NCBI GenBank assembly: GCA_017962175.1
Contig: JAGCVU010000256.1
Location: 1-64,000 of the forward strand
Reading direction: 5' to 3'
DNA length: 64,000 nucleotides
DNA from: Bacteroidales bacterium
GTDB taxonomy: Bacteria > Bacteroidota > Bacteroidia > Bacteroidales > UBA3824
Shown here: positions 1 to 64,000 of the stretch, one piece after another
Numbering within the stretch: position 1 is the stretch's first letter
Layout: each line of letters starts with the position of its first letter
The notes under the pieces: generated by a model
The model's input: only the letters and a program-made list of their open reading frames with translations
Database searches by the model: none
Told to the model about the DNA's origin: nothing
Translations under genes and position numbers: made by a program

Positions 1-180
1 ATATCTTGGTGTATTGAGGAATATGCCGTAGAAAACTCTGTTAATGCTGCTGAGGTGGGCAAGAGTTTTTCTGCCGATGGTGTAACAGATTTTTTGGCAA
101 CTCATTATGGTATTCTTCACACTCAGGGTAGAGAGTATATTCTTGAAACCATTGGCGATTATATAAAAAAAGGGAGGTAG
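1..180 (+). CDS. DUF3791-type protein, 3' end only
   Basis: The window opens inside this gene; 59 codons are visible before the TAG at 178-180. The residues read WCIEEYA ... HTQGREYILETIGDYI, which is the pattern of DUF3791 proteins, small proteins usually encoded directly before DUF3990 genes. Here the DUF3990 gene starts two bases after the stop, with a GGAGG ribosome site inside the end of this gene, so the two are co-transcribed. The family has no proven function that I know of; the arrangement suggests the neutralising partner of a toxin-like protein. The start lies outside the window. Confidence 0.75.
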   Translation: MSWCIEEYAVENSVNAAEVGKSFSADGVTDFLATHYGILHTQGREYILETIGDYIKKGR

Positions 181-182
181 TT

Positions 183-671
183 ATGATAGTTTATCACGGA
201 GGATATACCTCAGTTGTTGAGCCAAAAATAATTACCCCAAGCCGCTCGTTAGATTTCGGTAGTGGTTTTTATGCCACCACAAGTCTTGAACAAGCACAAA
301 AATGGTCGCTTATTAAAAAAGACCGTTTCCATTATGATGAGGCTGTGGTTTCGTGGTATGAGTTTGATGAATCGGTTTTTGACTCTACTTTTTATAAATG
401 TCGTTTTTTTAAAAAGGCTAACGAAGAATGGCTTGATTTTGTAATTTCTAATCGTCGTAATATAAATTTCAACTACGATTACGACATTGTGCGAGGCGCA
501 GTGGCTAACGACAATGTTTACGCAAGTCTCAACCTTTACGAAAATGGGTTTATTAGCAAAGAAGATTTGTTGAAAGAACTCCGCACTTGGGTTTATGTTG
601 ACCAAATATGTTTTCATACCAAAAAATCGTTGGAGTGTTTAAAATACATAAAATCAGAGGAGGTAAAATGA
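183..671 (+). CDS. DUF3990 protein, ADP-ribosyltransferase-like
   Basis: A 162-residue protein beginning MIVYHGGYT and containing DFGSGFYATTSLEQAQKW, the two hallmark blocks of DUF3990. That family is placed near ADP-ribosyltransferase folds (His in the first strand, a G-x-G-F-Y-x-T block next), so an NAD-using toxin role is an inference. A good GGAGG site lies 7-11 bases before the ATG. The gene is sandwiched between a DUF3791 gene and a 75-residue gene whose ATG overlaps this stop (ATGA). The tight three-gene packing supports a toxin-antitoxin-like cassette. No signal peptide or membrane segment is visible, so it should be cytoplasmic. Confidence 0.75.
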   Translation: MIVYHGGYTSVVEPKIITPSRSLDFGSGFYATTSLEQAQKWSLIKKDRFHYDEAVVSWYEFDESVFDSTFYKCRFFKKANEEWLDFVISNRRNINFNYDYDIVRGAVANDNVYASLNLYENGFISKEDLLKELRTWVYVDQICFHTKKSLECLKYIKSEEVK

Positions 672-895
672 TGCGACCAAAAGTTACACAACAGAATGTT
701 CACCTTTTTATACCCGATAAGGTGTCGAAAATTTGCGGACAACTTAGTCGCGATTATAATATGACTGTTAATCAGGCTATTGCCAAGGTTTATGCATCAA
801 AAGTTTATGAAACGCTCAGCCGCGAATCTTCAAAATTGTGGCAAGAAGGGTGGGTTTACATTTACCAACTTTTAAAAGAAGAAATTGACAAATGA
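668..895 (+). CDS. Small third component of the DUF3791/DUF3990 cassette
   Basis: A 75-residue protein, MMRPKVTQQNV..., read from the ATG at 668, which overlaps the preceding stop as ATGA and has AGGAGG just upstream. A longer in-frame reading from 608 lies inside the DUF3990 gene and is unlikely. The protein carries a central block resembling short ribbon-helix-helix or DUF3791-associated proteins (NMTVNQAIAKVYASKVYETL) and a tail W-x-x-G-x-x-Y-I-Y-x-L-L-K-E-E. Its own stop overlaps the next ATG at 892. Possible roles are antitoxin or autoregulator; no function can be assigned from the sequence alone. Confidence 0.65.
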   Translation: MMRPKVTQQNVHLFIPDKVSKICGQLSRDYNMTVNQAIAKVYASKVYETLSRESSKLWQEGWVYIYQLLKEEIDK

Positions 896-1554
896 CATTA
901 TCCGATTTAGATATTGACCTAATGCTGCGGCTGTTTGTGGGCTCGGTGCTTGGCGGAATTATCGGCTTGGAGAGAGAATATAGATCCAAATTTGCCGGGT
1001 TTCGCACGCATTTTCTTGTGGCATTGGGCAGTTCGCTGTTTATGGTGATGTCGATTCACGGATTCGACGATTTGGCTGTGCGTTACGATGCGTCGCGTAT
1101 TGCTGCTCAGATAGTTTCGGGTATCGGCTTTATTGGTGCGGGCGCAATTATGTTTCAAAAACACGCCGTCAGGGGACTCACCACTGCTGCGGGACTTTGG
1201 GTAACGGCGGCTATCGGTGTGTGCGCAGGTTCGGGAAAATTCCTTCTTGCTATTGCCGCCACGGTGATGGTGCTGCTCTGCCTCGAAACTCTTAATTTTG
1301 TGCTTAGCAAACTTGGCAAAAAGATTATTTCGCTAAGTATTTCGGCTCATTCAAAGGCTGAAATCACCACCATTTTACAAAACCTCAAAAACGCCGGTTT
1401 TAAAGTTGATACCTATAATATGGAGTTGAAAAAACGCGCCGACGGCGATGTTTACGAACTAACAATGGAGGTAAAGGTAAACCGCAAGGAGTACGATCAA
1501 AAAGTAAGTGAACTATTTGCTAACTTTGATGATGTTTCGATTGACACAATTTAA
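892..1554 (+). CDS. MgtC/SapB family membrane protein
   Basis: A 220-residue inner-membrane protein. The N-terminal 130 residues hold about four to five hydrophobic segments with the family blocks GGIIGLEREY, KFAGFRTH and GIGFIGAGAI, followed by GLTTAAGLW. The C-terminal 75 residues (about 145-220) form a soluble alpha/beta, ACT-like domain. MgtC proteins are tied to growth at low Mg2+ and to modulation of F-type ATPase or phosphate uptake in pathogens; many environmental homologues have unknown cargo. The start overlaps the preceding stop by four bases, so it may be read from the same transcript as the small cassette, although its function is unrelated. Confidence 0.88.
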   Translation: MTLSDLDIDLMLRLFVGSVLGGIIGLEREYRSKFAGFRTHFLVALGSSLFMVMSIHGFDDLAVRYDASRIAAQIVSGIGFIGAGAIMFQKHAVRGLTTAAGLWVTAAIGVCAGSGKFLLAIAATVMVLLCLETLNFVLSKLGKKIISLSISAHSKAEITTILQNLKNAGFKVDTYNMELKKRADGDVYELTMEVKVNRKEYDQKVSELFANFDDVSIDTI

Positions 1555-1598
1555 TTAATGCATAATTCATAATGCACAATGCATAATTTATAATTGAA
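1555..1598. repeat. Short direct/inverted CATAAT-type repeat
   Basis: Between mgtC and the alcohol dehydrogenase gene the DNA is built from imperfect copies of 'CATAATTCATAATG' and 'CACAATGCATAATT'. Similar AT-rich spacer repeats occur between genes in several phyla. The stretch is palindromic enough to form a hairpin, but no U-tract follows, so it is not a convincing terminator. Confidence 0.5.
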
Positions 1599-1612
1599 AA
1601 AATATAAACCTT

Positions 1613-2800
1613 ATGATAAATTTTACATATTACACGCCCACTGAGGTGGTTTTTGGAAAAGGTGCTGAACAGCAAACGGCATCGCTCATAAAAAAATATA
1701 ACGGCACTAATGTGCTTATCCATTACGGTGGCAAAAGTGCCGAACGTCTTGGATTAATTTCGCTCGTTACGCAAATGCTTGACAAAGAGGGTATTAAATA
1801 TACACTTTTGGGTGGAGTAGTGCCAAATCCGCGACTTTCGATGGTGCGCAAAGGTATAGAAATTTGTCGTGCTTATGGCATCAATTTTATACTTGCAATA
1901 GGAGGGGGCAGCGTTATAGATTCGTCTAAGGCAATTGCTTACGGCGTTGAATACGATGGCGATGTGTGGGATTTCTTTGATAATAAGGCTGTTCCGCAAA
2001 AATCTATGCCTGTGGGAGCAATTGTTACTATTCCTGCGGCAGGAAGCGAAATGAGCGATAGTTGCGTTATTACCAATGAAGATGGCGATTGGAAACGCGG
2101 CTCTAACAACAACCTCTGTCGCTGCAAGTTTGCCGTTATGAATCCTGAATTTACCTACTCGCTTCCGGCTTATCAAACTGCCTGCGGTGCGGTTGACATT
2201 ATGATGCACACTATGGAACGATATTTTAGTCCCGACACCGATATGACCCTCACCGACGCTATTGCTGAGGCACTTATGCGCACTGTTAAGGATACGGCAT
2301 ACGACCTTTTGAAAAATCCTAACGATTATCACGCACGTGCTCAAATGATGTGGGCTTCGAGTCTGTCGCACAACGATTTAACTGGCTGCGGCACTAAACG
2401 CGATTTTGCTACTCATCGTTTGGAACACGAACTCAGCGGAATGTTTGATGTGGCTCACGCGGCAGGGCTTTCGGCTTTGTGGGGCAGTTGGGCAAGATAT
2501 GTAATGAACGAGAATGTCAGCCGTTTTGTGCGTTTTGCCGTGAATGTAATGGGCGTAGAAAACGATTACAACAATCCCGAAAAAACGGCACTCAAAGGCA
2601 TTGAGGCAATGGAACGTTTTTATCACGATATTAATATGCCTGCCAATATCAGCGAACTTTTGGGTAAAAAACTTACCGATGCCCAAATCGACCAACTTGC
2701 CCAAAAATGCAGCCGTAGCGACACCATTACGCAAGGTTCGTTTAAAGTGCTGAAAATGGCAGATGTACGTGAAATATTTGCCTTGGCTAATAATGCTTAA
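1613..2800 (+). CDS. Iron-containing alcohol dehydrogenase (BDH type)
   Basis: A 395-residue protein of normal length for group III NAD(P)-dependent alcohol dehydrogenases. It starts INFTYYTPTEVVFGKG, the usual N-terminus of butanol-dehydrogenase-like members. Residues 97-104 hold the GGGS-x3-D dinucleotide-binding block. Metal ligands are in DIMMHTMERYF and in HRLEHELSGMFDVAHAAG. It probably interconverts aldehydes or ketones and alcohols in the cytoplasm, with NADPH as likely cofactor; the true substrate cannot be read from sequence. It converges with the next gene and their stop codons overlap by four bases. Confidence 0.9.
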   Translation: MINFTYYTPTEVVFGKGAEQQTASLIKKYNGTNVLIHYGGKSAERLGLISLVTQMLDKEGIKYTLLGGVVPNPRLSMVRKGIEICRAYGINFILAIGGGSVIDSSKAIAYGVEYDGDVWDFFDNKAVPQKSMPVGAIVTIPAAGSEMSDSCVITNEDGDWKRGSNNNLCRCKFAVMNPEFTYSLPAYQTACGAVDIMMHTMERYFSPDTDMTLTDAIAEALMRTVKDTAYDLLKNPNDYHARAQMMWASSLSHNDLTGCGTKRDFATHRLEHELSGMFDVAHAAGLSALWGSWARYVMNENVSRFVRFAVNVMGVENDYNNPEKTALKGIEAMERFYHDINMPANISELLGKKLTDAQIDQLAQKCSRSDTITQGSFKVLKMADVREIFALANNA

Positions 2801-3591
2801 CGATTTTTGTTGAGCACAAGAAACTGACGACGTATTTCGGGTGTCCAATATTTTAGTATATCGTTGAAAACGAATACTTTCATTGGCATCACTGTGAAAT
2901 TTTCGGTGGGAGTCCACCCTTTGACGTAACGCATTAAACAAGTTAGTGCGTTTACGTCGTCGTGCAGTTTTATGTAGTTGCGTGCAGCCCAGATATGATG
3001 GTCGTCGAGGGTGATAAGGTCGGCGTATTCCTCATAAATTTTTAGCACTTTTTCGGTTTCAATGGTGTTCCACATATACATCAGCATCGACGAAATCATA
3101 CGTGCCGATTCTTCGCGAGTGCACCCGTTGTTTTCAAAAATTATGGTGGATTGGCACTCGGCAGGGGTGATGATTTTTATCTTTTTGGGCGCGTCGGTGG
3201 TTTTCTGACCGTTGAGACGGCGCATTGCATTAAGATAGATATTTTCAAACGGTTTGGCAGCCGCATATCCGTATTCTTTTCGTTTTTGGGCAATGTAGTA
3301 GTCGAGAAACTCAATTGCGCGGCTTATACTGCCAGTTTTTTTTGCGGCGTAAACGTATGCGCGAAGGTGATGGTTAACGATAAGAGGGTCGTACCATTGA
3401 TGATCGGCAGGAAGCGAATGTTCATCAAAATACATTGCGTTTTTGAGGTCGTCGCGGTAGTAAGCGATTTCCGCCTTGGCAATGTTTTTAATGGTTTCGG
3501 GCGCGGAAGATTTTTCCAAAAGTTCCAAACCACGGTCTATTTCTCCCCCGCGAATTAGGTTAATTGCTGTTTGAAAATCGGTTTTTTTCAT
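2797..3591 (-). CDS. Unknown helical-repeat protein
   Basis: A 264-residue soluble protein with no family I recognise. The first 130 residues look like tetratricopeptide-style helix pairs (for example FQTAINLIRGGEIDRGLELLE and AIEFLDYYIAQKRKEYGY). The later part has a conserved-looking W-T-P-x-x-x-F pair (GWTPTENF and YWTPEIRR). No signal peptide or membrane segment is seen. Its -7 box TATCTTTG or TATATTTG lies upstream on the minus strand (3708-3715 or 3630-3637). It ends tail to tail against the alcohol dehydrogenase gene. A role as a protein-protein scaffold is only a guess. Confidence 0.7.
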   Translation of the reverse strand: MKKTDFQTAINLIRGGEIDRGLELLEKSSAPETIKNIAKAEIAYYRDDLKNAMYFDEHSLPADHQWYDPLIVNHHLRAYVYAAKKTGSISRAIEFLDYYIAQKRKEYGYAAAKPFENIYLNAMRRLNGQKTTDAPKKIKIITPAECQSTIIFENNGCTREESARMISSMLMYMWNTIETEKVLKIYEEYADLITLDDHHIWAARNYIKLHDDVNALTCLMRYVKGWTPTENFTVMPMKVFVFNDILKYWTPEIRRQFLVLNKNR

Positions 3592-3629
3592 AGTATGATT
3601 CTTTCGTTTCCAATATTTTTCTGATACCG

Positions 3630-3637
3630 CAAATATA
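3630..3637 (-). promoter_or_regulatory. Bacteroidota -7 box for the helical-repeat gene
   Basis: On the minus strand the bases read TATATTTG, 39 bases before the start codon of the gene ending at 2797. A second candidate, TATCTTTG, lies at 3708-3715 on the same strand. Both match the phylum's TAnnTTTG consensus. Confidence 0.5.
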
Positions 3638-3728
3638 CGATAAATGTATTAAAAAACAAATTTTATTGGGGGAAGGTACGACAAACCTTTCATTTTAGCC
3701 TTTTTTGCAAAGATAAAAAAAATATTTA

Positions 3729-3766
3729 TCAACCGAATACGATTATTAAATAATTGAGTATATTTG
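3729..3766 (+). promoter_or_regulatory. Promoter block shared with the TIR-Sel1 gene
   Basis: A 38-base block ending in the -7 box TATATTTG (3759-3766) lies 18 bases before the BRO-family start. It matches the block at 14194-14231, upstream of the TIR-Sel1 gene, at 33 of 38 positions, including an uninterrupted CGAATACGATT. The match extends well beyond the -7 box and so is more than ordinary promoter similarity. Confidence 0.7.
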
Positions 3767-3784
3767 TGCTATAAAAGTAATACA

Positions 3785-4636
3785 ATGGAACAAAACATAG
3801 CAATACAACTATTTGAAAATCACAAAATTCGCGTTGTTTGGGACGCGGAAAAAGATAAATATTTCTTTTCAATAGTAGATGTGATACAAGTGCTAACTGA
3901 GAGTACAGACGGTAGAAAATATTGGAACAAATTGAAACAGAGGCTAAAAGCCGAAGGAAATGAAACGGTGACAAATTGTCACCAGTTGAAATTACCTGCC
4001 GAAGATAATAAAATGCGTCTAACAGATGTTGCTGATATAGAGCAATTGTTACGATTAATTCAATCAATACCTTCAAAAAAGGCAGAACCAGTTAAACTAT
4101 GGCTTGCAGAAATAGGTAGTCAGCGTATTGACCAAATGATAGACCCCGAACTATCATTCCAAATGGCAATAGAGGACTATCGACGACAAGGTTACAGCGA
4201 TAAATGGATAGAAAATCGCATGAAATCCATCCGCACACGCAACGAACTCACTGACGAATGGAAACGTTCGGGAGTAACCGACCATAAAGATTTTGCTATG
4301 CTTACCAATATCCTAACAAAAGCGTGGAGTGGTATGACCACGGGGCAGTACAAAACATATAAAGGTCTCACAAAAGAGAATCTTCGTGACAATATGACAT
4401 CCATAGAATTGGCTCTTAACACATTAGCCGAAGCCGCTACAACAGAAATATCACGTCAGCGAAATCCAAAAGGTGTTAATGAAAGCAAACAGACGGCACA
4501 AGCGGGTGGTAACATTGCCAAAGGCGCACGGCAACAATTGGAAAAAGAAATCGGACATAGTATAATCTCCTCCTCAAAAGCATCTGATTACCTTTTGCCA
4601 ACAGAAGATAGCGAAACAAAGAAATTGAAAGAGTGA
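3785..4636 (+). CDS. BRO-family / DinD-like protein
   Basis: A 283-residue protein from the ATG at 3785 (MEQNIAIQLFENHKIRVVWD), chosen because the phylum promoter box ends 18 bases earlier and would exclude a longer start. Residues 1-115 form a Bro-N domain (KYFFSIVDVIQVLTES, YWNKLKQRLK), typical of phage antirepressors and DNA-damage-inducible protein D. Residues about 130-280 match the DinD-type C-terminal part (DRMIDPELSFQMAIEDYRRQGYSDKWI). It likely binds DNA and modulates gene expression or RecA-type activity, and it is common in mobile regions. The gene is alone, between convergent neighbours, and ends with TGA, which shows that TGA is a normal stop here. Confidence 0.88.
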   Translation: MEQNIAIQLFENHKIRVVWDAEKDKYFFSIVDVIQVLTESTDGRKYWNKLKQRLKAEGNETVTNCHQLKLPAEDNKMRLTDVADIEQLLRLIQSIPSKKAEPVKLWLAEIGSQRIDQMIDPELSFQMAIEDYRRQGYSDKWIENRMKSIRTRNELTDEWKRSGVTDHKDFAMLTNILTKAWSGMTTGQYKTYKGLTKENLRDNMTSIELALNTLAEAATTEISRQRNPKGVNESKQTAQAGGNIAKGARQQLEKEIGHSIISSSKASDYLLPTEDSETKKLKE

Positions 4637-4644
4637 AAACTACC

Positions 4645-5547
4645 TCACCCATACATCTCCGCCGCCTCTCTATGCATATCCCTTATCTCATCTGCGAGCC
4701 ATTGAGGTTCTATTACCATAGCCATTACGCCGCGTGAAAGTAGATGCGCCGAAAAATCAAATGTGGGACGCATCATGATTTCAAAATCAGAATAATCTTC
4801 ACCCTCAAAAATCTCGCGCTGTGTATGATGTAACGGAAGGTCGCGAAGTGCAAAACGTTCACTGTCAAACGCTCTTATCACAATCCTTTCCGCAGGTGCA
4901 TTTACCTCGCTGACAATGCCAAAACATTCTGAAAAATATTCCGCAGCATTAAAATCCGGGTCGATAACAAACTTTTGTTCTGAAACTTCCAAATGCGCAA
5001 ACCTGTCGAGCGAAAAAACTCCCATTCTGCCGTTGCGATGACGGCAAAGCACATACCACCGCTGACGAAATAGTTTAACGCAATATGGCATCATCAAAAA
5101 CTTGGTACAAACGTCGCTCCCATAACGACGATATTCGGCAGAAATCATCCGGCTGTTTTTCATTGCCTTGATAATCAACTCTAAGTACGTACCGCCCGAC
5201 GGAATATTCTCCAACAAAATTCTATCTTGTATGCCAAAACTTTGACTAATTATATTGTTGACACTCAGGGTAGAAATCATCCAATTTTGTACGCTGTGAG
5301 CATTAAAAACCTCATCATTTTCGATGTAATAACCATTTGTACGACGGTCGCAAGCGATATTGATGCCAAAAATATCCATTATAGCATCGCGGTGACGGTT
5401 AAAAGTGGTGCGCGAAAAAGTTCTGCCGTTGCTAAACGATGTACTTTCCCAACGCGTAGAAATTTCGGCAAAAGTAATCCCACGCATACGATGGATGATG
5501 TTGATAAGCCAAATATATTCTTGAACGCTATGTGTAGGTGTAGCCAT
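4645..5547 (-). CDS. WYL-domain transcriptional regulator
   Basis: A 300-residue protein from MATPTHSVQEYIW; an extra 31-residue upstream extension is low-complexity and was not used. Residues 1-65 form a winged-helix DNA-binding part (FAEISTRWESTSFSNGRTFSRTTF). Residues about 125-205 hold the WYL core with CVKLFRQRWYVLCRH and the arginine-rich strand. A C-terminal extension follows. WYL proteins bind nucleic-acid-like ligands and control defence or DNA-damage genes in many bacteria. It is divergent from the outer-membrane protein gene, and an 8-bp palindrome in the shared spacer (5595-5617) is a candidate operator. Confidence 0.9.
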   Translation of the reverse strand: MATPTHSVQEYIWLINIIHRMRGITFAEISTRWESTSFSNGRTFSRTTFNRHRDAIMDIFGINIACDRRTNGYYIENDEVFNAHSVQNWMISTLSVNNIISQSFGIQDRILLENIPSGGTYLELIIKAMKNSRMISAEYRRYGSDVCTKFLMMPYCVKLFRQRWYVLCRHRNGRMGVFSLDRFAHLEVSEQKFVIDPDFNAAEYFSECFGIVSEVNAPAERIVIRAFDSERFALRDLPLHHTQREIFEGEDYSDFEIMMRPTFDFSAHLLSRGVMAMVIEPQWLADEIRDMHREAAEMYG

Positions 5548-5594
5548 AATCAATGTTTTTTGCAATATTACAAAAAATTTTGAAAAAAAACAAC

Positions 5595-5617
5595 CTTGTA
5601 CCGCCAAATGGTACAAG
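5595..5617. promoter_or_regulatory. Palindrome, candidate WYL operator
   Basis: CTTGTACC, seven bases, GGTACAAG: perfect 8-bp arms in the 127-base spacer between the divergent WYL regulator and the beta-barrel protein gene. Its position is right for autoregulation and control of the neighbour. No U-tract follows on either strand, so it is not a terminator. Confidence 0.5.
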
Positions 5618-5674
5618 CGGCATTTTTCTTTGCAGCACAATTTTCAATAGTGTTTCACTTAAAAATTTACAACA

Positions 5675-6226
5675 ATGAAAAAGATAAATTTCACCATCGT
5701 TTTGTTGCTTGTTTGTATGGCAACATTTGCTCAAAATCTTGACCGTGGCTATCGTGGATTTGCCGAAGCCGGATTTGCCAAAGGCGGACTAAAAGATGCA
5801 ACCGTATTGGGTGCGCAAAACGTTAACCGATTGAATATCTCCACTGTACACGGCTATCAGTTCAACCCTCGATTTTATCTTGGCGGAGGTTTCGTAAATC
5901 ATTTTTATACCGAAGGGCATTATGCGTTTGCACTCTTTGCCAATATTCGCGTAGACATTTTGCAAAAAGCCAAAACCCCGTTTGTAGACTTCCGTGGCGG
6001 ACATTGTTACGGCGATTTTGCCGACGACCTCGACCTTGAAGACGGTTATTTAGCATTTTCGGTAGGATACCGTTTCAATCATTGCAATTTTTCAATAGGA
6101 TGGGAAGCCTCGCCGATGGAATATTCCAAAAGCGAAACCGGCAAATTACCCGATGCCAAAACCGCAAAAATTGTTGCCAACGCCCTAATGATAAAATTTG
6201 CCTTTGATTGGGGTGCCCGACAATAA
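5675..6226 (+). CDS. Secreted outer-membrane beta-barrel-like protein
   Basis: A 183-residue protein with a clear signal peptide (MKKINFTIVLLLVCMATFAQ, cleavage after the Ala-Gln junction region). The mature part alternates polar and aromatic residues in short strands such as YLGGGFVNHFY, AFALFANIRVDI, YLAFSVGYRFN and FSIGWEAS, the pattern of small outer-membrane barrels of the PorT or OmpW type. It ends without a sorting domain, as expected for a barrel whose last strand is terminal (MIKFAFDW). It is divergent from the WYL regulator and may be its target. The downstream 390 bases hold no gene but a probable structured RNA. Confidence 0.7.
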   Translation: MKKINFTIVLLLVCMATFAQNLDRGYRGFAEAGFAKGGLKDATVLGAQNVNRLNISTVHGYQFNPRFYLGGGFVNHFYTEGHYAFALFANIRVDILQKAKTPFVDFRGGHCYGDFADDLDLEDGYLAFSVGYRFNHCNFSIGWEASPMEYSKSETGKLPDAKTAKIVANALMIKFAFDWGARQ

Positions 6227-6278
6227 AAAAATTACAAAAAAAACTCGCAAATTGTATACAGCATTATCATAAAATCCG

Positions 6279-6286
6279 TATATTTG
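6279..6286 (+). promoter_or_regulatory. -7 box of the candidate RNA
   Basis: TATATTTG, a perfect Bacteroidota -7 box, 257 bases before a hairpin followed by seven T. It defines the likely 5' end of the RNA at about 6292. A well-spaced upstream TTTG is not obvious; TTG occurs at 6252. An 11-bp sequence at 6253-6263 recurs inverted at 6438-6448. Confidence 0.6.
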
Positions 6287-6292
6287 CATTGC

Positions 6293-6549
6293 CGACGTGT
6301 AAAATCGAAGGCAGACATATAGGCGTTACTAAACGCTTTGTTCTCGGCTCATTGAAATTTGGCCATTTCAAAAAAGTAATGCGAGACAAGGCAACGGTGA
6401 TGCCCTCGGATTATGTATTATAGGCATACATACGGTGTGCTGTATACATATTTTGCGTGGGCTAAGGCGTTGCTCGTTCAGCATTACAGGGCAAGGCCAA
6501 AGCCACAATGAGCGGGACGGGCAATTAGTCTAAAACCCGCGCTTTTTTT
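6293..6549 (+). ncRNA. Candidate free-standing structured RNA
   Basis: About 257 bases with their own promoter and terminator and no credible reading frame. Visible stems, in order: GCGTT/AACGC at 6323-6336; a long compound hairpin 6338-6389 with outer arms TTGT-CTCG / CGAG-ACAA (one bulged T) and inner 7-bp arms TTGAAAT / ATTTCAA; a GGCA/TGCC hairpin at 6390-6404; 7-bp arms GCTCGTT / AATGAGC (6472-6478 with 6507-6513, one G-U pair) enclosing a GGC-CAAA-GCC hairpin; and the terminal GCGGG/CCCGC hairpin before T7. It matches none of the housekeeping RNAs I tested by eye (RNase P, tmRNA, SRP, 6S). It sits directly before the Z1 helicase operon, so it may belong to that system. Confidence 0.6.
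6512..6549 (+). terminator. Rho-independent terminator of the candidate RNA
   Basis: GCGGG (6512-6516) pairs with CCCGC (6536-6540), followed by GC and seven T. It closes the RNA before the helicase operon, whose ATG is 71 bases further on. The left arm partly overlaps the AATGAGC stem, so the two may compete. Confidence 0.6.
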
Positions 6550-6619
6550 ATGTAACAATGTTTCTGATTTGGGTTTTGCAGAAATGAGGATTTTACTAAA
6601 CCTAATAATATAAAGACAA

Positions 6620-8095
6620 ATGGCAAAAATTTACAATTCATTAGCAGAATGGGAAAACGCCGTTAAGGTTTATCTTGATAATGATGACCCAATTCCCGAA
6701 CATCTTGCCGCACAGGAACAGCGGTTGCGTGATTTAGAAAAAGAAAAATCCAAAACTCCAATTTACAGCAAATTGGAAGATATTTCAAAGTTTAAGCCTT
6801 ATTCTGAGGTGTTCAAAAAATGTGTCAATGACACAGTTGAGCAATTGCTTGACAATTCAGAGAATGCTAAGCAACCCGGTCTTCTTCTCGGCAAAATCCA
6901 ATGCGGTAAGACCAACACATTTGTAAATATCATCGGCTATGCATTCGACCGAGGTATTGATATTGCGGTAGTTTTCACAAAAGGAACCAATGCATTGGCA
7001 ACGCAGACAACGGCAAGGCTCAAAAAAGAGTTTGCTGTATTTGCCCGCACCGAAAAGATTACAGGATTGCCAGTTGTAGAAGTCTTCGACATCAAAGATT
7101 TGAAAGATGTAAAACTTACCAACGATGAAATCAATACGCAGCACACCATAATAGTCTGCAAAAAAGAGGACAACAACCTGAATTGGCTCACTAAGCGATT
7201 CACCGAAGACAATCCAATTTTGCGCAAAAAAAAGACCATCATAATCGACGATGAGGCAGACTTTGCGTCCATAAATTTCTTCAAAAAAGAGGGGCGTTGG
7301 CATTCTGCGGTAGTTACGCAACAGATTCAAGACTTCATCGATATTCCCGAATATTGCCGTTACCTGCAAGTAACAGCCACGCCGTATGCGCTATTTTTGC
7401 AGCCAAACGATGTCCTCAATCTCGAAAACGGCGTTGTAAAGCCATTTGTTCCGAGATTTACAACAATAGTTCCAACTCACAACAAATACATCGGTGGTCA
7501 GCAATATTTCACAGAAGCACAAGACCCAGAATCGATGTACAGTTACCTTTATTATCCAGTATCAGACGACTGCATAATTAAACTGAAAACAAAGCACTTG
7601 GCGTACAAGAACAAAATCCTTACATTACACAAAATAGAGGGTTTCCGCCGCGCATTGCTTACATATATGATGGCTGCGGTGATACGCAAAATTCAGTCAG
7701 AAGGTGTGCTCAACTATCGTTCAAGTTGCATTCTCCATTTGGACGTAACGATAGACAAGCACGATTGGCAATATATGCTCACAAACGAGTTCTTCGATAA
7801 GATAAAGGAGCAACTCAACGGCGAGCCAATTGCCGAAATAAGCGAGATGATGCAGTCGATATACGAAGATTTCAGACAATCTAACGAGGCTGGCAACAAT
7901 CAAGGACTTATCAATCTCAGATTTCCTGACTACGCCACTGTTATTGACGAACTGCGTAAGGCTCTCAACAATGAGAAATATGTAATCAACTTGGTAAACT
8001 CCAACCAAAGTGTAGAAAACCTTCTCAACGACAACGGACAGTTGAAACTGAAAACGTTGATGAACGTTTTCATTGGCGGCAGCATTCTCGACTGA
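6620..8095 (+). CDS. Z1-domain helicase, first part, cut by in-frame TGA
   Basis: The first 491 residues of what should be a 1102-residue protein. SF2-type motifs are clear: Walker A GKIQCGKT at residues 91-98, motif II DDEAD at 210-214, motif III TATP at 252-255. The family's motif V normally reads GG-x-x-L-x-R-G-x-T. Here it is GGSILD, then TGA (8093-8095), then GITIEN in the same frame, so the stop replaces the conserved arginine (CGA to TGA by one transition). Z1 proteins are ATP-driven enzymes of restriction-like defence systems. A truncated product would keep ATP binding but lose the second helicase lobe. Either the gene is recently broken, the base is a sequencing or strain variant, or readthrough occurs. 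Confidence 0.85.
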   Translation: MAKIYNSLAEWENAVKVYLDNDDPIPEHLAAQEQRLRDLEKEKSKTPIYSKLEDISKFKPYSEVFKKCVNDTVEQLLDNSENAKQPGLLLGKIQCGKTNTFVNIIGYAFDRGIDIAVVFTKGTNALATQTTARLKKEFAVFARTEKITGLPVVEVFDIKDLKDVKLTNDEINTQHTIIVCKKEDNNLNWLTKRFTEDNPILRKKKTIIIDDEADFASINFFKKEGRWHSAVVTQQIQDFIDIPEYCRYLQVTATPYALFLQPNDVLNLENGVVKPFVPRFTTIVPTHNKYIGGQQYFTEAQDPESMYSYLYYPVSDDCIIKLKTKHLAYKNKILTLHKIEGFRRALLTYMMAAVIRKIQSEGVLNYRSSCILHLDVTIDKHDWQYMLTNEFFDKIKEQLNGEPIAEISEMMQSIYEDFRQSNEAGNNQGLINLRFPDYATVIDELRKALNNEKYVINLVNSNQSVENLLNDNGQLKLKTLMNVFIGGSILD

Positions 8096-8113
8096 GGTAT
8101 CACTATCGAAAAT

Positions 8114-9928
8114 ATGCTCTGTTTCTTTTATGGACGTATACCGCAAAAATTCCAACAAGACACTGTTCTCCAACACGCACGAATGTATGGCAGCCGCAGC
8201 AAAGAGGATATGTCGGTAACAAGACTTTTCACCACGCCAGAAATCTACGAAGTAATGCAAAAAATGAACGACCTCGACGAAAGTCTCCGCCAACAGATAG
8301 AAGAAGGTGTTGTTAATAAAGAAACGCCTACATTGCGCTATCTTGACTATGTTGGCGGACGCATTGTGCCGTGCAGCCGCACCAAGATTGCAATATCAAA
8401 CACGCTGACAATTAAACCCGGTTCACGTTGCGTTGTTACGGGATTTCAGACTGGTCCAAAAACGCAAATTGCACAAACGATAAAGGAAATTGACAACATA
8501 ATCACTTCCACTCCCGGTTACAAGCAAAATGAGATTTTCGAAATAGAAACCGAAGCCGTTGTGGACATAATTCACAAAATTCGTAGCACCTACGTATATG
8601 ACGAACAACCCGACCGTCAATGGCAAAATTTTGGTCTTGATTGGAACGAAAACGATATGATTTCCACCTTGGCTTGGTGTACACGTAAAACTGGCGGCAC
8701 AATGCTCTGCCTACACCACACGGGACTCAACGCTTCGCGTTTCCGCAAAGACGACCCTACAAAATTTATGACCGCTCCTGATACAGGTCGTACTGACTTA
8801 AAACTTGCCCGCGAAAGTGCAATTGACAAGCCCGTCATAATACTCCTCAGAGAGGAAGGCACAACAGAGCAAGGTTGGCGCGGAACTCCGTTCTATTGGC
8901 CAGTTTTGGTGGCGCAGCAAAACATTCAAAGTTCGTATTTCACACTCGACAACAACAAGAAGAAAAAAGAGTACATACCGCTCGACCACAGCATTATTGC
9001 CGACATCAATCCCGAAGAAATGTTGAGCCTTACGCTCGAACAATTGCCATTCGACGATATAGAATCGGGCGAAAAAACATTTGAACTTCGCAATGTCCGC
9101 GACACCACGGCTTCAACATTATTGGAAAAATCCAAACAAGGCGACTTTATTCTCAGTCCTGACACCGACCAGTCGGCACTCACTGCGGGTTTCAACTCTT
9201 TGAACAATGGTATTTTCCCGTTTGTTCCCAAAAAGTTCAAATATCTGCATTTCCGCACCTCACGTGACGGCAAGGCAAACCAAATGCTCGTAGAACTTAA
9301 CCCTGAACAGCCTGTATGTTTCGGCTATTCGCGTCCAAAAAGAATGTATGTTACTGACGTACTCAAAAAGAACCACGAAATCACAGGATTTTCAGACGAT
9401 ACATTTGTAAATTGGTGGTTGGTTTACAACATCCGTCCAATACGCGTTCACCGTTACGGAGAGACACTGCGTTTTATCACTCCTAAGCCATTCAACGACC
9501 CAGGCGAACTCAACCTTGGAATGCTTTGGGACGAAGAGGAAATAAAAACTACTGATGAGAATGGCGACTCAATAGCCACCGCAGAAACACAGCAAGGCTA
9601 CTCTACGGACGAAATCATCGCACACAACAATAATATAACCGTTATTGATATTCCTGAAATTGACAACCAAAATTCAATGTCATTATGTATGCCTATTGAC
9701 GGTGTATATTGGATTGAAGGTCGCAACGGTTATCTTCTCAGTGGTACGGTAGAGTATGGACAAATTGAACTCGGCGACACAATCTACCTCAGCAACGGTT
9801 TGTATGGCGTTGTTGATGAGTTCGACAATAACGCTGCAATTGCCACTCCGGGCGACAAAGTCGGAATACTTGTATCAGGTATCAAAAAAGGAGAATTGGA
9901 CGGCGTAGAAAATTTGATAGTACAATAA
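8114..9928 (+). CDS. Z1-domain helicase, second part, with EF-Tu domain-2-like tail
   Basis: Same frame as the preceding part and uninterrupted from the TGA to 9928; the first internal ATG is at 8114. Residues early in this part (FFYGRIPQKFQQDTVLQHARMYGSR) are the second half of the Z1 helicase core, including the Q-x-x-R-M-x-G-x-R motif VI arginines. A long middle region follows with no family I can name. The last 80 residues (about 525-604) form a small beta-barrel: YLLSGTVEYGQIELGDTIYL, the G-x-V-x-x-G-x-I-x-x-G-D pattern of translation-factor domain 2. Lacking the Walker A lobe, this half cannot hydrolyse ATP alone. Confidence 0.82.
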   Translation: MLCFFYGRIPQKFQQDTVLQHARMYGSRSKEDMSVTRLFTTPEIYEVMQKMNDLDESLRQQIEEGVVNKETPTLRYLDYVGGRIVPCSRTKIAISNTLTIKPGSRCVVTGFQTGPKTQIAQTIKEIDNIITSTPGYKQNEIFEIETEAVVDIIHKIRSTYVYDEQPDRQWQNFGLDWNENDMISTLAWCTRKTGGTMLCLHHTGLNASRFRKDDPTKFMTAPDTGRTDLKLARESAIDKPVIILLREEGTTEQGWRGTPFYWPVLVAQQNIQSSYFTLDNNKKKKEYIPLDHSIIADINPEEMLSLTLEQLPFDDIESGEKTFELRNVRDTTASTLLEKSKQGDFILSPDTDQSALTAGFNSLNNGIFPFVPKKFKYLHFRTSRDGKANQMLVELNPEQPVCFGYSRPKRMYVTDVLKKNHEITGFSDDTFVNWWLVYNIRPIRVHRYGETLRFITPKPFNDPGELNLGMLWDEEEIKTTDENGDSIATAETQQGYSTDEIIAHNNNITVIDIPEIDNQNSMSLCMPIDGVYWIEGRNGYLLSGTVEYGQIELGDTIYLSNGLYGVVDEFDNNAAIATPGDKVGILVSGIKKGELDGVENLIVQ

Positions 9929-9958
9929 TTTAGTCAAAATTTTAAAACTTAATCATAT

Positions 9959-10519
9959 ATGGAAAATCAACATTTTAAAATGCCAGTCAATGAAGTGTTT
10001 CATATTTCAGGTCGTGGCTACATGTTTTTGGGTTGCATAGAATCGGGTACAGTTGATTTGGGCGACGAAGTTGTTTTGAATAACGGTTTGAAATCGTTTG
10101 TAAATGGTATTGAAACAGACAAAAAAGTTATTGAAAACATTTTCAATATTACAACAGAAAGCGAAATAGTAGGACTTCTTCTCGGTAGTATTGCGCCAAA
10201 ATCACTTACAGATTTTGATAATCTCGTTATTGAAAGCATTGACACAGAACGAAATCATTGCGAAATTTCCGTTACCGAGCAATCGCCGCTCAAAGGCAAA
10301 GGCATCATCGTAAAAGGCAAAATTCTTTCGGGCAGCATTAACGTTGGCGACCCAATAATTTATGCCGAACCAAGCGATGGAATTTTTCAAACTGCCTCCG
10401 TTGACGCTATCGAAACCGACGGCAAATCTGTTGATACCGCCTCACAAGGTCAGATTGTTGCCCTTAATTTCAAAGGTCTGACAATGCGGGCTAAGTTCGA
10501 CAAAGTGATTAAACGCTAA
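9959..10519 (+). CDS. Tandem EF-Tu domain-2-like barrel protein
   Basis: A 186-residue protein with two copies of the same barrel seen at the end of the upstream helicase. Copy one (about 8-90) has FLGCIESGTVDLGDEVVLNNG; copy two (about 100-186) has IIVKGKILSGSINVGDPIIY. Both show the G-x-I/V-x-S-G-x-I/V-x-x-G-D signature of EF-Tu/SelB domain 2. There is no GTPase domain, so it is not a translation factor. The gene starts 30 bases after the helicase stop, in one operon, and is followed by a terminator-like hairpin. It may bind a tRNA- or EF-Tu-like target or act as a substrate adaptor for the helicase; that is inference. Confidence 0.72.
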   Translation: MENQHFKMPVNEVFHISGRGYMFLGCIESGTVDLGDEVVLNNGLKSFVNGIETDKKVIENIFNITTESEIVGLLLGSIAPKSLTDFDNLVIESIDTERNHCEISVTEQSPLKGKGIIVKGKILSGSINVGDPIIYAEPSDGIFQTASVDAIETDGKSVDTASQGQIVALNFKGLTMRAKFDKVIKR

Positions 10520-10537
10520 CTAATTGATTAACATTCA

Positions 10538-10565
10538 GGGCGAGGATTTTTATCCTTGCCCTTTT
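10538..10565 (+). terminator. Hairpin with T-tract, terminator or attenuator
   Basis: GGGCGAGGA (10538-10546), six-base loop, TCCTTGCCC (10553-10561), then four T: a 9-bp stem with one G-U pair. It lies between the barrel protein and the HrgA-type nuclease, and the T-tract ends 12 bases before the nuclease ATG. It could limit nuclease expression from the shared transcript. Confidence 0.6.
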
Positions 10566-10577
10566 AAAAATGAAATT

Positions 10578-11537
10578 ATGAAAAACAAATACACATTCAG
10601 CGACCTTTGCTATGATGTTTTGGCAAAGGAAAACGCGCCTCTAACACCTGACGCTATTTGGAAAAAAGCCGTTGAGATTGGCTTGGACAAGCAACTTGGC
10701 ACTACGGGCAAAACGCCGTCTGCATCTATCGGCGCACGTCTCTATGTTGACATCCGCGACAATGGTGAAGAATCTAAATTTGTTCAGGTTTCCAAACGTC
10801 CCGCCCTGTTTATGCTGCGCGGCAACGACTTGAAAAAAGCCGACATAGAAAAAGCCGTTGAAAAACAGGAAATTGCCGCCGAAAAAATCACAAGCACATA
10901 CAACGAGCGCGACCTTCATCCGCTATTAGTGAAATATGTAAATACAAATCAGCATTTTAAGTGCTATACTAAGACCATCTTTCACGAAAACTCGGCAAAA
11001 AAGATTCAAGGTTTCAACAAGTGGTTGCACCCCGATTTGGTAGGCGTTTACTATCCTTTCAACGATTATGAAACATCAACAACCAACTTGCAGAAATCAT
11101 TATATGTCAATTCGATCAAGATGTTTTCGTTTGAGATGAAAAAAGAGTTGAACTTTGCTCATCTTCGAGAATATTTCTTTCAGGCTGTATCAAATTCATC
11201 GTGGGCAAACGAAGGCTATCTTGTAGCGTTGAAAATCGACGAAGATCCTGAATTTCAAACGGAACTTCAAAGGCTTTCAAACTCATTTGGCATAGGCATT
11301 ATCAAACTTGACGCTGAAAATATTGAAGATTCCGAAATAATTTGTCCCGCCCGTTATCGTGAAATCATTGATTGGGACACTTTGAACCGTTTGGTAGAGG
11401 ATTCTCCCGATTTCAAAACCTTTATCACCAACGTTAACGACAGCATCACCATCAAGAAAGCCAAGAAAAACGAATACGATGAAATACTTGATGACGATAA
11501 ATATGAAAAGCATATCAAGGATAAGAAAATAATTTAA
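10578..11537 (+). CDS. HARE-HTH / HrgA-type restriction nuclease
   Basis: A 319-residue protein from the ATG at 10578 (MKNKYTFSDLCYDVL). A longer in-frame start at 10524 would translate the terminator hairpin and is rejected. Residues 1-78 are a HARE-HTH (HB1/ASXL) winged helix with KENAPLTPDAIWKKAVEIGL. Residues about 110-290 look like a PD-(D/E)xK nuclease: D153 in HPDLVG and E186-x-K188 in FEMKKE, followed by a helix with AVSNSSWANEGYL. The domain order matches HrgA-like proteins and COG2958. It likely cuts or binds modified or foreign DNA and is the probable effector for the Z1 helicase upstream. Confidence 0.78.
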   Translation: MKNKYTFSDLCYDVLAKENAPLTPDAIWKKAVEIGLDKQLGTTGKTPSASIGARLYVDIRDNGEESKFVQVSKRPALFMLRGNDLKKADIEKAVEKQEIAAEKITSTYNERDLHPLLVKYVNTNQHFKCYTKTIFHENSAKKIQGFNKWLHPDLVGVYYPFNDYETSTTNLQKSLYVNSIKMFSFEMKKELNFAHLREYFFQAVSNSSWANEGYLVALKIDEDPEFQTELQRLSNSFGIGIIKLDAENIEDSEIICPARYREIIDWDTLNRLVEDSPDFKTFITNVNDSITIKKAKKNEYDEILDDDKYEKHIKDKKII

Positions 11538-11596
11538 AAATCCGCAGGAACATAGTTTTCTGTGGTAATTTTTAACAAATTAAACATCAATAAATT

Positions 11597-11977
11597 ATGG
11601 GATATCAGTCATACGAAGAGTGGAGAGACGAAACGGCTGAATTTTTCGACCATTTGTCGGACGAAGAGTGGAAAGAAAAATACGGGTATTCGTGCGAAAA
11701 AGCACGTTGTTTCGGTTGGTATATGGAAGACGAATTAGTGCGCATCGATGATGAAGGAAACGTCTTTGTGAAATCCCCAGACAACAAGTACACGGACTAT
11801 AAACGTGGCAATACCATAAAAGACCACAGATGGTTTCATTCGATAATCAGCCGTCCCGAGGTTAACGAAATCTCCAAGGAACAATACGACAACTACGGCG
11901 TCACTTGGCGTTATGCCGGTTTGCCCGGCGACCCATCTGGTTCCGAAATTGTATATCTAACAGCAGCAAACAAATAA
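11597..11977 (+). CDS. Unknown small acidic protein
   Basis: A 126-residue soluble protein, rich in Glu, Asp, Trp and Tyr in its first half (YEEWRDETAEFFDHLSDEEWKEKYGY) with a later GVTWRYAGLPGDPSGSE block. I do not recognise a family. It follows the nuclease gene by 59 bases and precedes another unknown gene by 15 bases, so it is probably in the same transcript or a small one of its own. The strongly acidic, DNA-mimic-like first half would suit an inhibitor or an immunity role, but this is not shown by any motif. Confidence 0.65.
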   Translation: MGYQSYEEWRDETAEFFDHLSDEEWKEKYGYSCEKARCFGWYMEDELVRIDDEGNVFVKSPDNKYTDYKRGNTIKDHRWFHSIISRPEVNEISKEQYDNYGVTWRYAGLPGDPSGSEIVYLTAANK

Positions 11978-11992
11978 CCAAATTTCAATACA

Positions 11993-12373
11993 ATGCCAAA
12001 ATCCAAACACCCATACTATTACGACAAGGAATACAGCAAGCCCATCATCAGCCGTATCAAACCCGAAGCGTTTTTGGTTAAAGACCCTTCGCTATCGGAT
12101 ATGGATGCTCCATTTTACAAATGGTTAGAGAAAAACCATTTTCAACATGCGTGGCACAAAGGGCATTATGATAGTTGTCCATGGGTATTCATCAATATCA
12201 CTAATAAGTTGTATGCCTACGGCATGCCGGGTGTAGAAATCATTAAACCCATTGGCGATCATGCCATTACAATCGATGAGTTTATGCAAATCTACAATAT
12301 TTACGAAAAGTATAAGGGATTGAATACTTTGGAATTTGAAAAAACAGAATCAGAATTAGAACAAAATACATAG
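11993..12373 (+). CDS. Unknown small protein
   Basis: A 126-residue soluble protein, MPKSKHPYYYDKEYSKP..., with Trp-rich middle (FQHAWHKGHYDSCPWVFINI) and a helical C-terminal third ending in acidic residues. No family is recognised. It starts 15 bases after the previous gene and is followed by a cluster of inverted repeats at 12399-12471. The two small genes form a pair at the downstream end of the helicase operon and are likely accessory to it or to each other. Codon use looks like that of the neighbours. Confidence 0.62.
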   Translation: MPKSKHPYYYDKEYSKPIISRIKPEAFLVKDPSLSDMDAPFYKWLEKNHFQHAWHKGHYDSCPWVFINITNKLYAYGMPGVEIIKPIGDHAITIDEFMQIYNIYEKYKGLNTLEFEKTESELEQNT

Positions 12374-12398
12374 TCAAAACAATAAAAAAATAATCCCC

Positions 12399-12471
12399 AA
12401 GTGCCAAAAATGTGTAAATTTACACATTTTTTGCACCTATTTTTGTGGGGTTTTACACATTTTTGGCACTT
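12399..12471. repeat. Three-arm inverted repeat cluster
   Basis: Perfect 20-base arms AAGTGCCAAAAATGTGTAAA at 12399-12418 and its reverse complement at 12452-12471. A third, near-identical arm (TTTACACATTTTTTGCAC) sits at 12419-12436, so the left and middle arms together form a 24-base perfect palindrome at 12407-12430. The cluster lies between the unknown small gene and the convergent SMR gene; it may serve as a bidirectional terminator or a protein-binding site. Confidence 0.75.
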
Positions 12472-12480
12472 AGCACTTTT

Positions 12481-12807
12481 TTATTCCACACTTTTGAGCC
12501 CTACCACCGAGGCAATAAGCGTGGTGAGGAAAAAGATTTTCCAAAACGACACGGGCTCTTTGAAGACAAAGAGCGAAATCAGCACTGCGCCCACAGCACC
12601 AATTCCCGTCCAAACAGGGTAAGCAACGCCAACCGAAATGCCTTGCACCGCCTTTGCCAAAAGCACCGCGCTCAAAACATACAACACTCCAAACGCTGAA
12701 ATCCACGCCCACCATTGGGCATCATCCATCGAAATTTTAGCCTTGCCGAGGCAAAATGTAAAGGCCGTTTCGCACAGCCCTGCGGCAATAAGAAAAATCC
12801 AACTCAT
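12481..12807 (-). CDS. SMR-family small multidrug exporter
   Basis: A 108-residue inner-membrane protein with four hydrophobic segments, the exact size and layout of small multidrug resistance transporters. The first segment carries the essential glutamate (Glu13, in GLCETAF). Later blocks GISVGVAYPVWTGIGAVG and FKEPVSFWKI are family hallmarks. These proteins work as dimers, using the proton gradient to export quaternary ammonium or guanidinium compounds; the SugE/Gdx branch versus the EmrE branch cannot be decided here. It stands alone, convergent with the unknown small gene and divergent from the Doc-like gene. Confidence 0.88.
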   Translation of the reverse strand: MSWIFLIAAGLCETAFTFCLGKAKISMDDAQWWAWISAFGVLYVLSAVLLAKAVQGISVGVAYPVWTGIGAVGAVLISLFVFKEPVSFWKIFFLTTLIASVVGLKSVE

Positions 12808-12920
12808 AACAAAAAACGCTTTCCGAGGGCTGCATAAATATCACGGCGACTCCTTCCGAAGCGAGGACAAAGGTAAGGAAAAGAATGGAGAAAAGATTGT
12901 GATTGTTTGATAATCTTTTG

Positions 12921-12928
12921 TAAGTTTG
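12921..12928 (+). promoter_or_regulatory. -7 box of the RhuM-Doc gene
   Basis: TAAGTTTG, 25 bases before the ATG at 12953, with TTGTG at 12898-12902 about 18 bases upstream as a -33-like element. It argues against the longer TTG-started reading frame, which would begin inside the promoter. Confidence 0.5.
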
Positions 12929-12952
12929 CAAGCGAACTTAAACGTTACATCT

Positions 12953-13924
12953 ATGACCAATAACGCCCCGATAGTAATCTACCAAACCGCCGACGGACAG
13001 ATGCAAATCGATGTCCGTATGGAGAATGAAACTGTATGGCTTAGTGCCAACCAAATGGCAAAACTATTTGATAAAGAGGAGTCTAATATTCGACGCCATA
13101 TTATCAATGTTTTTAAGGAAGGTGAACTTTCAAAAGATAATAACGTGCATTTTTTGCACGTTAATAATGTAAAGAAACCTGTTCCTTTTTACACTCTTGA
13201 CGTTATTATCTCCGTTGGCTACCGCGTAAAAAGTCAACGCGGCACTCAGTTTCGTATTTGGGCAAACAAAGTCTTGAAAGATTACCTCATCAAAGGTTAC
13301 GCCGTAAACAACAACCTTTCAAAACAGAAATACGATGATTTGAGCAACCTTGTAAACGTTCTTGGTCGCACGATAAAGACGCAGGAAAAACTCACTTCCG
13401 ATGATGCAACGGCTCTTATCGACGTTGTTTTAAACTACAACTATGCCCTCGACACGTTGGATAATTACGATTACGAGCGATTGAAAATAGACAAGACAAC
13501 CAAGGAAGAACCCTTCCACGCCACTTACGAAAACGCAATGGCGGCTATCAACGCATTAAAAGCCAAATTCGGAGGAAGTGCACTATTCGGCCACGAAAAA
13601 GACGAGTCGTTCAAAAGTTCCATCGGTCAGATTTATCAAACATTTGGCGGCGTGGAACTTTATCCCTCGGTGGAGGAAAAAGCGGCAATGTTGCTCTATC
13701 TTGTTACCAAAAACCATTCTTTTAGCGATGGCAACAAACGTATTGCCGCAACGCTTTTCCTGTGGTTTATGGATAACAACCACTTACTTTACAATTCCGA
13801 TGGTTCCAAGCGAATTGCCGACAACACCCTTGTTGCCCTCACACTAATGATTGCTGAAAGCCGTACCGAGGAGAAAGATACAATGGTAAAGGTTGTTGTT
13901 AACCTTATAAATCAGGATAATTAA
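12953..13924 (+). CDS. RhuM-Doc fusion, Fic-type toxin-like enzyme
   Basis: A 323-residue protein from the ATG at 12953. Residues 1-110 are a RhuM/virulence-protein DNA-binding domain (YQTADGQMQIDVRMENETVWLSANQMAKLFDKEESNI, given here in outline). Residues about 190-320 are a Doc/Fic fold with the active motif HSFSDGNKR starting at His255 (canonical H-x-F-x-D-G-N-x-R). Fic enzymes transfer AMP or phosphate to proteins; Doc phosphorylates EF-Tu. The catalytic His, Asp, Gly, Asn and Arg are all kept, so it should be active. No separate Phd-type antitoxin is seen next to it. The promoter box is 25 bases upstream. Confidence 0.9.
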   Translation: MTNNAPIVIYQTADGQMQIDVRMENETVWLSANQMAKLFDKEESNIRRHIINVFKEGELSKDNNVHFLHVNNVKKPVPFYTLDVIISVGYRVKSQRGTQFRIWANKVLKDYLIKGYAVNNNLSKQKYDDLSNLVNVLGRTIKTQEKLTSDDATALIDVVLNYNYALDTLDNYDYERLKIDKTTKEEPFHATYENAMAAINALKAKFGGSALFGHEKDESFKSSIGQIYQTFGGVELYPSVEEKAAMLLYLVTKNHSFSDGNKRIAATLFLWFMDNNHLLYNSDGSKRIADNTLVALTLMIAESRTEEKDTMVKVVVNLINQDN

Positions 13925-14249
13925 TCACCGCTCTTCATACATCTTTGGAACAAAAAGCATATTCAATGTTGGCAGTTGATAAAATCCATTTTTGCATATT
14001 ACAAAAACCACCTCCGCTTTGCACATCACTTTTGTAACGCCTTGGGGATTAAAATTAAATGCAAATAGTAGTATATCAAATAGTTGTATCGAAATTTCAG
14101 ATTTGTTCACTTCAAAAAGTTAGGCTATAACCCCAAAAAAAATCGAGTTATAGCCAAAAATTTATTACACATATAGCCAATAAAAAAAACTCCTCAATCG
14201 AATACGATTTTAAAATTATTGACTATATTTGCCAAAACAAAATTGAATA
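13925..14249. other. 325-base gap with one weak reading frame
   Basis: No confident gene. A 61-codon minus-strand frame (14110 to 13925) begins MNKSEISIQLFD, loosely like the start of BRO or RhuM proteins, then diverges; it could be a remnant. A 9-bp inverted repeat (GGCTATAAC / GTTATAGCC at 14123-14131 and 14147-14155) and a further TATAGCC copy at 14172-14178 precede the TIR-Sel1 promoter. Confidence 0.5.
14194..14231 (+). promoter_or_regulatory. Promoter block of the TIR-Sel1 gene
   Basis: Contains the -7 box TATATTTG (14224-14231), 18 bases before the ATG. The whole 38-base block is a near copy (5 differences) of the block before the BRO-family gene at 3729-3766, and the distance from box to ATG is also the same (18 bases). 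Confidence 0.7.
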
Positions 14250-15425
14250 ATGGCAACAAAAAAGAAATACGACTTTTTTATAAGTTATCGCCGTGCAAAT
14301 AACGGCACTGTATGCGGCAGTTTCCTTGTGGGATTGCTTAGCGACTATAATGTTTTTTATGATGTAGACTCAATTACCGAGGGCAAATTCGACGAACAAA
14401 TTCGCAAGGCCTTGGAAAATACCGAACGGTTTATACTTGTGGTAACCGAAGGAGCGTTCGACCGTCCCGAAGTGCCTGGCAAACGTGATTGGTATTACGA
14501 GGAAATAGGTTTGGCAATCGAAACCGTTGGTTTAGACCGTATTACGCCTGTGATTTTTAGCGGAACATTTAACGAGGATGTTCTTCCACCATCGCTTAAA
14601 GGTCGCGGATTGCGTTCGTGTCAAACCGTGAAATATGTGGCTGAATACGCAAAATATTTCAAAGATGAGTTTTACAATCATTTTGGACTCAACAATCCGT
14701 CTTCGTCGAAAAATGTGGATTCGCCCACCCGCGAACAAGTGGAAGACGATGACTACGACAATGAGGAATACGATGATGAGGATTATTACGAAGAGTATGA
14801 ATATGACGACATTGAAGAACTGAAACAAGAAGCCGCCAAGGGCAATCACGCCGCCCAAAACACTCTTGGAGATTGTTATTTTGATGGCGAGGATGTCCGC
14901 AAAAACTACAAAGAGGCAGTTAGATGGTATCGCGCCTCGGCAGAACAGGGCAACTCTTGTGCACAATATAGTCTTGGATATTGCTATTACATGGGCAATG
15001 GCGTAAAGGTAGACAACGATGAGGCTTTCCGTTGGTTCAAAGAGTCTGCCGAACAGGATCATTCCACCGCTCAATGCTATGTAGGGCACTGTTATTACAA
15101 TGGTTTCGGCGTAAAGAAAAGTTTGAAAGAGGCTGTTAAATGGTATCGTTTATCGGCAGAACAAGACGACCCCGAAGGTTTAAACGCTCTTGGCAATTGC
15201 TATTACGAAGGCGATGGTGTGGAGCAAGATTACAAAGAGGCTACAACACTATACAAAAAGGCGGCAGATCAGGAAGATGCAATTGGTCAATTCAACCTTG
15301 GCACTTGCTATTATTATGGCGATGGCGTTAAGGAAAACACCAAAAAGGCTTACGAACTTATTAGTGCCTCTGCCGAACAAGAGTACGATGAGGCTATCAA
15401 ATTTTTAGAGGAAAACGAATTTTAA
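14250..15425 (+). CDS. TIR-Sel1 repeat protein
   Basis: A 391-residue soluble protein. Residues about 5-140 are a TIR domain (YDFFISYRRANNGTVCGSFL, FILVVTEGAFDRP, WYYEEIGLAI) with the Glu in YYEEIGLA at the position of the NADase glutamate. Residues about 160-190 are an extremely acidic Asp/Glu/Tyr linker. Residues 190-390 are five Sel1 repeats of about 36 residues (A-E-Q-G-x-x-x-A-Q-x-x-L-G-x-C-Y-Y). In antiviral systems TIR domains cleave NAD+ or make signalling nucleotides, while Sel1 repeats bind partners. It follows a 38-base promoter shared with the BRO gene. Confidence 0.9.
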   Translation: MATKKKYDFFISYRRANNGTVCGSFLVGLLSDYNVFYDVDSITEGKFDEQIRKALENTERFILVVTEGAFDRPEVPGKRDWYYEEIGLAIETVGLDRITPVIFSGTFNEDVLPPSLKGRGLRSCQTVKYVAEYAKYFKDEFYNHFGLNNPSSSKNVDSPTREQVEDDDYDNEEYDDEDYYEEYEYDDIEELKQEAAKGNHAAQNTLGDCYFDGEDVRKNYKEAVRWYRASAEQGNSCAQYSLGYCYYMGNGVKVDNDEAFRWFKESAEQDHSTAQCYVGHCYYNGFGVKKSLKEAVKWYRLSAEQDDPEGLNALGNCYYEGDGVEQDYKEATTLYKKAADQEDAIGQFNLGTCYYYGDGVKENTKKAYELISASAEQEYDEAIKFLEENEF

Positions 15426-15436
15426 ATCAAAGACTT

Positions 15437-15949
15437 ATGGAATTTTTTCAACTTGCAAAAGAACGTTATTCGTGCCGTATGCTTACCGATAAGCCGGTGG
15501 AACAGCAAAAGATAGATAAGATAATAGAATGTGCCAACCTTGCCCCCACAGGCGTTGACAAACAGCCGTTTAAACTTTGGCTTATGCAGAGTGCCGAGGC
15601 TGTGGAAAACATCAAAAAGGTAACAACCTACACTTTTGGTGCAAATCTCTTTTTGGTGGTAGGCGGCAATCCCGAAGAGGCGTGGGTAAGGAGTTTCGAC
15701 AACCGCAACATTGCCGACGTGGATGCTTCGATTGTTGCCACACACATAATGCTTGCCATTCACGATTTAGGTTTAGCCAGCACTTGGGTAGGCAAATTTG
15801 ATGCTCCGCAATTAAAAACCCTCTATCCCGAAATGTCAGCCTACGACCTTATCGCCATTTTTCCGATAGGTTATCCCGCCGACAACGCCGCTCCCGCACC
15901 AAAGCATTTTATTCGCAAAAGTGTGGAGGAGATATTGGAGAGGAAATAG
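15437..15949 (+). CDS. Nitroreductase family protein
   Basis: A 170-residue FMN-dependent oxidoreductase of the short nitroreductase type. The N-terminus ERYSCRMLTDKPVEQQKIDKII and ANLAPTGVDKQPFKLW are the FMN-binding hallmark blocks; GLASTWVGKFD and IAIFPIGYPAD follow in the usual order. It likely uses NAD(P)H to reduce nitro- or quinone-like compounds in the cytoplasm; the natural substrate is unknown. The gene starts 11 bases after the TIR-Sel1 stop and may be read from the same transcript. It converges on the RloB gene with a four-base gap. Confidence 0.92.
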   Translation: MEFFQLAKERYSCRMLTDKPVEQQKIDKIIECANLAPTGVDKQPFKLWLMQSAEAVENIKKVTTYTFGANLFLVVGGNPEEAWVRSFDNRNIADVDASIVATHIMLAIHDLGLASTWVGKFDAPQLKTLYPEMSAYDLIAIFPIGYPADNAAPAPKHFIRKSVEEILERK

Positions 15950-15953
15950 GATA

Positions 15954-16613
15954 TTATTTACTCTCAAAATAATCAAAAATACGGTTCATTTCGGAACATC
16001 CTTGACTATAACAAGTGATATTATCGAACTGAACCGCATTTTTTCGTGCCTTTTTTAGTCCGCTATCACCACCAAGACGTTCGTAAATGTCGGGATGATT
16101 GTTGTAATAATCTTCTTTTTTTGAGTAGTTGGCAAGAGCGGGAATTTTTTTAAGATCGGGATAAAGCGCAGCAAAATCGGCATAATGCTTTGATGTTTTA
16201 TTGAAATGCAACAGATACCAATATTCCAAGCAAGGATTATTAACTACCAAAAGAATATTCTTCATCCATCCGTATTTTTTTATTTGCTGTCCCGACAATT
16301 TGTCATCTTTTGCTAACAAATACTTTTGATACAGTTCGTTGAATTTTGACATTTCACCAGCATCCTTCAATGGTTCATCTAAGTCAAAAATCAATATTAC
16401 ATAAGAATAGTCTTCGTCTAATTTTGCTTTTGCCAAATCAAATAAATCTTGAACTTTTTTGTGTGACGGTAGTTCAGGTTTAATTTTCACATTTTTGAGT
16501 GCCGCGCAAGGATAATGCTCCTTAACTTTTGCCATATACCACTTCTCGTCCTTACCGTCAACAACAAGGGCAATAGATTCTTTTGACGGTCTTTTTTTAA
16601 ATTGCCTTGCCAT
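15954..16613 (-). CDS. rloB: RloB-like abortive-infection protein
   Basis: A 219-residue protein from MARQFKKRPSKES; the start was moved inwards because the longer frame is inside the partner gene. The first strand IALVVDGKDEKWYM (glutamate replaced by Asp at the usual TEG site), the DLDEP block (FDLDEPLKDAG) and the NNPCLEYWYLLHF block are the RloB pattern, a TOPRIM-like nuclease fold. RloB genes are paired with RloA ATPases; AbiL and PARIS are related two-part abortive systems. The ATG lies inside the end of the ATPase gene (17-base overlap), so the pair is translationally coupled. The likely role is effector nuclease. Confidence 0.85.
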   Translation of the reverse strand: MARQFKKRPSKESIALVVDGKDEKWYMAKVKEHYPCAALKNVKIKPELPSHKKVQDLFDLAKAKLDEDYSYVILIFDLDEPLKDAGEMSKFNELYQKYLLAKDDKLSGQQIKKYGWMKNILLVVNNPCLEYWYLLHFNKTSKHYADFAALYPDLKKIPALANYSKKEDYYNNHPDIYERLGGDSGLKKARKNAVQFDNITCYSQGCSEMNRIFDYFESK

Positions 16614-17889
16614 CGGTTTCAATAGTTTTAGAATTAGCAATATATGTATCACCTAATCGTGGTATTGCGCCCAAACGTCCGGCACGATAAAAGTTGTATC
16701 TATTTGAAGAATCGCGCAATACATCGCTACCAAAATCAGCCAAAGAATACAACTCTGTTGCGCCCTCGTCGTTTTTTTCGGTAAACCAAACAATATCATC
16801 GCGAAACATATCCTTATCTGCCAAAAATTCTCGTGAATGTGTTGTGAATACTATCTGCGATTCTTTTGCATTGTGCAAGAATGTAGTAATAAAATGTGTG
16901 TAAAGGTCGGGATGAAGGCGACATTCAAGTTCGTCGATTACAGCGCAATGAGGTTTGTCTACCAGTTCTAACAAAAGTCCTGAAAGTTCAAAATATCGCT
17001 GTGTACCACCTGACTCTTGTTCAAAATCAAACGGTATTATGCCATCTTTCCCTCTATGTGAAAGACGTACAACTATATCATCAAAAGTCTGATAATCAGA
17101 AATGTCATTGTCTCCATCTAATATTCTGATTATTGGAATACTCTTTTTCTTTCTTTCTATAAGAAAATGAGAAATACCAATATCCGCTTTTTGCAATTGC
17201 TTTGTCATCATTGATTTATCAATGTAATCGGATTCTAACAAACGCGTTACAGCAGCAATAGTAAATGCGTTTGTCGGCAACACATAACTGTTCAACCACA
17301 TAACAATTTCTTGCATCCACGGAATATCCACATTACTACTTTGAAATGCTCCAAAAACTGTTCGATTATGAATTAAATTGACATTTAAAGCACGTGAGTT
17401 GGAATTAGAGCGGAATTTTTCGCCCCACTTAATTGTCGAAAGACGCGATTGAATGTTGGTAGTTCTTTCATAAACTTTATGCGAACGCAATTCTCCAATC
17501 GGATGCCTTTGAAGAAATTCATAAGTTATCATATCGTTATTGAAGTGTACTTCGTAACGATATTTCTGTTCTCCACAAAGAAAATTAATAATTATTATTG
17601 AATCTTGTTTAGCGAATTCTTTATCCAACGCAAATTTGGCATATTCAATCTTGGATTGTTTGTTTTCACAAGGAAATATCATCAATTTTAGAAATAAATC
17701 AAACGCCTTGACAACATTACTTTTCCCCGAGGCATTAGCACCAAGAATTACAGCCATCTTCAAAATTCTGTAATCACCTTTCTTTACCACGTAATAATCT
17801 TCAAGATGCGTATCCTTTGAGGCCTCAAACGAAATGGTTTGTGGCTCGCGTATTGACCTAAAATTCGATATGGTAAAATCTAATATCAT
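16597..17889 (-). CDS. rloA: RloA-like AAA ATPase
   Basis: A 430-residue ABC/SMC-like ATPase of the AAA15 type. The start MILDFTISNFRSIREPQTISFEA is typical. Walker A is GANASGKS near residue 50; the signature-like EQESGGTQRYFEL and Walker B HCAVIDELE lie in the C-terminal half, followed by the H-loop FTTHSREFL. These ATPases sense phage infection and release a partner nuclease; here the partner is RloB, encoded next with a 17-base overlap. A -7 box TAAATTTG is found at 17945-17952. An inverted repeat (GTGATT / AATCAC) at 17925-17941 lies between promoter and start and could be an operator. Confidence 0.88.
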   Translation of the reverse strand: MILDFTISNFRSIREPQTISFEASKDTHLEDYYVVKKGDYRILKMAVILGANASGKSNVVKAFDLFLKLMIFPCENKQSKIEYAKFALDKEFAKQDSIIIINFLCGEQKYRYEVHFNNDMITYEFLQRHPIGELRSHKVYERTTNIQSRLSTIKWGEKFRSNSNSRALNVNLIHNRTVFGAFQSSNVDIPWMQEIVMWLNSYVLPTNAFTIAAVTRLLESDYIDKSMMTKQLQKADIGISHFLIERKKKSIPIIRILDGDNDISDYQTFDDIVVRLSHRGKDGIIPFDFEQESGGTQRYFELSGLLLELVDKPHCAVIDELECRLHPDLYTHFITTFLHNAKESQIVFTTHSREFLADKDMFRDDIVWFTEKNDEGATELYSLADFGSDVLRDSSNRYNFYRAGRLGAIPRLGDTYIANSKTIETDGKAI

Positions 17890-17924
17890 TTTGCGTTCGT
17901 CTGTATTATTTATGGTTTAAAGTC

Positions 17925-17952
17925 GTGATTTTTGCAATCACTCTGCAAATTT
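17925..17952 (-). promoter_or_regulatory. RloAB promoter box and palindrome
   Basis: The minus strand carries TAAATTTG (17945-17952) as -7 box. Directly downstream, 17925-17941 is an inverted repeat of 6-bp arms GTGATT and AATCAC around TTTGC, suitable as a repressor site on the start of the transcript. Confidence 0.5.
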
Positions 17953-18116
17953 AGAGACTTTATCGCAAAAATGCAAATTTTTTATCAATTATTTTCTTGT
18001 TGACAGGTGGGATTTTTTGTTGTTTTGTTAATAATTGTTAATACTTACTTTTTGTGTGGTTTGAGATTAATTATTTTCGGATATTTGCACAATTAAAAAC
18101 AACTAAAAAAACATAT

Positions 18117-19052
18117 ATGCTACAACTAAACCATGTTACCAAAAATTATGGTAATTTTTGTGCGGTAAACGACCTTTCGTTTGTGGCGGAAGAGGGAAAA
18201 ATTATTGGATTGATTGGTCCCAACGGCGCAGGAAAGTCTACCACTATCCGCATGATTATGAATATTTTGCAGCCCGACAGCGGCGAAATCCTTTTTTATG
18301 GCAAACCTTATACCGACGAAGATAGCGACCTCATAGGTTATCTCCCCGAAGAACGAGGACTTTATAAAAAACAGAAAGTGAGCGATATGCTGCGTTATCT
18401 CGGTTCGCTCAAAGGTATGACTCAACCAAATATCGAAACCCAAATTGATTTTTGGCTCAATAAGTTCGGTCTTGCAAAGTGGAAAAACGAAAAAATAGAT
18501 GCCCTATCAAAAGGAATGTCGCAAAAGATTCAGTTTATTTCTGCCGTAATGCATTTGCCCAAAGTGATTTTCTTGGATGAACCTTTTTCGGGTCTCGACC
18601 CTGTTAGTTCCGACCAACTTTTGGAGGTGATAAAAGAACTCAAAAACCAAGGGCGCATTATTTTGTTTTCTACCCACGTGATGGAAACCGCCGAAATTAT
18701 TTGCGACCATATCATTATGCTCAACCACGGCAAAAAAATCTTAGACGGCACTCTGTGCGATATTAAACGTCAGTTTGGCAGCGACACCATTACGCTCACA
18801 TGCAGCGGAAATCATAGTTTTTTGTCGTCGATAGATGCTGTGGCAGATGTTTCGGAACGTGGACACGAACTCAATATCTCGTTTAAAAAAGATTCCGACA
18901 TCAACGCCCTGATGGTAGAAATTGTTAATCTTGCTTTACAAAATAATTGCACCATTAGTAGCATTAAGGTAGATGAACCGTCGCTTCACTCGATATTTGT
19001 GAGCATTGCCGCCGACACCGATGAAAAATCTAACTCTCAAAAATCTAATTAG
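18117..19052 (+). CDS. ABC exporter ATP-binding subunit
   Basis: A 311-residue ATPase from MLQLNHVTKNYG (ATG 18117); the longer frame from 18054 contains the promoter region. Walker A GPNGAGKST, signature LSKGMSQKIQ, Walker B VIFLDEPFSGLDP and the H-loop STH are intact. The LSKGMSQK signature and the 90-residue C-terminal extension are typical of the NatA/YhaQ/GldA-like exporters. It pairs with the membrane gene two bases downstream. Substrates for this branch include sodium ions or lipids and cannot be assigned here. Confidence 0.92.
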   Translation: MLQLNHVTKNYGNFCAVNDLSFVAEEGKIIGLIGPNGAGKSTTIRMIMNILQPDSGEILFYGKPYTDEDSDLIGYLPEERGLYKKQKVSDMLRYLGSLKGMTQPNIETQIDFWLNKFGLAKWKNEKIDALSKGMSQKIQFISAVMHLPKVIFLDEPFSGLDPVSSDQLLEVIKELKNQGRIILFSTHVMETAEIICDHIIMLNHGKKILDGTLCDIKRQFGSDTITLTCSGNHSFLSSIDAVADVSERGHELNISFKKDSDINALMVEIVNLALQNNCTISSIKVDEPSLHSIFVSIAADTDEKSNSQKSN

Positions 19053-19054
19053 TT

Positions 19055-20299
19055 ATGAAGACAAAAATTAAACACGTTATAAAATTTGAATTTATTCGTT
19101 TGGTAAAAACCAAGGCATTTCTTGTGGGACTTTTGCTTGCGCCAATTTTTATGGGTGTAATTATGGCTGTGTCGATGTATTTAGCCCAACAATCTGCCGA
19201 CCCTACCAAAGAGGATATTACCATTGGTATACAATCTCCTGTGGCGGATTCGTCGTTTGCTGATGTAGTGACTTCGATGCGTGCTATGGGCTGGAAAACC
19301 GAGGAAAATTCCTCCTCCGCCGACCTTCGCCAAATGGTTTTAGAAGGCAAAATTAAGGGTTACATCGAATTTGACAGCACCAAAGGTTTTGGGTACTATT
19401 CCGACAATCTCGCCAATCTAACCATCACCAACACAATCAACGGTTTTGTGCAGGCAATAAGCCGAAGAAAAGATATTCAGCAATTGGGTCTCGACGATAG
19501 TCAGGTGGCAAAAATTCTCAACCCCGAATCGCTTCACACATACAAAATTAGCGTTGATAATCCCGAAACTGCCGAATCGTCGAATGCCACCGCAGAATTT
19601 GGCGTAAAGGCAATTTGCGGATCGGTATTTTTTATGCTCTTTTTTATGTGCATTTTGATGTTTTCGATTAATGTGGGACGTTCGGTTTTGGAAGATAAAT
19701 CAACCAAAATAGCCGACGTTTTGCTTACATCTGTTAAGCCCGAAGAATTGCTTGCAGGCAAAATTATTGGCATTTGCGCAGCGGGACTTTTGCAAATTTG
19801 CGTTTGGCTGTTGATGGGTCTTGGCACATTGTTGTTTGTAGATTTGCCCGAATTTGCAAGTGTGTTTAATATTATAACTCCTTCGTTTATAATACTTTCG
19901 TTGGTATATTTTATATTTGGATTTGCCGCCGCCACATCAATTTATGCAGCCGTTGGCTCAATGTCAGAAACCGACCAGCATTTTAATCAATTGATTGGTT
20001 ATGTGCAATGGATCATTGTGTTACCCGCTTGTTTTCTTGGTGTTATGATTCAAAATATGGAATCCACCTTTGCCCAAGTGCTGTCGATGATACCGATAGT
20101 TTCGTCGGAGATTATGCCCTTCCGATTGATTTTTGGTGGAGTATCTACTTGGGAGATAGTGGTAAGTCTGGCAATTTTAATCATTTCTTGTTTCTTGATA
20201 ATAAAAGCCGCCGCCAAAATATTCCGCAATGGCATTATGCATCAAGGCAAAGAGTTTGGTTTTAAAGATGTTGCCGCATTGCTCAAAGCAAAAAATTAG
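19055..20299 (+). CDS. ABC-2 type exporter permease
   Basis: A 414-residue membrane protein starting three bases after the ATPase gene stop. One hydrophobic segment lies near residues 22-42 (FLVGLLLAPIFMGVIMAV). It is followed by an extracytoplasmic domain of about 150 residues (Ala/Ser rich, with YSDNLANLTITNTIN), and five more segments in the last 220 residues (FFMLFFMCILMF, ICAAGLLQICVW, FIILSLVYFIFG, WIIVLPACFLGV, ILIISCFLII). This topology is typical of the NatB/YhaP permeases. It forms a half transporter with the upstream ATPase, probably as dimer of each subunit. Confidence 0.92.
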   Translation: MKTKIKHVIKFEFIRLVKTKAFLVGLLLAPIFMGVIMAVSMYLAQQSADPTKEDITIGIQSPVADSSFADVVTSMRAMGWKTEENSSSADLRQMVLEGKIKGYIEFDSTKGFGYYSDNLANLTITNTINGFVQAISRRKDIQQLGLDDSQVAKILNPESLHTYKISVDNPETAESSNATAEFGVKAICGSVFFMLFFMCILMFSINVGRSVLEDKSTKIADVLLTSVKPEELLAGKIIGICAAGLLQICVWLLMGLGTLLFVDLPEFASVFNIITPSFIILSLVYFIFGFAAATSIYAAVGSMSETDQHFNQLIGYVQWIIVLPACFLGVMIQNMESTFAQVLSMIPIVSSEIMPFRLIFGGVSTWEIVVSLAILIISCFLIIKAAAKIFRNGIMHQGKEFGFKDVAALLKAKN

Positions 20300-20300
20300 T

Positions 20301-20669
20301 TTATATAAACGTTATATTAAAAATATAAAACAAATACCGCTTTACAAATAAGACTAATAGCACAATCATTGAGATAGTAAAAACCGATACAGGGTTGGAG
20401 AACAGCATAAACAGCAAAAATGTAACGGCATAGATAATGGATAATGCTATGTCGAACAATGCATGAAAACCCTCCGCCATTCCGTCGCCGGCAGGGTCGC
20501 TGTGGGTAGATGCTACATATGTACATCTGCACCAAATATAATATCCAAAGCCAAGCACTATGGCACCCGCAACGCAATTCCATTTTGCCGCTAAATAGAT
20601 TAGCCCAAATAACACTGCGCCTACCACAAGCAAAAATAGGGATACCCAAGTTTTTTCACTGAGTTTCAT
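20301..20669 (-). CDS. Unknown four-helix membrane protein
   Basis: A 122-residue protein with four hydrophobic segments (WVSLFLLVVGAVLFGLIYLA; AGAIVLGFGYYIWCR; IALSIIYAVTFLLFML; VFTISMIVLLVLFV) and a short polar loop between the second and third (THSDPAGDGMAEGFHAL). No family is recognised. It follows the ADP-ribosylglycohydrolase gene by nine bases on the same strand, so both are probably co-transcribed. Its stop lies one base from the permease stop, tail to tail. Confidence 0.6.
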   Translation of the reverse strand: MKLSEKTWVSLFLLVVGAVLFGLIYLAAKWNCVAGAIVLGFGYYIWCRCTYVASTHSDPAGDGMAEGFHALFDIALSIIYAVTFLLFMLFSNPVSVFTISMIVLLVLFVKRYLFYIFNITFI

Positions 20670-20678
20670 AATAAAACG

Positions 20679-21509
20679 TTATTTGTTAAACTCACCAAGA
20701 ATATCTTTAAACTCCTGCGGAATCATCGATAGAATTTTGTCGGTGATTGCTTGCGGGATTTTTTTGTAGAATGCCTCTGCAATGCCGCCGGTGATGCAAA
20801 CAAGAGTGTCGGTGTCGCCGCCGAGCGAAACTCCAAGACGTATGGCAGATTCAAAATCCGTGCTGTCGAAAAACGCCGTCATTGCCTCAGGTACAGTGCC
20901 TTGACACGAACCGTCGAAATGATATTTTGGGCGAATGTCGTCGCATGTGCGGGTTAAATCGTAGCCGAATGTTTGGGTAATGTAATCTTTGATTTCTTGT
21001 TTTGATTTGCCTGTGCGGGCAAGGAAAATAGCCGCCGCCGTTGCCTGTGCGCCCTTGATGCCTTCGGGGTGATTGTGTGTAATTTCGGCAGAACGTTTGG
21101 CTATTTCGAGGGTTTCTTGCAAAGTGTCGAACGCCCAACCCACGGCAGAAACACGCATAGCCGAGCCGTTGCCCCATGAGTTGTAAGGATGTCGCCCGGA
21201 TGGTGATTTTGAGGGGAATTTTTCGTCGTAAGTGTGAAGTTGTTCGGGATGAAACACCCAACGTTCAAACCCTCCGCCGTATGCTCCCATAGGGTCGGGG
21301 TAACGTGTGCACATATCTACAAGACATTCTTCTAATTTTTCAAAAGTATGTTGCTTGTCGACAACGAGCCATTTAGCCACAGCCACGGTTACAATTGAGT
21401 CGTCGGTAAATTCACATTCCGGGGCGAAAAGCGGAAAATCAACCGACTTATGGTTGTGAAATTCGTATATCGAACCTACTGTATCGCCTATTACTGAGCC
21501 TAATATCAT
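20679..21509 (-). CDS. ADP-ribosylglycohydrolase family protein
   Basis: A 276-residue enzyme of the DraG/ARH fold. The metal-binding blocks are all there: GDTVGSIYE near the start, FTDDSIVT at about residue 34, GNGSAMRV in the middle and LGGDTDT near residue 235. These coordinate two divalent ions next to the ADP-ribose. The family removes ADP-ribose from arginine, serine or other groups in proteins, or hydrolyses related molecules such as ADP-ribosylated nucleic acids. It may have no link to the DUF3990 gene 20 kb away, but both belong to ADP-ribose chemistry. It is followed by an unknown small membrane protein. Confidence 0.9.
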   Translation of the reverse strand: MILGSVIGDTVGSIYEFHNHKSVDFPLFAPECEFTDDSIVTVAVAKWLVVDKQHTFEKLEECLVDMCTRYPDPMGAYGGGFERWVFHPEQLHTYDEKFPSKSPSGRHPYNSWGNGSAMRVSAVGWAFDTLQETLEIAKRSAEITHNHPEGIKGAQATAAAIFLARTGKSKQEIKDYITQTFGYDLTRTCDDIRPKYHFDGSCQGTVPEAMTAFFDSTDFESAIRLGVSLGGDTDTLVCITGGIAEAFYKKIPQAITDKILSMIPQEFKDILGEFNK

Positions 21510-21535
21510 AGTGGGGAGGGGGTTGGTTGGTGAGA

Positions 21536-21913
21536 TTATTTACTTGCGAACACACAAATGTATCCATCGGGGTCTTGAACTGCAAATTCGCTTGTTCCGT
21601 AGAATGTTTTGTGAAGGTCGTTGACAATTTTGAAATTGTTAGTTTTGGCGGCGTTGTAGTTGTTTTCTATATTTTCTGTTTGCATAAAAAGGGTTAAAGT
21701 AGCACCGAGTTGTTTGCCGGCTAACGGGGCAAATTCTTGCATACCGCTGTTTTTTTCTTGCAACATTATTTCTACATTGCCACTTGCCACAGATGCCCAA
21801 ATAGGGTTTTCGGCATCAGGAATAACTTGCTCTGCCTTAAAGCCAAATTTCTCATAAAATGCAATCGACTCTTTAACACTTGTTACAAATAGGTTGGGAC
21901 TTAGTTTAATCAT
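21536..21913 (-). CDS. VOC / glyoxalase-bleomycin resistance-like protein
   Basis: A 125-residue single-domain protein with two beta-alpha-beta-beta-beta units. It begins MIKLSPNLFVTSVKESIAFYEKFGF and ends TSEFAVQDPDGYICVFASK, the usual VOC pattern with DPDGY near the C-terminus. Members bind metal or small drugs, or catalyse isomerisation; this short form is often annotated as bleomycin-resistance-like, without proof. The -7 box TATCTTTG is at 21958-21965. It is 26 bases upstream of the ADP-ribosylglycohydrolase gene on the same strand and may lead that transcript. Confidence 0.85.
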   Translation of the reverse strand: MIKLSPNLFVTSVKESIAFYEKFGFKAEQVIPDAENPIWASVASGNVEIMLQEKNSGMQEFAPLAGKQLGATLTLFMQTENIENNYNAAKTNNFKIVNDLHKTFYGTSEFAVQDPDGYICVFASK

Positions 21914-22017
21914 ATTTAGTATTTTTTTATTAATGTAAATTGTTGTTTATATGGTTACAAAGATAAATCTTTTTTTCGGTTTGAGAAATTTTTCATGGAG
22001 GATTTTTTATAAAAAAG

Positions 22018-22041
22018 GCCAGCAACTTGCTGGCTTTTTTT
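22018..22041 (-). terminator. Bidirectional terminator hairpin
   Basis: GCCAGC / GCTGGC arms around AACTT (22018-22034), flanked by seven A upstream and seven T downstream. It works in both directions and ends the transcript of the membrane-protein gene at 22090-22788. Confidence 0.75.
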
Positions 22042-22089
22042 GTCAACGACTCGTTTAAGATTTAAAATTTGTGGAATCTCTGCAAATGT

Positions 22090-22788
22090 TTATGCTAATT
22101 CATTCTTTACAGCATTATTGAGTTCGGGTGATGCTTTTTTATCATTGAAAGATTCAAAAAATTCGGCTTTGACGAGCCAGGCAAAACTAAATGCCCAAAG
22201 CATGATGGCTTCGTTGATGAGTGTCCAATAGCCGGGGAAACCGCAACATGCCGATATCACTTGGTTGAGCATAAAAACTACTATTACGCCGGCACAGGTG
22301 TAATAGATTTTGTTGCGGAGTTTCTTTTCGGGGGTCATGGTGTCGTCGCCTTTGCTCTGTGTAAAATTGTAGCCTACCATTATGGCAAAACTTATAAACA
22401 TAAGGCATGCAAAGGTGCAATGGATTTTGAAACTTGTGCCACATTCTAAGCCCAAAAGTCCTGTAATTTCGATTCCCTCGTGTCCGCACGGAAAAACTAT
22501 TATGCCCATGGCACTTATGCCGGAGATGATGGTTAAAATTTTGTCGCTGGCATTGTAGCCGATGTACGACAAAAACATTACAGCCATTGAGAACAATACT
22601 CCAATCATGCAAATTTGCGAGTTGGCATAGTAGGTCATACTTATTGAATACCACCATTTTGGGTCAACGATTTGCGAATTATCTCCCAAAAGTCCAAAGC
22701 CAATTGCGCAGGGTGCCAAAAAGAAACCTAACAATCCTAAGATTCTTTTTTGGAAAACCATCAGTTCTTTTTTTGATGTACTTACCAT
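22090..22788 (-). CDS. Unknown six-helix membrane protein
   Basis: A 232-residue inner-membrane protein, with about six hydrophobic segments (LLGFFLAPCAIGFGLLG, ICMIGVLFSMAVMFLSYIG, ILTIISGISAMGIIVF, IHCTFACLMFISFAIM, YYTCAGVIVVFMLNQV, LINEAIMLWAFSFAWL). A conserved-looking PCGHEG-I block sits in the loop after the third segment. The layout resembles DUF998 or Frag1/DRAM-like proteins but I cannot assign it firmly. A -7 box TATATTTG is seen on the minus strand at 22848-22855, and the terminator at 22018-22041 ends it. It is a single-gene unit. Confidence 0.6.
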   Translation of the reverse strand: MVSTSKKELMVFQKRILGLLGFFLAPCAIGFGLLGDNSQIVDPKWWYSISMTYYANSQICMIGVLFSMAVMFLSYIGYNASDKILTIISGISAMGIIVFPCGHEGIEITGLLGLECGTSFKIHCTFACLMFISFAIMVGYNFTQSKGDDTMTPEKKLRNKIYYTCAGVIVVFMLNQVISACCGFPGYWTLINEAIMLWAFSFAWLVKAEFFESFNDKKASPELNNAVKNELA

Positions 22789-22894
22789 TGTTTAATTGTT
22801 TAAATTTTAATAGTTTAACGATGTTTTAATAAATTTTTTCTTTGCCACAAATATAAGGCTATTTTTGATGTAATGCAACAAAGTTGATACTTTT

Positions 22895-24049
22895 TTACCA
22901 TTCTTTGGCTACCCAATCAACAGTTATAAATCTGATAAGTTGACCGTTGCTGTCGAGGATACCCCATTTTTTGTTTAATGTGGCAAAGATTACACCTTGA
23001 TTTACAAATACATCATCGTAGATTGGTGGAACAATTATTTTGCCCGTGGAGTTGATTAAGCCCATACGTCGGTTGTTTTCTACGATTGCATAGCCGTAAC
23101 GGTCGAAGGGATAGGCAAATGAGAATTGCGGCTCTACTACAAAATTGCCTGTGGTGTCGATATATCCCCATCCCGTTTTGTAGAAAACCATTGCTAAGCC
23201 GTTGTTGCTAAACAGATGAGCCTCGCCGAATTTTGGTTCTATAACCCATTTGCCCGTGGTGTCGATGTATCCGTATTTGCCTTTGTAGGGGACTGGTGCC
23301 CAGCCGTTTGACCCAAATGCAGGATTATCTTTGTCTTCGAACTTTTGCTCTATTGCCCATTCGCCCGAGGTGTTGATAAAGCCAACATAACCGTTGAGAC
23401 GTACCGTTGCCAAATCAAATTGGTTGAAAGGAAATGCAATGTCAAATTTTGGTTCAATAACCCATTTGCCTGTGGTGTCGATATATCCGTATTTGTCGTG
23501 ATATTTTGCCACTCCCAAACCGTTGTTGCCAAACTCTGTAACATCTTGAAACTGCGGTTCTATCACCATTTTGCCTGTGGTGTCGATAAATCCCCATTTC
23601 TCGTTGATGCAAACGGGGCAGATGTTAAATTGGTTGAACTTACGTGCGTATTGAAACTGAGGCTCAATGATGATTTTGCCGTTACTATTCAAAAATCCGC
23701 ATTTAGAAGGCTCACCATCTTTGTAAACTGTTGTAAAACTTGCCAATCCGTTGTCGGCAAAATCGCCCAAAAATCTGTACACCGGCTCCACCACAAGGTC
23801 TCCTTTTTTGTTGACATATCCATATGTTTCGTGAAATATATCACCAACCGAAACCTTAGCCAAACCATTGTTGCAAAAGCCGTTGCATTTATAAAACTGA
23901 GGTTCAATTACCCAATTGCCATCAATGTCGATAAATCCATTTTTGCCATCGCTACAAGCGGCGAAAAGAGTGATGTCGCTATCATTTTGTGCAGCAACAA
24001 TGTTTGATGAGGCTGTGATGAGGCCTGCGATTAATAGTTCTTTGCTCAT
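22895..24049 (-). CDS. WG-repeat protein
   Basis: A 384-residue protein with a weak N-terminal hydrophobic stretch (LLIAGLITASSNIVAA), probably a signal peptide. The rest is ten WG repeats of about 35 residues, each with the form W/Y-G-F/Y-I-D-T-T-G-K-W-V-I-E-P-K/Q-F. WG repeats form beta-propeller-like folds that may bind ligands on the cell surface; no activity is known. The gene is alone, with -7 box TATCTTTG at 24071-24078 (minus strand), and divergent from the CDF transporter. The repeats are only similar at the protein level and not identical in DNA, so this is an old repeat family. Confidence 0.9.
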   Translation of the reverse strand: MSKELLIAGLITASSNIVAAQNDSDITLFAACSDGKNGFIDIDGNWVIEPQFYKCNGFCNNGLAKVSVGDIFHETYGYVNKKGDLVVEPVYRFLGDFADNGLASFTTVYKDGEPSKCGFLNSNGKIIIEPQFQYARKFNQFNICPVCINEKWGFIDTTGKMVIEPQFQDVTEFGNNGLGVAKYHDKYGYIDTTGKWVIEPKFDIAFPFNQFDLATVRLNGYVGFINTSGEWAIEQKFEDKDNPAFGSNGWAPVPYKGKYGYIDTTGKWVIEPKFGEAHLFSNNGLAMVFYKTGWGYIDTTGNFVVEPQFSFAYPFDRYGYAIVENNRRMGLINSTGKIIVPPIYDDVFVNQGVIFATLNKKWGILDSNGQLIRFITVDWVAKEW

Positions 24050-24070
24050 GGTAGTAGGGTTTGTGGGGAC

Positions 24071-24078
24071 AAAGATAA
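24071..24078 (-). promoter_or_regulatory. -7 box of the WG-repeat gene
   Basis: TATCTTTG on the minus strand, 21 bases before the start at 24049. It and the CDF promoter box at 24122-24129 form a compact divergent promoter region of about 60 bases. Confidence 0.6.
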
Positions 24079-24121
24079 GGTTTTTTTTCCATTTCCCATT
24101 CCACCCAATTCATTTATCCCT

Positions 24122-24129
24122 TATATTTG
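24122..24129 (+). promoter_or_regulatory. -7 box of the CDF transporter gene
   Basis: TATATTTG, 19 bases before the ATG at 24149. The transcript leader is therefore only about a dozen bases long. The box makes the TTG six bases upstream of the ATG an unlikely start. Confidence 0.6.
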
Positions 24130-24148
24130 CGGAAAAATTTTTTTGACG

Positions 24149-25039
24149 ATGAATCGCGAAAAAGAGATTTACAAAGTTACCCTTGTGGGTGGGGCGGTGA
24201 ATATGTTGCTACTACTGTTTAAGTTTGTGGCTGGTATTCTGGGACATAGCGCGGCTATGATTGCCGATGCTACGCACTCGCTGAGCGATTTTATTACCGA
24301 TATTGTGGTGATTATCTTTGTGAAAATCAGTAGCATGCCTAAGGATAAAAGTCACGATTACGGTCACGGAAAATATGAAACTCTCGCCCTTACAATTATC
24401 GGAATTGCCCTTTTGGCGGTGGCTGTGGGCATTATTTTCAAGGGTGCAGGAAGCATTTGGGCGTGGCTTCACGGCGAAACTCTCGAAGCACCGGGAATGT
24501 TGGCTCTCTATGCCGCTTTGCTGTCGGTGGTGCTGAAAGAGGCGGTTTATCGTTATTCAATTATTAAGTCTAAAAAGTTGGATTCCAAGGCAGTGGAGGC
24601 AAATGCGTGGCACCATCGTAGCGATGCACTTTCGTCGTTGGGAACGGCTGCGGGCATTGGCGGAGCGATATTTTTTGGCGAAAAATGGACTATTCTCGAT
24701 CCGGCTGCGTCGGTGATTGTGGGCGTGTTTATCCTAAAAGTGGCTTACGACCTACTCAAAAACGGCATTGGCGACCTTATGGAACAGTCGTTGCCCGATA
24801 AGGTGGAGGACGAAATTCTTGCAATGGTGTCGTCGGTGGAGGGCGTTTCTGAGCCGCACGACCTTCGCACTCGTCGCATTGGAAACCATTATGCCATTGA
24901 ACTTCATATACTTATGGACGGAAACATTACTCTCAACGAGGCTCACGACAAGGCCGACGAAATTGAGGAACTTCTGCGCCGTCAATATGGCAACGAAACC
25001 CATGTGGCTGTGCATGTGGAGCCAATGGAAGAAAAATAA
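24149..25039 (+). CDS. Cation diffusion facilitator transporter
   Basis: A 296-residue inner-membrane exporter from MNREKEIYKVTLVGG (ATG 24149). Six hydrophobic segments are visible; metal-site residues lie in the second (IADATHSLSDFITD) and fifth segment (AWHHRSDALSSLG), the H/D-x3-D pairs that bind Zn2+, Fe2+ or Mn2+. The C-terminal 90 residues form the usual cytoplasmic domain (VEGVSEPHDLRTRRIGNHYAIELHI, outlined) ending in HVEP. It should act as a dimer, exchanging metal for protons. Metal preference cannot be fixed by eye. A terminator-like hairpin follows at 25086-25155. Confidence 0.92.
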   Translation: MNREKEIYKVTLVGGAVNMLLLLFKFVAGILGHSAAMIADATHSLSDFITDIVVIIFVKISSMPKDKSHDYGHGKYETLALTIIGIALLAVAVGIIFKGAGSIWAWLHGETLEAPGMLALYAALLSVVLKEAVYRYSIIKSKKLDSKAVEANAWHHRSDALSSLGTAAGIGGAIFFGEKWTILDPAASVIVGVFILKVAYDLLKNGIGDLMEQSLPDKVEDEILAMVSSVEGVSEPHDLRTRRIGNHYAIELHILMDGNITLNEAHDKADEIEELLRRQYGNETHVAVHVEPMEEK

Positions 25040-25085
25040 TCTCGAAATATTGACTTTTTAAAAATCTTTTACGATATTTGTAACC

Positions 25086-25155
25086 GAAAGGCCAAGGGAA
25101 ACTTACTTCACAGAACCTGTTAAGTTTTTCAGTTTCCCAATTGCCTTTCTTTTTT
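25086..25155 (+). terminator. Long hairpin with T-tract between CDF and RING/TerD genes
   Basis: Outer arms GAAAGGC / GCCTTTC (25086-25092 and 25143-25149) and inner arms GGGAAACT / AGTTTCCC (25096-25103 and 25131-25138), then six T. An alternative stem AACTTA / TAAGTT inside the loop competes with the inner arm. It can end the CDF transcript. Because a box-like GATATTTG lies at 25072-25079 just before it, it could also act as a leader attenuator for the next gene. Confidence 0.6.
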
Positions 25156-25158
25156 AAT

Positions 25159-27438
25159 ATGCTGAAAATGGATAGGTTACAGATACAAAAAGTGGCATTG
25201 CGGCAGAGGGCGTTGTTTATTGACGATGCCTTTTCGGTTAATGATTTTGGCGAATGTGCGGCTGATTTTTGTGCCGAAATGCTTAAACTCGGATATGTTC
25301 CCGATGAAAATCTTTTGCGTGCATTAAATGGTGTTAATGCTGAGCAACTCGCTGAAATTTACTCTGTTGTGAAAGAAGGTCTCAACCTCAACAGCAATTG
25401 GACTCCGCTTGTAAAAGATTGGCTAAAACCCACTGGCGAAAGTCGTATCGACCATCTGATTACTGCGTTTGTAAATTCGGTGTCCACTTTAAAAGATAAA
25501 TTGCACGGTGTACGTCTGCCATGCGGACACTTGATTCCCGAAGGTACTTTTCCAATTGAGCGTTACAACGGTTGCCCTTTTTGCGGCACTCCTTTTGAAT
25601 TTTCTGATAAGATTTACAAAGGTCAAGGTTCTAAACATAAATTGTTAACATTGTGGACGTTGACCGATGTAAACAAATACTTTCACAATCTTTTGAATTC
25701 ACCCGTTGCGATGGATGCCACTCAACGCGATAGCCTTAATATATTGTTGCACAATTTGCCGTTACCGTCTGATGTTCAGATAGTTGTAAAAGAGACAGTT
25801 GCAATGGTTGTTGATGTGCTTTTAGAGCAAGGCAAACCCGATTTGGCGGCTGAATACTTTACTTCGCCAAACGATATTTTGCGGTATCTTTGGTATAAAA
25901 AAACATTGCAAATTCAAATTATAAAACCCTCAATATTAATTGATAACGCCAAAAAATCTACGAGTTGGTATTGTGGAATGCCGGTGGCAGAAAAACAAGA
26001 AAAAGAGAATTGTGCCGCCGCCGAAAAACGCAAAGAATTGAAACTGCATTATTCACGCTCAATGTGCCGTATTGTGGCTCGTTGGATTAATGATTTGAAA
26101 ATGTCTGCCGAAGTCGCCGCTGAAATTATGCACCCAAAACGTGGTATGTGGGTAAGGTTTATTCGTGCGTTGAGGCTCAATGAATTTGCCAAACAAAAAG
26201 GTTTTGAAAATCTTAGAAAATTGCTCGATATTTTTTATCGTGGCGACTATAAAGTTTGGCAAGGTGAGGTAGATAAATTGCTGTTAAAAAACGATATAGA
26301 TGGTGCATTAAGACTTTTGCAACAACGTCCCGGAAGTTTTGCACGTCAACTTTTTAGTGTAATAATTCGCAATGCAAACGCCGAAAATGTAATTGATAGT
26401 TTTGCCCAAATTGCACCTCAAATTGCTCCGCGACTGTTGGTTACACTTGGAATGTATGCCGAATCGTATTTTGACAATTCTAAAATTCGCACCGTTAAAG
26501 TTATTACAGGCAAATCAAAAAACATTGAAAATCCATTTAATCTTCAATATTTTGCCGACGAAGATATTAAATGCATAATTGCCTCAATACAAAAGGTTTA
26601 CGCCGATGTTACATTTCAGCGTTTTAAGAATACACCAACTAATGCAAAAACAATTTATATCGACCCGCAACTGTTTGATATTCCGCTGTCTATCGGTGAA
26701 CGCAGTGCAAATATACAAGACACCGATTGCGCATTGCTGGGTACAAAATTTGATTTACAGGGCGACAAAATTCGATTGTTTATGCATTGGGGCAAAGGTC
26801 TTCCGGCGCAACATTTGGATATGGATTTGAGTGCAAGGATTGTTTACCAAACCGGCGAACCTCAGGAGTGCTGTTATTACGAACTTACATTGCCGGGAGC
26901 GCAACATTCGGGCGATATTCGTCAAATACCCGACCAAATCGGGACGGCTGAATTTGTGGAACTTGACATTCCCGTTCTTCGTCAGCAAAATGCTAAATAT
27001 GTGGTGTTTACGTGCAACGCATATTCCGATGGAAATCTTTCGCCAAACCTTGCAGTAGGGTGGATGGATTCAAAAAATCCAATGAAAGTTTCCGACGAAA
27101 CCGGCGCGGCATACGACCCTTCGTGCGTGATTCATCAAGTGAGAATTTCGTCTTCTACATTGTCGAAAGGATTGGTTTTCGGCGTGTTAGATGTGCAAAC
27201 TTCTAAGATAACTTGGCTTGAAATGCCTTTTGAAGGCCAAATGGCTCGAAACCTCGATCTTAAAACTTTGGAAGGTTATTTGCAAAAACTTTCTGCACGC
27301 ACTAAAATAGGGGAGTTGCTCCGTATGAAAGCCAATGCTCAAAATCTCCAAATAGTTGACAACAAAGATATTTCCGACGAAGTTTACGATTACAATTGGG
27401 CGTTAGACACCGCAAAAGTTTCGGCATTACTTCTATGA
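25159..27438 (+). CDS. RING/TerD-like protein (MXAN_6230/SCO0854 type)
   Basis: A 759-residue soluble protein. I chose ATG 25159, right after the hairpin's T-tract; ATG 25168 is also possible. A zinc-binding RING-like cluster holds C122-x-H124 (LPCGHLI) and C139-x2-C142 (GCPFCG). The middle 300 residues are helical. The C-terminal part (about 515-690) contains a TerD-like beta sandwich (GDKIRLFMHWGKGL, HLDMDLSARIVY, VGWMDSKNP). This layout matches the MXAN_6230/SCO0854 family linked to tellurium-type stress and phage-conflict operons. The following lipoprotein and TIR-TM genes point the same way. A ubiquitin-ligase activity is not implied. Confidence 0.75.
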   Translation: MLKMDRLQIQKVALRQRALFIDDAFSVNDFGECAADFCAEMLKLGYVPDENLLRALNGVNAEQLAEIYSVVKEGLNLNSNWTPLVKDWLKPTGESRIDHLITAFVNSVSTLKDKLHGVRLPCGHLIPEGTFPIERYNGCPFCGTPFEFSDKIYKGQGSKHKLLTLWTLTDVNKYFHNLLNSPVAMDATQRDSLNILLHNLPLPSDVQIVVKETVAMVVDVLLEQGKPDLAAEYFTSPNDILRYLWYKKTLQIQIIKPSILIDNAKKSTSWYCGMPVAEKQEKENCAAAEKRKELKLHYSRSMCRIVARWINDLKMSAEVAAEIMHPKRGMWVRFIRALRLNEFAKQKGFENLRKLLDIFYRGDYKVWQGEVDKLLLKNDIDGALRLLQQRPGSFARQLFSVIIRNANAENVIDSFAQIAPQIAPRLLVTLGMYAESYFDNSKIRTVKVITGKSKNIENPFNLQYFADEDIKCIIASIQKVYADVTFQRFKNTPTNAKTIYIDPQLFDIPLSIGERSANIQDTDCALLGTKFDLQGDKIRLFMHWGKGLPAQHLDMDLSARIVYQTGEPQECCYYELTLPGAQHSGDIRQIPDQIGTAEFVELDIPVLRQQNAKYVVFTCNAYSDGNLSPNLAVGWMDSKNPMKVSDETGAAYDPSCVIHQVRISSSTLSKGLVFGVLDVQTSKITWLEMPFEGQMARNLDLKTLEGYLQKLSARTKIGELLRMKANAQNLQIVDNKDISDEVYDYNWALDTAKVSALLL

Positions 27439-27465
27439 AAATTACTAACCAAATACCAATTAAAT

Positions 27466-28398
27466 ATGAAAAAACATTTATTATTCATCTTGCTGCCAAT
27501 GGTTCTTACATCTTGCAGCGCACAAAACAACGGAAATATGAATATTTTCAAAAGAATTTTTGATGATCCACCCGTTTGTGGCGGCACCATCAGCAAAGAA
27601 ATCACCCCCAAGCCGTTAGAAAACGTTGAGGGTGATATTGTTAGTTTTTCGTGTACATACAACAATGACGAAACTCGTTACGATAGTCCTATGCCTATCG
27701 CATTTGAAATGAGATTACAAGACGGTGCGTTGATTGGTTCGCTTACACGTCCTCGCGATTCGGTTGTTTATGATCCTTTTAATTTTAATATTCCTTTTAA
27801 TGACGCTGTAAAACAACAACTTACCGACGCCGTTAAGCAAAGCGAGATAATGAAATACAACCAATGGGATTGGCGTGTGGCAGGATTGCCGCCTTGTTAC
27901 GATTTTTATATCTCGGTAACATTTTCGTCGGGCGAAAAACTTTATATGAATTTCAATGGCGGACGTAGTCCCGTTGATGCTGATAAACTCACAGATAATT
28001 TTGTTAAATCTATCTGTAAATTAACCGATTACGCACCTGAAAAATGCCCAAAGAGACCGCCGTATGTACATCCTTGCCTTGGCACACATCGTTTTGTTTA
28101 CAGCAAAGACGGTAAAACTCAGGAGTTTATCTTCACGCTCGAACGTAAAGGAACTTACCCAGCCGAAGTGATTTCCAAAGGCGATTATGGATATTTTCAT
28201 GCTCGCTGCACTGTATCGAACCTTGGCGGCCGTTATGCTTTTAACATTGCCGAATATTGCGACGATTCAGAAATCCGTTCTGCCAAACCCGGTTCCGGCG
28301 CGGGAGATATTTATCATCAGAATGGCGAGTTTAAATTGATGCCCTATCAATCGTGTCCCCCATTGGCAAATAGCGGAATTTTGGAGGAAGTAAAATAA
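27466..28398 (+). CDS. Unknown lipoprotein
   Basis: A 310-residue protein with a lipoprotein signal peptide (MKKHLLFILLPMVLTSC, lipobox LTSC, Cys17). The mature part has two halves with similar beta-rich character (VSFSCTYNNDETRYDSPMPIAFEMR and TQEFIFTLERKGTYPAEV) and several paired Cys (about eight in all), suggesting disulphides in the periplasm. I recognise no domain. The gene lies 27 bases after the RING/TerD gene and 80 before a TIR-TM gene, so it may be the surface part of that cluster. Confidence 0.7.
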   Translation: MKKHLLFILLPMVLTSCSAQNNGNMNIFKRIFDDPPVCGGTISKEITPKPLENVEGDIVSFSCTYNNDETRYDSPMPIAFEMRLQDGALIGSLTRPRDSVVYDPFNFNIPFNDAVKQQLTDAVKQSEIMKYNQWDWRVAGLPPCYDFYISVTFSSGEKLYMNFNGGRSPVDADKLTDNFVKSICKLTDYAPEKCPKRPPYVHPCLGTHRFVYSKDGKTQEFIFTLERKGTYPAEVISKGDYGYFHARCTVSNLGGRYAFNIAEYCDDSEIRSAKPGSGAGDIYHQNGEFKLMPYQSCPPLANSGILEEVK

Positions 28399-28433
28399 TT
28401 GCAAAAATACTTTTATTTTAATAAAGTACGTTA

Positions 28434-28441
28434 TATATTTG
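28434..28441 (+). promoter_or_regulatory. -7 box of the TIR-TM gene
   Basis: TATATTTG, 37 bases before the ATG at 28479. This gene can therefore be transcribed apart from the lipoprotein gene upstream. No clear TTTG lies 19 bases before it. Confidence 0.55.
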
Positions 28442-28478
28442 TAAACTCAATTTTTAACGTACCAACACTCTAAACAAG

Positions 28479-29567
28479 ATGGCTAACAAGGGAAAAACAC
28501 CCATAAACGCAGGTCGCCCTGTATATTTTTCGTATGCACGCAACAATGATGCTAAGCCCGAATGGAGGCATATATCTGATTGTGTGGATATTATAATTAA
28601 GAAATTTCAACAAGAGAATATCGAATATCGCTTGGATGTTAGAGATTTAATCACCGGCGACCGTATCTCGGGTTTTGAAAAAGAGATTGGGCATAAGAGC
28701 GAAACTGTGGTGATTGTATTCTCCGATAGGTATTTCCGCTCTATGCATTGTATGAACGAACTTATGCAAATTCAAAAATCCCTCAAAACCAATCCAAACA
28801 AGCGTCTCTTACTTATAAAATGCGGCGATTTCAACCTTGCCGATATGCATTACATTAGAGATCTCGAAAAATTTTGGACTGCCAAAAAAAACGAATACGA
28901 TGAGATTAAGTTTCACCGTATCAGAGAGTTTTCAAGCACCGAGAAGGCTGCGGAAGAGTGCGGATATTATCTCAATAAAATTCGTGAACTTTACTCGTTT
29001 TTTAGTGCTTACAACTATTTTGACGCATCTAAGGGTAATTGGGATAATTTTGTTAATGATGTAATAAAATATTATAATAACACTCCTAAGCCTGAAACCA
29101 AGTCTGCCAAAGTTGCCGAGGTGAAAAAAACAGTTGCTAAACCTAAAAAGAAATCTCGTGGTTGGCTTTGGATTGTTGCGGCATTGTTGTTGGTGTTTGT
29201 GTTTTTTGGGTATGGATATTACCGAGCACATAGGTTTCCATTTACCATTACATCTTGCTCTGTAATAACGCAAGACGGCAAGGAGAACCTCAAAATAGAG
29301 TATTTTTCGCCGCAAACTCGTCCTTTTGAATTGTATATAAAAGTGTTTGACCCAAATGGAAATTTAATTATCGCTGCCGATTCGCCCGTGGGTTATTCCT
29401 TAAAAAAATATGTGGCTTTTGAACAGGGCTATGGCGAGGCTGCAATCGAAGAAATAGATAAAATTTTATCAGGCAAAAATGCTGGCGACTATCGTTTTGA
29501 ATTGTATTTTCACGCCCGTCAGATTGATTCTTACACTTTTCCACTTTCAGGCGCAATAGGGGAGTAG
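28479..29567 (+). CDS. Membrane-anchored TIR-domain protein
   Basis: A 362-residue protein. Residues about 13-150 form a TIR-like domain (PVYFSYARNN, DVRDLITGDRISGFEKEIG, VIVFSDRYFRSMHCMNEL), of the SEFIR/TIR type with the family's Cys-Met-x-Glu-Leu helix. A basic Lys/Ala/Pro linker (about 195-225) precedes one transmembrane segment (WLWIVAALLLVFVFFGYGYY, about 228-248). A C-terminal beta-rich domain of about 110 residues should be outside the cytoplasm. The TIR is therefore cytoplasmic with an outer sensor. It sits after the RING/TerD gene and lipoprotein, and could be an NADase effector triggered at the envelope. Confidence 0.82.
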   Translation: MANKGKTPINAGRPVYFSYARNNDAKPEWRHISDCVDIIIKKFQQENIEYRLDVRDLITGDRISGFEKEIGHKSETVVIVFSDRYFRSMHCMNELMQIQKSLKTNPNKRLLLIKCGDFNLADMHYIRDLEKFWTAKKNEYDEIKFHRIREFSSTEKAAEECGYYLNKIRELYSFFSAYNYFDASKGNWDNFVNDVIKYYNNTPKPETKSAKVAEVKKTVAKPKKKSRGWLWIVAALLLVFVFFGYGYYRAHRFPFTITSCSVITQDGKENLKIEYFSPQTRPFELYIKVFDPNGNLIIAADSPVGYSLKKYVAFEQGYGEAAIEEIDKILSGKNAGDYRFELYFHARQIDSYTFPLSGAIGE

Positions 29568-29632
29568 GCATACGTTTTTTACCTATTTGCTATTTTTTTC
29601 GCTTTAAAGTTTCAACAAATGCAAAAAATATC

Positions 29633-29640
29633 TATCTTTG
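29633..29640 (+). promoter_or_regulatory. -7 box of asnS
   Basis: TATCTTTG, 32 bases before the ATG of asnS. The leader is short and contains no hairpin. Confidence 0.6.
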
Positions 29641-29672
29641 CCGCTTGAAACAATATTTTTAAGACACACAAA

Positions 29673-31067
29673 ATGGAAAGAACAAAAGTTATAGACCTTT
29701 TGAAACGCGAGGATTACGGCGCTCAGGTTAATGTAAAGGGTTGGGTGCGTACCCGCCGCGGCAGCAAAGCCGTTAACTTCGTAGCCCTCAACGATGGCTC
29801 AACCATCAAAAATGTGCAAATTGTGGTTGACGTTGAAAAATTTGACGAAAACATTATCAAAGATATTACTACCGGCGCTTGTATTAATGTTATCGGTACT
29901 TTGGTAAAAAGCCAAGGTGCAGAACAAAGCGTTGAAATTCAGGCAACTAATATTGAAATTTATGGCGTTGCTGGTTCGGATTACCCGTTGCAGAAAAAGG
30001 GTCATTCGATGGAGTTTCTCCGCAAACATGCCAACATCCGTATGCGTTCAAATACTTTTGGTGCTGTGTTCCGCATTCGTCACAATATGGCGATGGCTAT
30101 TCACACATATTTCCATGAGCACGGATTTTTCTATTGGCATTCGCCTTTGATTACCGCAAGCGACTGCGAAGGTGCCGGACAGATGTTTCAGGTTACAACT
30201 CTCGACCTTAAAAATCCGCCCAAGACCGAGGATGGCAACATCGATTACTCGCAAGACTTCTTTGGCGCACAGACCTCACTCACCGTTTCGGGACAGTTGG
30301 AGGGCGAACTTGCTGCCACCGCTTTGGGCGCTATCTACACATTCGGACCTACATTCCGCGCCGAAAACTCCAACACTCCCCGCCACTTGGCAGAGTTTTG
30401 GATGATTGAGCCCGAAATCGCTTTTATGGACCTCAAAGAACTGATGGATTTGGAGGAAGACTTTATTAAATATTGTGTTAAATGGGCTTTGGATCATTGT
30501 CAAGACGACCTTCAATTCCTCAACAATATGATTGATAAGGGTTTGATTGCCCGTCTCGAAGGCGTATTGAAAGAAGATTTTGTTCGTTTGCCTTACACCG
30601 AGGGTATCAAGATTTTGGAAGAGGCTATCAAAAACGGCAAAAAATTCGAGTTCCCCGTATCGTGGGGCTGCGACCTTGCTTCGGAACACGAGCGTTATCT
30701 TGTGGAAGAGCATTTCAAAAAGCCGGTAATTATGATAGATTACCCCAAGGAAATCAAGTCGTTCTATATGAAAATCAACGACGACAACAAGACCGTTCAG
30801 GGCACCGACGTACTTTTCCCGTCGATTGGCGAAATTATCGGAGGTTCGGTTCGCGAGGCTGATTACGACACTCTCATCAACCGTATGAAAGAACTCAACA
30901 TGAAACTCGACGGCTATGAGTGGTATTTAGAAACCCGCAAATTTGGTTCATGTCCTCACGCAGGCTTTGGTCTTGGTTTTGAGCGACTTATCCTCTTTGT
31001 AACGGGTATGCAAAACATCCGCGACGTGATTCCCTTCCCAAGAACACCTAAGAATGCGGCATTCTAA
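29673..31067 (+). CDS. asnS: Asparaginyl-tRNA synthetase
   Basis: A 464-residue class IIb synthetase, the normal length (about 466). Residues 17-110 form the OB-fold anticodon-binding domain ([25 protein letters not shown] in outline). The catalytic core has motif 2-like [21 protein letters not shown] and motif 3 [13 protein letters not shown] near the C-terminus. The enzyme loads tRNA-Asn with asparagine in the cytoplasm. The sequence has the AsnRS-type HxxEF signature (HLAEFWMIE), not the AspRS insertion. It has its own promoter and terminator. Confidence 0.97.
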
Positions 31068-31093
31068 TCGAATATTTTTAATAGATAATATAA

Positions 31094-31119
31094 GGGGCGC
31101 AGATTTGCACCCCTTTTTT
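31094..31119 (+). terminator. Terminator of asnS
   Basis: GGGGCGCA / TGCACCCC with one C-A mismatch (31094-31113), then six T. It follows the asnS stop by 26 bases. Confidence 0.8.
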
Positions 31120-31126
31120 ATTTAAA

Positions 31127-31216
31127 TTTTGCACAGAAATCCAAAAAATTCTTGGTTTTCTGTGCAAAAATAGTAATTTTTTTAACGGATAATAACCAAA
31201 AAAGTTATTATCTGTT
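31127..31216. repeat. Two adjacent hairpins with long arms
   Basis: First pair: TTTTGCACAGAAA at 31127-31139 and TTTCTGTGCAAAA at 31157-31169, 13-bp perfect arms. Second pair: AACGGATAATAAC at 31184-31196 and GTTATTATCTGTT at 31204-31216, 13 bp with one G-U. They lie between the convergent asnS and GNAT genes. Neither is followed by a long T-tract; together they may insulate the two transcripts. Confidence 0.65.
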
Positions 31217-31226
31217 GAAAATTTTG

Positions 31227-31760
31227 CTATTTCTTCGGAATATAAACCATTCCGGTGCAGAGGCAGTTGAAGCGTTTGGTGCGTTGGAGGATGTCGAAAT
31301 TGGCGCAGGTTTCGCAGCCTTTCCAAAATTCCTCGTCGGTGGTGAGTTCGGAGAATGTTACGGGTTCGTAGCCGAGGGCAGTGTTGATGCGCATAACGGC
31401 AAGACTTGTGGTGAGACCGAATATCTTGGCATTGGGATACTTGTCGCGCGAAAGGTTGAAACATTCGCGTTTGATAGCGGTGGCAAGACCTTTCCCTCTG
31501 AATTTTGGGTTTACAATTAATCCCGAATGTGATATAAAAGTATCGTTTTGCCAAGTGGCTATGTAGCAAAAACCTGCGATTTCGTCGCCAGCGAGGGCGA
31601 TAACGGCGTGACCCTGCAAGATTTTTTCCCTGATATATTCGGGAGTGCGGTGGGCGAGACCTGAGTTTTTTGATTTAGCCGCCTCGTCGATAAGATGCGA
31701 AATTGCTTCGGCATATTTGAGGTCGTCGTTTGTGGCGCGGATGATGGTTATTTCTGACAT
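31227..31760 (-). CDS. GNAT N-acetyltransferase
   Basis: A 177-residue acetyl-CoA-dependent transferase. The A motif is RGKGLATAIKRECF, with the R-G-K-G-L-A phosphate-binding turn; GLIVNPKFRG precedes it as the usual strand. The N-terminus EITIIRATNDDLKYAEAISHLI is the common GNAT start. The C-terminal tail holds several Cys and His (CETCANFD, CLCTG), which is uncommon for the family and could bind metal. Substrate unknown. The -7 box TATCTTTG is at 31789-31796 (minus strand). Confidence 0.88.
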   Translation of the reverse strand: MSEITIIRATNDDLKYAEAISHLIDEAAKSKNSGLAHRTPEYIREKILQGHAVIALAGDEIAGFCYIATWQNDTFISHSGLIVNPKFRGKGLATAIKRECFNLSRDKYPNAKIFGLTTSLAVMRINTALGYEPVTFSELTTDEEFWKGCETCANFDILQRTKRFNCLCTGMVYIPKK

Positions 31761-31788
31761 GATGATTGTTTGTTTTATTTATCGGTGG

Positions 31789-31796
31789 CAAAGATA
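31789..31796 (-). promoter_or_regulatory. -7 box of the GNAT gene
   Basis: TATCTTTG on the minus strand, 28 bases before the start at 31760. Confidence 0.6.
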
Positions 31797-31858
31797 ACGA
31801 TATTTTCCAGATTATGCTTTAAATTATTTTGGTTGAATAATGTTCGGCTGATAAACAA

Positions 31859-31886
31859 AAAAGGCAGAACTAAATGTTCTGCCTTT
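31859..31886 (-). terminator. Terminator after tRNA-Leu
   Basis: GGCAGAAC / GTTCTGCC arms around TAAAT, read on the minus strand directly after the tRNA 3' end and followed by six T in that direction. Confidence 0.85.
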
Positions 31887-31888
31887 CG

Positions 31889-31974
31889 TGCCCGAAACAA
31901 GAGTTGAACTTGCACCCCATATTACTGGGACATGCCCCTCAAACATGCGCGTCTACCAATTCCGCCATCCGGGC
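31889..31974 (-). tRNA. tRNA-Leu (GAG)
   Basis: An 86-base class II tRNA. Acceptor arms GCCCGGA / TTCGGGC (one G-U), D arm with GGTAGACGCG, anticodon loop TTGAGGG in a 5-bp stem, long variable arm TGTCCCAGTAATATGGGGTG and T arm AAGTTCAACTCTT in order. The anticodon is GAG (Leu, CUU/CUC). CCA is not encoded: after the discriminator A the genome reads CGA. A perfect promoter (TTTG, 19 bases, TACCTTTG) precedes it at 31996-32026. Confidence 0.95.
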
Positions 31975-31995
31975 TTGTCTTTGTTTTTGACGGTG

Positions 31996-32026
31996 CAAAG
32001 GTAGAGCGTTTTTTTTATTCTCCAAA
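31996..32026 (-). promoter_or_regulatory. Promoter of tRNA-Leu
   Basis: On the minus strand, TTTG at 32023-32026 and TACCTTTG at 31996-32003, separated by exactly 19 bases, the ideal Bacteroidota sigma-ABfr arrangement. The -7 box lies 22 bases before the mature 5' end. Confidence 0.8.
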
Positions 32027-32130
32027 ACTTTTGTGATGTTTTTTTGTGTTTTTATTCATTTTTTTTTGAGGTGGCTGTTAATTGGTTGATGTTTCATATT
32101 ATAACATAGCCAATATTTTACTCTAAAATA

Positions 32131-33555
32131 TTATTTATCGTACTTAAATTCTATACGTCGGTTGATTTTACGGTTTTCTTCCGACGTGTTGGGTACTAAC
32201 GGTTCTAAATATGCCTTAGATTGGGTTTTGATGCGGTTGGCGCTGATGCCTCGTTGCATAAGTTGCTGTTTGGCAAATCCGGCGCGTCGCAATGCCACTT
32301 TGTAGTTGGCTTCGTATGTACCTATGTCGCAGGTGTGTCCGGTGATAATGATTATCTTTTCGGGGTTTTCTTTCATATCCTCGGCTATTTGGTTGAGGTA
32401 GTTTTGATAACGCGAGTTGAGAATAGCGGTGGAGTCGTTGAAGGCAAACTGCATGTTGAATCCGTTGAGGGCAAGTTCTTTCTTAACGTCGATAACCACC
32501 ATTTGAGTGTCGGCGGGTTGAACTTCGTCGCTTACGGGTTCTACTTCTGCCACAAAGGGTTCTGTTTCCACGATTTGCAAATCGGCATCGTCTATGTTTG
32601 CCACCAAAGCAGAGTCGGGTATTTCGATGGGTTTGATGTCGATTGGCTTTTCGGTGGGTTGTTTTTTGCGGTTGAAGATGTTGCCGATGTTGTATGCTGC
32701 GCCCACCATTATACCAACCGAAAGTGTGTTGATTTTGTCAACGGCAGGGGAGGAGCATACACCATTGTAAACAGGATTGCGGTATGCATCTGCGCTCATA
32801 CAGTCGGGATTGTAGAGATAGGGTTCCTGTGTTTTTACTACCGAATTAACACCGTAAGCGAAATACACGCCAGCAGTGGCACTCCATTCGTGATTGATGC
32901 AGTATACTGCGCCAGCTTGTACAAACGGTGATATTGAGGGTTTTAGTTCAATTACTCCGTTGAAATCTTTTGAGGTGTATTCGTGATGTTGGTTCATTCC
33001 TAAGATTTCAAGTTTATCTTCAGCGTAGTAACCACGTGTTTCTAAATAGCCTGACTTTGTTTTATAGCTACCCGATAATGGAACGGAAACAATTATACCA
33101 GCACCACCCGTAACTTTAAATTTTTTGCCTATTTCGTGCTGATAATATCCGCCGATAGGTAACCCTACGGAAATGATGTTTTGTCTTTCTTTGAGGTCGA
33201 AAAAGTATGTGCGGTGTGTGTATGGCATTGATGCTTCGTCGATTGCGTTTTCGATAGATTCTATCGTGTTGAGTTTAGCCGAAGTGCCTGTGTAATTTAG
33301 CATTATGCCTGCCGTTGCACCAAAATTATCGGTAAAAAAGTGAGTGATTCCACCGGTAAACATTCCGCCTATGCCCATTCCTTTGGTGCCGTATGAGCCA
33401 AGGTCGTAACAGAGGTTGTGAATGCCTCCGCCGATTGATGCGTGTACATATGTGGTTGGTTCGCAAATGTTTAGAGGTTTGGCTTTCTTTTTGGTTTGAG
33501 CTTGTGTTAAACTTGCTGTAAGAGCCAATAATATGATGAAATATATCTTTTTCAT
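32131..33555 (-). CDS. OmpA-family outer-membrane protein
   Basis: A 474-residue outer-membrane protein with signal peptide (MKKIYFIILLALTASLTQAQ). Residues about 30-280 look like a barrel of PorE/SprF-like style with Gly/Tyr-rich strands; a flexible linker (EVEPVSDEVQPADTQ) precedes a C-terminal OmpA peptidoglycan-binding domain (ITGHTCDIGTYEANYKVALRRA, NRKINRRIEF) from about 360. The D and R residues needed to bind diaminopimelate (in TCDIG and RRIEF) are present. It is last in a four-gene minus-strand run, 14 bases after the T9SS cargo gene, and probably anchors or assembles a surface protein complex. Confidence 0.85.
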   Translation of the reverse strand: MKKIYFIILLALTASLTQAQTKKKAKPLNICEPTTYVHASIGGGIHNLCYDLGSYGTKGMGIGGMFTGGITHFFTDNFGATAGIMLNYTGTSAKLNTIESIENAIDEASMPYTHRTYFFDLKERQNIISVGLPIGGYYQHEIGKKFKVTGGAGIIVSVPLSGSYKTKSGYLETRGYYAEDKLEILGMNQHHEYTSKDFNGVIELKPSISPFVQAGAVYCINHEWSATAGVYFAYGVNSVVKTQEPYLYNPDCMSADAYRNPVYNGVCSSPAVDKINTLSVGIMVGAAYNIGNIFNRKKQPTEKPIDIKPIEIPDSALVANIDDADLQIVETEPFVAEVEPVSDEVQPADTQMVVIDVKKELALNGFNMQFAFNDSTAILNSRYQNYLNQIAEDMKENPEKIIIITGHTCDIGTYEANYKVALRRAGFAKQQLMQRGISANRIKTQSKAYLEPLVPNTSEENRKINRRIEFKYDK

Positions 33556-33569
33556 TGTATATGAGTGTA

Positions 33570-36251
33570 TTAGTCGTTAACTATGATTTTGTATGAGAGT
33601 CTTTGTTGATTGCTAATAATCGACACGGTGTAACTTCCTTTGGGTAGTTCAATTGTAAACTCTTCGGAAAGGTGTCCGCGTTGCAAAACTTTGTTGCCAA
33701 GCGAGTTGAATATAAACATGGTAGCCGATGATAATTCATCCTCGTTGAAGTTTACAAGTTTTACGTTGATAGGTTGCGAAGCTTTTGCAGGGTTGGGATA
33801 AATTTCGCCACGTTTTACAAGAGCTTTGGTTTCGGCAATGTCTACAGCATTGAGTTGAACGCCGCACACTTTAAATTGTTTACCTTCTGTAGTGACAACA
33901 TCGGCGCTATAGAATCCTTTTACGCCATTGGGGTCGTTGTAGAATTGCATTGTTTCGCCGTCGAGTTTGTTGCCGTCTTTGTACCATTGGTATTCGGCAA
34001 ATAGGTCTTCGGCGTTGCTAATGAATACCACATCGGTAAATTTAGATTTGATGTATTTATTGGGGAAGTTTACTGTGATTTCAAAGTGTTGTTTTTGGCT
34101 TTCGGTGCCCAACGCATCTTTGAGTACGATTTCGCCATTGTAAACACCTCCATTAGCATCTTGGGGAATGGTAAGTTCGAATGAACGTTCGGTAGCTGAT
34201 TCCACGGTTAGTTTACTGATGTCAATGTCGGCAAATCCGTTTTGCTTGGCTACGCCATCAAAGGTTATAGTAGCCGATTCGGGAAGTCCGTTTGAAATTG
34301 TGATTTTAACTTTAGCTTCATCACCTTGGCAATATTCTGATTTTAAAACTGTTATGTTTGCAATTTCGATTTTACCGGGAGTAATTGCACCATCGTTGTA
34401 GATTATTGGATCGGGAGCTATATATTTGCCTGTAAGGTCGCCGGAGAGCTCAAACGAAACGGTGATTATTTTGCCAGAACCAATTTCCGGAGAATCGTAA
34501 ACTTGTGTTTGAGATGCTATTTCCACATTGTCGGAGGCAAGTTTGTTGGTGAGTACGCATTTGTTGCCGCTGAGTATAACGGTATTGTTGCCATCGTATG
34601 CCTTGGTGTGGAGAATTTCAGGTTCAGAAACTTCAAGTTTCAGAGGCAATACTTTCACTTTTATTTCTTTGTTAATAATCTCGTTGCCAAATTGACACAA
34701 ACTTGCTTTTACCAAATATGTTCCCTCGGTGAGCATTTGGTTTGTAATATCCTTATTCTCAAAAAAATATTTGTCTGTTATTTGCTCATGTTCAAGATTG
34801 CTCATTTTTAGGTCGGTGCCTAATTGCGAATGAGTGTAGAATAATTGGTATGCATCACCAGTGGCGGTAGTGTTGAATGCGATGGTGGTTGGCTTAGCTT
34901 TAATTTCGCCCGGTTCGTGAGTAGAATGATTGGTTAGTTTATATTTGTAAGCATCAACACCACCGAGAGAAAAGACTATATAATTTAATTCGTATTCGCC
35001 GATTTCTGCATCCACAAAATGCGATTGAGTATAGTCAACAATTACTTCTACTTGATCGCCTTCATCGAGGTTTTTGATAGTAGGAGGTATTACTTCACCA
35101 TTATACATTTTGTTTGATTCGTCGTAATATTTGGGTAGTATTACAAATCCGCCATCAAATACTACTTCGCGTTTGTCGCTTACGATTTCGAGTTTTGTTT
35201 TTATTACAGGGTTTTCGAGTATGTAGTTGCCTGCTTTAGAGCCGGTTAGTGATAGATACACATCCACATCGTAAATTCCGGGTTCGGCATTTGGATATTT
35301 GGTTTTATTATAATCAACTGTCAATTTTACATCGTCGATTTTACCATCAACTGATACAACGCCTTGAAGTTCTGGAAGTTTGAGAATTTGGTCTTGTTTG
35401 ACTGATACAGTGCCGTCTTTAATTTTGCCCGAGATAGTTAATTTGCCGTTGTGGGAAATGGTTTTCGGGGTGACGGTGATGTTAACTTGTTGTTGTATAT
35501 TTTCGTAATGAGCTTCGTCTTCTGGTACAAATCTTATTGTTATAGTTTGCTGCTCTCCTGCAACAAGCATTTGATTGTCAATTGGTCCATTATTTTTAAC
35601 GTATTTGATTGATCCGGGTGCATTAGGGTCGCTTAGGGTAGCTTTTATGTCTGTACCAATCAGTGAATTGCCGTAAGTAAAACTGTTTTCTGTTGGTGGA
35701 GTGAGTGTTACTTTTCTTTTTGTTATTTCACCTCCAATACTTTCGAGCATTTTTATAATTTGATGGTTTTCATCATATTTGATTACGTCTATTAAGTAAG
35801 GTTCAAGAAAAGATATTGGAGGATTTGGATCTAACATAAATAAATCAGGCATTACGCTCATGCAAATCGCTCTTTTTACATCATCTGTTACCTCAAGTTT
35901 ATATTTGTAAGCATCTTTCCCTGTTAATGATAAATAGCACCATATATAATAACCTGAGTTTGGTTCTGTTTCAAGTTGTGGATTATCTAAGTCACTATAG
36001 TCAGTGTAATTAATTTCATAATTAAATACTACCTCGTCTTCATCATCTATCTCATTTTGGTTTTTTAGAATATAATAATTTTCGCTGCAATTGACTTTAC
36101 TTGTGCCATCCCATTCTTTGGAATCATATTTAAGATGTTCTAATGTTTTGTCAATGTCAACATATAGTACAGTCCTCGGATCCTCTTGCGCTAATGAGAG
36201 TCCGCTATAGAGCAGGAGCATTAAAAAAGTGATTAAGTATTTCTTATTCAT
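33570..36251 (-). CDS. T9SS type A surface protein with MBG-like repeats
   Basis: An 893-residue secreted protein. A signal peptide (MNKKYLITFLMLLLYSGLSLAQ, outlined) starts it. The body holds several beta-sandwich repeats of about 80 residues of the MBG/YDG type (YKLEVTDDVKRA, TPKTISHNGKLTISGK, YNDGAITPGKIEIAN). The last 90 residues are a type A sorting domain (IYPNPAKAS, FNSLGNKVLQRG, PKGSYTVSII, YKIIVND). The tail is cut as the protein crosses the outer membrane through the type IX system. It is co-transcribed with the GSCFA and OmpA-like genes, spaced by 10 and 14 bases. Confidence 0.85.
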   Translation of the reverse strand: MNKKYLITFLMLLLYSGLSLAQEDPRTVLYVDIDKTLEHLKYDSKEWDGTSKVNCSENYYILKNQNEIDDEDEVVFNYEINYTDYSDLDNPQLETEPNSGYYIWCYLSLTGKDAYKYKLEVTDDVKRAICMSVMPDLFMLDPNPPISFLEPYLIDVIKYDENHQIIKMLESIGGEITKRKVTLTPPTENSFTYGNSLIGTDIKATLSDPNAPGSIKYVKNNGPIDNQMLVAGEQQTITIRFVPEDEAHYENIQQQVNITVTPKTISHNGKLTISGKIKDGTVSVKQDQILKLPELQGVVSVDGKIDDVKLTVDYNKTKYPNAEPGIYDVDVYLSLTGSKAGNYILENPVIKTKLEIVSDKREVVFDGGFVILPKYYDESNKMYNGEVIPPTIKNLDEGDQVEVIVDYTQSHFVDAEIGEYELNYIVFSLGGVDAYKYKLTNHSTHEPGEIKAKPTTIAFNTTATGDAYQLFYTHSQLGTDLKMSNLEHEQITDKYFFENKDITNQMLTEGTYLVKASLCQFGNEIINKEIKVKVLPLKLEVSEPEILHTKAYDGNNTVILSGNKCVLTNKLASDNVEIASQTQVYDSPEIGSGKIITVSFELSGDLTGKYIAPDPIIYNDGAITPGKIEIANITVLKSEYCQGDEAKVKITISNGLPESATITFDGVAKQNGFADIDISKLTVESATERSFELTIPQDANGGVYNGEIVLKDALGTESQKQHFEITVNFPNKYIKSKFTDVVFISNAEDLFAEYQWYKDGNKLDGETMQFYNDPNGVKGFYSADVVTTEGKQFKVCGVQLNAVDIAETKALVKRGEIYPNPAKASQPINVKLVNFNEDELSSATMFIFNSLGNKVLQRGHLSEEFTIELPKGSYTVSIISNQQRLSYKIIVND

Positions 36252-36261
36252 AATGTTATGA

Positions 36262-37257
36262 TTATTTATTCTGGTTTATGATATTGTTGAAATATTGTTT
36301 TTCTGTTTCTAAGTTAAGACCGAAGTTTTGGGCTTCAAGTTGCATGGCTTTGTTAATTTGATTTTTGGCAAAGGTAACGATTTCGGGCAAGTCGGGCGAT
36401 ATGATTTTGTGGTTTACACTTTTCATAAAGTTAGAAACCTGCGAAACCGCATTGATTGTCTGCTGATTGCAAAATGATTGCAATAGTCGCTCGAAAATTA
36501 TCTCTCGTGCCGTTGACGACGGATGCGTAAGGTTTGATTCATAAAACCGATAATCGCGCAATTCGTCGATCATTATTTCGTACGATGGAAAATATTCCAC
36601 GTTGTTAAATGCTTTCACTATAGTGTCGGTGCTGAGTAGTAATGTGCTTTTGCTCAATGTGTTTTGAGTGGCTCCATCGGCTATGTGGCGGATTGGACTC
36701 ACAGTTAGCACAATTTTGATTTTTGGATTAAAGTCTGTAATGGTTTGGCAAATCTGTCGCAATGTGTCAGTGGATTGTTCTACTGTCAACAATTGGCGTG
36801 TAAACAGTTTAGGATTCTGCTTGTGACAATTAGCAACCGGTTTGCCTGTTTCGTTGAGGTAATATACAAACGCAGTTCCGAGTGTGATGAATACAATGTC
36901 GGCGGTTTTGAGAAATTGTTTTGCCGATTGTATTGATTCTGTTGCTCTGCTGACGGCAAGATTCAAATCCGTATTGTCGAAATCGCCATGCATCAGATAC
37001 GAACTATATTTGCCATTATTTTGGAAAAAATCTTCTGCCGAAATTGTTTTGTTTGAGGTTAAATAATCAAACAAAATGTTGATTGATAATGGATTGTACA
37101 ATGTGCCAAATGGATTAGCTAAACTGTTGAATTTGGCGTTGGCAAACATAGAGCCTATGTTGTCGGCAAAGCACGAACCAACAAACATCAGACGGCTTTG
37201 ATATGAGATAACAGTCTGAGATTTAGGAACTTTAACTTCAGTGTAGAGCGTTGGCAT
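36262..37257 (-). CDS. GSCFA-domain esterase-like protein
   Basis: A 331-residue protein from MPTLYTEVKVPKSQ; start taken at 37257, which gives a four-base gap to the upstream gene. The family signature FVGSCFADNIGSMFA (Gly-Ser-Cys-Phe-Ala) lies near residue 27; the Ser is the likely nucleophile of an SGNH-like hydrolase, with ITLGTAFVYY and LTVSPIRHI, and a late Asp-Ser-x-His-type block (LTHPSSTAREII). The natural substrate is not known; acyl groups on polysaccharide or peptidoglycan are possible. No signal peptide is seen. It lies between a thioredoxin-like lipoprotein and a T9SS cargo gene. Confidence 0.85.
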   Translation of the reverse strand: MPTLYTEVKVPKSQTVISYQSRLMFVGSCFADNIGSMFANAKFNSLANPFGTLYNPLSINILFDYLTSNKTISAEDFFQNNGKYSSYLMHGDFDNTDLNLAVSRATESIQSAKQFLKTADIVFITLGTAFVYYLNETGKPVANCHKQNPKLFTRQLLTVEQSTDTLRQICQTITDFNPKIKIVLTVSPIRHIADGATQNTLSKSTLLLSTDTIVKAFNNVEYFPSYEIMIDELRDYRFYESNLTHPSSTAREIIFERLLQSFCNQQTINAVSQVSNFMKSVNHKIISPDLPEIVTFAKNQINKAMQLEAQNFGLNLETEKQYFNNIINQNK

Positions 37258-37261
37258 ATTG

Positions 37262-37690
37262 TTATTTGTTAATTCCAAAGATTTCGTCGAATGCTTTTTC
37301 AAGGTCGTGATACGACATTACCGGTCCCGAAATAGTTTGAATATTGGCGTTGAGCGGCACAAATATGAATGCGGGTAGTTTTTTGATGTTAAACGCATCG
37401 GCTATTTTGATGTTTTCCTCGTAGTTGATACTGTAAAAATGTATTGAAGAGGAATAAACAGTGGCTGCAAGTTCTATTTCGGCATTCTGTTTTTCGCAGT
37501 TTTTTACTCTTGGCGAATAAAAATATATCACCGATGGTTCTTTTTGTTGATAGTCTAACGTAGAGTCGGGGTCGAAAATCTGCTCTTTGAAACTGAGTGT
37601 GTCGAGCGGAGTCATAAAGCGCGGGCTTTGATCGTTGGAGCATCCCAAAAGCGCACAAAACAGTATAGCTATAATAAATAAGTGTTTCAT
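37262..37690 (-). CDS. Thioredoxin-fold lipoprotein lacking CXXC
   Basis: A 142-residue protein from MKHLFIIAILFCALLGC, a lipoprotein signal with lipobox LLGC. The mature part has the thioredoxin strand order: VIYFYSPRVKNCEKQ at the usual active site, FYSINYEENIKIADAFNIKKLPAFIFV with the cis-Pro. The active site holds only one Cys (YSPRVKNC instead of W-C-x-x-C), so it cannot do two-Cys disulphide exchange. It may act as a redox-inactive holder, or form a mixed disulphide through the remaining Cys. It heads the run thioredoxin-like, GSCFA, T9SS cargo, OmpA-like. Confidence 0.78.
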   Translation of the reverse strand: MKHLFIIAILFCALLGCSNDQSPRFMTPLDTLSFKEQIFDPDSTLDYQQKEPSVIYFYSPRVKNCEKQNAEIELAATVYSSSIHFYSINYEENIKIADAFNIKKLPAFIFVPLNANIQTISGPVMSYHDLEKAFDEIFGINK

Positions 37691-37791
37691 ATCAATAATT
37701 TTATTTTGCAAAAATAATCATTGCTTTCAAATTCAAAAACATTGCCGTCTTTTTTTTAGGTGATATTATTACGCTTATGTTTTTTTTTTGT

Positions 37792-37799
37792 TATATTTG
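37792..37799 (+). promoter_or_regulatory. -7 box of the rSAM/lipoprotein pair
   Basis: TATATTTG, 34 bases before the ATG at 37834. The longer in-frame start at 37777 would begin inside the promoter and is rejected. Confidence 0.6.
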
Positions 37800-37833
37800 T
37801 AAAACACAAACTATAAACCATCCGGCATTTAAG

Positions 37834-38922
37834 ATGAGTATTTTAAATTCAATCAAGCATCTGATTTTCAGGCGTTATCGCAATAAGGAAATTGAGCGTC
37901 ACAAACTCAATTATCTTTTTTGGGAATGTACTCTTAGGTGCAATCTCTCTTGTTTGCATTGCGGAAGCGACTGCCTGAAAAATTCGGAACAGAAAGATAT
38001 GCCGGTGGACGATTTTGTGAAAGTATTAGATGATATAAAGAGCTCAGGCACAGCCAATAATCTTACTATTTGCATTACTGGCGGCGAACCTCTTTTACGA
38101 CGCGACCTTGAACAAGCCGGTATTGAAATACGCAAACGCGGTTTTCGTTGGGGAATTGTTACCAATGGATTGATTCTTAGTCAAGAACGCTTTTATTCGC
38201 TTATTAATGCGGGAATGACTTCGATGAGTTTTAGTCTCGACGGATTTGAGCCTCAGCACAATCATTTGCGGCAAAACGAGCAGTCGTTTCAAAAGGTGAT
38301 GTCGGCTATCAAGTTGGCTGTGGATTTCTCTAAAAACGGCAATTTTGTTTTTGATGTAATCACGTGCGTTAATAAGTACAATTTTGATTCGCTAAGAGAT
38401 TTTCGCAAGTTTTTGATTAACAATGGAATAAAACATTGGCGGATTTTTTCTATTTTCCCTGAAGGACGTGCCGGTAAAAATTTCAACGATTTGTCGATAA
38501 GTAGTTTGCAATATCGTGGATTGATGGATTTTATAGCCGAAACTCGCTCTCAGTTTGGCAATCAAATACACCTTAATTATTCGTGCGAGGGTTATTTAGG
38601 AAAATACGAACTCAAGGTTAGAGATTTTTTCTTTTTCTGCCGAGCGGGTATTAATATAGCCTCTGTGATGTGCGATGGCAATGTAACCGGATGTTTGAGC
38701 GTGAGAGCCAATGATTTTATTCAGGGCAACGTTTACCAACGCAGTTTCAGTTCTATCTGGAACAACGGATATCAGATAATGCGTCAACGAAATTGGGCAA
38801 AAATCGGAAAATGTGCGAGTTGCAAGGTATGGAACAAGTGTCTTGGCAATGGTTTACACCTGCGTGAAGGTTTACATTCTGAAGTGGCAAGATGCAATTA
38901 TCAAGAGTTGAACAATAGTTAA
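37834..38922 (+). CDS. Radical SAM/SPASM enzyme of the rSAM/lipoprotein system
   Basis: A 362-residue enzyme from MSILNSIKHLIFRRYRN. The radical SAM cluster is C36-x3-C40-x2-C43 (CNLSCLHC). GGEPLLRRDL is the SAM-binding loop. The C-terminal SPASM region contains CDGNVTGCLSV and C-A-S-C-K-x-W-N-K-C, which bind extra iron-sulphur clusters. This architecture, with a lipoprotein gene directly downstream, is the Bacteroidota rSAM/lipoprotein pair (TIGR04133/TIGR04134 type, named from memory). It probably modifies the lipoprotein peptide before export. The chemistry of the modification is unknown. Confidence 0.9.
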   Translation: MSILNSIKHLIFRRYRNKEIERHKLNYLFWECTLRCNLSCLHCGSDCLKNSEQKDMPVDDFVKVLDDIKSSGTANNLTICITGGEPLLRRDLEQAGIEIRKRGFRWGIVTNGLILSQERFYSLINAGMTSMSFSLDGFEPQHNHLRQNEQSFQKVMSAIKLAVDFSKNGNFVFDVITCVNKYNFDSLRDFRKFLINNGIKHWRIFSIFPEGRAGKNFNDLSISSLQYRGLMDFIAETRSQFGNQIHLNYSCEGYLGKYELKVRDFFFFCRAGINIASVMCDGNVTGCLSVRANDFIQGNVYQRSFSSIWNNGYQIMRQRNWAKIGKCASCKVWNKCLGNGLHLREGLHSEVARCNYQELNNS

Positions 38923-38954
38923 TTATATTATAAACATCTAAAAATTAATTTGTT

Positions 38955-39335
38955 ATGAAAGATTCAGTTAAAAAAGCGGCTGCTGCCGTGCTTGGATTCT
39001 TCGGCATTGGAGCTCTCACAGCATGCTATGGTATGCCTCCCGACACAAGAGACGGACTGCCAAATGTTGTGTACGGCAAAGTAATGTCGGTAGACCAAAA
39101 TGGAGATACTTCTGTGCTTGTACAGGGACAGGTGATAATTAAAGATGGAGTTCGTACATATCGTGGTGTTACCGACGAAAACGGATTTTTTAATGTGGCT
39201 TTGCCTGATAGCGATCGTGAGTTTAAATTATATTTCAATGATGCCGATGGTAAATATCAGCAAGATACTACTTTGTTTAAATTTGAAGAAGGTAGCACCG
39301 GCGTTAATTGCGACTTGATTTTGAAAAATAAATAA
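38955..39335 (+). CDS. Putative rSAM-modified lipoprotein
   Basis: A 126-residue lipoprotein. The long signal MKDSVKKAAAAVLGFFGIGALTAC ends in the lipobox LTAC (Cys24), followed at once by YGMPPDTRDG, the C-Y-G-x-P-like block shared by partners of the rSAM enzyme and the probable site of modification. Residues about 38-126 form a small carboxypeptidase-regulatory-like beta domain (VQGQVIIKDGVRTYRGVTDENGFF in outline). It begins 32 bases after the enzyme gene and is ended by the terminator at 39353-39388. Confidence 0.88.
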   Translation: MKDSVKKAAAAVLGFFGIGALTACYGMPPDTRDGLPNVVYGKVMSVDQNGDTSVLVQGQVIIKDGVRTYRGVTDENGFFNVALPDSDREFKLYFNDADGKYQQDTTLFKFEEGSTGVNCDLILKNK

Positions 39336-39352
39336 TGGCGTTTTTTTTAATT

Positions 39353-39388
39353 AAAAAGCGCACCGTTCTGATGAGCGGTGCGCTTTTT
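39353..39388 (+). terminator. Strong terminator after the lipoprotein
   Basis: AAAAAGCGCACCG / CGGTGCGCTTTTT arms with a 10-base loop, flanked by A and T runs. It works in both directions and also ends the kinase transcript on the minus strand. Confidence 0.9.
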
Positions 39389-39418
39389 TATTATATAGAT
39401 TACTAACTAAACAACATA

Positions 39419-41440
39419 CTACATAGGTTTAACCGAAGGTTCGCCTTTGAGGTCAATCTTCCAGCGTTTTCCGCTTGAATCTTTGCAAGAGAATCCGTAA
39501 GCAGGTTGTGCATATACGCTGTTGTAGATAAACTCGCTGCAAGGCAGTTTCGTAGAGTTGGCAATGAATCCGTATTTGCCGTTTTTCTCTTTTTGCAGAC
39601 AGATACCATAATCGGTTTGGAAACCATTAGGACAAGCCTCGTAAAGATAATCAATTAATACATAACCGTTTGCATCTACAAATCCAAGTTTGTCGGCACC
39701 ATCGGGACTTGCACCACGTTTTTGCGACAGATTTTTGGTGCTTGTGGCTTTGAGTATTTCGTTGCATTTAGCGGCTTTCTCCTTGGCGGGAGCGTAGTCG
39801 GCTTTTAGTGCCAACGCCTTATTATAATAGGTGAGGGCTCGAGCCACATTCTTGTCGTCGAAACAAGCGTTGCCTTGTTTGGTAAGTGCTGATAACTCAG
39901 CATCTTCCTCGTTTTGCTGATTGTCGGGAGCCGGGGTGGGAGTGGGTTCCGGCTGCGGCTGAGGTGCAGGCTGAGGATTGTTGTTTGATTTATTGTTGCC
40001 TTGGTTATTATTCTGATTATTAGAACCTTGATTGTTATCAACAGGAGCTTCAATCGCCGGATTATTGTTGTCCACATCTGTAGTTTCATCATCGTCGATC
40101 AAAAACAAGAAGAAAACTCCTGCAACTAATCCCAACAACAATAGCAACAATATAATAATAAAAGGTGCTTTTGATTTTTTCTTTTCTTCTACAATCTCAG
40201 TTTTCTTGGCTTGTGGAGCCGGAGCCGGCGGCGGAGTTGTAGGTTTGGGAGTTTCAACCTTTGGCGGCGGAGGCGGTGGAACGGAAGCTGCTGGAGGCGT
40301 AGCTGTGATGGGACGGTTTAAAACTTCCATCACTTCCTGACAATCGTAGAAACGTTCTTCGCGGTCTTGTTTGGTGCTCTTGCGAATAATCTCCTGAAAA
40401 TTAGGATTCTTTACAGTATCGGCGTTTTTGTCGTTGAGACTGCCGGTGGTCATTTCCAAAAGAATCAATCCAAGGGCGTAGATGTCGGCACGTTGGTCTA
40501 CTTCGTTGCCTTTGGTCATTTGCTCGGGAGCTGCATATTTAGGAGTGCCCACTTTTACAAGGTTGTCGTCGAAATAGTCGGCACTTGCGAGACCGAAATC
40601 CAATATTTTAACATTGTCGCCACGGTAGGTAACAATCATATTGTCGGGTTTGAGGTCGCGATGTATAATCTGTTTTTTGTGAACATACGACAAGGCGTCG
40701 AGCATTTGCGAAAATAGTTTTTTGGTCAAACGCTCGTCTTTTACTGTGCGACCGGTTTTGATTAAGTCGGTAAGGCTTTGACCGTCAACGTATTCCATAG
40801 TGTAGAATGCGCCTTCTTCGTCTTCACCTTTATCTAATATACGCACAATGTTGGGATGGTCGAGATGGTAAGCGTTTTCAAACTCTTTGAAAAACAGGCT
40901 CTTGTAATCCTCGTTGTCTTTAAATTGCGGTTTGATACGCTTGATAATAATCCACTTGCCGTATTGTTTGCCCTGATAAACGGTGCTCATAGCGCCTTGC
41001 GACGACATCGGTTTTACGTCGGTAAATCTCGATGATACAGCAGTGCTCTGTGCAAACGACGCCTGTGAAAAAGATGTGGATGATGTTGTAGGCGCCTGTT
41101 GTGGAGGAGCGGGCGGTGTGGGAGGCGTAGGAGGCTGTGGAGCTTCTGTTACAAAACCAGAACCTTCGAGCTCGGGTTGCGGCTCGGGTTGGGGTTGTGG
41201 AGCAGGTTGAGGTGCTTCGGTTACAAATCCCGAACCCTCAAGATTTTCATTGCTGGTCTGCTCAGCTGCAGGCTCTTCGTAGGTTGTGCCGTTAAGTTCG
41301 GCTTCAATCATTTTATTTAGTTTGTCCTTACTGATACCAAAATCGGATGCTTTTTTTTCCAAAAGTGTTCTGTCGGCATCGGTTAAAGTACCGTCGCCAC
41401 ACGCCGATTGTATCAGCATTTTCATTATTTCTATCGACAT
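39419..41440 (-). CDS. Membrane Ser/Thr protein kinase
   Basis: A 673-residue protein from MSIEIMKMLIQSACG. Residues 1-45 are a TerB-like short helical start; two LEGSGFVTEAPQP repeats and a Pro/Thr-rich linker follow. The kinase domain (about 140-400) has Lys in IIIKRIK, HRDLKPDN starting at His260, DFG at Asp281 and APEQ, all that is needed for activity. After a Pro-rich linker one membrane segment (APFIIILLLLLLGLVAGVFF) crosses the membrane. The outer part has Gln/Asn/Pro-rich linker, TPR-like helices and a WG-like tail. It is a eukaryote-like kinase with an outside sensor. Confidence 0.88.
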   Translation of the reverse strand: MSIEIMKMLIQSACGDGTLTDADRTLLEKKASDFGISKDKLNKMIEAELNGTTYEEPAAEQTSNENLEGSGFVTEAPQPAPQPQPEPQPELEGSGFVTEAPQPPTPPTPPAPPQQAPTTSSTSFSQASFAQSTAVSSRFTDVKPMSSQGAMSTVYQGKQYGKWIIIKRIKPQFKDNEDYKSLFFKEFENAYHLDHPNIVRILDKGEDEEGAFYTMEYVDGQSLTDLIKTGRTVKDERLTKKLFSQMLDALSYVHKKQIIHRDLKPDNMIVTYRGDNVKILDFGLASADYFDDNLVKVGTPKYAAPEQMTKGNEVDQRADIYALGLILLEMTTGSLNDKNADTVKNPNFQEIIRKSTKQDREERFYDCQEVMEVLNRPITATPPAASVPPPPPPKVETPKPTTPPPAPAPQAKKTEIVEEKKKSKAPFIIILLLLLLGLVAGVFFLFLIDDDETTDVDNNNPAIEAPVDNNQGSNNQNNNQGNNKSNNNPQPAPQPQPEPTPTPAPDNQQNEEDAELSALTKQGNACFDDKNVARALTYYNKALALKADYAPAKEKAAKCNEILKATSTKNLSQKRGASPDGADKLGFVDANGYVLIDYLYEACPNGFQTDYGICLQKEKNGKYGFIANSTKLPCSEFIYNSVYAQPAYGFSCKDSSGKRWKIDLKGEPSVKPM

Positions 41441-41551
41441 AGTTTCGTTTTTATAATTCAAAGTTCAAATTTACACTTTATTTTATAATTACGCAAAATA
41501 ATTTGCAATTTTATTTTCGTGATAAAGTATTTTTTTTCGCGAATAATTGTA

Positions 41552-41559
41552 TACCTTTG
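41552..41559 (+). promoter_or_regulatory. -7 box of the pseudouridine synthase gene
   Basis: TACCTTTG, 33 bases before the ATG at 41593. The upstream T-rich stretch has no exact TTTG at 19 bases. Confidence 0.55.
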
Positions 41560-41592
41560 CGGCAAATTTAAAAAACGATTATTATAAACACA

Positions 41593-42957
41593 ATGGAAGA
41601 TAATTATAACCGCGGCAACTCCTATTCGGACAACTATTCCCGCGAAAACCACAACGAAGGCGGCAGGCCGCGCCGCAAGAGAATTTTCGTAAAGAAAGAC
41701 AACAACACTTTCGACAACAACGAGCGCAGTTTCAGTCGCGACAACGATGGCAACAACTATCAGAAACGCAGTTTTAACCGTGATGGTCAGAACTTCCGTC
41801 AACGCAAGCCCTACGGCAACGACCGTGGCTATCAGAATGATAGAAACGGCCAAAGAAACAACTATGGCTATCGCAACAATGATAATGGCGGTGGATATGG
41901 CAACAACGGCTACCAGAAACGCAGCTTTAATCGCGACAACAACAACCAAGGCGGTTACGGATATCAAAACCGCCGCTATAACAACAACAACAGTTGGAAC
42001 AATGATGGCGAAGGTTATGAAAATCGTTACAATTCAAACAATTACGATAATAATAACAATTTCCGTCGTCGCGGTTCAAAATATACTGTAGACGAAAAAG
42101 GCTATCACCACAAAAAATATTGGGATCATTCCGACCGTCGTCAGAAAGCTATTGAGCATGATGCTGAAAGCGAAGACGATACAATGCTCCACGATGGAAA
42201 AATCCGTTTGAATAAGTTCTTGTCGAACAGCGGATTATGTTCACGTCGCGAGGCTGATAAAATGATTAAGGCGGGTATGGTTCAGGTTAACGGCGAAGTT
42301 ATCACCGAGATGGGTGTTAAGGTTAACCTTACCGATGAAGTGATGTTTGGCGGACATTTGGTTAAACCCGAACGCAAACGCTACATCATTCTCAACAAAC
42401 CCAAAGATTATATCACCACACTTCGCGATCCTCACGCACGAAACACTGTAATGGAGTTGATTGAGGGTGCTTGCAAAGAACGTGTTTATCCAGTAGGTCG
42501 TCTTGACCGCAATACTACCGGTGTTCTTCTTTTCACCAACGACGGTGACCTTGCCAAGAAACTTACTCACCCGAGCAACGAGGTTCAGAAAGTTTACCAC
42601 GTATCTCTCGACAAAAGCGTTTCGCGTGCCGATATGGATCGTATAGCTGAGGGTTTTGATCTTGAAGACGGTTTTATCAATGCCGACGAGATTATCTATC
42701 CCAATCCTGATACAAAATCGGAGGTTGAAATTCGCATTCACTCAGGTCGCAACCGTATTGTTCGTCGTATTTTTGAAGCTTTGGGCTACGAGGTAAAACG
42801 TCTTGACCGCGTGATGTTTGCCGGATTGAGCAAAAAAGGTATTCCCCGTGGTCAATGGAGATTCCTCTACGAAAACGAAATCGGCTTTTTAAATATGATC
42901 AGCAGCAAAGTGGAAGATGGTGCAGTTGCTGAAAGCAACGACGATTCAGAAGACTGA
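41593..42957 (+). CDS. RluB/RsuA-type pseudouridine synthase with long Asn/Arg/Gly-rich extension
   Basis: A 454-residue protein. The first about 185 residues are low-complexity and rich in Asn, Arg, Gly, Tyr and Asp, with repeated YQKRSFNRD. Residues about 197-260 are an S4 RNA-binding domain (IRLNKFLSNSGLCSRREADKMI outlined). The catalytic part has GRLDRNTTGVLLF with the catalytic Asp305, and RIHSGRNRIVRRIFEALGY near the end. It converts a uridine of 23S (RluB/RluE) or 16S rRNA to pseudouridine. The extension is unlike the enterobacterial enzymes and may help RNA binding. It precedes a UbiA gene by 17 bases. Confidence 0.9.
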   Translation: MEDNYNRGNSYSDNYSRENHNEGGRPRRKRIFVKKDNNTFDNNERSFSRDNDGNNYQKRSFNRDGQNFRQRKPYGNDRGYQNDRNGQRNNYGYRNNDNGGGYGNNGYQKRSFNRDNNNQGGYGYQNRRYNNNNSWNNDGEGYENRYNSNNYDNNNNFRRRGSKYTVDEKGYHHKKYWDHSDRRQKAIEHDAESEDDTMLHDGKIRLNKFLSNSGLCSRREADKMIKAGMVQVNGEVITEMGVKVNLTDEVMFGGHLVKPERKRYIILNKPKDYITTLRDPHARNTVMELIEGACKERVYPVGRLDRNTTGVLLFTNDGDLAKKLTHPSNEVQKVYHVSLDKSVSRADMDRIAEGFDLEDGFINADEIIYPNPDTKSEVEIRIHSGRNRIVRRIFEALGYEVKRLDRVMFAGLSKKGIPRGQWRFLYENEIGFLNMISSKVEDGAVAESNDDSED

Positions 42958-42974
42958 TATTTTGCATATTTGAA

Positions 42975-43832
42975 ATGTTTGAAAAAATTAAACAATATTT
43001 CTCCTTAGTCCGGTTTGCGCACACGGTATTTTGTATGCCGTTTGCGTTGGCCGGATTTTTTTGGGCTATCAAATCTTGCGGCGGATTTAGTTGGATATTG
43101 CTTTTGCAAGTGATTGGTTGTATGGTATTTGCACGCAATACAGCTATGGGTTTCAACCGTTATTTAGACCGAGATGTTGATGCTCAAAACCCTCGCACTC
43201 AAAACCGTGAAATTCCGGCAGGAAAAATTTCACCACGTAATGCACTTATATTTGTGATTGTAAATGCGTTGCTGTTTATAGCGGTTACTTTTACAATCAA
43301 TCCGTTGGTGTTTTATCTTTCGCCGGTGGCTATTTTTGTTGTGATGTTTTACAGTTACACAAAACGGTTTACATCGCTGTGTCACTTTGTGTTAGGCTGT
43401 GGAATGGCACTTGCTCCACTTGGTGCATATTTGGCTGTTTGCGGCGAATTTTCAGTAGTGGCAATGCTCTATTTTGTGCTTGTGCTATCATGGGGCGGCG
43501 GATTTGACATCATATACTCTCTTCAGGATGCTCAATTCGACACCGAAAAAAATCTTCACTCTGTACCTCAAAAGTTTGGCATTAAAAAGTCTCTAACTTT
43601 GAGTATTTTAGCACATGTGGTAACAGCGGCAGCGGTTATTGCTCTCGGATATTTTCAGCAAGCTGGAGTGTTTTTTGCCATTGGTGCAAGCATATTTTTA
43701 TTGTTGCTTGTTCGTCAGCACACTATTGTTAAAGCCGACGACCTCTCAAAAGTAAATATTGCATTTGGCACTTTCAACGGAGTGGCAAGCATTATATTCG
43801 CAATTTTCAATATCTTAGACATATTGCTGTAA
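42975..43832 (+). CDS. UbiA-family prenyltransferase (MqnP-like)
   Basis: A 285-residue inner-membrane protein with eight or nine hydrophobic segments. The first Asp-rich motif is NRYLDRDVDAQNPRT near residue 61; the second is YSLQDAQFDTEKNLHSVP near 187. Both bind Mg-diphosphate of the prenyl donor. The FARNTAMGFNRYLDRD version with NREIPAGKIS is that of 4-hydroxybenzoate or futalosine-pathway (MqnP) prenyltransferases, which add a polyprenyl tail to a quinone ring. Menaquinone is the likely end product in this phylum. It lies right after the pseudouridine synthase gene. Confidence 0.9.
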   Translation: MFEKIKQYFSLVRFAHTVFCMPFALAGFFWAIKSCGGFSWILLLQVIGCMVFARNTAMGFNRYLDRDVDAQNPRTQNREIPAGKISPRNALIFVIVNALLFIAVTFTINPLVFYLSPVAIFVVMFYSYTKRFTSLCHFVLGCGMALAPLGAYLAVCGEFSVVAMLYFVLVLSWGGGFDIIYSLQDAQFDTEKNLHSVPQKFGIKKSLTLSILAHVVTAAAVIALGYFQQAGVFFAIGASIFLLLLVRQHTIVKADDLSKVNIAFGTFNGVASIIFAIFNILDILL

Positions 43833-43858
43833 AAAACAATAAAAAAAGAGTTATTTGT

Positions 43859-43889
43859 TTTGCAAACAAATATAAAATAACTATTTTTG
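43859..43889 (+). promoter_or_regulatory. Promoter of tRNA-Thr
   Basis: TTTG at 43859-43862 and TATTTTTG at 43882-43889, with exactly 19 bases between them. The tRNA starts 15 bases later. Confidence 0.75.
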
Positions 43890-43903
43890 CACTCGTAAAT
43901 AAC

Positions 43904-43977
43904 GCCACCGTAGCTCAGTTGGTTAGAGCGGTTGTTTCGTAAACAACAGGTCGCGAGTTCAACTCTCGCCAGTGGCT
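43904..43977 (+). tRNA. tRNA-Thr (CGT)
   Basis: A 74-base tRNA. Acceptor GCCACCG / CAGTGGC with one C-A mismatch, D arm GCTCAGTTGGTTAGAGC, anticodon stem GTTGT / ACAAC around TTCGTAA (anticodon CGT, codon ACG), T arm GCGAGTTCAACTCTCGC. No CCA encoded. The last base overlaps the stop codon of the convergent glycerate kinase gene. Confidence 0.95.
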
Positions 43978-45065
43978 CAAATCGTGATTTTTTCTTTAAT
44001 AAGTGCCTCGGTTAGTTCCTTGGCATTTTTTGTATCCGGCTTTTGTTCAAACAGTGCTGTGATAGAACAGTTTGATGGGAGAGGAGTGCCGTCGTATAAT
44101 CCACTAACAATCAATGTATTTTTGTTTTGTTTCTGACAACGCTGAATGATATTACCTGTAATTTTGCCCATAAGCGATTGACTATCGAACGAACCTTCGC
44201 CGGTAATTACAAGGTCAGATTCTGATATTTTTTTGTCAATTTCAAGATTGTCAAGTATAAAGTCTGCGCCTGAAATGATTTTTGCATTCAGAAAAGCAGC
44301 CATTCCGCCGCCTATGCCTCCGCCGGCACCGGCTCCGTTAATTTGTGTAAGGTCTACACCCAAATCAGCTTTGATGATCATTGCTATATGTGCCAATGCA
44401 TCTTCCAAATAATCAATATCTTCGGGTGAAGCTCCTTTTTGAGCTGCGTATATTTTGGTGGCTCCGAGATTGCCAAGTAATGGATTTTTAACATCCACAG
44501 CAGCCACAAATTCTTTGTCGGTGTATTCGGTGGTAGGTAGTATTTGCTTGATATTCAAAAAGTTTTTGGGCAATGGAGCTACTTCGTTGCCGTCTTTGTT
44601 TAAGAATTTGAATCCCAATGCAGTGGCAGCTCCCAAAAACAAGTCGTTGGTAGATGTGCCACCGATGCCTACAACAATTTTTTGAGGGTGTCGAACTTCA
44701 ATCACCCGTTTTATGTCGTGTCCGAGACCGTACGAATTGTTTTGAAGTATGTTTTTTTCTTTTACTGCCAATTTGCTGATACCCAGAGTTAAAGCAGATT
44801 CCAAAATAGCAGTGTGATTGTATATGTTGTATAAGTATTTGCTTTGAATTTTGCGCTGTGCTGCATTTACACTGAGAAATTCCCATCTTGAATAGTTGTT
44901 GCGCCAACGGAGCGATTCTATGAAACCGTCACCTCCGTCGGAAACTTGCAAAACTTCGGTTTCTGAATCACTATATTTCTCTTTGATTGCATTTTCAATC
45001 ATTTCGCCGAGTTGTTTCGACGAAAAAGTGCCTTTCATCTTGTCGCAGGCTATCAGTATTTTCAT
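43977..45065 (-). CDS. Glycerate kinase
   Basis: A 362-residue protein from MKILIACDKMKGTFSSKQL, chosen because it begins like the family and the -7 box TATCTTTG is at 45084-45091 (minus strand). GGDGFIESLR, GIGGTSTNDLFLGAATALGF, GAGAGGGIGGGMAAFL and TGEGSFDSQS match the type 2 glycerate kinases, which phosphorylate D-glycerate in glyoxylate or serine breakdown. The length fits the family (about 370). It is a single gene and its TGA stop shares one base with tRNA-Thr. Confidence 0.93.
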   Translation of the reverse strand: MKILIACDKMKGTFSSKQLGEMIENAIKEKYSDSETEVLQVSDGGDGFIESLRWRNNYSRWEFLSVNAAQRKIQSKYLYNIYNHTAILESALTLGISKLAVKEKNILQNNSYGLGHDIKRVIEVRHPQKIVVGIGGTSTNDLFLGAATALGFKFLNKDGNEVAPLPKNFLNIKQILPTTEYTDKEFVAAVDVKNPLLGNLGATKIYAAQKGASPEDIDYLEDALAHIAMIIKADLGVDLTQINGAGAGGGIGGGMAAFLNAKIISGADFILDNLEIDKKISESDLVITGEGSFDSQSLMGKITGNIIQRCQKQNKNTLIVSGLYDGTPLPSNCSITALFEQKPDTKNAKELTEALIKEKITI

Positions 45066-45083
45066 TGTTTTATATTTTTGGGG

Positions 45084-45091
45084 CAAAGATA
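45084..45091 (-). promoter_or_regulatory. -7 box of the glycerate kinase gene
   Basis: TATCTTTG on the minus strand, 18 bases before the start at 45065. Confidence 0.6.
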
Positions 45092-45155
45092 AATAGTTTA
45101 TCATTAATCGCTTATGTTTTTTTGAAAAAAAATGATTAAAAAAACTCCGAAATTA

Positions 45156-45186
45156 TTTGTTGATAATAAAATTGTTAGTACTTTTG
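45156..45186 (+). promoter_or_regulatory. Promoter of tRNA-Lys
   Basis: TTTG at 45156-45159 and TACTTTTG at 45179-45186, exactly 19 bases apart, 16 bases before the tRNA. Confidence 0.8.
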
Positions 45187-45202
45187 CGGTGTCAAAAAAA
45201 CA

Positions 45203-45275
45203 CGGTCTCTAGCTCAGTTGGTAGAGCAACTGACTCTTAATCAGTGGGTCCAGGGTTCGACTCCCTGGAGACCGA
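45203..45275 (+). tRNA. tRNA-Lys (CTT)
   Basis: A standard 73-base tRNA. Perfect acceptor CGGTCTC / GAGACCG, D arm GCTCAGTTGGTAGAGC, anticodon arm ACTGA-CTCTTAA-TCAGT (anticodon CTT, codon AAG), T arm CAGGGTTCGACTCCCTG, discriminator A. CCA is not encoded. Confidence 0.97.
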
Positions 45276-45280
45276 CAACA

Positions 45281-45315
45281 AAAAATCCTGAAAACATCGG
45301 TTCTCAGGATTTTTT
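45281..45315 (+). terminator. Terminator after tRNA-Lys
   Basis: ATCCTGA / TCAGGAT arms with A run before and six T after, directly behind the tRNA. It can also end the minus-strand CotH transcript. Confidence 0.85.
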
Positions 45316-45337
45316 GTTTTATACCTTATTATGTCAT

Positions 45338-48307
45338 CTAAATTTTCAATAATTTTACTACGCTTGTTTTTCCATTGTCGGTTATTCTGATGAGATAATA
45401 ACCTGATTTAATGTTGGTTAAATCAACATTTACACTGTTTCCGTTTTTTACGCAACTGCCGTTGAGCGTAACAATTGTCCACTGAGGATTATCGGAGCAC
45501 CCTTTGATTGTAAGCTTATCTTTTGCGGGGTTAGGATAAACCGACACTGTGATAGTTGGAGTGTCGATTGTATTTTCAACAGGAGTGGAGAGGTATTGTT
45601 CTGGCACATAGAAAGGAGCAGGTTCCACAATTTTGCCGCCGTTGGCAGCATAGGGAGTGCCTTCGGCAAATATTACCATTTCGCCGGTGCCGTCTGTTTT
45701 GTGTCCAAAACTCTGATTTTTAGATAATTTGGGATACTTCATCTCATCGATTCTCTCTGTTTTGTCGGGTAGCATTTGAACAAGTTCAATATATCCGCCA
45801 GAGGTGCTCAATTCAAAGTTCATATGAAAAATACCTTTCTCAGGTTGTTTGTCGGCAAAGAATACTACTCGAGCTCCGGGTGCTAAAACTGTGTTTTCGG
45901 ATTCGGTGTTGGCAATGTAGTAATAATCTTTGCCATTGCCAATGAACACTCCAGCTAAATCGATGTTTTGATTTGTTGGGTTAATAATCTCAATCCAACC
46001 GGAGTAATGGTTGTATTCGTCGGCTATTTGTCCACCGTTTTTAGATGCTATTTCATTGATTACAAGTCCTTGAGCCGATGTTGTTCGAGGTTCGGGATCG
46101 GTTTGTGGTATCTGCTTGGTTACGAGTGTGATATCCACATCGTAGTTTGTATTTAGTACGAGCGGATATTGGGTTACGTTTTCGGTTTTTATTACGCTGT
46201 TTCCGTTTTTGTAAACTACTTGCCAATGGTCAAAACCATAGCCCGCCGGTATTTTGGCTTCTAATGTCAAATCAGTATTTTTGTAATAATTGCCTGATAC
46301 ATACATACTTGTTTTAAACCCCGAAATCAATATTTTAGCATTGTTGATGTCGGCTTTGGCTGTAAGGTAAAATGTGCCGTTGAGGTTAAAAACTTCCTGT
46401 AAATATTGGCGGATATAATTTGGACGATTATAAAACCAGTTTTTAACATTACCCACATAGCTTTTCCAAGTTTGAGTGTCGATCCATGGAATCCATCTTT
46501 GACTATGATATTCCCATTCGTTTTCCATAACGGATTGTAGACTGTCGCAGAGTGGTTTTACATTGTTTTCGTATTGGAAAGTATGGTCGATATGGTACGA
46601 AAAACGTTGCAAAAACATTTGGCGGTATGCATCATTTTCAAGCAATGCCCTTATCAATACTGTGCTCCAAAATGAATTTCCAAGTTCGGTATCGTGATCT
46701 ATTAATACACGTTTCAGCGAGTTAACATTTGCTTGTTTGCCATAAACGCCGCACGAATATTCAGTACCAAACAAAATCCAACGCCATCTACTATTAGTTC
46801 CTTGTGTTTTCCAGTATTTGATGTTGTTGTTTGGCCAATCTTCATTGTCGATGTAAAGTTGTGCAATGAAGTAATCGGTATAGTTGTCGAGGTCGATTTT
46901 TGAAGCCACATAATTAAAGTTAGCATCGTTTTTGAGCGAATGGTTTTCCACATAGTTCATAAGATCATTGTAGTCTTTGTTGCTACCCTCGATTATTTTG
47001 GCCTTGTTTTCCAAAAGATCTATTTTTTCATGTTCAAGACCGTAGTTTTCTTGCACATAGTGGTCGGAAATTTTTTCGCGGATATTGTGCATTCCAAAAT
47101 ATTCGCCGTTGAGAAATACTGCAGCTGGTTGAAATTCTTGAATATCCACGTCCATATGTTTGGAGCAAAGTTGGGTAATTAAACCATCGCGGAGCATTGT
47201 GGAAATAAAGTCGTTGCCACCGTTGCGAAGCACTATGGATTTGAATTTATCGATGTTTTTGTGTTCAAAAAATTTGTATTCAATCTTTTTTTCACCATAG
47301 TCATCTTTCCGGGCAACGATTCTGAGTGATTTCATAGCGTTGGTTCGGCTGCAAGAACCAAATATTTTGACTCCTGCATCAATAGAAACCACTTGTTTGT
47401 GTGCTACTCCGGCAAAATATTCAAAATGCACAGGGCGTTCCCAATCTTGATTCCAGTTTACAGCTCCCTCGGCGCAATTGCCTGTTTTTCCGTTTGTTCC
47501 TCTTACATAGATACCTATTTTATCGTCGAAAAAATTGTCGTTGTCGGTAGAGAGCGACACTACAGGGATATCAAAATTTCTGCTACGTATAAAATACGTG
47601 TTGGTGGCGGCGTAACCCATTTTTAATTTTGGATTTTTGGCAGCAGCACGTATTACTGTGGTAGATGAAATGTTTATTGGCGACGAATAGACCGATGATT
47701 TGTCGGTAGGCATGCTACCGTCGAGAGTGTAGTAAATGGTGGCTTGGCGGTCGGGACAACTGATTGAAACTGATTGTGCACCAGAATAAAAACCGCCCTG
47801 CAAGCTCATAATAGGTGTAGCAGTAATGGCGGTAGAATTATTGTTTGTGCTGTTGGGTGTAGGTGATTTGAATACAGCCCATGTGTTTTCGCCGTCGGTT
47901 GCACGTCCGTACGACTGATCAGGCATTAGTTTTGAAACTTCAACCTTATCTACAATATCGCCTAAATTGTTGGTTAATACTATAGTTTCACCTTCGGCTG
48001 ACAGTTTAAAGTTTGTGTTTGCACCCGAAGCGGCATCGTTGCATAATATTATCAAATAACCGTTGGGTTCAATCTTGTAAGTGCCGTTTAAACGCCATTT
48101 TTGTGGTTTGTCGGGATTATCGGATATGTAATAATTATTGAGGTATACCCATCCGGGTGTAGGATTATAAAGTTCTATCCAGTCGTCGGTGTGACCAAAA
48201 ACTTCAATAGTGTCGCTGTTGGTAGAAACTTCATTGATAACAACTTGGCTTTTAACCAATTGTGCGGAAATCAAAAGTGCCGCAGCTGTGAATAATAATT
48301 TTTTCAT
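45338..48307 (-). CDS. CotH-domain, lamin-tail surface protein with T9SS tail
   Basis: A 989-residue secreted protein from MKKLLFTAAALLISAQ. A lamin-tail domain (about 20-130) with WIELYN is followed by a chitobiase-like module (ATIYYTLDGSMPTDKSS). The CotH kinase-like domain (about 230-620) comes next with VFLNGEYFGMHNIREK. A second lamin-tail domain and a type A sorting tail (VYPNPAKDKL, GYYLIRITD) end it. In the CotH core the usual D-x-D metal block after RWRWILF reads GTEY, so one acid is lost and another is Glu; kinase activity is doubtful. It probably works on the cell surface. The -7 box TATCTTTG is at 48332-48339. Confidence 0.88.
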   Translation of the reverse strand: MKKLLFTAAALLISAQLVKSQVVINEVSTNSDTIEVFGHTDDWIELYNPTPGWVYLNNYYISDNPDKPQKWRLNGTYKIEPNGYLIILCNDAASGANTNFKLSAEGETIVLTNNLGDIVDKVEVSKLMPDQSYGRATDGENTWAVFKSPTPNSTNNNSTAITATPIMSLQGGFYSGAQSVSISCPDRQATIYYTLDGSMPTDKSSVYSSPINISSTTVIRAAAKNPKLKMGYAATNTYFIRSRNFDIPVVSLSTDNDNFFDDKIGIYVRGTNGKTGNCAEGAVNWNQDWERPVHFEYFAGVAHKQVVSIDAGVKIFGSCSRTNAMKSLRIVARKDDYGEKKIEYKFFEHKNIDKFKSIVLRNGGNDFISTMLRDGLITQLCSKHMDVDIQEFQPAAVFLNGEYFGMHNIREKISDHYVQENYGLEHEKIDLLENKAKIIEGSNKDYNDLMNYVENHSLKNDANFNYVASKIDLDNYTDYFIAQLYIDNEDWPNNNIKYWKTQGTNSRWRWILFGTEYSCGVYGKQANVNSLKRVLIDHDTELGNSFWSTVLIRALLENDAYRQMFLQRFSYHIDHTFQYENNVKPLCDSLQSVMENEWEYHSQRWIPWIDTQTWKSYVGNVKNWFYNRPNYIRQYLQEVFNLNGTFYLTAKADINNAKILISGFKTSMYVSGNYYKNTDLTLEAKIPAGYGFDHWQVVYKNGNSVIKTENVTQYPLVLNTNYDVDITLVTKQIPQTDPEPRTTSAQGLVINEIASKNGGQIADEYNHYSGWIEIINPTNQNIDLAGVFIGNGKDYYYIANTESENTVLAPGARVVFFADKQPEKGIFHMNFELSTSGGYIELVQMLPDKTERIDEMKYPKLSKNQSFGHKTDGTGEMVIFAEGTPYAANGGKIVEPAPFYVPEQYLSTPVENTIDTPTITVSVYPNPAKDKLTIKGCSDNPQWTIVTLNGSCVKNGNSVNVDLTNIKSGYYLIRITDNGKTSVVKLLKI

Positions 48308-48331
48308 TGCCTTCATCATTTTAAACAAAGG

Positions 48332-48339
48332 CAAAGATA
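48332..48339 (-). promoter_or_regulatory. -7 box of the CotH gene
   Basis: TATCTTTG on the minus strand, 24 bases before the start taken at 48307. Confidence 0.55.
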
Positions 48340-48399
48340 TAACAAATGCTGTTATCTGCAAATTTTTTTGTGGGGAATAAAGATTGTTGGGAAAAATTT

Positions 48400-48491
<92 letters not shown>

Positions 48492-48523
48492 GGGGTAAAC
48501 TGAATTTGCTTTTAATTGCGCTG

Positions 48524-48554
48524 CAAAGGTAGACACATTTTCGATTTCTGCAAA
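48524..48554 (-). promoter_or_regulatory. Promoter of tRNA-Ser
   Basis: Minus-strand TTTG (48551-48554) and TACCTTTG (48524-48531), 19 bases apart. Confidence 0.8.
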
Positions 48555-48710
48555 TTTTATTCGCAAAAAAAACATATTTTTTATGTTTTTTTTTTGCTTT
48601 ATGATTTATTTGTTTGTGATTCAATCTTTTATTATAGTTTAAAAATATTCAATAATTTTTCAATATAAGAAAAAATATATCTATTTTCGTATCGTAAAAA
48701 ACTAACTAAC

Positions 48711-51335
48711 ATGACACGATATCTTATACTAACAATTTTATTATTAATCATTTGCAATGTTTCACAAGCTCAATTGGAGACCTCAAATTGGTATTTTGGA
48801 CGAAATGCGGGCTTGGATTTTAAGACAGAGAATCCCACAATTCTTACCGACGGAGCTCTCGACAATTGGGAAGGAGTAGCCACTTTTAGCGATTCTTTGG
48901 GCAATCTTTTGTTTTATACCGATGGACAAACAATCTGGAATCGTGAGCATGATGTAATGGTTAATGGCGACGGACTTATTGGTCATCACGGTAGCACCGA
49001 AAGTGCGATTATAGTGCCTTGGCCCGAAAACGAAGGCAAATATTATGTTTTTGTGGTTGATGAAAATGGCTGTGGACCATTGAGTTATTCCATTGTAGAT
49101 ATGTCCTTAGACGAGGGTAGGGGTGCGGTTACCGATGTCAAAAATGTTATTCTCGAAGACCTTGTGGTAGAGAAGGTTACGGCAATACGACATACTAATC
49201 AAAAGGCATTTTGGATTTTGACACGTGTTACGGGTTGCGATAATGATGCAGCACATACTCCAAATGATAAAGGTAGGGCTGTGGTGGAGTATTTGTTGGA
49301 CAAAAACGGACTTTCTACGCCCCAATATTTTAATGTGGGTACTCTTGATTATAGTGTTGTAGATTTTTTTTCTCAAACTAATGCTAAACCATTTGCAGTT
49401 GGTTATATGAGGGTTTCGCCAGATGGACAATTAATAGCTTGTGCTACTTCTATAAATGTTAAGATTAGTGGAGTGGTCTGTAGTGTTTTAGATGTATATA
49501 AATTTAATCCTACAACTGGCGAGGTTGACCCTTACTTGGTATTGTACGATGAAGTAGGAGAATTATATGGTGTGGAATTTTCGAATGATGCATCAAAACT
49601 TTATTATTCTACTTATTTGTCTATTTATCAAGTTGATCTTTCTCTTCCAACGATCTTAGATATAAAACAATCTGCTATTCAAATTGGTTATTTCGATTAT
49701 GAATTGTTTGGAATGCCATTAATTCCTGATTTACAACCATTTGATTATCCTTCGATTGAAGCATATATACTTGCTATGGATCAACAAACTCCTCACGCCG
49801 GTGCCCTCCAACTAGCAATTAACGGCAAAATTTATGTTGCCCAAAACAACTGCGAGTATCTTGGTGTAATCAATAATCCACGCGAAAAAGGTACGGCATG
49901 TAATTTTGAAACTCGAGGACAGTATCTCGGTGGCAAAAAAAGTCAGATGGGTTTACCAAATTTTATTCCTACATATTTTCTACCTCCGAATTTCACTGTT
50001 GAGGATCAATGCGTTAACAAAAAAGTGAAATTCACTTGCACCGACGACCGTCAAATTGATTCTTACGAATGGGTTATTTCTGATGTGGAAGGTAACAAAA
50101 TTTACCAATCTCCAGATCGTGATTTTGAATACTCGTTTGCCAACAGCGGCACTTATCGCGTAACTCTAACAATCAAAATTGGTTCTTCAGAATCTTCGGA
50201 ATATAGATTGTTCAAGGTTTTCGACCCTCCTGTGGTTACTTTGCCCGAAGATGTTACTATTTGCAAGGGTGATGAATATGAGATTAATCCTACCATTCCC
50301 GAATATTGCGATTATGTTTGGAGCAATGGCTGCACCGATTTGATAAATACTATCAACGAATCTACAAATGTTTCGCTAACAGTAACCAACATATTTACAG
50401 GTTGTTTCAATAGCGATGATATGAATATCACTACTGTTGACCCAATGGAATTTTCGCTTGGCAACGATCGTGAGTTTTGCGAAGGCGGTAGCGTGACGGT
50501 GGATTGCGAGTTGAATTTTCAATATAAGTCGTTTGTGTGGACCGACAATTCTGCCTCGGCACTTTCTCGAGTTTTTAAACAACCGGGCAAATACACCGCA
50601 CGTCTTACAGATATGAACAATTGCATTTTTGAAAACACTATTAATATAAGGTGTAACCCTTTGCCGTTGATTGATTTTAAAACCGACGATGTTTTTTGTC
50701 GCGATTCATTCAAGATTATCGACTGTAATGTACCTGAAGCTCAATATCTTTGGTCTACTGGAGAAACCACCCGCTCAATTAAAGTGTCTAATGCCGGAGA
50801 ATATTCGGTTATTGTTACCGATGCAAAAGGCTGTGTGTCAACCGATTTGATAAGTCTTGAAGAATACACCAAACCTGAGTTGAATCTTATGTCCGACACT
50901 TTGATTTGCGACGATGTGGAGTTTTCGCTTTCGGCTAATTGGCCTGATGCCATCGACTACATTTGGCAAAACGACACTCACGGCAATGAAATTCTTGTGG
51001 AAACGCCAGGTATGTACACTCTTACAATTGTCAATCTTTGTGGCACGGCTACCGATTCGGTTGATGTGTCGTTTCGTTATTGTGGCGAGTTTGTGTTTCC
51101 AAATATCATCACACCCAATGGCGACGGTCTCAACGATTATTTCAAAATTAAGGGTTTGGAATATACATCGGGCTGGAGTATGACAATTTTTAACCGTGAG
51201 GGAAGAAAAGTATTTGAATCAAAAGATTACCGCAACAATTGGAATGCACCAGACTTGTCTGACGGAGTTTATTTTTACATTATGGAAAAAAACGGAGAAC
51301 GTTTCAAGGGCAATGTGAGTGTATTTCACAAATAA
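48711..51335 (+). CDS. T9SS type B (gliding-motility C-terminal domain) surface protein
   Basis: An 874-residue secreted protein with signal peptide (MTRYLILTILLLIICNVSQAQ in outline). Residues about 25-430 look like a beta-propeller with repeats such as LLFYTDGQTIWN and YYVFVVDENG. PKD-like and cysteine-rich Ig-like domains follow (VTICKGDEYEINP, REFCEGGSVTVDC, SDTLICDDVEFSL), each with paired Cys. The last 90 residues, starting VFPNIITPNGDGLNDYF, are the CHU_C type B sorting domain. Secreted by the type IX system and possibly a surface adhesin or hydrolase. It is a single-gene unit, three bases from the convergent DciA gene. Confidence 0.92.
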   Translation: MTRYLILTILLLIICNVSQAQLETSNWYFGRNAGLDFKTENPTILTDGALDNWEGVATFSDSLGNLLFYTDGQTIWNREHDVMVNGDGLIGHHGSTESAIIVPWPENEGKYYVFVVDENGCGPLSYSIVDMSLDEGRGAVTDVKNVILEDLVVEKVTAIRHTNQKAFWILTRVTGCDNDAAHTPNDKGRAVVEYLLDKNGLSTPQYFNVGTLDYSVVDFFSQTNAKPFAVGYMRVSPDGQLIACATSINVKISGVVCSVLDVYKFNPTTGEVDPYLVLYDEVGELYGVEFSNDASKLYYSTYLSIYQVDLSLPTILDIKQSAIQIGYFDYELFGMPLIPDLQPFDYPSIEAYILAMDQQTPHAGALQLAINGKIYVAQNNCEYLGVINNPREKGTACNFETRGQYLGGKKSQMGLPNFIPTYFLPPNFTVEDQCVNKKVKFTCTDDRQIDSYEWVISDVEGNKIYQSPDRDFEYSFANSGTYRVTLTIKIGSSESSEYRLFKVFDPPVVTLPEDVTICKGDEYEINPTIPEYCDYVWSNGCTDLINTINESTNVSLTVTNIFTGCFNSDDMNITTVDPMEFSLGNDREFCEGGSVTVDCELNFQYKSFVWTDNSASALSRVFKQPGKYTARLTDMNNCIFENTINIRCNPLPLIDFKTDDVFCRDSFKIIDCNVPEAQYLWSTGETTRSIKVSNAGEYSVIVTDAKGCVSTDLISLEEYTKPELNLMSDTLICDDVEFSLSANWPDAIDYIWQNDTHGNEILVETPGMYTLTIVNLCGTATDSVDVSFRYCGEFVFPNIITPNGDGLNDYFKIKGLEYTSGWSMTIFNREGRKVFESKDYRNNWNAPDLSDGVYFYIMEKNGERFKGNVSVFHK

Positions 51336-51338
51336 AGG

Positions 51339-51629
51339 CTATTTTACATTAATGACCTTTACAATAGCTTGTCCGGCGGCTTCGTTCATTTTGCGGATTA
51401 TCTCGGTTCGACGTGCCATTATCTCGTTTCTAATTAGCGGCGACTTGAATTTAACCGTTAGCACACCTTGACGAAGGTCGATATCAACGGTGTCGCGCGA
51501 TATTACACGACCCACCACTTCGTCCCATTTTTGCATAGCTCGTATCTCGCTTATGCGGGCTTCTGCACCTATGGCTCGGAGGTACTGCCTAATAACGTTT
51601 GAAAGCGGTTCTGCATCTTTTCTGTCCAT
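51339..51629 (-). CDS. dciA: DciA-like protein (DUF721)
   Basis: A 96-residue protein of the DUF721 family. WDEVVGRVISRDTVDIDLRQGVLTVKFKSPLIRNEI shows the usual KH-like strand order (outlined). DciA proteins load or activate the replicative helicase DnaB in bacteria without DnaC. Short forms such as this one, without the disordered tail of Mycobacterium, are common in this phylum. The gene follows the divergent PP2C-like gene on the same strand with a 12-base gap. Confidence 0.88.
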   Translation of the reverse strand: MDRKDAEPLSNVIRQYLRAIGAEARISEIRAMQKWDEVVGRVISRDTVDIDLRQGVLTVKFKSPLIRNEIMARRTEIIRKMNEAAGQAIVKVINVK

Positions 51630-51641
51630 ATTGTCAGTGTT

Positions 51642-52727
51642 TTAGTCGTCAACATCCATATCAATATCTTCCTCAAATTCGGGTGCGGGTTTGAATACTG
51701 CCTTCACTTTGAGGGCGAGACCAATTATGAGAATATCGTTTGCACGAGTGTCGTTGCCACGCCAACGGTCAAACTCATCTTTAAAATTGTGCATCTGTTC
51801 GGTCATTGGTTCCGATGAGTGTTTCATCAGCATTTGACGGAAATAAATGTCGCCAAAACGGTTGCCTGTTCGTCCGCCTCGCTGATTAACGAATCCGTCG
51901 GTTTTGATATACACACGGTCGTCTTTTTCAAGTTCGATGGTTTCGGTAGTGTAGTTTTTGCGACGTCCAAACGAAACTGCAAAGTTCATCTTGTCGCCAC
52001 GAAATTCGTGCACATCAACCTCTCTTCGGTTAGTTCCCGGATACGACTTACGAAGCAAACACATACTGCCGTAAGCTCCTGCATATGAGAGAGTACGTTC
52101 TTTTTGGTTGATAATGCAGACGGTAAAGTTTACCGGTATATCTTCGTCGCGGCGGTATGCTGAATTATTTTCGGCAAGGTGAGCGTATTTGCCTCTCAGA
52201 TGGTCGAGAATGTGACCTGCTGTGGTGTTGGCTAAGTCGGTTCGTTCCAATATTTCGCTGAGGAATACAATATTTAAAATGCCTTTGATCAATCCGTTAA
52301 CACCGGTAACGCCACAGTTGCCGCAAGCTGCCATTACAAAATCACCCTGAGCTGCAAATTTGTAAAAATCGCCACCAGCGGTTTCGTTTGGTACATCAAG
52401 CACAAAATAGTCGGGGAAAAGTGATTTGATAAATCCACGACTTGTAAACATAATTCTCTGTACAGCAAGCAGATTTTTGAGCATTTCTACATGCTTCATT
52501 TTTTGACCTTCGGCAATATTTTTAAGTTCGCCGATATATTTTTCTGCTCTGGCGAGTTGATTTTTTTCGTTGTCGATATTGTCGCTGAGAATCTTGATAT
52601 CTTTTTCAGAATCGTTTAACTTATTCTGCCATTGTGTGTTAATAGTATCTATCTTGCGTCGTTGGATTACAATCCATACTATTGATGCCGCAAGCAAAAC
52701 CGAAAGCAATATTATTATATATATCAT
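51642..52727 (-). CDS. Degenerate SpoIIE/PP2C-like membrane protein
   Basis: A 361-residue protein. One N-terminal membrane segment (MIYIIILLSVLLAASIVWIVI in outline) and a coiled coil (about 30-80) lead into a PP2C-like domain (about 100-335). It keeps AGGDFY with Asp120 and VYIKTDGFVNQRG, and ends RANDILIIGL. But the second metal block, D-C-T-G-H-G-V-P-G in its neighbours, reads N137-C-G-V-T-G-V-N-G, so one metal ligand is lost. It may be a pseudo-phosphatase that holds SiaC without acting on it. The -7 box TATTTTTG is at 52785-52792 and a CCACTA/TAGTGG palindrome at 52752-52765 lies in its leader. Confidence 0.8.
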   Translation of the reverse strand: MIYIIILLSVLLAASIVWIVIQRRKIDTINTQWQNKLNDSEKDIKILSDNIDNEKNQLARAEKYIGELKNIAEGQKMKHVEMLKNLLAVQRIMFTSRGFIKSLFPDYFVLDVPNETAGGDFYKFAAQGDFVMAACGNCGVTGVNGLIKGILNIVFLSEILERTDLANTTAGHILDHLRGKYAHLAENNSAYRRDEDIPVNFTVCIINQKERTLSYAGAYGSMCLLRKSYPGTNRREVDVHEFRGDKMNFAVSFGRRKNYTTETIELEKDDRVYIKTDGFVNQRGGRTGNRFGDIYFRQMLMKHSSEPMTEQMHNFKDEFDRWRGNDTRANDILIIGLALKVKAVFKPAPEFEEDIDMDVDD

Positions 52728-53029
52728 TATATCAATTGTTTACATTTGTTGCCACTAAATAGTGGTTTTCTTTATTAAGCGCTGCAAAAATAACAAAAAA
52801 AATCTAATCTGTGCATTTTTTTGTTAAGCATTGATTATCAATCAACAACAAAATATTAATACAAAAAAAATGTGATTTTTGTAAAAAAAAAGATAAATCG
52901 TTATGTTATTTGTAAAAAAAGGCTTAACTTTCGGCACTAATTGACGTACTTATAAATTGGTAATAAAGCTCCATTTTTTGGTATGGATATTGTTTTTTAA
53001 AGAATAAATGCACCATAGGAATAGATAAC
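52728..53029. other. Divergent spacer before the SiaA-like operon
   Basis: A 302-base AT-rich gap between two divergent PP2C genes. It holds the minus-strand -7 box at 52785-52792, the 6-bp-arm palindrome CCACTA/TAGTGG at 52752-52765, and long A and T runs. No clear plus-strand TAnnTTTG box was found near 53000. No reading frame of note. Confidence 0.6.
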
Positions 53030-55417
53030 ATGATTGGCAACAAAAATTTGAATATTATATATAAGGTGTTAGTCAAAAGTTTTTTGATACTTTTGACATT
53101 GTCGCTATCGTTGTCGACTTTTGGTCAGACCAACAGCAACATGGCGATAATGAATGCCCGTACAGTTGTATTGTGCGCCAAACATATCCAATGGAAAAAT
53201 TTTAAACGTCCCAACGAACTTTCAATCACCGTAGTAGGCAAAGTATCTGAAGAATTTACTGCTCTCACAGCCAACACCGAAGGACAAAAGATTGCCGGTG
53301 TGCCTATTCGTGTTTATCGCAAAAACGTTAACGAATTGGTTCCCACCGATATTATATTTGTTAGCAAAGCATATTTCGACGATTTTGATAAAATTAGCGA
53401 ATTTGCAAAGAGCAATAAATGTCTTGTTTTTGCCGGCAAAGCTCCTAATACCAAGTTTGTAGCTATCAATGTGAAACTTGAATCAGGCAACGGTGGAAGT
53501 GTTTATGATGTCAATCCTCGAAATTTCAACGAAGATGCTGCTCCTACCGATTCTCTATGGATTCTCAGCGGTAGCAAGGATGACTTGAAACGTCGTTACA
53601 AAGTAAACTCTGACGAACTTCAGGAAAAGGAGAAACGTCTTCAAGAGCTTGAAAAAAGCCTCAACGAACAGGAAAAAGCGTTGCTGGCTCAGAAAGAGAA
53701 AAACCAGTTGGTAAAACAGCAAAACGATCGCATCGAACGTCAATTAAATCAAACACTTCAGCAGACAGAGCTTCAGAAAAATAAAGCATCTACGCTTATG
53801 GCAGATGTTCGTCAAAAAGAACGTCAGATTGTGCTCACTGCTGCCGAGATTGAAAGTTCAATGCGCGAGATAGAGTTAAAACAGCGTGAAATTGACTCCT
53901 CAAACCTTGAACTAAAAGAAAAGAACTTGAGTTTGCAGCAAAAAGAGGCGGATATCAAAGAGCAGATCGACAAAATCAAAGTACAAGATTCGCTTATCGA
54001 CACTCAAAAACGTAACCGTTTCTACTTAACCATATTCATTGTGGTGGTTGTGATACTCCTTGTTATTATTATAAAGAGTTTGATCAATAGTAAACGCACC
54101 AACGCTGCGCTCAAGGTTAAAAACACTGAGCTTAACAAGCAGAAAGACGAAATTAATCAGCAGGCTGTTCAGCTTGAGGAGGTTAACAAAGAACTTGAAA
54201 AACTCTCAATTGTGGCTGGTAAAACCCAGAACGCCATTGTTATTATGGATCGCAACGGTTATTTTGAATGGGTAAATGCCGGATTTACACGTATTTATGG
54301 ATACACACTTCAGCTTTTGCGCAACGAACGCGACGAAAATATTGTAAACGTTTCGCAAAACAAGAGTATACGAAACATTCTCTTCAAATGTGTAAGCAAC
54401 AAGCAGACAATCATTTTTGAATCTGATAGTGTTACACGTAGCGGCAAAACCATAAGCAGTCAAACCACGCTTACACCTATTCTTAACGAAAACAAAGAGG
54501 TAAGCAAACTTGTGGCTATATATACCGATATCAGCAAGTTGAAAGAACAGGAGATTGCCATTCGCAATCAGAACGAAGAGCTTGTTCAGCAGAACAACAC
54601 TTTGGAAGAACAGAAAAACCAAATCGAAGAACAGAATCGTCATATCAAATCAAGTATTAACTACGCTCAAACTATTCAAAACACGATTTTACCCGAAAAG
54701 GCACAAATCGACAAATACTTCGACAATTTTATATTGTTTAGTCCCAAGGATATAGTTTCGGGCGACTTCTATTGGTTTGCCGATGTTGACGACAAAGGTC
54801 ATAAATACCAATTTATTGGCGATTTCGACTGTACAGGTCACGGTGTGCCGGGCGCATTTATGAGTCTTATTGGCAACCGTCTGCTCAACGAGATTGTAAA
54901 TGTGAAAAAAATGTATTCGCCCCGCGATATTATGGAAAACCTCAACCTTGGTGTTATCAAAGCCTTGAAACAAGAGCAAAGCACCAACAATGACGGTATG
55001 GACACTTGTTTGTGCCGCATTGAGAACAAAGGCGGTGGAGAATATTCGGTAGTATTCTGCGGTGCTAAACGTCCGCTTTACTATATTACTCCCAACGACA
55101 CAGAGGTTCAGCAGCTCAAAGGCGACCGTAAATCTATTGGTGGTGTTCGCTCAAAACGAAACACAGCCGAGTTTACCGATCAAGAACTAACTTTGAAAAG
55201 CGGCGACATACTTTATCTTACTAGTGACGGTATTATCGACCAGAACGACAGCGAGCGTAAGCGTTTCGGTTCAGAACGTTTTCTCGAACTGCTTTTGTCG
55301 CTTCGCAATGTGCCAATGGATTCGCAAGGAAGTTTGATTCGCAAGAGTCTCGACGATTATAAAAAAGACGAAGAACAACGAGATGATATTTCGGTTATCG
55401 GAATAAAATTTAAATAG
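53030..55417 (+). CDS. SiaA-like phosphatase: YfiR-coil-TM-PAS-PP2C
   Basis: A 795-residue membrane protein. A signal or first membrane segment (about 13-33) precedes a YfiR-like periplasmic domain (about 38-160), a long coiled coil (about 190-325), a transmembrane segment (about 331-352), a PAS domain (about 396-510) and a second coil. The SpoIIE PP2C domain (about 560-795) has VSGDFYWF (Asp578), DCTGHGVPGAFMS (Asp600), LTSDGIIDQ and QRDDISVIG, all metal ligands intact. It should dephosphorylate a SiaC-type protein in answer to periplasmic and PAS signals. It is first of an operon with a paralogue and SiaB. Confidence 0.9.
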   Translation: MIGNKNLNIIYKVLVKSFLILLTLSLSLSTFGQTNSNMAIMNARTVVLCAKHIQWKNFKRPNELSITVVGKVSEEFTALTANTEGQKIAGVPIRVYRKNVNELVPTDIIFVSKAYFDDFDKISEFAKSNKCLVFAGKAPNTKFVAINVKLESGNGGSVYDVNPRNFNEDAAPTDSLWILSGSKDDLKRRYKVNSDELQEKEKRLQELEKSLNEQEKALLAQKEKNQLVKQQNDRIERQLNQTLQQTELQKNKASTLMADVRQKERQIVLTAAEIESSMREIELKQREIDSSNLELKEKNLSLQQKEADIKEQIDKIKVQDSLIDTQKRNRFYLTIFIVVVVILLVIIIKSLINSKRTNAALKVKNTELNKQKDEINQQAVQLEEVNKELEKLSIVAGKTQNAIVIMDRNGYFEWVNAGFTRIYGYTLQLLRNERDENIVNVSQNKSIRNILFKCVSNKQTIIFESDSVTRSGKTISSQTTLTPILNENKEVSKLVAIYTDISKLKEQEIAIRNQNEELVQQNNTLEEQKNQIEEQNRHIKSSINYAQTIQNTILPEKAQIDKYFDNFILFSPKDIVSGDFYWFADVDDKGHKYQFIGDFDCTGHGVPGAFMSLIGNRLLNEIVNVKKMYSPRDIMENLNLGVIKALKQEQSTNNDGMDTCLCRIENKGGGEYSVVFCGAKRPLYYITPNDTEVQQLKGDRKSIGGVRSKRNTAEFTDQELTLKSGDILYLTSDGIIDQNDSERKRFGSERFLELLLSLRNVPMDSQGSLIRKSLDDYKKDEEQRDDISVIGIKFK

Positions 55418-55422
55418 AGAGA

Positions 55423-57837
55423 ATGTTATCGAAGATTAACATATTGTCAAATTTAATATTTCGCCGGTTAGTTTTGGCGCTGGCGTTGGTATTATGCACT
55501 GCGATGGTGTCTGCGCAGCAGAAATCTACGCTTCCGCGCGAACATATCAATGTGTTCTGGATAATGAACTTTGCCAAATACGTTGAATGGCCCAACGATA
55601 CAGTAGAAGATTTTACCGTAGGTGTGTTTGGATATTCTACTCCCGAATATCATCGTTTGAAAGCTATGCAGGCAAACGGAGCCACCATCAACGGACGTAA
55701 GTTTAAAACTGTAAAATTTGCCAATGTATCTAAAATTGAATATTCGCACATTTTGTTTGTCAACAAAGTGGATTCTCAATATCTTCACGAGATAAACGAC
55801 AAAATCAAAGGCAAAAAAACACTGCTGATTACAGATAGTTGTTCGTCGAGCCAGTCGGATCTATTTATGGTAAACCTTGTGCTTCAAAGCCGTTCAAACC
55901 AGTTTCAGATCAACTTAAATAAAGCTACTGACGCAGGCTTGATTATAAACGAAAGGGCTATAGTAGAAGGAGGTTCGCGTGTGGATGTGGAAAACATTAA
56001 CCGTGATATGGAAAACAAACTGCTCGTTAAAGAGAAAGAACTTCAAGAAAAAGAATGGGAACTTGACCAGAAAAAGGAAGAGATTTACCAGATGTCGATG
56101 AACAACGACTTTCAAGAGGAAGAAAACTCCCGAAAAGAGCAACAAATTGAAGTACTCAAGGATGAAATTGCCATTCAAGAGCGTATAGCTGATAGTCTTA
56201 TGCGTGCTGCCGGAAAACTCCAAAACAAGCTTGCCCGTGATAAATCGGCTCTTGAAGAACAGTTGGCAGAACGCGAAAAGAAAGAGCAAACTCACCAACA
56301 ATCTATACTCGAGCTCAACGATGTGCAAGACAAGGTGCGTCAGCGTGAGATAAGCATCGAAGATCAGAAAAAAATTCTTGAAAATCGTACGGAGCAATTC
56401 AAACAGAATCAGAAAGAGATCAACCTTATTACTATAGGTATTCTTATATTCTTGGTGCTCGCGATAATTGTGTTCATCAACAACTCTATCAATAAGAAAC
56501 GCAACCGCGAACTTATTGCAGTTAACGACCGTATCGACACTCAGAAAGAGCACATCCGCGCACAGAGCGACCAGTTGAAACTTATCAACAAGGAGCTTGA
56601 GAAACTTTCGATTGTTGCAAGCCAAACCGACAACGGTGTAGTTATTATGGATAATGAAGGTAATGTGGAATGGGTTAATCACGGTTTTGAACATCTTACC
56701 AAGATGTCAATTGATGACCTTAAACACAACAAAATCACCACATTTACATCGCTTTATAGTTCTAATAGCAATATTTCGGAAATTAAAGACAAGTGTTTGA
56801 GCCATTGCGAACCGGTGATTTTTGAATGTCCGTTTCATACTGCCGACGGCAAAGATATTTGGTTGCAAAGTACTTTAACACCTATTTTGAACGAGAACAA
56901 CCAGATAACTCGTCTTGTTACTATCGACACCGACATTTCGAAAATCAAAGAGCAGGAACAATCAATTCTTGCTCAGGGTAAGACTCTTTCACGTCAGCGC
57001 GACGAGTTGGCACAACAGAAGGAGTTCATCTCTGAACAGTTAGACAACATTAATACTAGTATCAAATACGCTAAAACCATTCAGGATACTGTAATGCCTT
57101 TGGATGTGAACCTTTCTAAATATTTCAAATATTTTGGAATATTCCTTCCGTTGCAAACCATTAGCGGCGACTTTTACTGGTTTACCCGTGTGCCCGACAA
57201 CGATCACTTAACATTTACAGCGGCAGTAGACTGTACAGGTCACGGCGTTCCCGGAGCATTTATGAGTGTGATAGGTGCTCGTCTGCTTTCTGAAATCATT
57301 GTGGAACATCACATTTATGATCCTAAAGACATTCTTACACAACTCAATCTCAACCTTGTAAAAGCGTTGAAGCAGGATGTTGGTGACGAAACTTCAGAAA
57401 TCAACAACGACAGTATGGAAATTTGTCTCTGCTGTTTTGACCGCAAGTCGGAAACCGATTATGAGCTCACATTCTCTGGAGCTCGTCGTCCGCTTTATGT
57501 TTATCGTCACGATACTCAAGAATTTATCACATTACACGGCGATAAGAAGACTATCGGTGGTATGAAATCGAAACGAAACACCGGCACTGATTTTACCGAC
57601 CAGACTCTTATGCTCAAAACCGATGATATTGTTTATCACACAACCGACGGTTTTGTAGATCAATACGATGCCGAAATGAAAAAATACGGCAGCGAACGTT
57701 TTATCACATTATTGAAAACACATGCACATCGCGATTTAGCTATACAAAAAGAACTGATACTCAGTGAATTTGAAAGGCAGATTCAAAACTCGTCGCAGAC
57801 CGACGACATAACAGTTTTCGCGGTTAAATTGATATAA
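55423..57837 (+). CDS. Second SiaA-like phosphatase: YfiR-coil-TM-PAS-PP2C
   Basis: An 804-residue paralogue of the previous gene, starting five bases after it. A signal peptide (about 1-32) precedes a better-preserved YfiR/DUF4154 domain (FWIMNFAKYVEWP, FTVGVFGYS, about 40-175). A coiled coil, a transmembrane segment (about 336-357), a PAS domain (about 400-515) and the PP2C domain (about 570-804) follow, with ISGDFYWF, DCTGHGVPGAFMS, HTTDGFVDQ and QTDDITVFA. All four metal blocks are kept. Two tandem phosphatases with different sensor parts suggest that two signals act on the same target. It precedes siaB by 27 bases. Confidence 0.92.
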   Translation: MLSKINILSNLIFRRLVLALALVLCTAMVSAQQKSTLPREHINVFWIMNFAKYVEWPNDTVEDFTVGVFGYSTPEYHRLKAMQANGATINGRKFKTVKFANVSKIEYSHILFVNKVDSQYLHEINDKIKGKKTLLITDSCSSSQSDLFMVNLVLQSRSNQFQINLNKATDAGLIINERAIVEGGSRVDVENINRDMENKLLVKEKELQEKEWELDQKKEEIYQMSMNNDFQEEENSRKEQQIEVLKDEIAIQERIADSLMRAAGKLQNKLARDKSALEEQLAEREKKEQTHQQSILELNDVQDKVRQREISIEDQKKILENRTEQFKQNQKEINLITIGILIFLVLAIIVFINNSINKKRNRELIAVNDRIDTQKEHIRAQSDQLKLINKELEKLSIVASQTDNGVVIMDNEGNVEWVNHGFEHLTKMSIDDLKHNKITTFTSLYSSNSNISEIKDKCLSHCEPVIFECPFHTADGKDIWLQSTLTPILNENNQITRLVTIDTDISKIKEQEQSILAQGKTLSRQRDELAQQKEFISEQLDNINTSIKYAKTIQDTVMPLDVNLSKYFKYFGIFLPLQTISGDFYWFTRVPDNDHLTFTAAVDCTGHGVPGAFMSVIGARLLSEIIVEHHIYDPKDILTQLNLNLVKALKQDVGDETSEINNDSMEICLCCFDRKSETDYELTFSGARRPLYVYRHDTQEFITLHGDKKTIGGMKSKRNTGTDFTDQTLMLKTDDIVYHTTDGFVDQYDAEMKKYGSERFITLLKTHAHRDLAIQKELILSEFERQIQNSSQTDDITVFAVKLI

Positions 57838-57864
57838 ATTATTAAGACACTCAAATAAAACATC

Positions 57865-58398
57865 ATGGCAGTAAACAGCAGGGAGATATTCAACACGATG
57901 CTCGACAATGACATAGTCATTTCGTATATTGGACCTTTCGACGGACAAATTCTGTCGTTATTGGCTTCAAATATTGAAGATTCCCTTTGGGACGACCAGC
58001 ACAGGGGAAAAATATTCTTCAAGATTTTTATCGAACTGAGCCAGAATATTTATCTCTATTCCAAAGAGAAAGGCAACGGAATTGACAAATCGGCAGGTGT
58101 AGGTCTTATGCTCATCAAAGAGTACGACAACCATTTCTCGTTTATCACCGGCAATTTGGTCGGCAAAAAAGATTACGAGTTGCTGTCGGACAAATGCAAG
58201 AAGATTTCTGAAAAAAATAAAGAAGAACTTCGTGAGTTTAAGCGTTTTATGCGCGGGCAGCCAAGAACTGAGTTTGGTGGCGGAAATATCGGACTCATTC
58301 AAGTGTCGATTTTAAGTGGCTATCCAATTGAATATAAATTTGTAAAAGTAGACGACGACAATTATTTCTACATCTTGTGTGTAAGAATCGATAAATAA
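57865..58398 (+). CDS. siaB: SiaB-type protein kinase
   Basis: A 177-residue soluble protein of the SiaB family (DUF6272). The N-box of the GHKL-type ATP site is E57-L-S-Q-N61 (FFKIFIELSQN); the glycine loop is TEFGGGNIGLIQVSI near residue 135. In Pseudomonas SiaB phosphorylates SiaC, opposing the SiaA phosphatase. The gene closes the operon of the two phosphatases and is ended by the terminator at 58409-58434. Its substrate is probably the SiaC encoded at 63281. Confidence 0.88.
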   Translation: MAVNSREIFNTMLDNDIVISYIGPFDGQILSLLASNIEDSLWDDQHRGKIFFKIFIELSQNIYLYSKEKGNGIDKSAGVGLMLIKEYDNHFSFITGNLVGKKDYELLSDKCKKISEKNKEELREFKRFMRGQPRTEFGGGNIGLIQVSILSGYPIEYKFVKVDDDNYFYILCVRIDK

Positions 58399-58408
58399 AT
58401 GATTTAAG

Positions 58409-58434
58409 GGGCGCTTAAAACAGCGCCCTTTTTT
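58409..58434 (+). terminator. Terminator of the SiaA-SiaB operon
   Basis: GGGCGCT / AGCGCCC arms with a 6-base loop, then six T. It overlaps the stop of the convergent ABC-F gene. Confidence 0.85.
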
Positions 58435-60313
58435 ATTCGTTGTCGCTGTCTTTGATTTCTTCAAGTTCCAACCATCGGGTCTCTTTTTCGTCTAAAAGAT
58501 TTGTAAGTTGCGACATTCTTTCCGAAAGTTTGCTTATTTCCTCTATATCAGTTACTTCGCCCGAAAGTTTTTGTTCTATCTCTTTTTTCTCTTCGTTTAG
58601 TTGGGCTATTTCCTTTGTGATGGCTTCGTATTCTTGTGCAAGTTTGTATGTAAAGTTTTTCTTGCGGCGTTCGCGCTGATAGGTTGGTGTTTTGGGTTGA
58701 GAGATGTCCTCACCACTTTTTTCACGTTCCTCGTCTTCTTTCTGTGTTACATACACGGTGTAGTTTCCGGGAAAGTTTTTGATTTGTCCGTCGCCTTCAA
58801 ACACAAACATCGTATCCACAACCTTGTCTAAGAAGTATCTGTCGTGCGAAACCACTAAAAGACAACCTGCAAAACACGAAAGATAATCTTCCAACACATT
58901 GAGCGTTATGATATCAAGGTCGTTGGTAGGTTCGTCAAGTATCAGAAAATTAGGATTTCTGATAAGAACGGTCATAAGGTAGAGACGTCGTTTTTCGCCA
59001 CCGCTGAGTTTCTCCACCAAAGTGTAGTGCATTTTGGTAGGGAACAGGAAATATTCAAGAAACTGCGATGCCGACAATTTGCGTCCGTCGCCGAGTATAA
59101 TTACTTCGGCAATGTCTTTAATAATGTCGATAACTCGCTGACCATCTTTGTATTCGATACCTTTTTGACGGTAATAACCCGGCACAACAGTATCGCCAAA
59201 TTCGGCAGTTCCAGAGTCGGGTTGAGTTTTGCCGGTAATGATGTCGAGAAGTGTGGTTTTGCCGCAGCCATTGTGTCCACATATGCCTATTTTGTCGTTT
59301 TTCTTAAACGAGTAAGAAAAATTCTTGATAAGCACTTTATCACCGAAACTTTTGCATAAATTTTTGATTTCCAAAATTTTATTACCAAGACGGTTGACTG
59401 TTCCAACAGTAAAATCCACCTTTTTGTTTTCAATGCGTTGCGAGGCAACTTCTTTTAGTTTGTAAAAACTGTCGATACGGTATTTAGCTTTGCCACCTCG
59501 AGCCTTAGGCATACGTGAAATCCATTCAGATTCTTTTCTGAGAAGGTTTGCTGCCTTGTCGATGTTGGCTGCAAGATTTGCCAAACGTTCATCGCGTTTG
59601 TTGAGATAATAACTGTAATTGCCTGAATATGTGTATATATTATTATTGTCGATTTCAATAATATTGTCGCAAACGTTGTCAAGGAAATAACGGTCGTGAG
59701 TTACCATCAGTAGGGTGGTGCTGGTGGTTTTGAGGTAGTTTTCCAGCCATTCGGTCATATCTGTGTCGAGGTGGTTGGTTGGCTCGTCGAGAATAAGAAA
59801 ATCAGGTTGTTCAATGAGAGTATCGGCAAGGGCAATTCGCTTTTTTTGTCCACCCGACAAACGTCCAATTTGAATATCTAAATCGTTGATTCTCAATTTA
59901 CCTAAAATTTGTTTCATATCCGACTCGTATTTCCAAGCACCGGCAGCGTCCATTTCGGCTTGTGCCTTTTCTATTAGATTATGGTCGCCGCTTGCAATGG
60001 CATTTTCGTAGTTTTGGAGTACTTTGGATAGTTTATTGTCGGCTGAAAAAATTTGTTGCCTTACTGTCAATGCATCGTTAAGTATCGGATCTTGACGCAG
60101 ATAGCCTATTTTCAAATCGTTTTTGAAAACAATACTTCCTGTGTCGGCACTTTGTTTGCGTGCTATGATGTCGAGCATTGTGCTTTTGCCTGCGCCGTTT
60201 TTGGCTATAAGTGCGGTTTTCTGGTCTTTGCCCACCGAAAAAGTGATGTCTTTAAACAAAACAATATCTCCAAACGATTTGGAGAGGCTTTCTACTTGCA
60301 AATATGTAATCAT
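58433..60313 (-). CDS. ABC-F ATPase (Uup-like)
   Basis: A 626-residue soluble protein from MITYLQVESLSKSF with two ABC domains. Walker A: AKNGAGKST and GHNGCGKTT; signatures LSGGQKKRIAL and LSGGEKRRLYL; Walker B with FLILDEPTN in both. The linker between the domains is long with basic residues (PKARGGKAKYRID). The C-terminal 90 residues form a coiled coil, as in Uup. ABC-F proteins act on the ribosome or on branched DNA; Uup-like members are not classical drug-resistance factors. The -7 box TATCTTTG is at 60332-60339. Confidence 0.92.
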   Translation of the reverse strand: MITYLQVESLSKSFGDIVLFKDITFSVGKDQKTALIAKNGAGKSTMLDIIARKQSADTGSIVFKNDLKIGYLRQDPILNDALTVRQQIFSADNKLSKVLQNYENAIASGDHNLIEKAQAEMDAAGAWKYESDMKQILGKLRINDLDIQIGRLSGGQKKRIALADTLIEQPDFLILDEPTNHLDTDMTEWLENYLKTTSTTLLMVTHDRYFLDNVCDNIIEIDNNNIYTYSGNYSYYLNKRDERLANLAANIDKAANLLRKESEWISRMPKARGGKAKYRIDSFYKLKEVASQRIENKKVDFTVGTVNRLGNKILEIKNLCKSFGDKVLIKNFSYSFKKNDKIGICGHNGCGKTTLLDIITGKTQPDSGTAEFGDTVVPGYYRQKGIEYKDGQRVIDIIKDIAEVIILGDGRKLSASQFLEYFLFPTKMHYTLVEKLSGGEKRRLYLMTVLIRNPNFLILDEPTNDLDIITLNVLEDYLSCFAGCLLVVSHDRYFLDKVVDTMFVFEGDGQIKNFPGNYTVYVTQKEDEEREKSGEDISQPKTPTYQRERRKKNFTYKLAQEYEAITKEIAQLNEEKKEIEQKLSGEVTDIEEISKLSERMSQLTNLLDEKETRWLELEEIKDSDNE

Positions 60314-60331
60314 TGTATAAAATTTGTATGG

Positions 60332-60339
60332 CAAAGATA
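60332..60339 (-). promoter_or_regulatory. -7 box of the ABC-F gene
   Basis: TATCTTTG on the minus strand, 18 bases before the start at 60313. Confidence 0.55.
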
Positions 60340-60468
60340 AACCTTAATTACCAATTGTCGTAAAAAAAATGCACAAAATAGTTGAACAATCACAAAATTG
60401 TTTTAATTTTGTGGCTACAATTTTGACGTATTGGGCATGTTAACAGCTGCGTCGGAAATTATAAGTAT

Positions 60469-61422
60469 ATGATTAAAAACGTCATACTGTTTTTGAAGGG
60501 CTTTGCAATGGGGCTGGCAAATGTAATACCGGGTGTTTCCGGCGGTACAATTGCATTGCTTGCAGGCATTTTCCAGAGGTTTATCAACGCATTAAAATCG
60601 TTTGATCTGGAAGCGTTGAAACTTTTATCTAAATTCAAATTCAAGGAATTTGCTCAACATACTGATTTATTTTTCCTTATCGTATTGTTTCTCGGAGAAG
60701 GCGTTAGTATTCTTACTGGTGCCAAATTGCTTGAATGGCTCTTTAAAAACTATGAAGTGCACGTTTGGGCATTCTTTTTCGGACTTATTCTCGCCTCGGT
60801 ATATTACGTGGGCAAGATGGTGAAAAAGATTAATATATATAAAGTGTTGTTGGCCATAACTGGTGCGTTTTTGGCATTTGGTTTTTCGATAATTACTCCC
60901 GCCACCGAAAACGACAACATTTTTTATCTCGTATTTTGCGGCGCAATTGCCATTTGTGATATGCTCCTGCCCGGTATTTCGGGTTCGTTTACACTTATAT
61001 TATTAGGCAACTACAAACTAATAGTAATCGATTCGATTTCGCATCTCAATTTTGCGGTGCTGATACCAGTGGCTATAGGAGTTGTGATAGGTTTCCTTTT
61101 GTTTTCGCGTTTTTTGTCGTGGCTTATGAAAACCTATGCCGATCAAACCATTTCGGTGCTCACTGGATTTATCTTCGGGTCACTGGTGTTTATCTGGCCT
61201 TGGAAAAAACCTCTTTATCTAATGCAAAACGGTCACGAGGTGTTTAATTCGCACGGCGAGGCTGTTGTAGAAGGTTATGAAAAATTTCTTCCCGAACTAA
61301 CCGCACAAACCTTTTGGGCTATAGCGTTTATGATATTGGGAATGGCTGTGTTGTGTGTGATCGAGGAATTGTCGGCACGACGCGCAAAACGTATTGAAGC
61401 AGAAAAAATTGAAAAAGAATAA
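60469..61422 (+). CDS. DUF368 protein, undecaprenyl-phosphate translocase-like
   Basis: A 317-residue inner-membrane protein with eight or nine hydrophobic segments. The family start GFAMGLANVIPGVSGGTIALLAG and the second half repeat LLPGISGSFTLILLGNY are present. DUF368 members (PopT) recycle undecaprenyl phosphate across the membrane in Gram-positive and some Gram-negative bacteria. That role is expected here, in cell-wall and polysaccharide carrier lipid recycling. It lies 56 bases before the methyltransferase gene, same strand. Confidence 0.88.
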   Translation: MIKNVILFLKGFAMGLANVIPGVSGGTIALLAGIFQRFINALKSFDLEALKLLSKFKFKEFAQHTDLFFLIVLFLGEGVSILTGAKLLEWLFKNYEVHVWAFFFGLILASVYYVGKMVKKINIYKVLLAITGAFLAFGFSIITPATENDNIFYLVFCGAIAICDMLLPGISGSFTLILLGNYKLIVIDSISHLNFAVLIPVAIGVVIGFLLFSRFLSWLMKTYADQTISVLTGFIFGSLVFIWPWKKPLYLMQNGHEVFNSHGEAVVEGYEKFLPELTAQTFWAIAFMILGMAVLCVIEELSARRAKRIEAEKIEKE

Positions 61423-61479
61423 ATAACTGGAATATAAACAATTTATAATATTAATAAAGTGGAAGTTGAAACTTTTAAA

Positions 61480-62589
61480 ATGATAGCCACGACCTTTGAA
61501 GGTCTGGAAGATGTGTTAGGACGCGAACTTATGCGTATGGGCGCAGATGACGTCAACACCGAGCCTTGTACTGTAACATTTACCGGCGACAAGTATTTGC
61601 TTTACGAAGCCAACTACGAGCTACGTACTGCGTTGAAAATTTATAAAGAGATTCTCAACTTCTCGTTCGAATCAAAAGAGGAGTTTTACGAAAAGCTCAA
61701 AGAATACCGTTGGAGCAAGATTTTAAATATTTACAAAAGCTTCAATCTCAAGGTAGTTTCCAACAACAATCAACTTGGAGAGGCAAGCGCTATTGAGCAG
61801 CAAGTAAAAGACCTAATTTGCGAATATTTCAATTTGAAATCGCACAAGACTCCTCCTCACGATGTAGCTAATCCTTCGGTAGTTATCGACATCAATATCA
61901 ATGAAGGCAATTGTTCGTTGCTTCTTGATAGCACCGGCGAACCGCTTTCAAAACGTGGTTATCGCATCACTTCCGGTTTTGATCCTCTCGACGAGGTTTA
62001 CGCTGCCGGACTTGTTCAGCTATCAGGCTGGAAAGCCAACACCAACTTTATTGATCCTATGTGCGGTTCCGGCACATTGCTTATTGAGGCAGCTATGTTT
62101 GCATACAACATACCGTCGCAGGTTTCCCGCGAAAACTTCGGATTCTTCACTTGGAGAGATTTCGACGCCGACATGTGGAAAGATATCAAGAGCGATGCTA
62201 AGGTTAGAATCAAACACAACGGCGAGTTTGCTTATAAAATTCTTGGCTACGATATTTCAGAACAAGCTACAAAGGCAGCTGGTCAGAACATCAAAAAAGC
62301 AATTCTCGACAAATATATTAATGTGTTTACCGCCGCTGCTAAAGATTTGCAACTTCCCGACGGAAACAACACCGTTATTCTTGATCCTCCCGCCATTGAT
62401 GTATACAAAAAAGAAGAGACCAAAAATATTATTGCAAGTATTTCGCAATTGATGAAAAAAAATATTAAGACCTCAAAAATCTGGTTACATTCTGATTATA
62501 AAGAGTTTAGCAAAGCTTTGGGACTTAATGTACAGAAGGAGCATATCATAGTTAAAAACGGAAAGGAATGCTTTTTGCAATTATTTTAA
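61480..62589 (+). CDS. THUMP-domain RNA methyltransferase
   Basis: A 369-residue enzyme from ATG 61480 (MIATTFEGLEDVLGRELMRM); a GTG start at 61459 is possible. The N-terminal 150 residues are a THUMP RNA-binding domain. The Rossmann-fold methyltransferase has DPMCGSGTLLIEAAM (motif I) and LDPPAIDVY at the catalytic position. It resembles the N-terminal half of RlmL, which makes m2G2445 in 23S rRNA. Length fits a stand-alone RlmL-N protein. It is followed by a second SiaB-type gene after 98 bases with its own promoter. Confidence 0.88.
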   Translation: MIATTFEGLEDVLGRELMRMGADDVNTEPCTVTFTGDKYLLYEANYELRTALKIYKEILNFSFESKEEFYEKLKEYRWSKILNIYKSFNLKVVSNNNQLGEASAIEQQVKDLICEYFNLKSHKTPPHDVANPSVVIDININEGNCSLLLDSTGEPLSKRGYRITSGFDPLDEVYAAGLVQLSGWKANTNFIDPMCGSGTLLIEAAMFAYNIPSQVSRENFGFFTWRDFDADMWKDIKSDAKVRIKHNGEFAYKILGYDISEQATKAAGQNIKKAILDKYINVFTAAAKDLQLPDGNNTVILDPPAIDVYKKEETKNIIASISQLMKKNIKTSKIWLHSDYKEFSKALGLNVQKEHIIVKNGKECFLQLF

Positions 62590-62641
62590 TAAATTTTTAA
62601 AAAAAATACGATTTTTATATTCGTAGATATTAGAAATTGCA

Positions 62642-62649
62642 TATATTTG
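62642..62649 (+). promoter_or_regulatory. -7 box of the second siaB gene
   Basis: TATATTTG, 38 bases before the ATG at 62688. This separates the siaB-siaC pair from the methyltransferase transcript. Confidence 0.6.
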
Positions 62650-62687
62650 TAAAGCGAAACAAATAAAGTAATCTTAAAGACAGCCTA

Positions 62688-63236
62688 ATGAGAGAAGCGA
62701 TACATAGTCTATATGAAAAAGCGGTGAAGGGCAACGTTGTGTTGTCGTTCGAGGGTGTCATTACATCCGACCTCTTAGACAATGTATTTGCTGAAGCTGA
62801 AGCCAAACTCAAGGCCGACAACGAACAGCCACGTGTTATCAAAAAAGTATACAATATACTTGTAGAGGCTCTTCAAAACTTGTTTCATCATCTCGAAACT
62901 CCGCCCGATGAATTTTTCGATCACTCTGGTTTAGCTAAAGGTAGCCATTATGCCTTTTTCTGTATGACCAAAGAGAATCCGGGCGTTTACCGTATCACTA
63001 CCGGTAATTTTGTAAAAAATCTTACCGGCTATTTCCTTCGCGACCGTATTGAGCAACTTAACTATTTGTCGCAAGACGAATTGAAAGACCTATACAAAAT
63101 AGTACTTAACAACGATGAGTTCTCAGCTAAAGGCGGAGGCGGTTTAGGATTTATTGAGATGGCTCGTAAATCGGGCAACAAGTTCGGTTTCGAATTAGTT
63201 CGTCAAAATAAAGAGTACTCGTTTTTTGTTTTATAG
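62688..63236 (+). CDS. Second SiaB-type protein kinase
   Basis: A 182-residue soluble protein, paralogous to the SiaB at 57865. The N-box is E60-A-L-Q-N64 (LVEALQNLFHH), and the glycine loop SAKGGGGLGFIEMARKSG is richer in glycine than in the first copy. Overall similarity between the copies is modest, so they are not a recent duplication. It precedes siaC by 44 bases and is the more likely cognate kinase by position. ATP-binding residues are kept. Confidence 0.88.
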   Translation: MREAIHSLYEKAVKGNVVLSFEGVITSDLLDNVFAEAEAKLKADNEQPRVIKKVYNILVEALQNLFHHLETPPDEFFDHSGLAKGSHYAFFCMTKENPGVYRITTGNFVKNLTGYFLRDRIEQLNYLSQDELKDLYKIVLNNDEFSAKGGGGLGFIEMARKSGNKFGFELVRQNKEYSFFVL

Positions 63237-63280
63237 GTATTAATATCATAATGTAAACAAAACTTAATTAATTAAATAAA

Positions 63281-63670
63281 ATGGATTCAATAGACATAGA
63301 GGGAACTCCAAAAACACCGTCGGTTTCATTCGAAGCCGCAACGGGAAAGTTAGTGATTAAAGGTAGATCAATCCCTGAAAATTCGATAGAGTTTTACAAA
63401 CCGCTCGTAGACTGGATCGACAAGTATGCTGCCGAGGCCAAAGGAACGGTTGAAGTAAATATGCAGCTTGAATATTTCAATACAAGTTCGTCTAAATGTA
63501 TTTTGGACGTCTTTAAGAAATTGGAGAACTTGCACAACAAAAGTGTTGCCGACGTGGTTATCAATTGGTACTACGAGGAAGACGACGAAGATATGCTTGA
63601 GGCTGGTGAGGATTACCAGTCGATACTAAAACTCCCCTTTAAGATGGTGGAGGTAGGTTCCCAAGAGTAG
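63281..63670 (+). CDS. siaC: SiaC-type regulatory phosphoprotein (DUF1987)
   Basis: A 129-residue soluble protein of the SiaC/DUF1987 family. It begins MDSIDIEGTPKTPSVSFEAATGKLVIKGRSIPENSIEFY (outlined) and holds the phospho-site block FNTSSSKC with Thr68, the position known to be phosphorylated in Pseudomonas SiaC. In that system unphosphorylated SiaC turns on the cyclic-di-GMP synthase SiaD. No diguanylate cyclase is seen in this window, so the output here must be another partner. It lies 44 bases behind the second SiaB gene. Confidence 0.9.
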   Translation: MDSIDIEGTPKTPSVSFEAATGKLVIKGRSIPENSIEFYKPLVDWIDKYAAEAKGTVEVNMQLEYFNTSSSKCILDVFKKLENLHNKSVADVVINWYYEEDDEDMLEAGEDYQSILKLPFKMVEVGSQE

Positions 63671-63708
63671 TTTTGGTTTATTGAGTTCATTTTGTATATT
63701 ATTCAAAA

Positions 63709-63760
63709 GAAACGCCTGCAAACAAAGGTATATACATTATCCTTTGATTGCAAGCGTTTC
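63709..63760. repeat. Long imperfect hairpin after siaC
   Basis: Arms of 20 bases, GAAACGCCTGCAAACAAAGG (63709-63728) and CCTTTGATTGCAAGCGTTTC (63741-63760), pair with one G-U and one mismatch around 12 bases. It lies between the convergent siaC and endonuclease-family genes and may stop both transcripts, though no T-tract follows. Confidence 0.6.
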
Positions 63761-63774
63761 GGTTATTTAGGAGT

Positions 63775-64000
63775 TTAGTTTTCTTTACATAGGTAAAGCA
63801 CTACGGGTAGATGGTCGCTGAATCCGTTGAGCCATTGACCGCTTGCCGAGGTTCGTTTGGGAGTTCCCTTATATTTCCCCGATTGATTTAATAGGTATTC
63901 AAGCCTTACTATTTCGCTACCGCAATATGTTAGCTGTTTTTTGTTGTGGGCAATAGTCTTTTCTATTGTTTTGTTGTGTTTCTTAATAATCTCGGTATGA
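63775..64000 (-). CDS. Endonuclease/exonuclease/phosphatase-family protein, 3' end
   Basis: The window ends inside this gene. The visible 74 codons end GFSDHLPVVLYLCKEN, and the S-D-H-L-P block is the last catalytic motif of the DNase I-like fold; TYCGSEIVRLEYLLNQSGKYKGTP precedes it (outlined). Members cut nucleic acids, phosphates or phospholipids. The stop is at 63775-63777 on the minus strand. No start or signal peptide can be seen. Confidence 0.85.
   Translation of the reverse strand, partial: HTEIIKKHNKTIEKTIAHNKKQLTYCGSEIVRLEYLLNQSGKYKGTPKRTSASGQWLNGFSDHLPVVLYLCKEN

What the first reader, a model, noticed from the sequence alone, without database searches (positions are those of the whole stretch)
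6253..6549. Free-standing structured RNA of unknown family before the helicase operon
A perfect -7 box (6279-6286), at least five stems in the following 257 bases (including a nested 15-bp hairpin at 6338-6389), and a GCGGG/CCCGC-T7 terminator, with no credible gene. It lies next to defence genes. An 11-bp sequence overlapping the promoter region (6253-6263) recurs inverted inside the RNA (6438-6448). Inference: it may be a guide, an inhibitor, or an element on its own that travels with accessory genes.
Basis: partly seen in the sequence, partly recalled or inferred. Interest (0 to 1): 0.75.

Follow-up and report, generated by a model that had tools for sequence, protein, structure and literature searches.

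The report
Widespread new Bacteroidales leader RNA
The stretch is one copy of a large, previously uncatalogued folded RNA, found up to about 27 times per genome in gut bacteria of the order Bacteroidales, that sits in front of many unrelated genes and looks like a built-in on/off switch deciding whether transcription runs on into them.

Summary
Window 6292-6549 is one member of a multi-copy structured RNA family of about 230-260 nt. It is in 17 of 18 genomes of the genus (14 copies here, up to 27) and in 45 of 173 sampled Bacteroidales genera. It is almost absent from the rest of the phylum and matches nothing in Rfam 15. Covariation is overwhelming (0 of 500 shuffles, two alignments). Copies precede unrelated accessory genes (Z1 helicase operon, methyltransferases, BspA-type and lipoproteins, TerD, small HTH). 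In 164 of 179 unique copies a same-strand ORF starts within 260 nt, usually 50-90. A sigma-ABfr-type -7 box precedes the RNA. None is enriched between RNA and gene, so the gene must be reached by reading through the RNA's terminator.

Three pairings compete for the terminator. A conserved pseudoknot strand (CUCGUUC) takes the 5' arm. The 3' arm pairs either with that 5' arm or with the loop of a hairpin just before the start codon; that loop covaries with it copy by copy.

Best reading: a cis-acting transcription attenuator with a post-terminator capture hairpin. The signal is unknown and nothing was tested experimentally. The 11-bp inverted repeat occurs only in close orthologues and is not a family feature.

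The parts
6279..6286 (+). sigma-ABfr type -7 promoter box TATATTTG
   Evidence: TAnnTTTG lies within 150 nt upstream of the core in 129 of 150 copies, against 13 of 170 in a control stretch 300-450 nt upstream.
6292..6549 (+). whole structured RNA, about 258 nt; predicted terminated transcript
   Evidence: Fold z -4.6; family by BLAST and covariance models.
6321..6548 (+). conserved core of the family as found by covariance models R1 and R2
   Evidence: R1 222.9 bits (window is a training member). R2 193.5 bits, E 5.5e-61 (window not among the 35 training sequences of A5).
6323..6336 (+). helix H1 (GCGTT 6323-6327 with AACGC 6332-6336)
   Evidence: 97.5% of cells paired in A1, 99.3% in A3.
6336..6391 (+). 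helix H2, pseudoknot CTTTGT 6336-6341 with ACAAGG 6386-6391
   Evidence: 96.7% of cells paired in A1, changes on one side only.
6347..6513 (+). long-range helix H3: GCTCATTG 6347-6354 with CAATGAGC 6506-6513
   Evidence: All six pairs modelled have changes on both sides in A1 and in A3; about 98% paired.
6358..6501 (+). long-range helix H4: TTTGGCC 6358-6364 with GGCCAAA 6495-6501
   Evidence: Six of seven pairs have changes on both sides in A1 and in A3; about 98% paired.
6391..6473 (+). helix H5: GCAACG 6391-6396 with CGTTGC 6468-6473
   Evidence: 99.4% paired in A1, 94.8% in A3; strongly conserved sequence.
6473..6521 (+). helix H9, antiterminator-like pseudoknot: CTCGTTC 6473-6479 with GGACGGG 6515-6521; overlaps the 5' arm of the terminator
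   Evidence: 99.0% of cells paired in A1; 127 of 135 copies pair at 7 or more of 8 positions, with altered pairs in L146 (CTTATCTT/GAGATAAG) and L148.
6512..6549 (+). intrinsic terminator GCGGG/CCCGC with T7
   Evidence: T-rich tract in 133 of 135 copies; helix 7 of A3 87% paired, with compensatory changes.
6532..6538 (+). 3' arm AAAACCC, complementary both to the terminator 5' arm and to the downstream loop
   Evidence: copy-specific covariation.
6562..6583 (+). capture hairpin TTCTG-ATTTGGGTTTTG-CAGAA; loop GGGTTTT 6571-6577 pairs with 6532-6538
   Evidence: At least 6 Watson-Crick pairs in 35 of 98 distinct arms, against 4.2% (maximum 10.8%) after permutation; stem covaries too.
6620..8095 (+). 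downstream gene, N-terminal part of a Z1-domain helicase (MZA/type II helicase-like)
   Evidence: PADLOC Helicase_II 1.3e-29 and MzaC 8.3e-7; the Z1 domain lies in the continuation 8114-9928 (Pfam).

Best explanation
The RNA is a cis-acting transcription attenuator, a riboswitch-like leader of the gene that follows it. SHOWN from sequence: it has its own promoter, a conserved pseudoknotted core and an intrinsic terminator; nearly every copy lies just upstream of a same-strand gene that has no promoter of its own; and three pairings compete for the terminator. INFERRED: by default RNA polymerase stops at the terminator and releases a RNA of about 257 nt. When the core folds so that the conserved strand CUCGUUC captures the 5' arm of the terminator (helix H9), the terminator cannot form and polymerase reads on. 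The freed 3' arm is then captured by the loop of the hairpin just before the start codon, which would lock the read-through mRNA in the open state and may also set translation. What drives H9 (a ligand, protein, ribosome or other RNA) is unknown. Because the regulated genes differ so much, the signal is probably a general one for switching on accessory genes (surface proteins, restriction and defence, regulators). The address-like match between arm and loop keeps each leader matched to its own gene.
For: Family with strong covariation (both 0/500 shuffles). Same-strand ORF within 260 nt in 164 of 179 unique copies, mostly 50-90 nt from the RNA end. Downstream proteins share no family. -7 box upstream of the RNA in 129/150 against 13/170 in the control; between RNA and gene 4/135 against 7.1 expected by shuffling. 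T-rich tract in 133/135 and H9 in 127/135, with H9 and terminator sharing nucleotides of the 5' arm. Arm:loop pairing copy-specific by permutation, with matching triplets such as GTGAAGC / GGCTTC / GAAGTCC and GTGAGA / ACTCTC / AGAGTCA. Capture-hairpin stem covaries. Same flank and RNA with a different hairpin and gene, the new loop still matching the same 3' arm (L030 and L041).
Against: The capture hairpin is transcribed after the terminator, so it cannot influence the termination decision itself; its role must come later and is inferred. No transcript data were available. No ligand or regulator is indicated, and the regulon is more mixed than for any riboswitch I know of. About 8% of copies have no ORF of 60 aa or more within 260 nt. 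A few copies lack the hairpin, for example L039 and L212, where the ORF begins within 10 nt of the RNA end.
Confidence: 0.68

Rival explanations
1. A trans-acting or structural small RNA in its own right: the terminated 257-nt RNA is the functional product, and the downstream gene merely profits from leaky read-through.
For: Own promoter and near-universal terminator. Size and conserved unpaired sequence are large for a simple attenuator. Multi-copy sRNA families do exist in Bacteroides (FopS, PMC11697453).
Against: A stand-alone sRNA need not sit 50-90 nt before a same-strand gene in almost all copies, nor keep a copy-specific match to a loop in that gene's leader.
Confidence: 0.15
2. A translational regulator: read-through is constitutive, and the pairing of the terminator 3' arm with the hairpin loop, about 20-40 nt before the start codon, controls translation or mRNA stability.
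For: The hairpin lies just before the start codon and covaries both in stem and in loop.
Against: The T-rich tract in 133 of 135 copies and the overlap of H9 with the 5' arm fit control of termination.
Confidence: 0.12
3. An RNA-guided or recombination element: the RNA or its DNA marks a site where accessory gene cassettes are exchanged, and the arm:loop match is a targeting code.
For: Loci with the same upstream flank and RNA but different downstream genes: L030 against L041 diverge 7-8 nt after the RNA; L044 and L045 share RNA and leader at 93% up to just past the start codon and then differ. Copies lie on plasmids and in a few viral contigs.
Against: No recombinase, transposase or reverse transcriptase was noticed as a recurrent neighbour, and no fixed element ends were found. 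Homologous recombination in the conserved RNA explains the swaps.
Confidence: 0.05

Closest known systems
Riboswitches and other attenuators with an intrinsic-terminator expression platform (for example the pseudoknotted fluoride riboswitch, PMC11077080; the rplJL leader of B. subtilis, PMC4538822)
   Same: 5' leader, conserved folded domain, mutually exclusive terminator and antiterminator-like pairing, cis-linked gene.
   Different: Larger and with several pseudoknots; one class precedes unrelated genes in many copies per genome; has a second, downstream hairpin whose loop captures the 3' arm copy-specifically; no ligand known.
FopS / GibS paralogous sRNAs of Bacteroides (PMC11697453)
   Same: Multi-copy RNA family in Bacteroidales with sigma-ABfr promoter and intrinsic terminator; 12-15 copies per genome.
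   Different: FopS is described as a single-stranded 5' stretch plus a terminator, acting in trans on SusC mRNAs; it was deposited in Rfam, and Rfam has no match here.
Bacteroidales-1, Bacteroides-1, Bacteroides-2 and other motifs of Weinberg et al. 2010 (PMC2864571)
   Same: Structured RNA motifs of the same order.
   Different: Bacteroidales-1 (RF01693) and Bacteroides-1 (RF01694) are Rfam families and give no match. Bacteroides-2 carries no Rfam accession in that paper's table and could not be compared.
Type III toxin-antitoxin loci (RNA, terminator, gene; from general knowledge)
   Same: Order promoter - structured RNA - attenuating terminator - gene.
   Different: There the RNA is a repeat array that binds one toxin family; here the downstream proteins are unrelated.

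Membership tests
Any Rfam 15 family (4227 models) | match at or above the family's gathering score | tested here: not met
   No match in the window region at gathering or at E up to 10 (the E<10 hits are chance-level and far below gathering), nor at the RNA in named relatives L164, L192, L218, L234, L190, L228 and short variants, nor in L293, L284, L282, L291.
cis-acting transcription attenuator / riboswitch-like leader | located in the 5' leader of a same-strand gene without its own promoter | tested here: met
   164/179 copies with a same-strand ORF within 260 nt; no promoter enrichment between RNA and gene, 4/135 against 7.1 by chance.
cis-acting transcription attenuator / riboswitch-like leader | intrinsic terminator and a mutually exclusive alternative pairing | tested here: met
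   T-rich tract 133/135; H9 127/135, sharing 5' arm nucleotides with the terminator; altered pairs in L146 and L148.
cis-acting transcription attenuator / riboswitch-like leader | read-through changes with a signal | not testable with these tools
   Needs RNA-seq or reporter assays.
Riboswitch (metabolite-binding) | binds a specific ligand; regulon coherent with it | not testable with these tools
   No ligand can be tested; the regulon is diverse, which is unusual for a riboswitch.
FopS sRNA family | single-stranded seed 5' end followed by a terminator hairpin | tested here: not met
   Here a pseudoknotted core of about 230 nt; FopS description from PMC11697453.
Type III toxin-antitoxin | downstream toxin of one family (ToxN/AbiQ type) bound by repeat RNA | tested here: not met
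   Downstream proteins share no family; the RNA is not a repeat array.
Retron ncRNA / bridge RNA / omega RNA | linked reverse transcriptase, IS110 recombinase or IscB/TnpB | tested here: inconclusive
   No such family among the most frequent downstream hits, but only the first 25 families per library are shown and upstream neighbours were not systematically scanned.

The most novel reading that the evidence does not exclude
A categorically new regulatory principle: a genome-wide set of paralogous leaders in which a variable arm:loop address, set copy by copy, lets terminated RNA from one locus act specifically on the leader of its own gene (or guide cassette exchange at it), so that dozens of unrelated accessory genes share one RNA device with private keys.
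Probability: 0.15. Interest if true: 0.92.

Novelty: new variant of a known kind. Interest (0 to 1): 0.78.

Why it matters
If right, one uncatalogued RNA class controls many accessory genes (surface lipoproteins, BspA-type proteins, restriction and defence systems, small regulators) across gut Bacteroidales, including Bacteroides, Prevotella, Segatella, Parabacteroides, Alistipes and Muribaculaceae and plasmids of human-gut Phocaeicola. It would reveal a shared signal for switching on the accessory genome, give a ready covariance model for annotation, and add a new element to attenuators: a hairpin beyond the terminator that captures the terminator's 3' arm.

Tried and rejected
(1) Known Rfam family: none, even with lax thresholds. 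(2) The 11-bp inverted repeat as a functional or invertible element: only in close orthologues. Longer inverted pieces upstream of L028, L033 and L056 look like degenerate partial copies. (3) A conserved leader peptide: the candidate ATG frames are not conserved on reading the alignments. (4) Helix H6 on the MAFFT columns looked poor (124/209) because the alignment shifts there; pairwise search and short variants suggest it is real but the statistic is weak (84% against 71% null). H6 would compete with a 5'-domain helix CCGAAGCCC:GGGCUUCGG (at least 9 Watson-Crick pairs in 16% against 2.6% null). (5) A first arm:loop test with a loose score was inconclusive because common arms inflate the null; the anchored test on distinct arms is clear. 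(6) Phage records: the window copy gives no match. (7) Herpetosiphon pattern hit (L216) is chance: no covariance-model match. (9) Literature searches found no description of this family; only open-licence papers are searchable, and predictions such as Fremin & Bhatt (PMC8040213) or the motif Bacteroides-2 (PMC2864571) could include fragments that I could not compare.

Full report
WHAT IS THERE. The -7 box TATATTTG is at 6279-6286, the terminator GCGGG/CCCGC with T7 ends at 6549, and the plus strand folds far better than shuffled sequence (z -4.6). No Rfam family matches, even in a lax scan of 501 bases. The 11-bp inverted match is in the sequence but is shared only with direct orthologues.

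IT IS A FAMILY. BLAST found many copies in the genus, up to 11 in one genome. Thirty copies gave an alignment and a covariance model R1. A second model R2 was built from 35 diverse copies that do not include the window; R2 finds the window copy at E 5.5e-61. In the genus 17 of 18 genomes have it: 14 copies in this genome, 21 and 27 in two others. In a sample of 247 Bacteroidales genomes R2 finds it in 59 genomes and 45 of 173 genera (R1: 42 and 32); copy numbers there are lower bounds because only nine candidates per genome were scored. In 345 genomes sampled over the phylum, only one weak match besides the own genome was seen. Named carriers include Prevotella ihumii, Bacteroides caecigallinarum, Hallella mizrahii, Segatella copri and Paraprevotella xylaniphila, plus MAGs labelled Bacteroides, Phocaeicola, Parabacteroides, Alistipes and Muribaculaceae, and plasmids of Phocaeicola dorei, P. 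vulgatus and B. finegoldii. None of the copies tested matches Rfam.

THE STRUCTURE IS SELECTED. On the 30-sequence alignment 97.4% of cells pair, against 87.8% in shuffles and 36-49% when partners are slid; 19 pairs have changes on both sides, and no shuffle of 500 reaches any measure. On 81 further sequences, found by a DNA pattern and aligned to the model, 94.8% pair, 25 of 35 pairs have double changes (462 cells), again 0 of 500. That alignment is fitted to the model and the pattern fixes some bases of H5, H9 and H4, but H3 and the terminator lie outside it. The long-range helices H3 (6347-6354 with 6506-6513) and H4 (6358-6364 with 6495-6501) covary at nearly every pair. H2 and H9 make pseudoknots with them. 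Short variants of about 160-175 nt keep the outline.

IT IS A LEADER, NOT FREE-STANDING. For 179 unique copies, 164 have a same-strand ORF of at least 60 aa starting within 260 nt, mostly 50-90 nt after the RNA end. The box TAnnTTTG lies upstream of the RNA in 129 of 150 copies, against 13 of 170 in a control stretch. Between RNA and start codon it occurs in 4 of 135, fewer than the 7.1 expected from shuffling. So the gene has no recognisable promoter except the one before the RNA. The downstream proteins share no family. The commonest Pfam hit is BspA-type LRR in 7 of 141; others are ResIII/DEAD helicases, DNA methylases, HTH, Sel1, LytTR, EF-Tu-like proteins and lipoproteins. Defence models match some (type III methyltransferase, DrmD, DpdE, MzaC). 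By a crude heuristic 49% look exported, against 31% of other ORFs in the same loci.

THREE COMPETING PAIRINGS. (a) The terminator: T-rich tract in 133 of 135 copies. (b) H9: the conserved strand CUCGUU(U/C) pairs with the segment GGGACGAG that contains the 5' arm of the terminator; 127 of 135 copies pair at 7 or more of 8 positions, and L146 and L148 have matching changes on both strands. (c) A hairpin lies between terminator and start codon (6562-6583 here), and its loop is complementary to the 3' arm. Over 98 distinct arms, 35 form at least 6 consecutive Watson-Crick pairs with their own downstream region, against 4.2% (maximum 10.8% in 200 permutations) with those of other copies. Examples of 5' arm / 3' arm / loop: GTGGGA/AATCCC/GGGATT; GTGAGA/ACTCTC/AGAGTCA; GTGAAGC/GGCTTC/GAAGTCC; CGGGA/GACTCC/GGAGTCTG. 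The stem of this hairpin covaries as well. Loci L030 and L041 share flank and RNA but carry different hairpins and genes, and both loops still match the same 3' arm.

MECHANISM. Shown from sequence: promoter, conserved core, terminator, cis-linked gene without promoter, three exclusive pairings. Inferred: the core decides between H9 (read-through) and terminator (stop); after read-through the capture hairpin holds the 3' arm. It is transcribed after the terminator, so it cannot take part in the decision; it most likely stabilises the open leader or sets translation. The signal is unknown. The rivals are an independent sRNA with leaky read-through, purely translational control, and a recombination or guide role.

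WHAT IS KNOWN. It works like a terminator-type riboswitch or leader attenuator, but no ligand was tested and the regulon is unusually mixed, so it is not filed as a riboswitch. FopS sRNAs (PMC11697453) are multi-copy but built differently. Motifs of PMC2864571 that are in Rfam do not match; Bacteroides-2 has no Rfam accession in that paper's table and was not comparable. Novelty therefore holds against Rfam 15 and the searchable open literature only.

Noticed in passing
window 8093-8095: The Z1 helicase gene is split by one in-frame TGA (6620-8095, then 8114-9928 in the same frame); related loci L048 and L050 have a single long ORF, so this copy is a pseudogene or carries a sequencing error.
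   Followed up: partly
window 9959-10519: A 186-aa protein with an elongation-factor-Tu domain 2 lies in the Z1 operon (Pfam 2.6e-7), an odd partner for a defence helicase; similar proteins follow the RNA directly in L051 and L054.
   Followed up: no
window 10524-11537: HARE-HTH domain protein (Pfam 7.2e-13), a restriction-associated domain, in the same operon.
   Followed up: no
L313, L318, L320, L321, L325, L327, L046, L055, L062, L066, L067, L122, L172, L178, L197, L228: A small HTH protein (about 70-85 aa, 'HIGxxIKxELxRQGRSVxW') is one of the most frequent genes right behind the RNA; it may be an original partner of the leader.
   Followed up: no
L149-L157: Short variants of the RNA (about 160-175 nt) that lack the middle arm but keep the outer helices and, in several, the arm:loop match.
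   Followed up: partly
L315, L322, L328: Some copies precede DNA cytosine methyltransferase genes (probable restriction-modification loci), including one copy in this genome.
   Followed up: no
L044 and L045; L030 and L041; L031, L046 and L055: Loci with the same upstream flank and RNA but different genes after the hairpin; divergence begins at the terminator, at the hairpin or near the start codon. Short repeats recur at the far end of some variable segments (L031, L055).
   Followed up: partly
L164 1254-1290 (+): An abiF RNA (Rfam RF03085, 47.8 bits) lies just upstream of a copy of this RNA in Prevotella ihumii.
   Followed up: no
L028, L033, L056, just upstream of the promoter: An inverted partial copy of the RNA's 3' part (21-30 bp exact) precedes the promoter in three related loci.
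   Followed up: no
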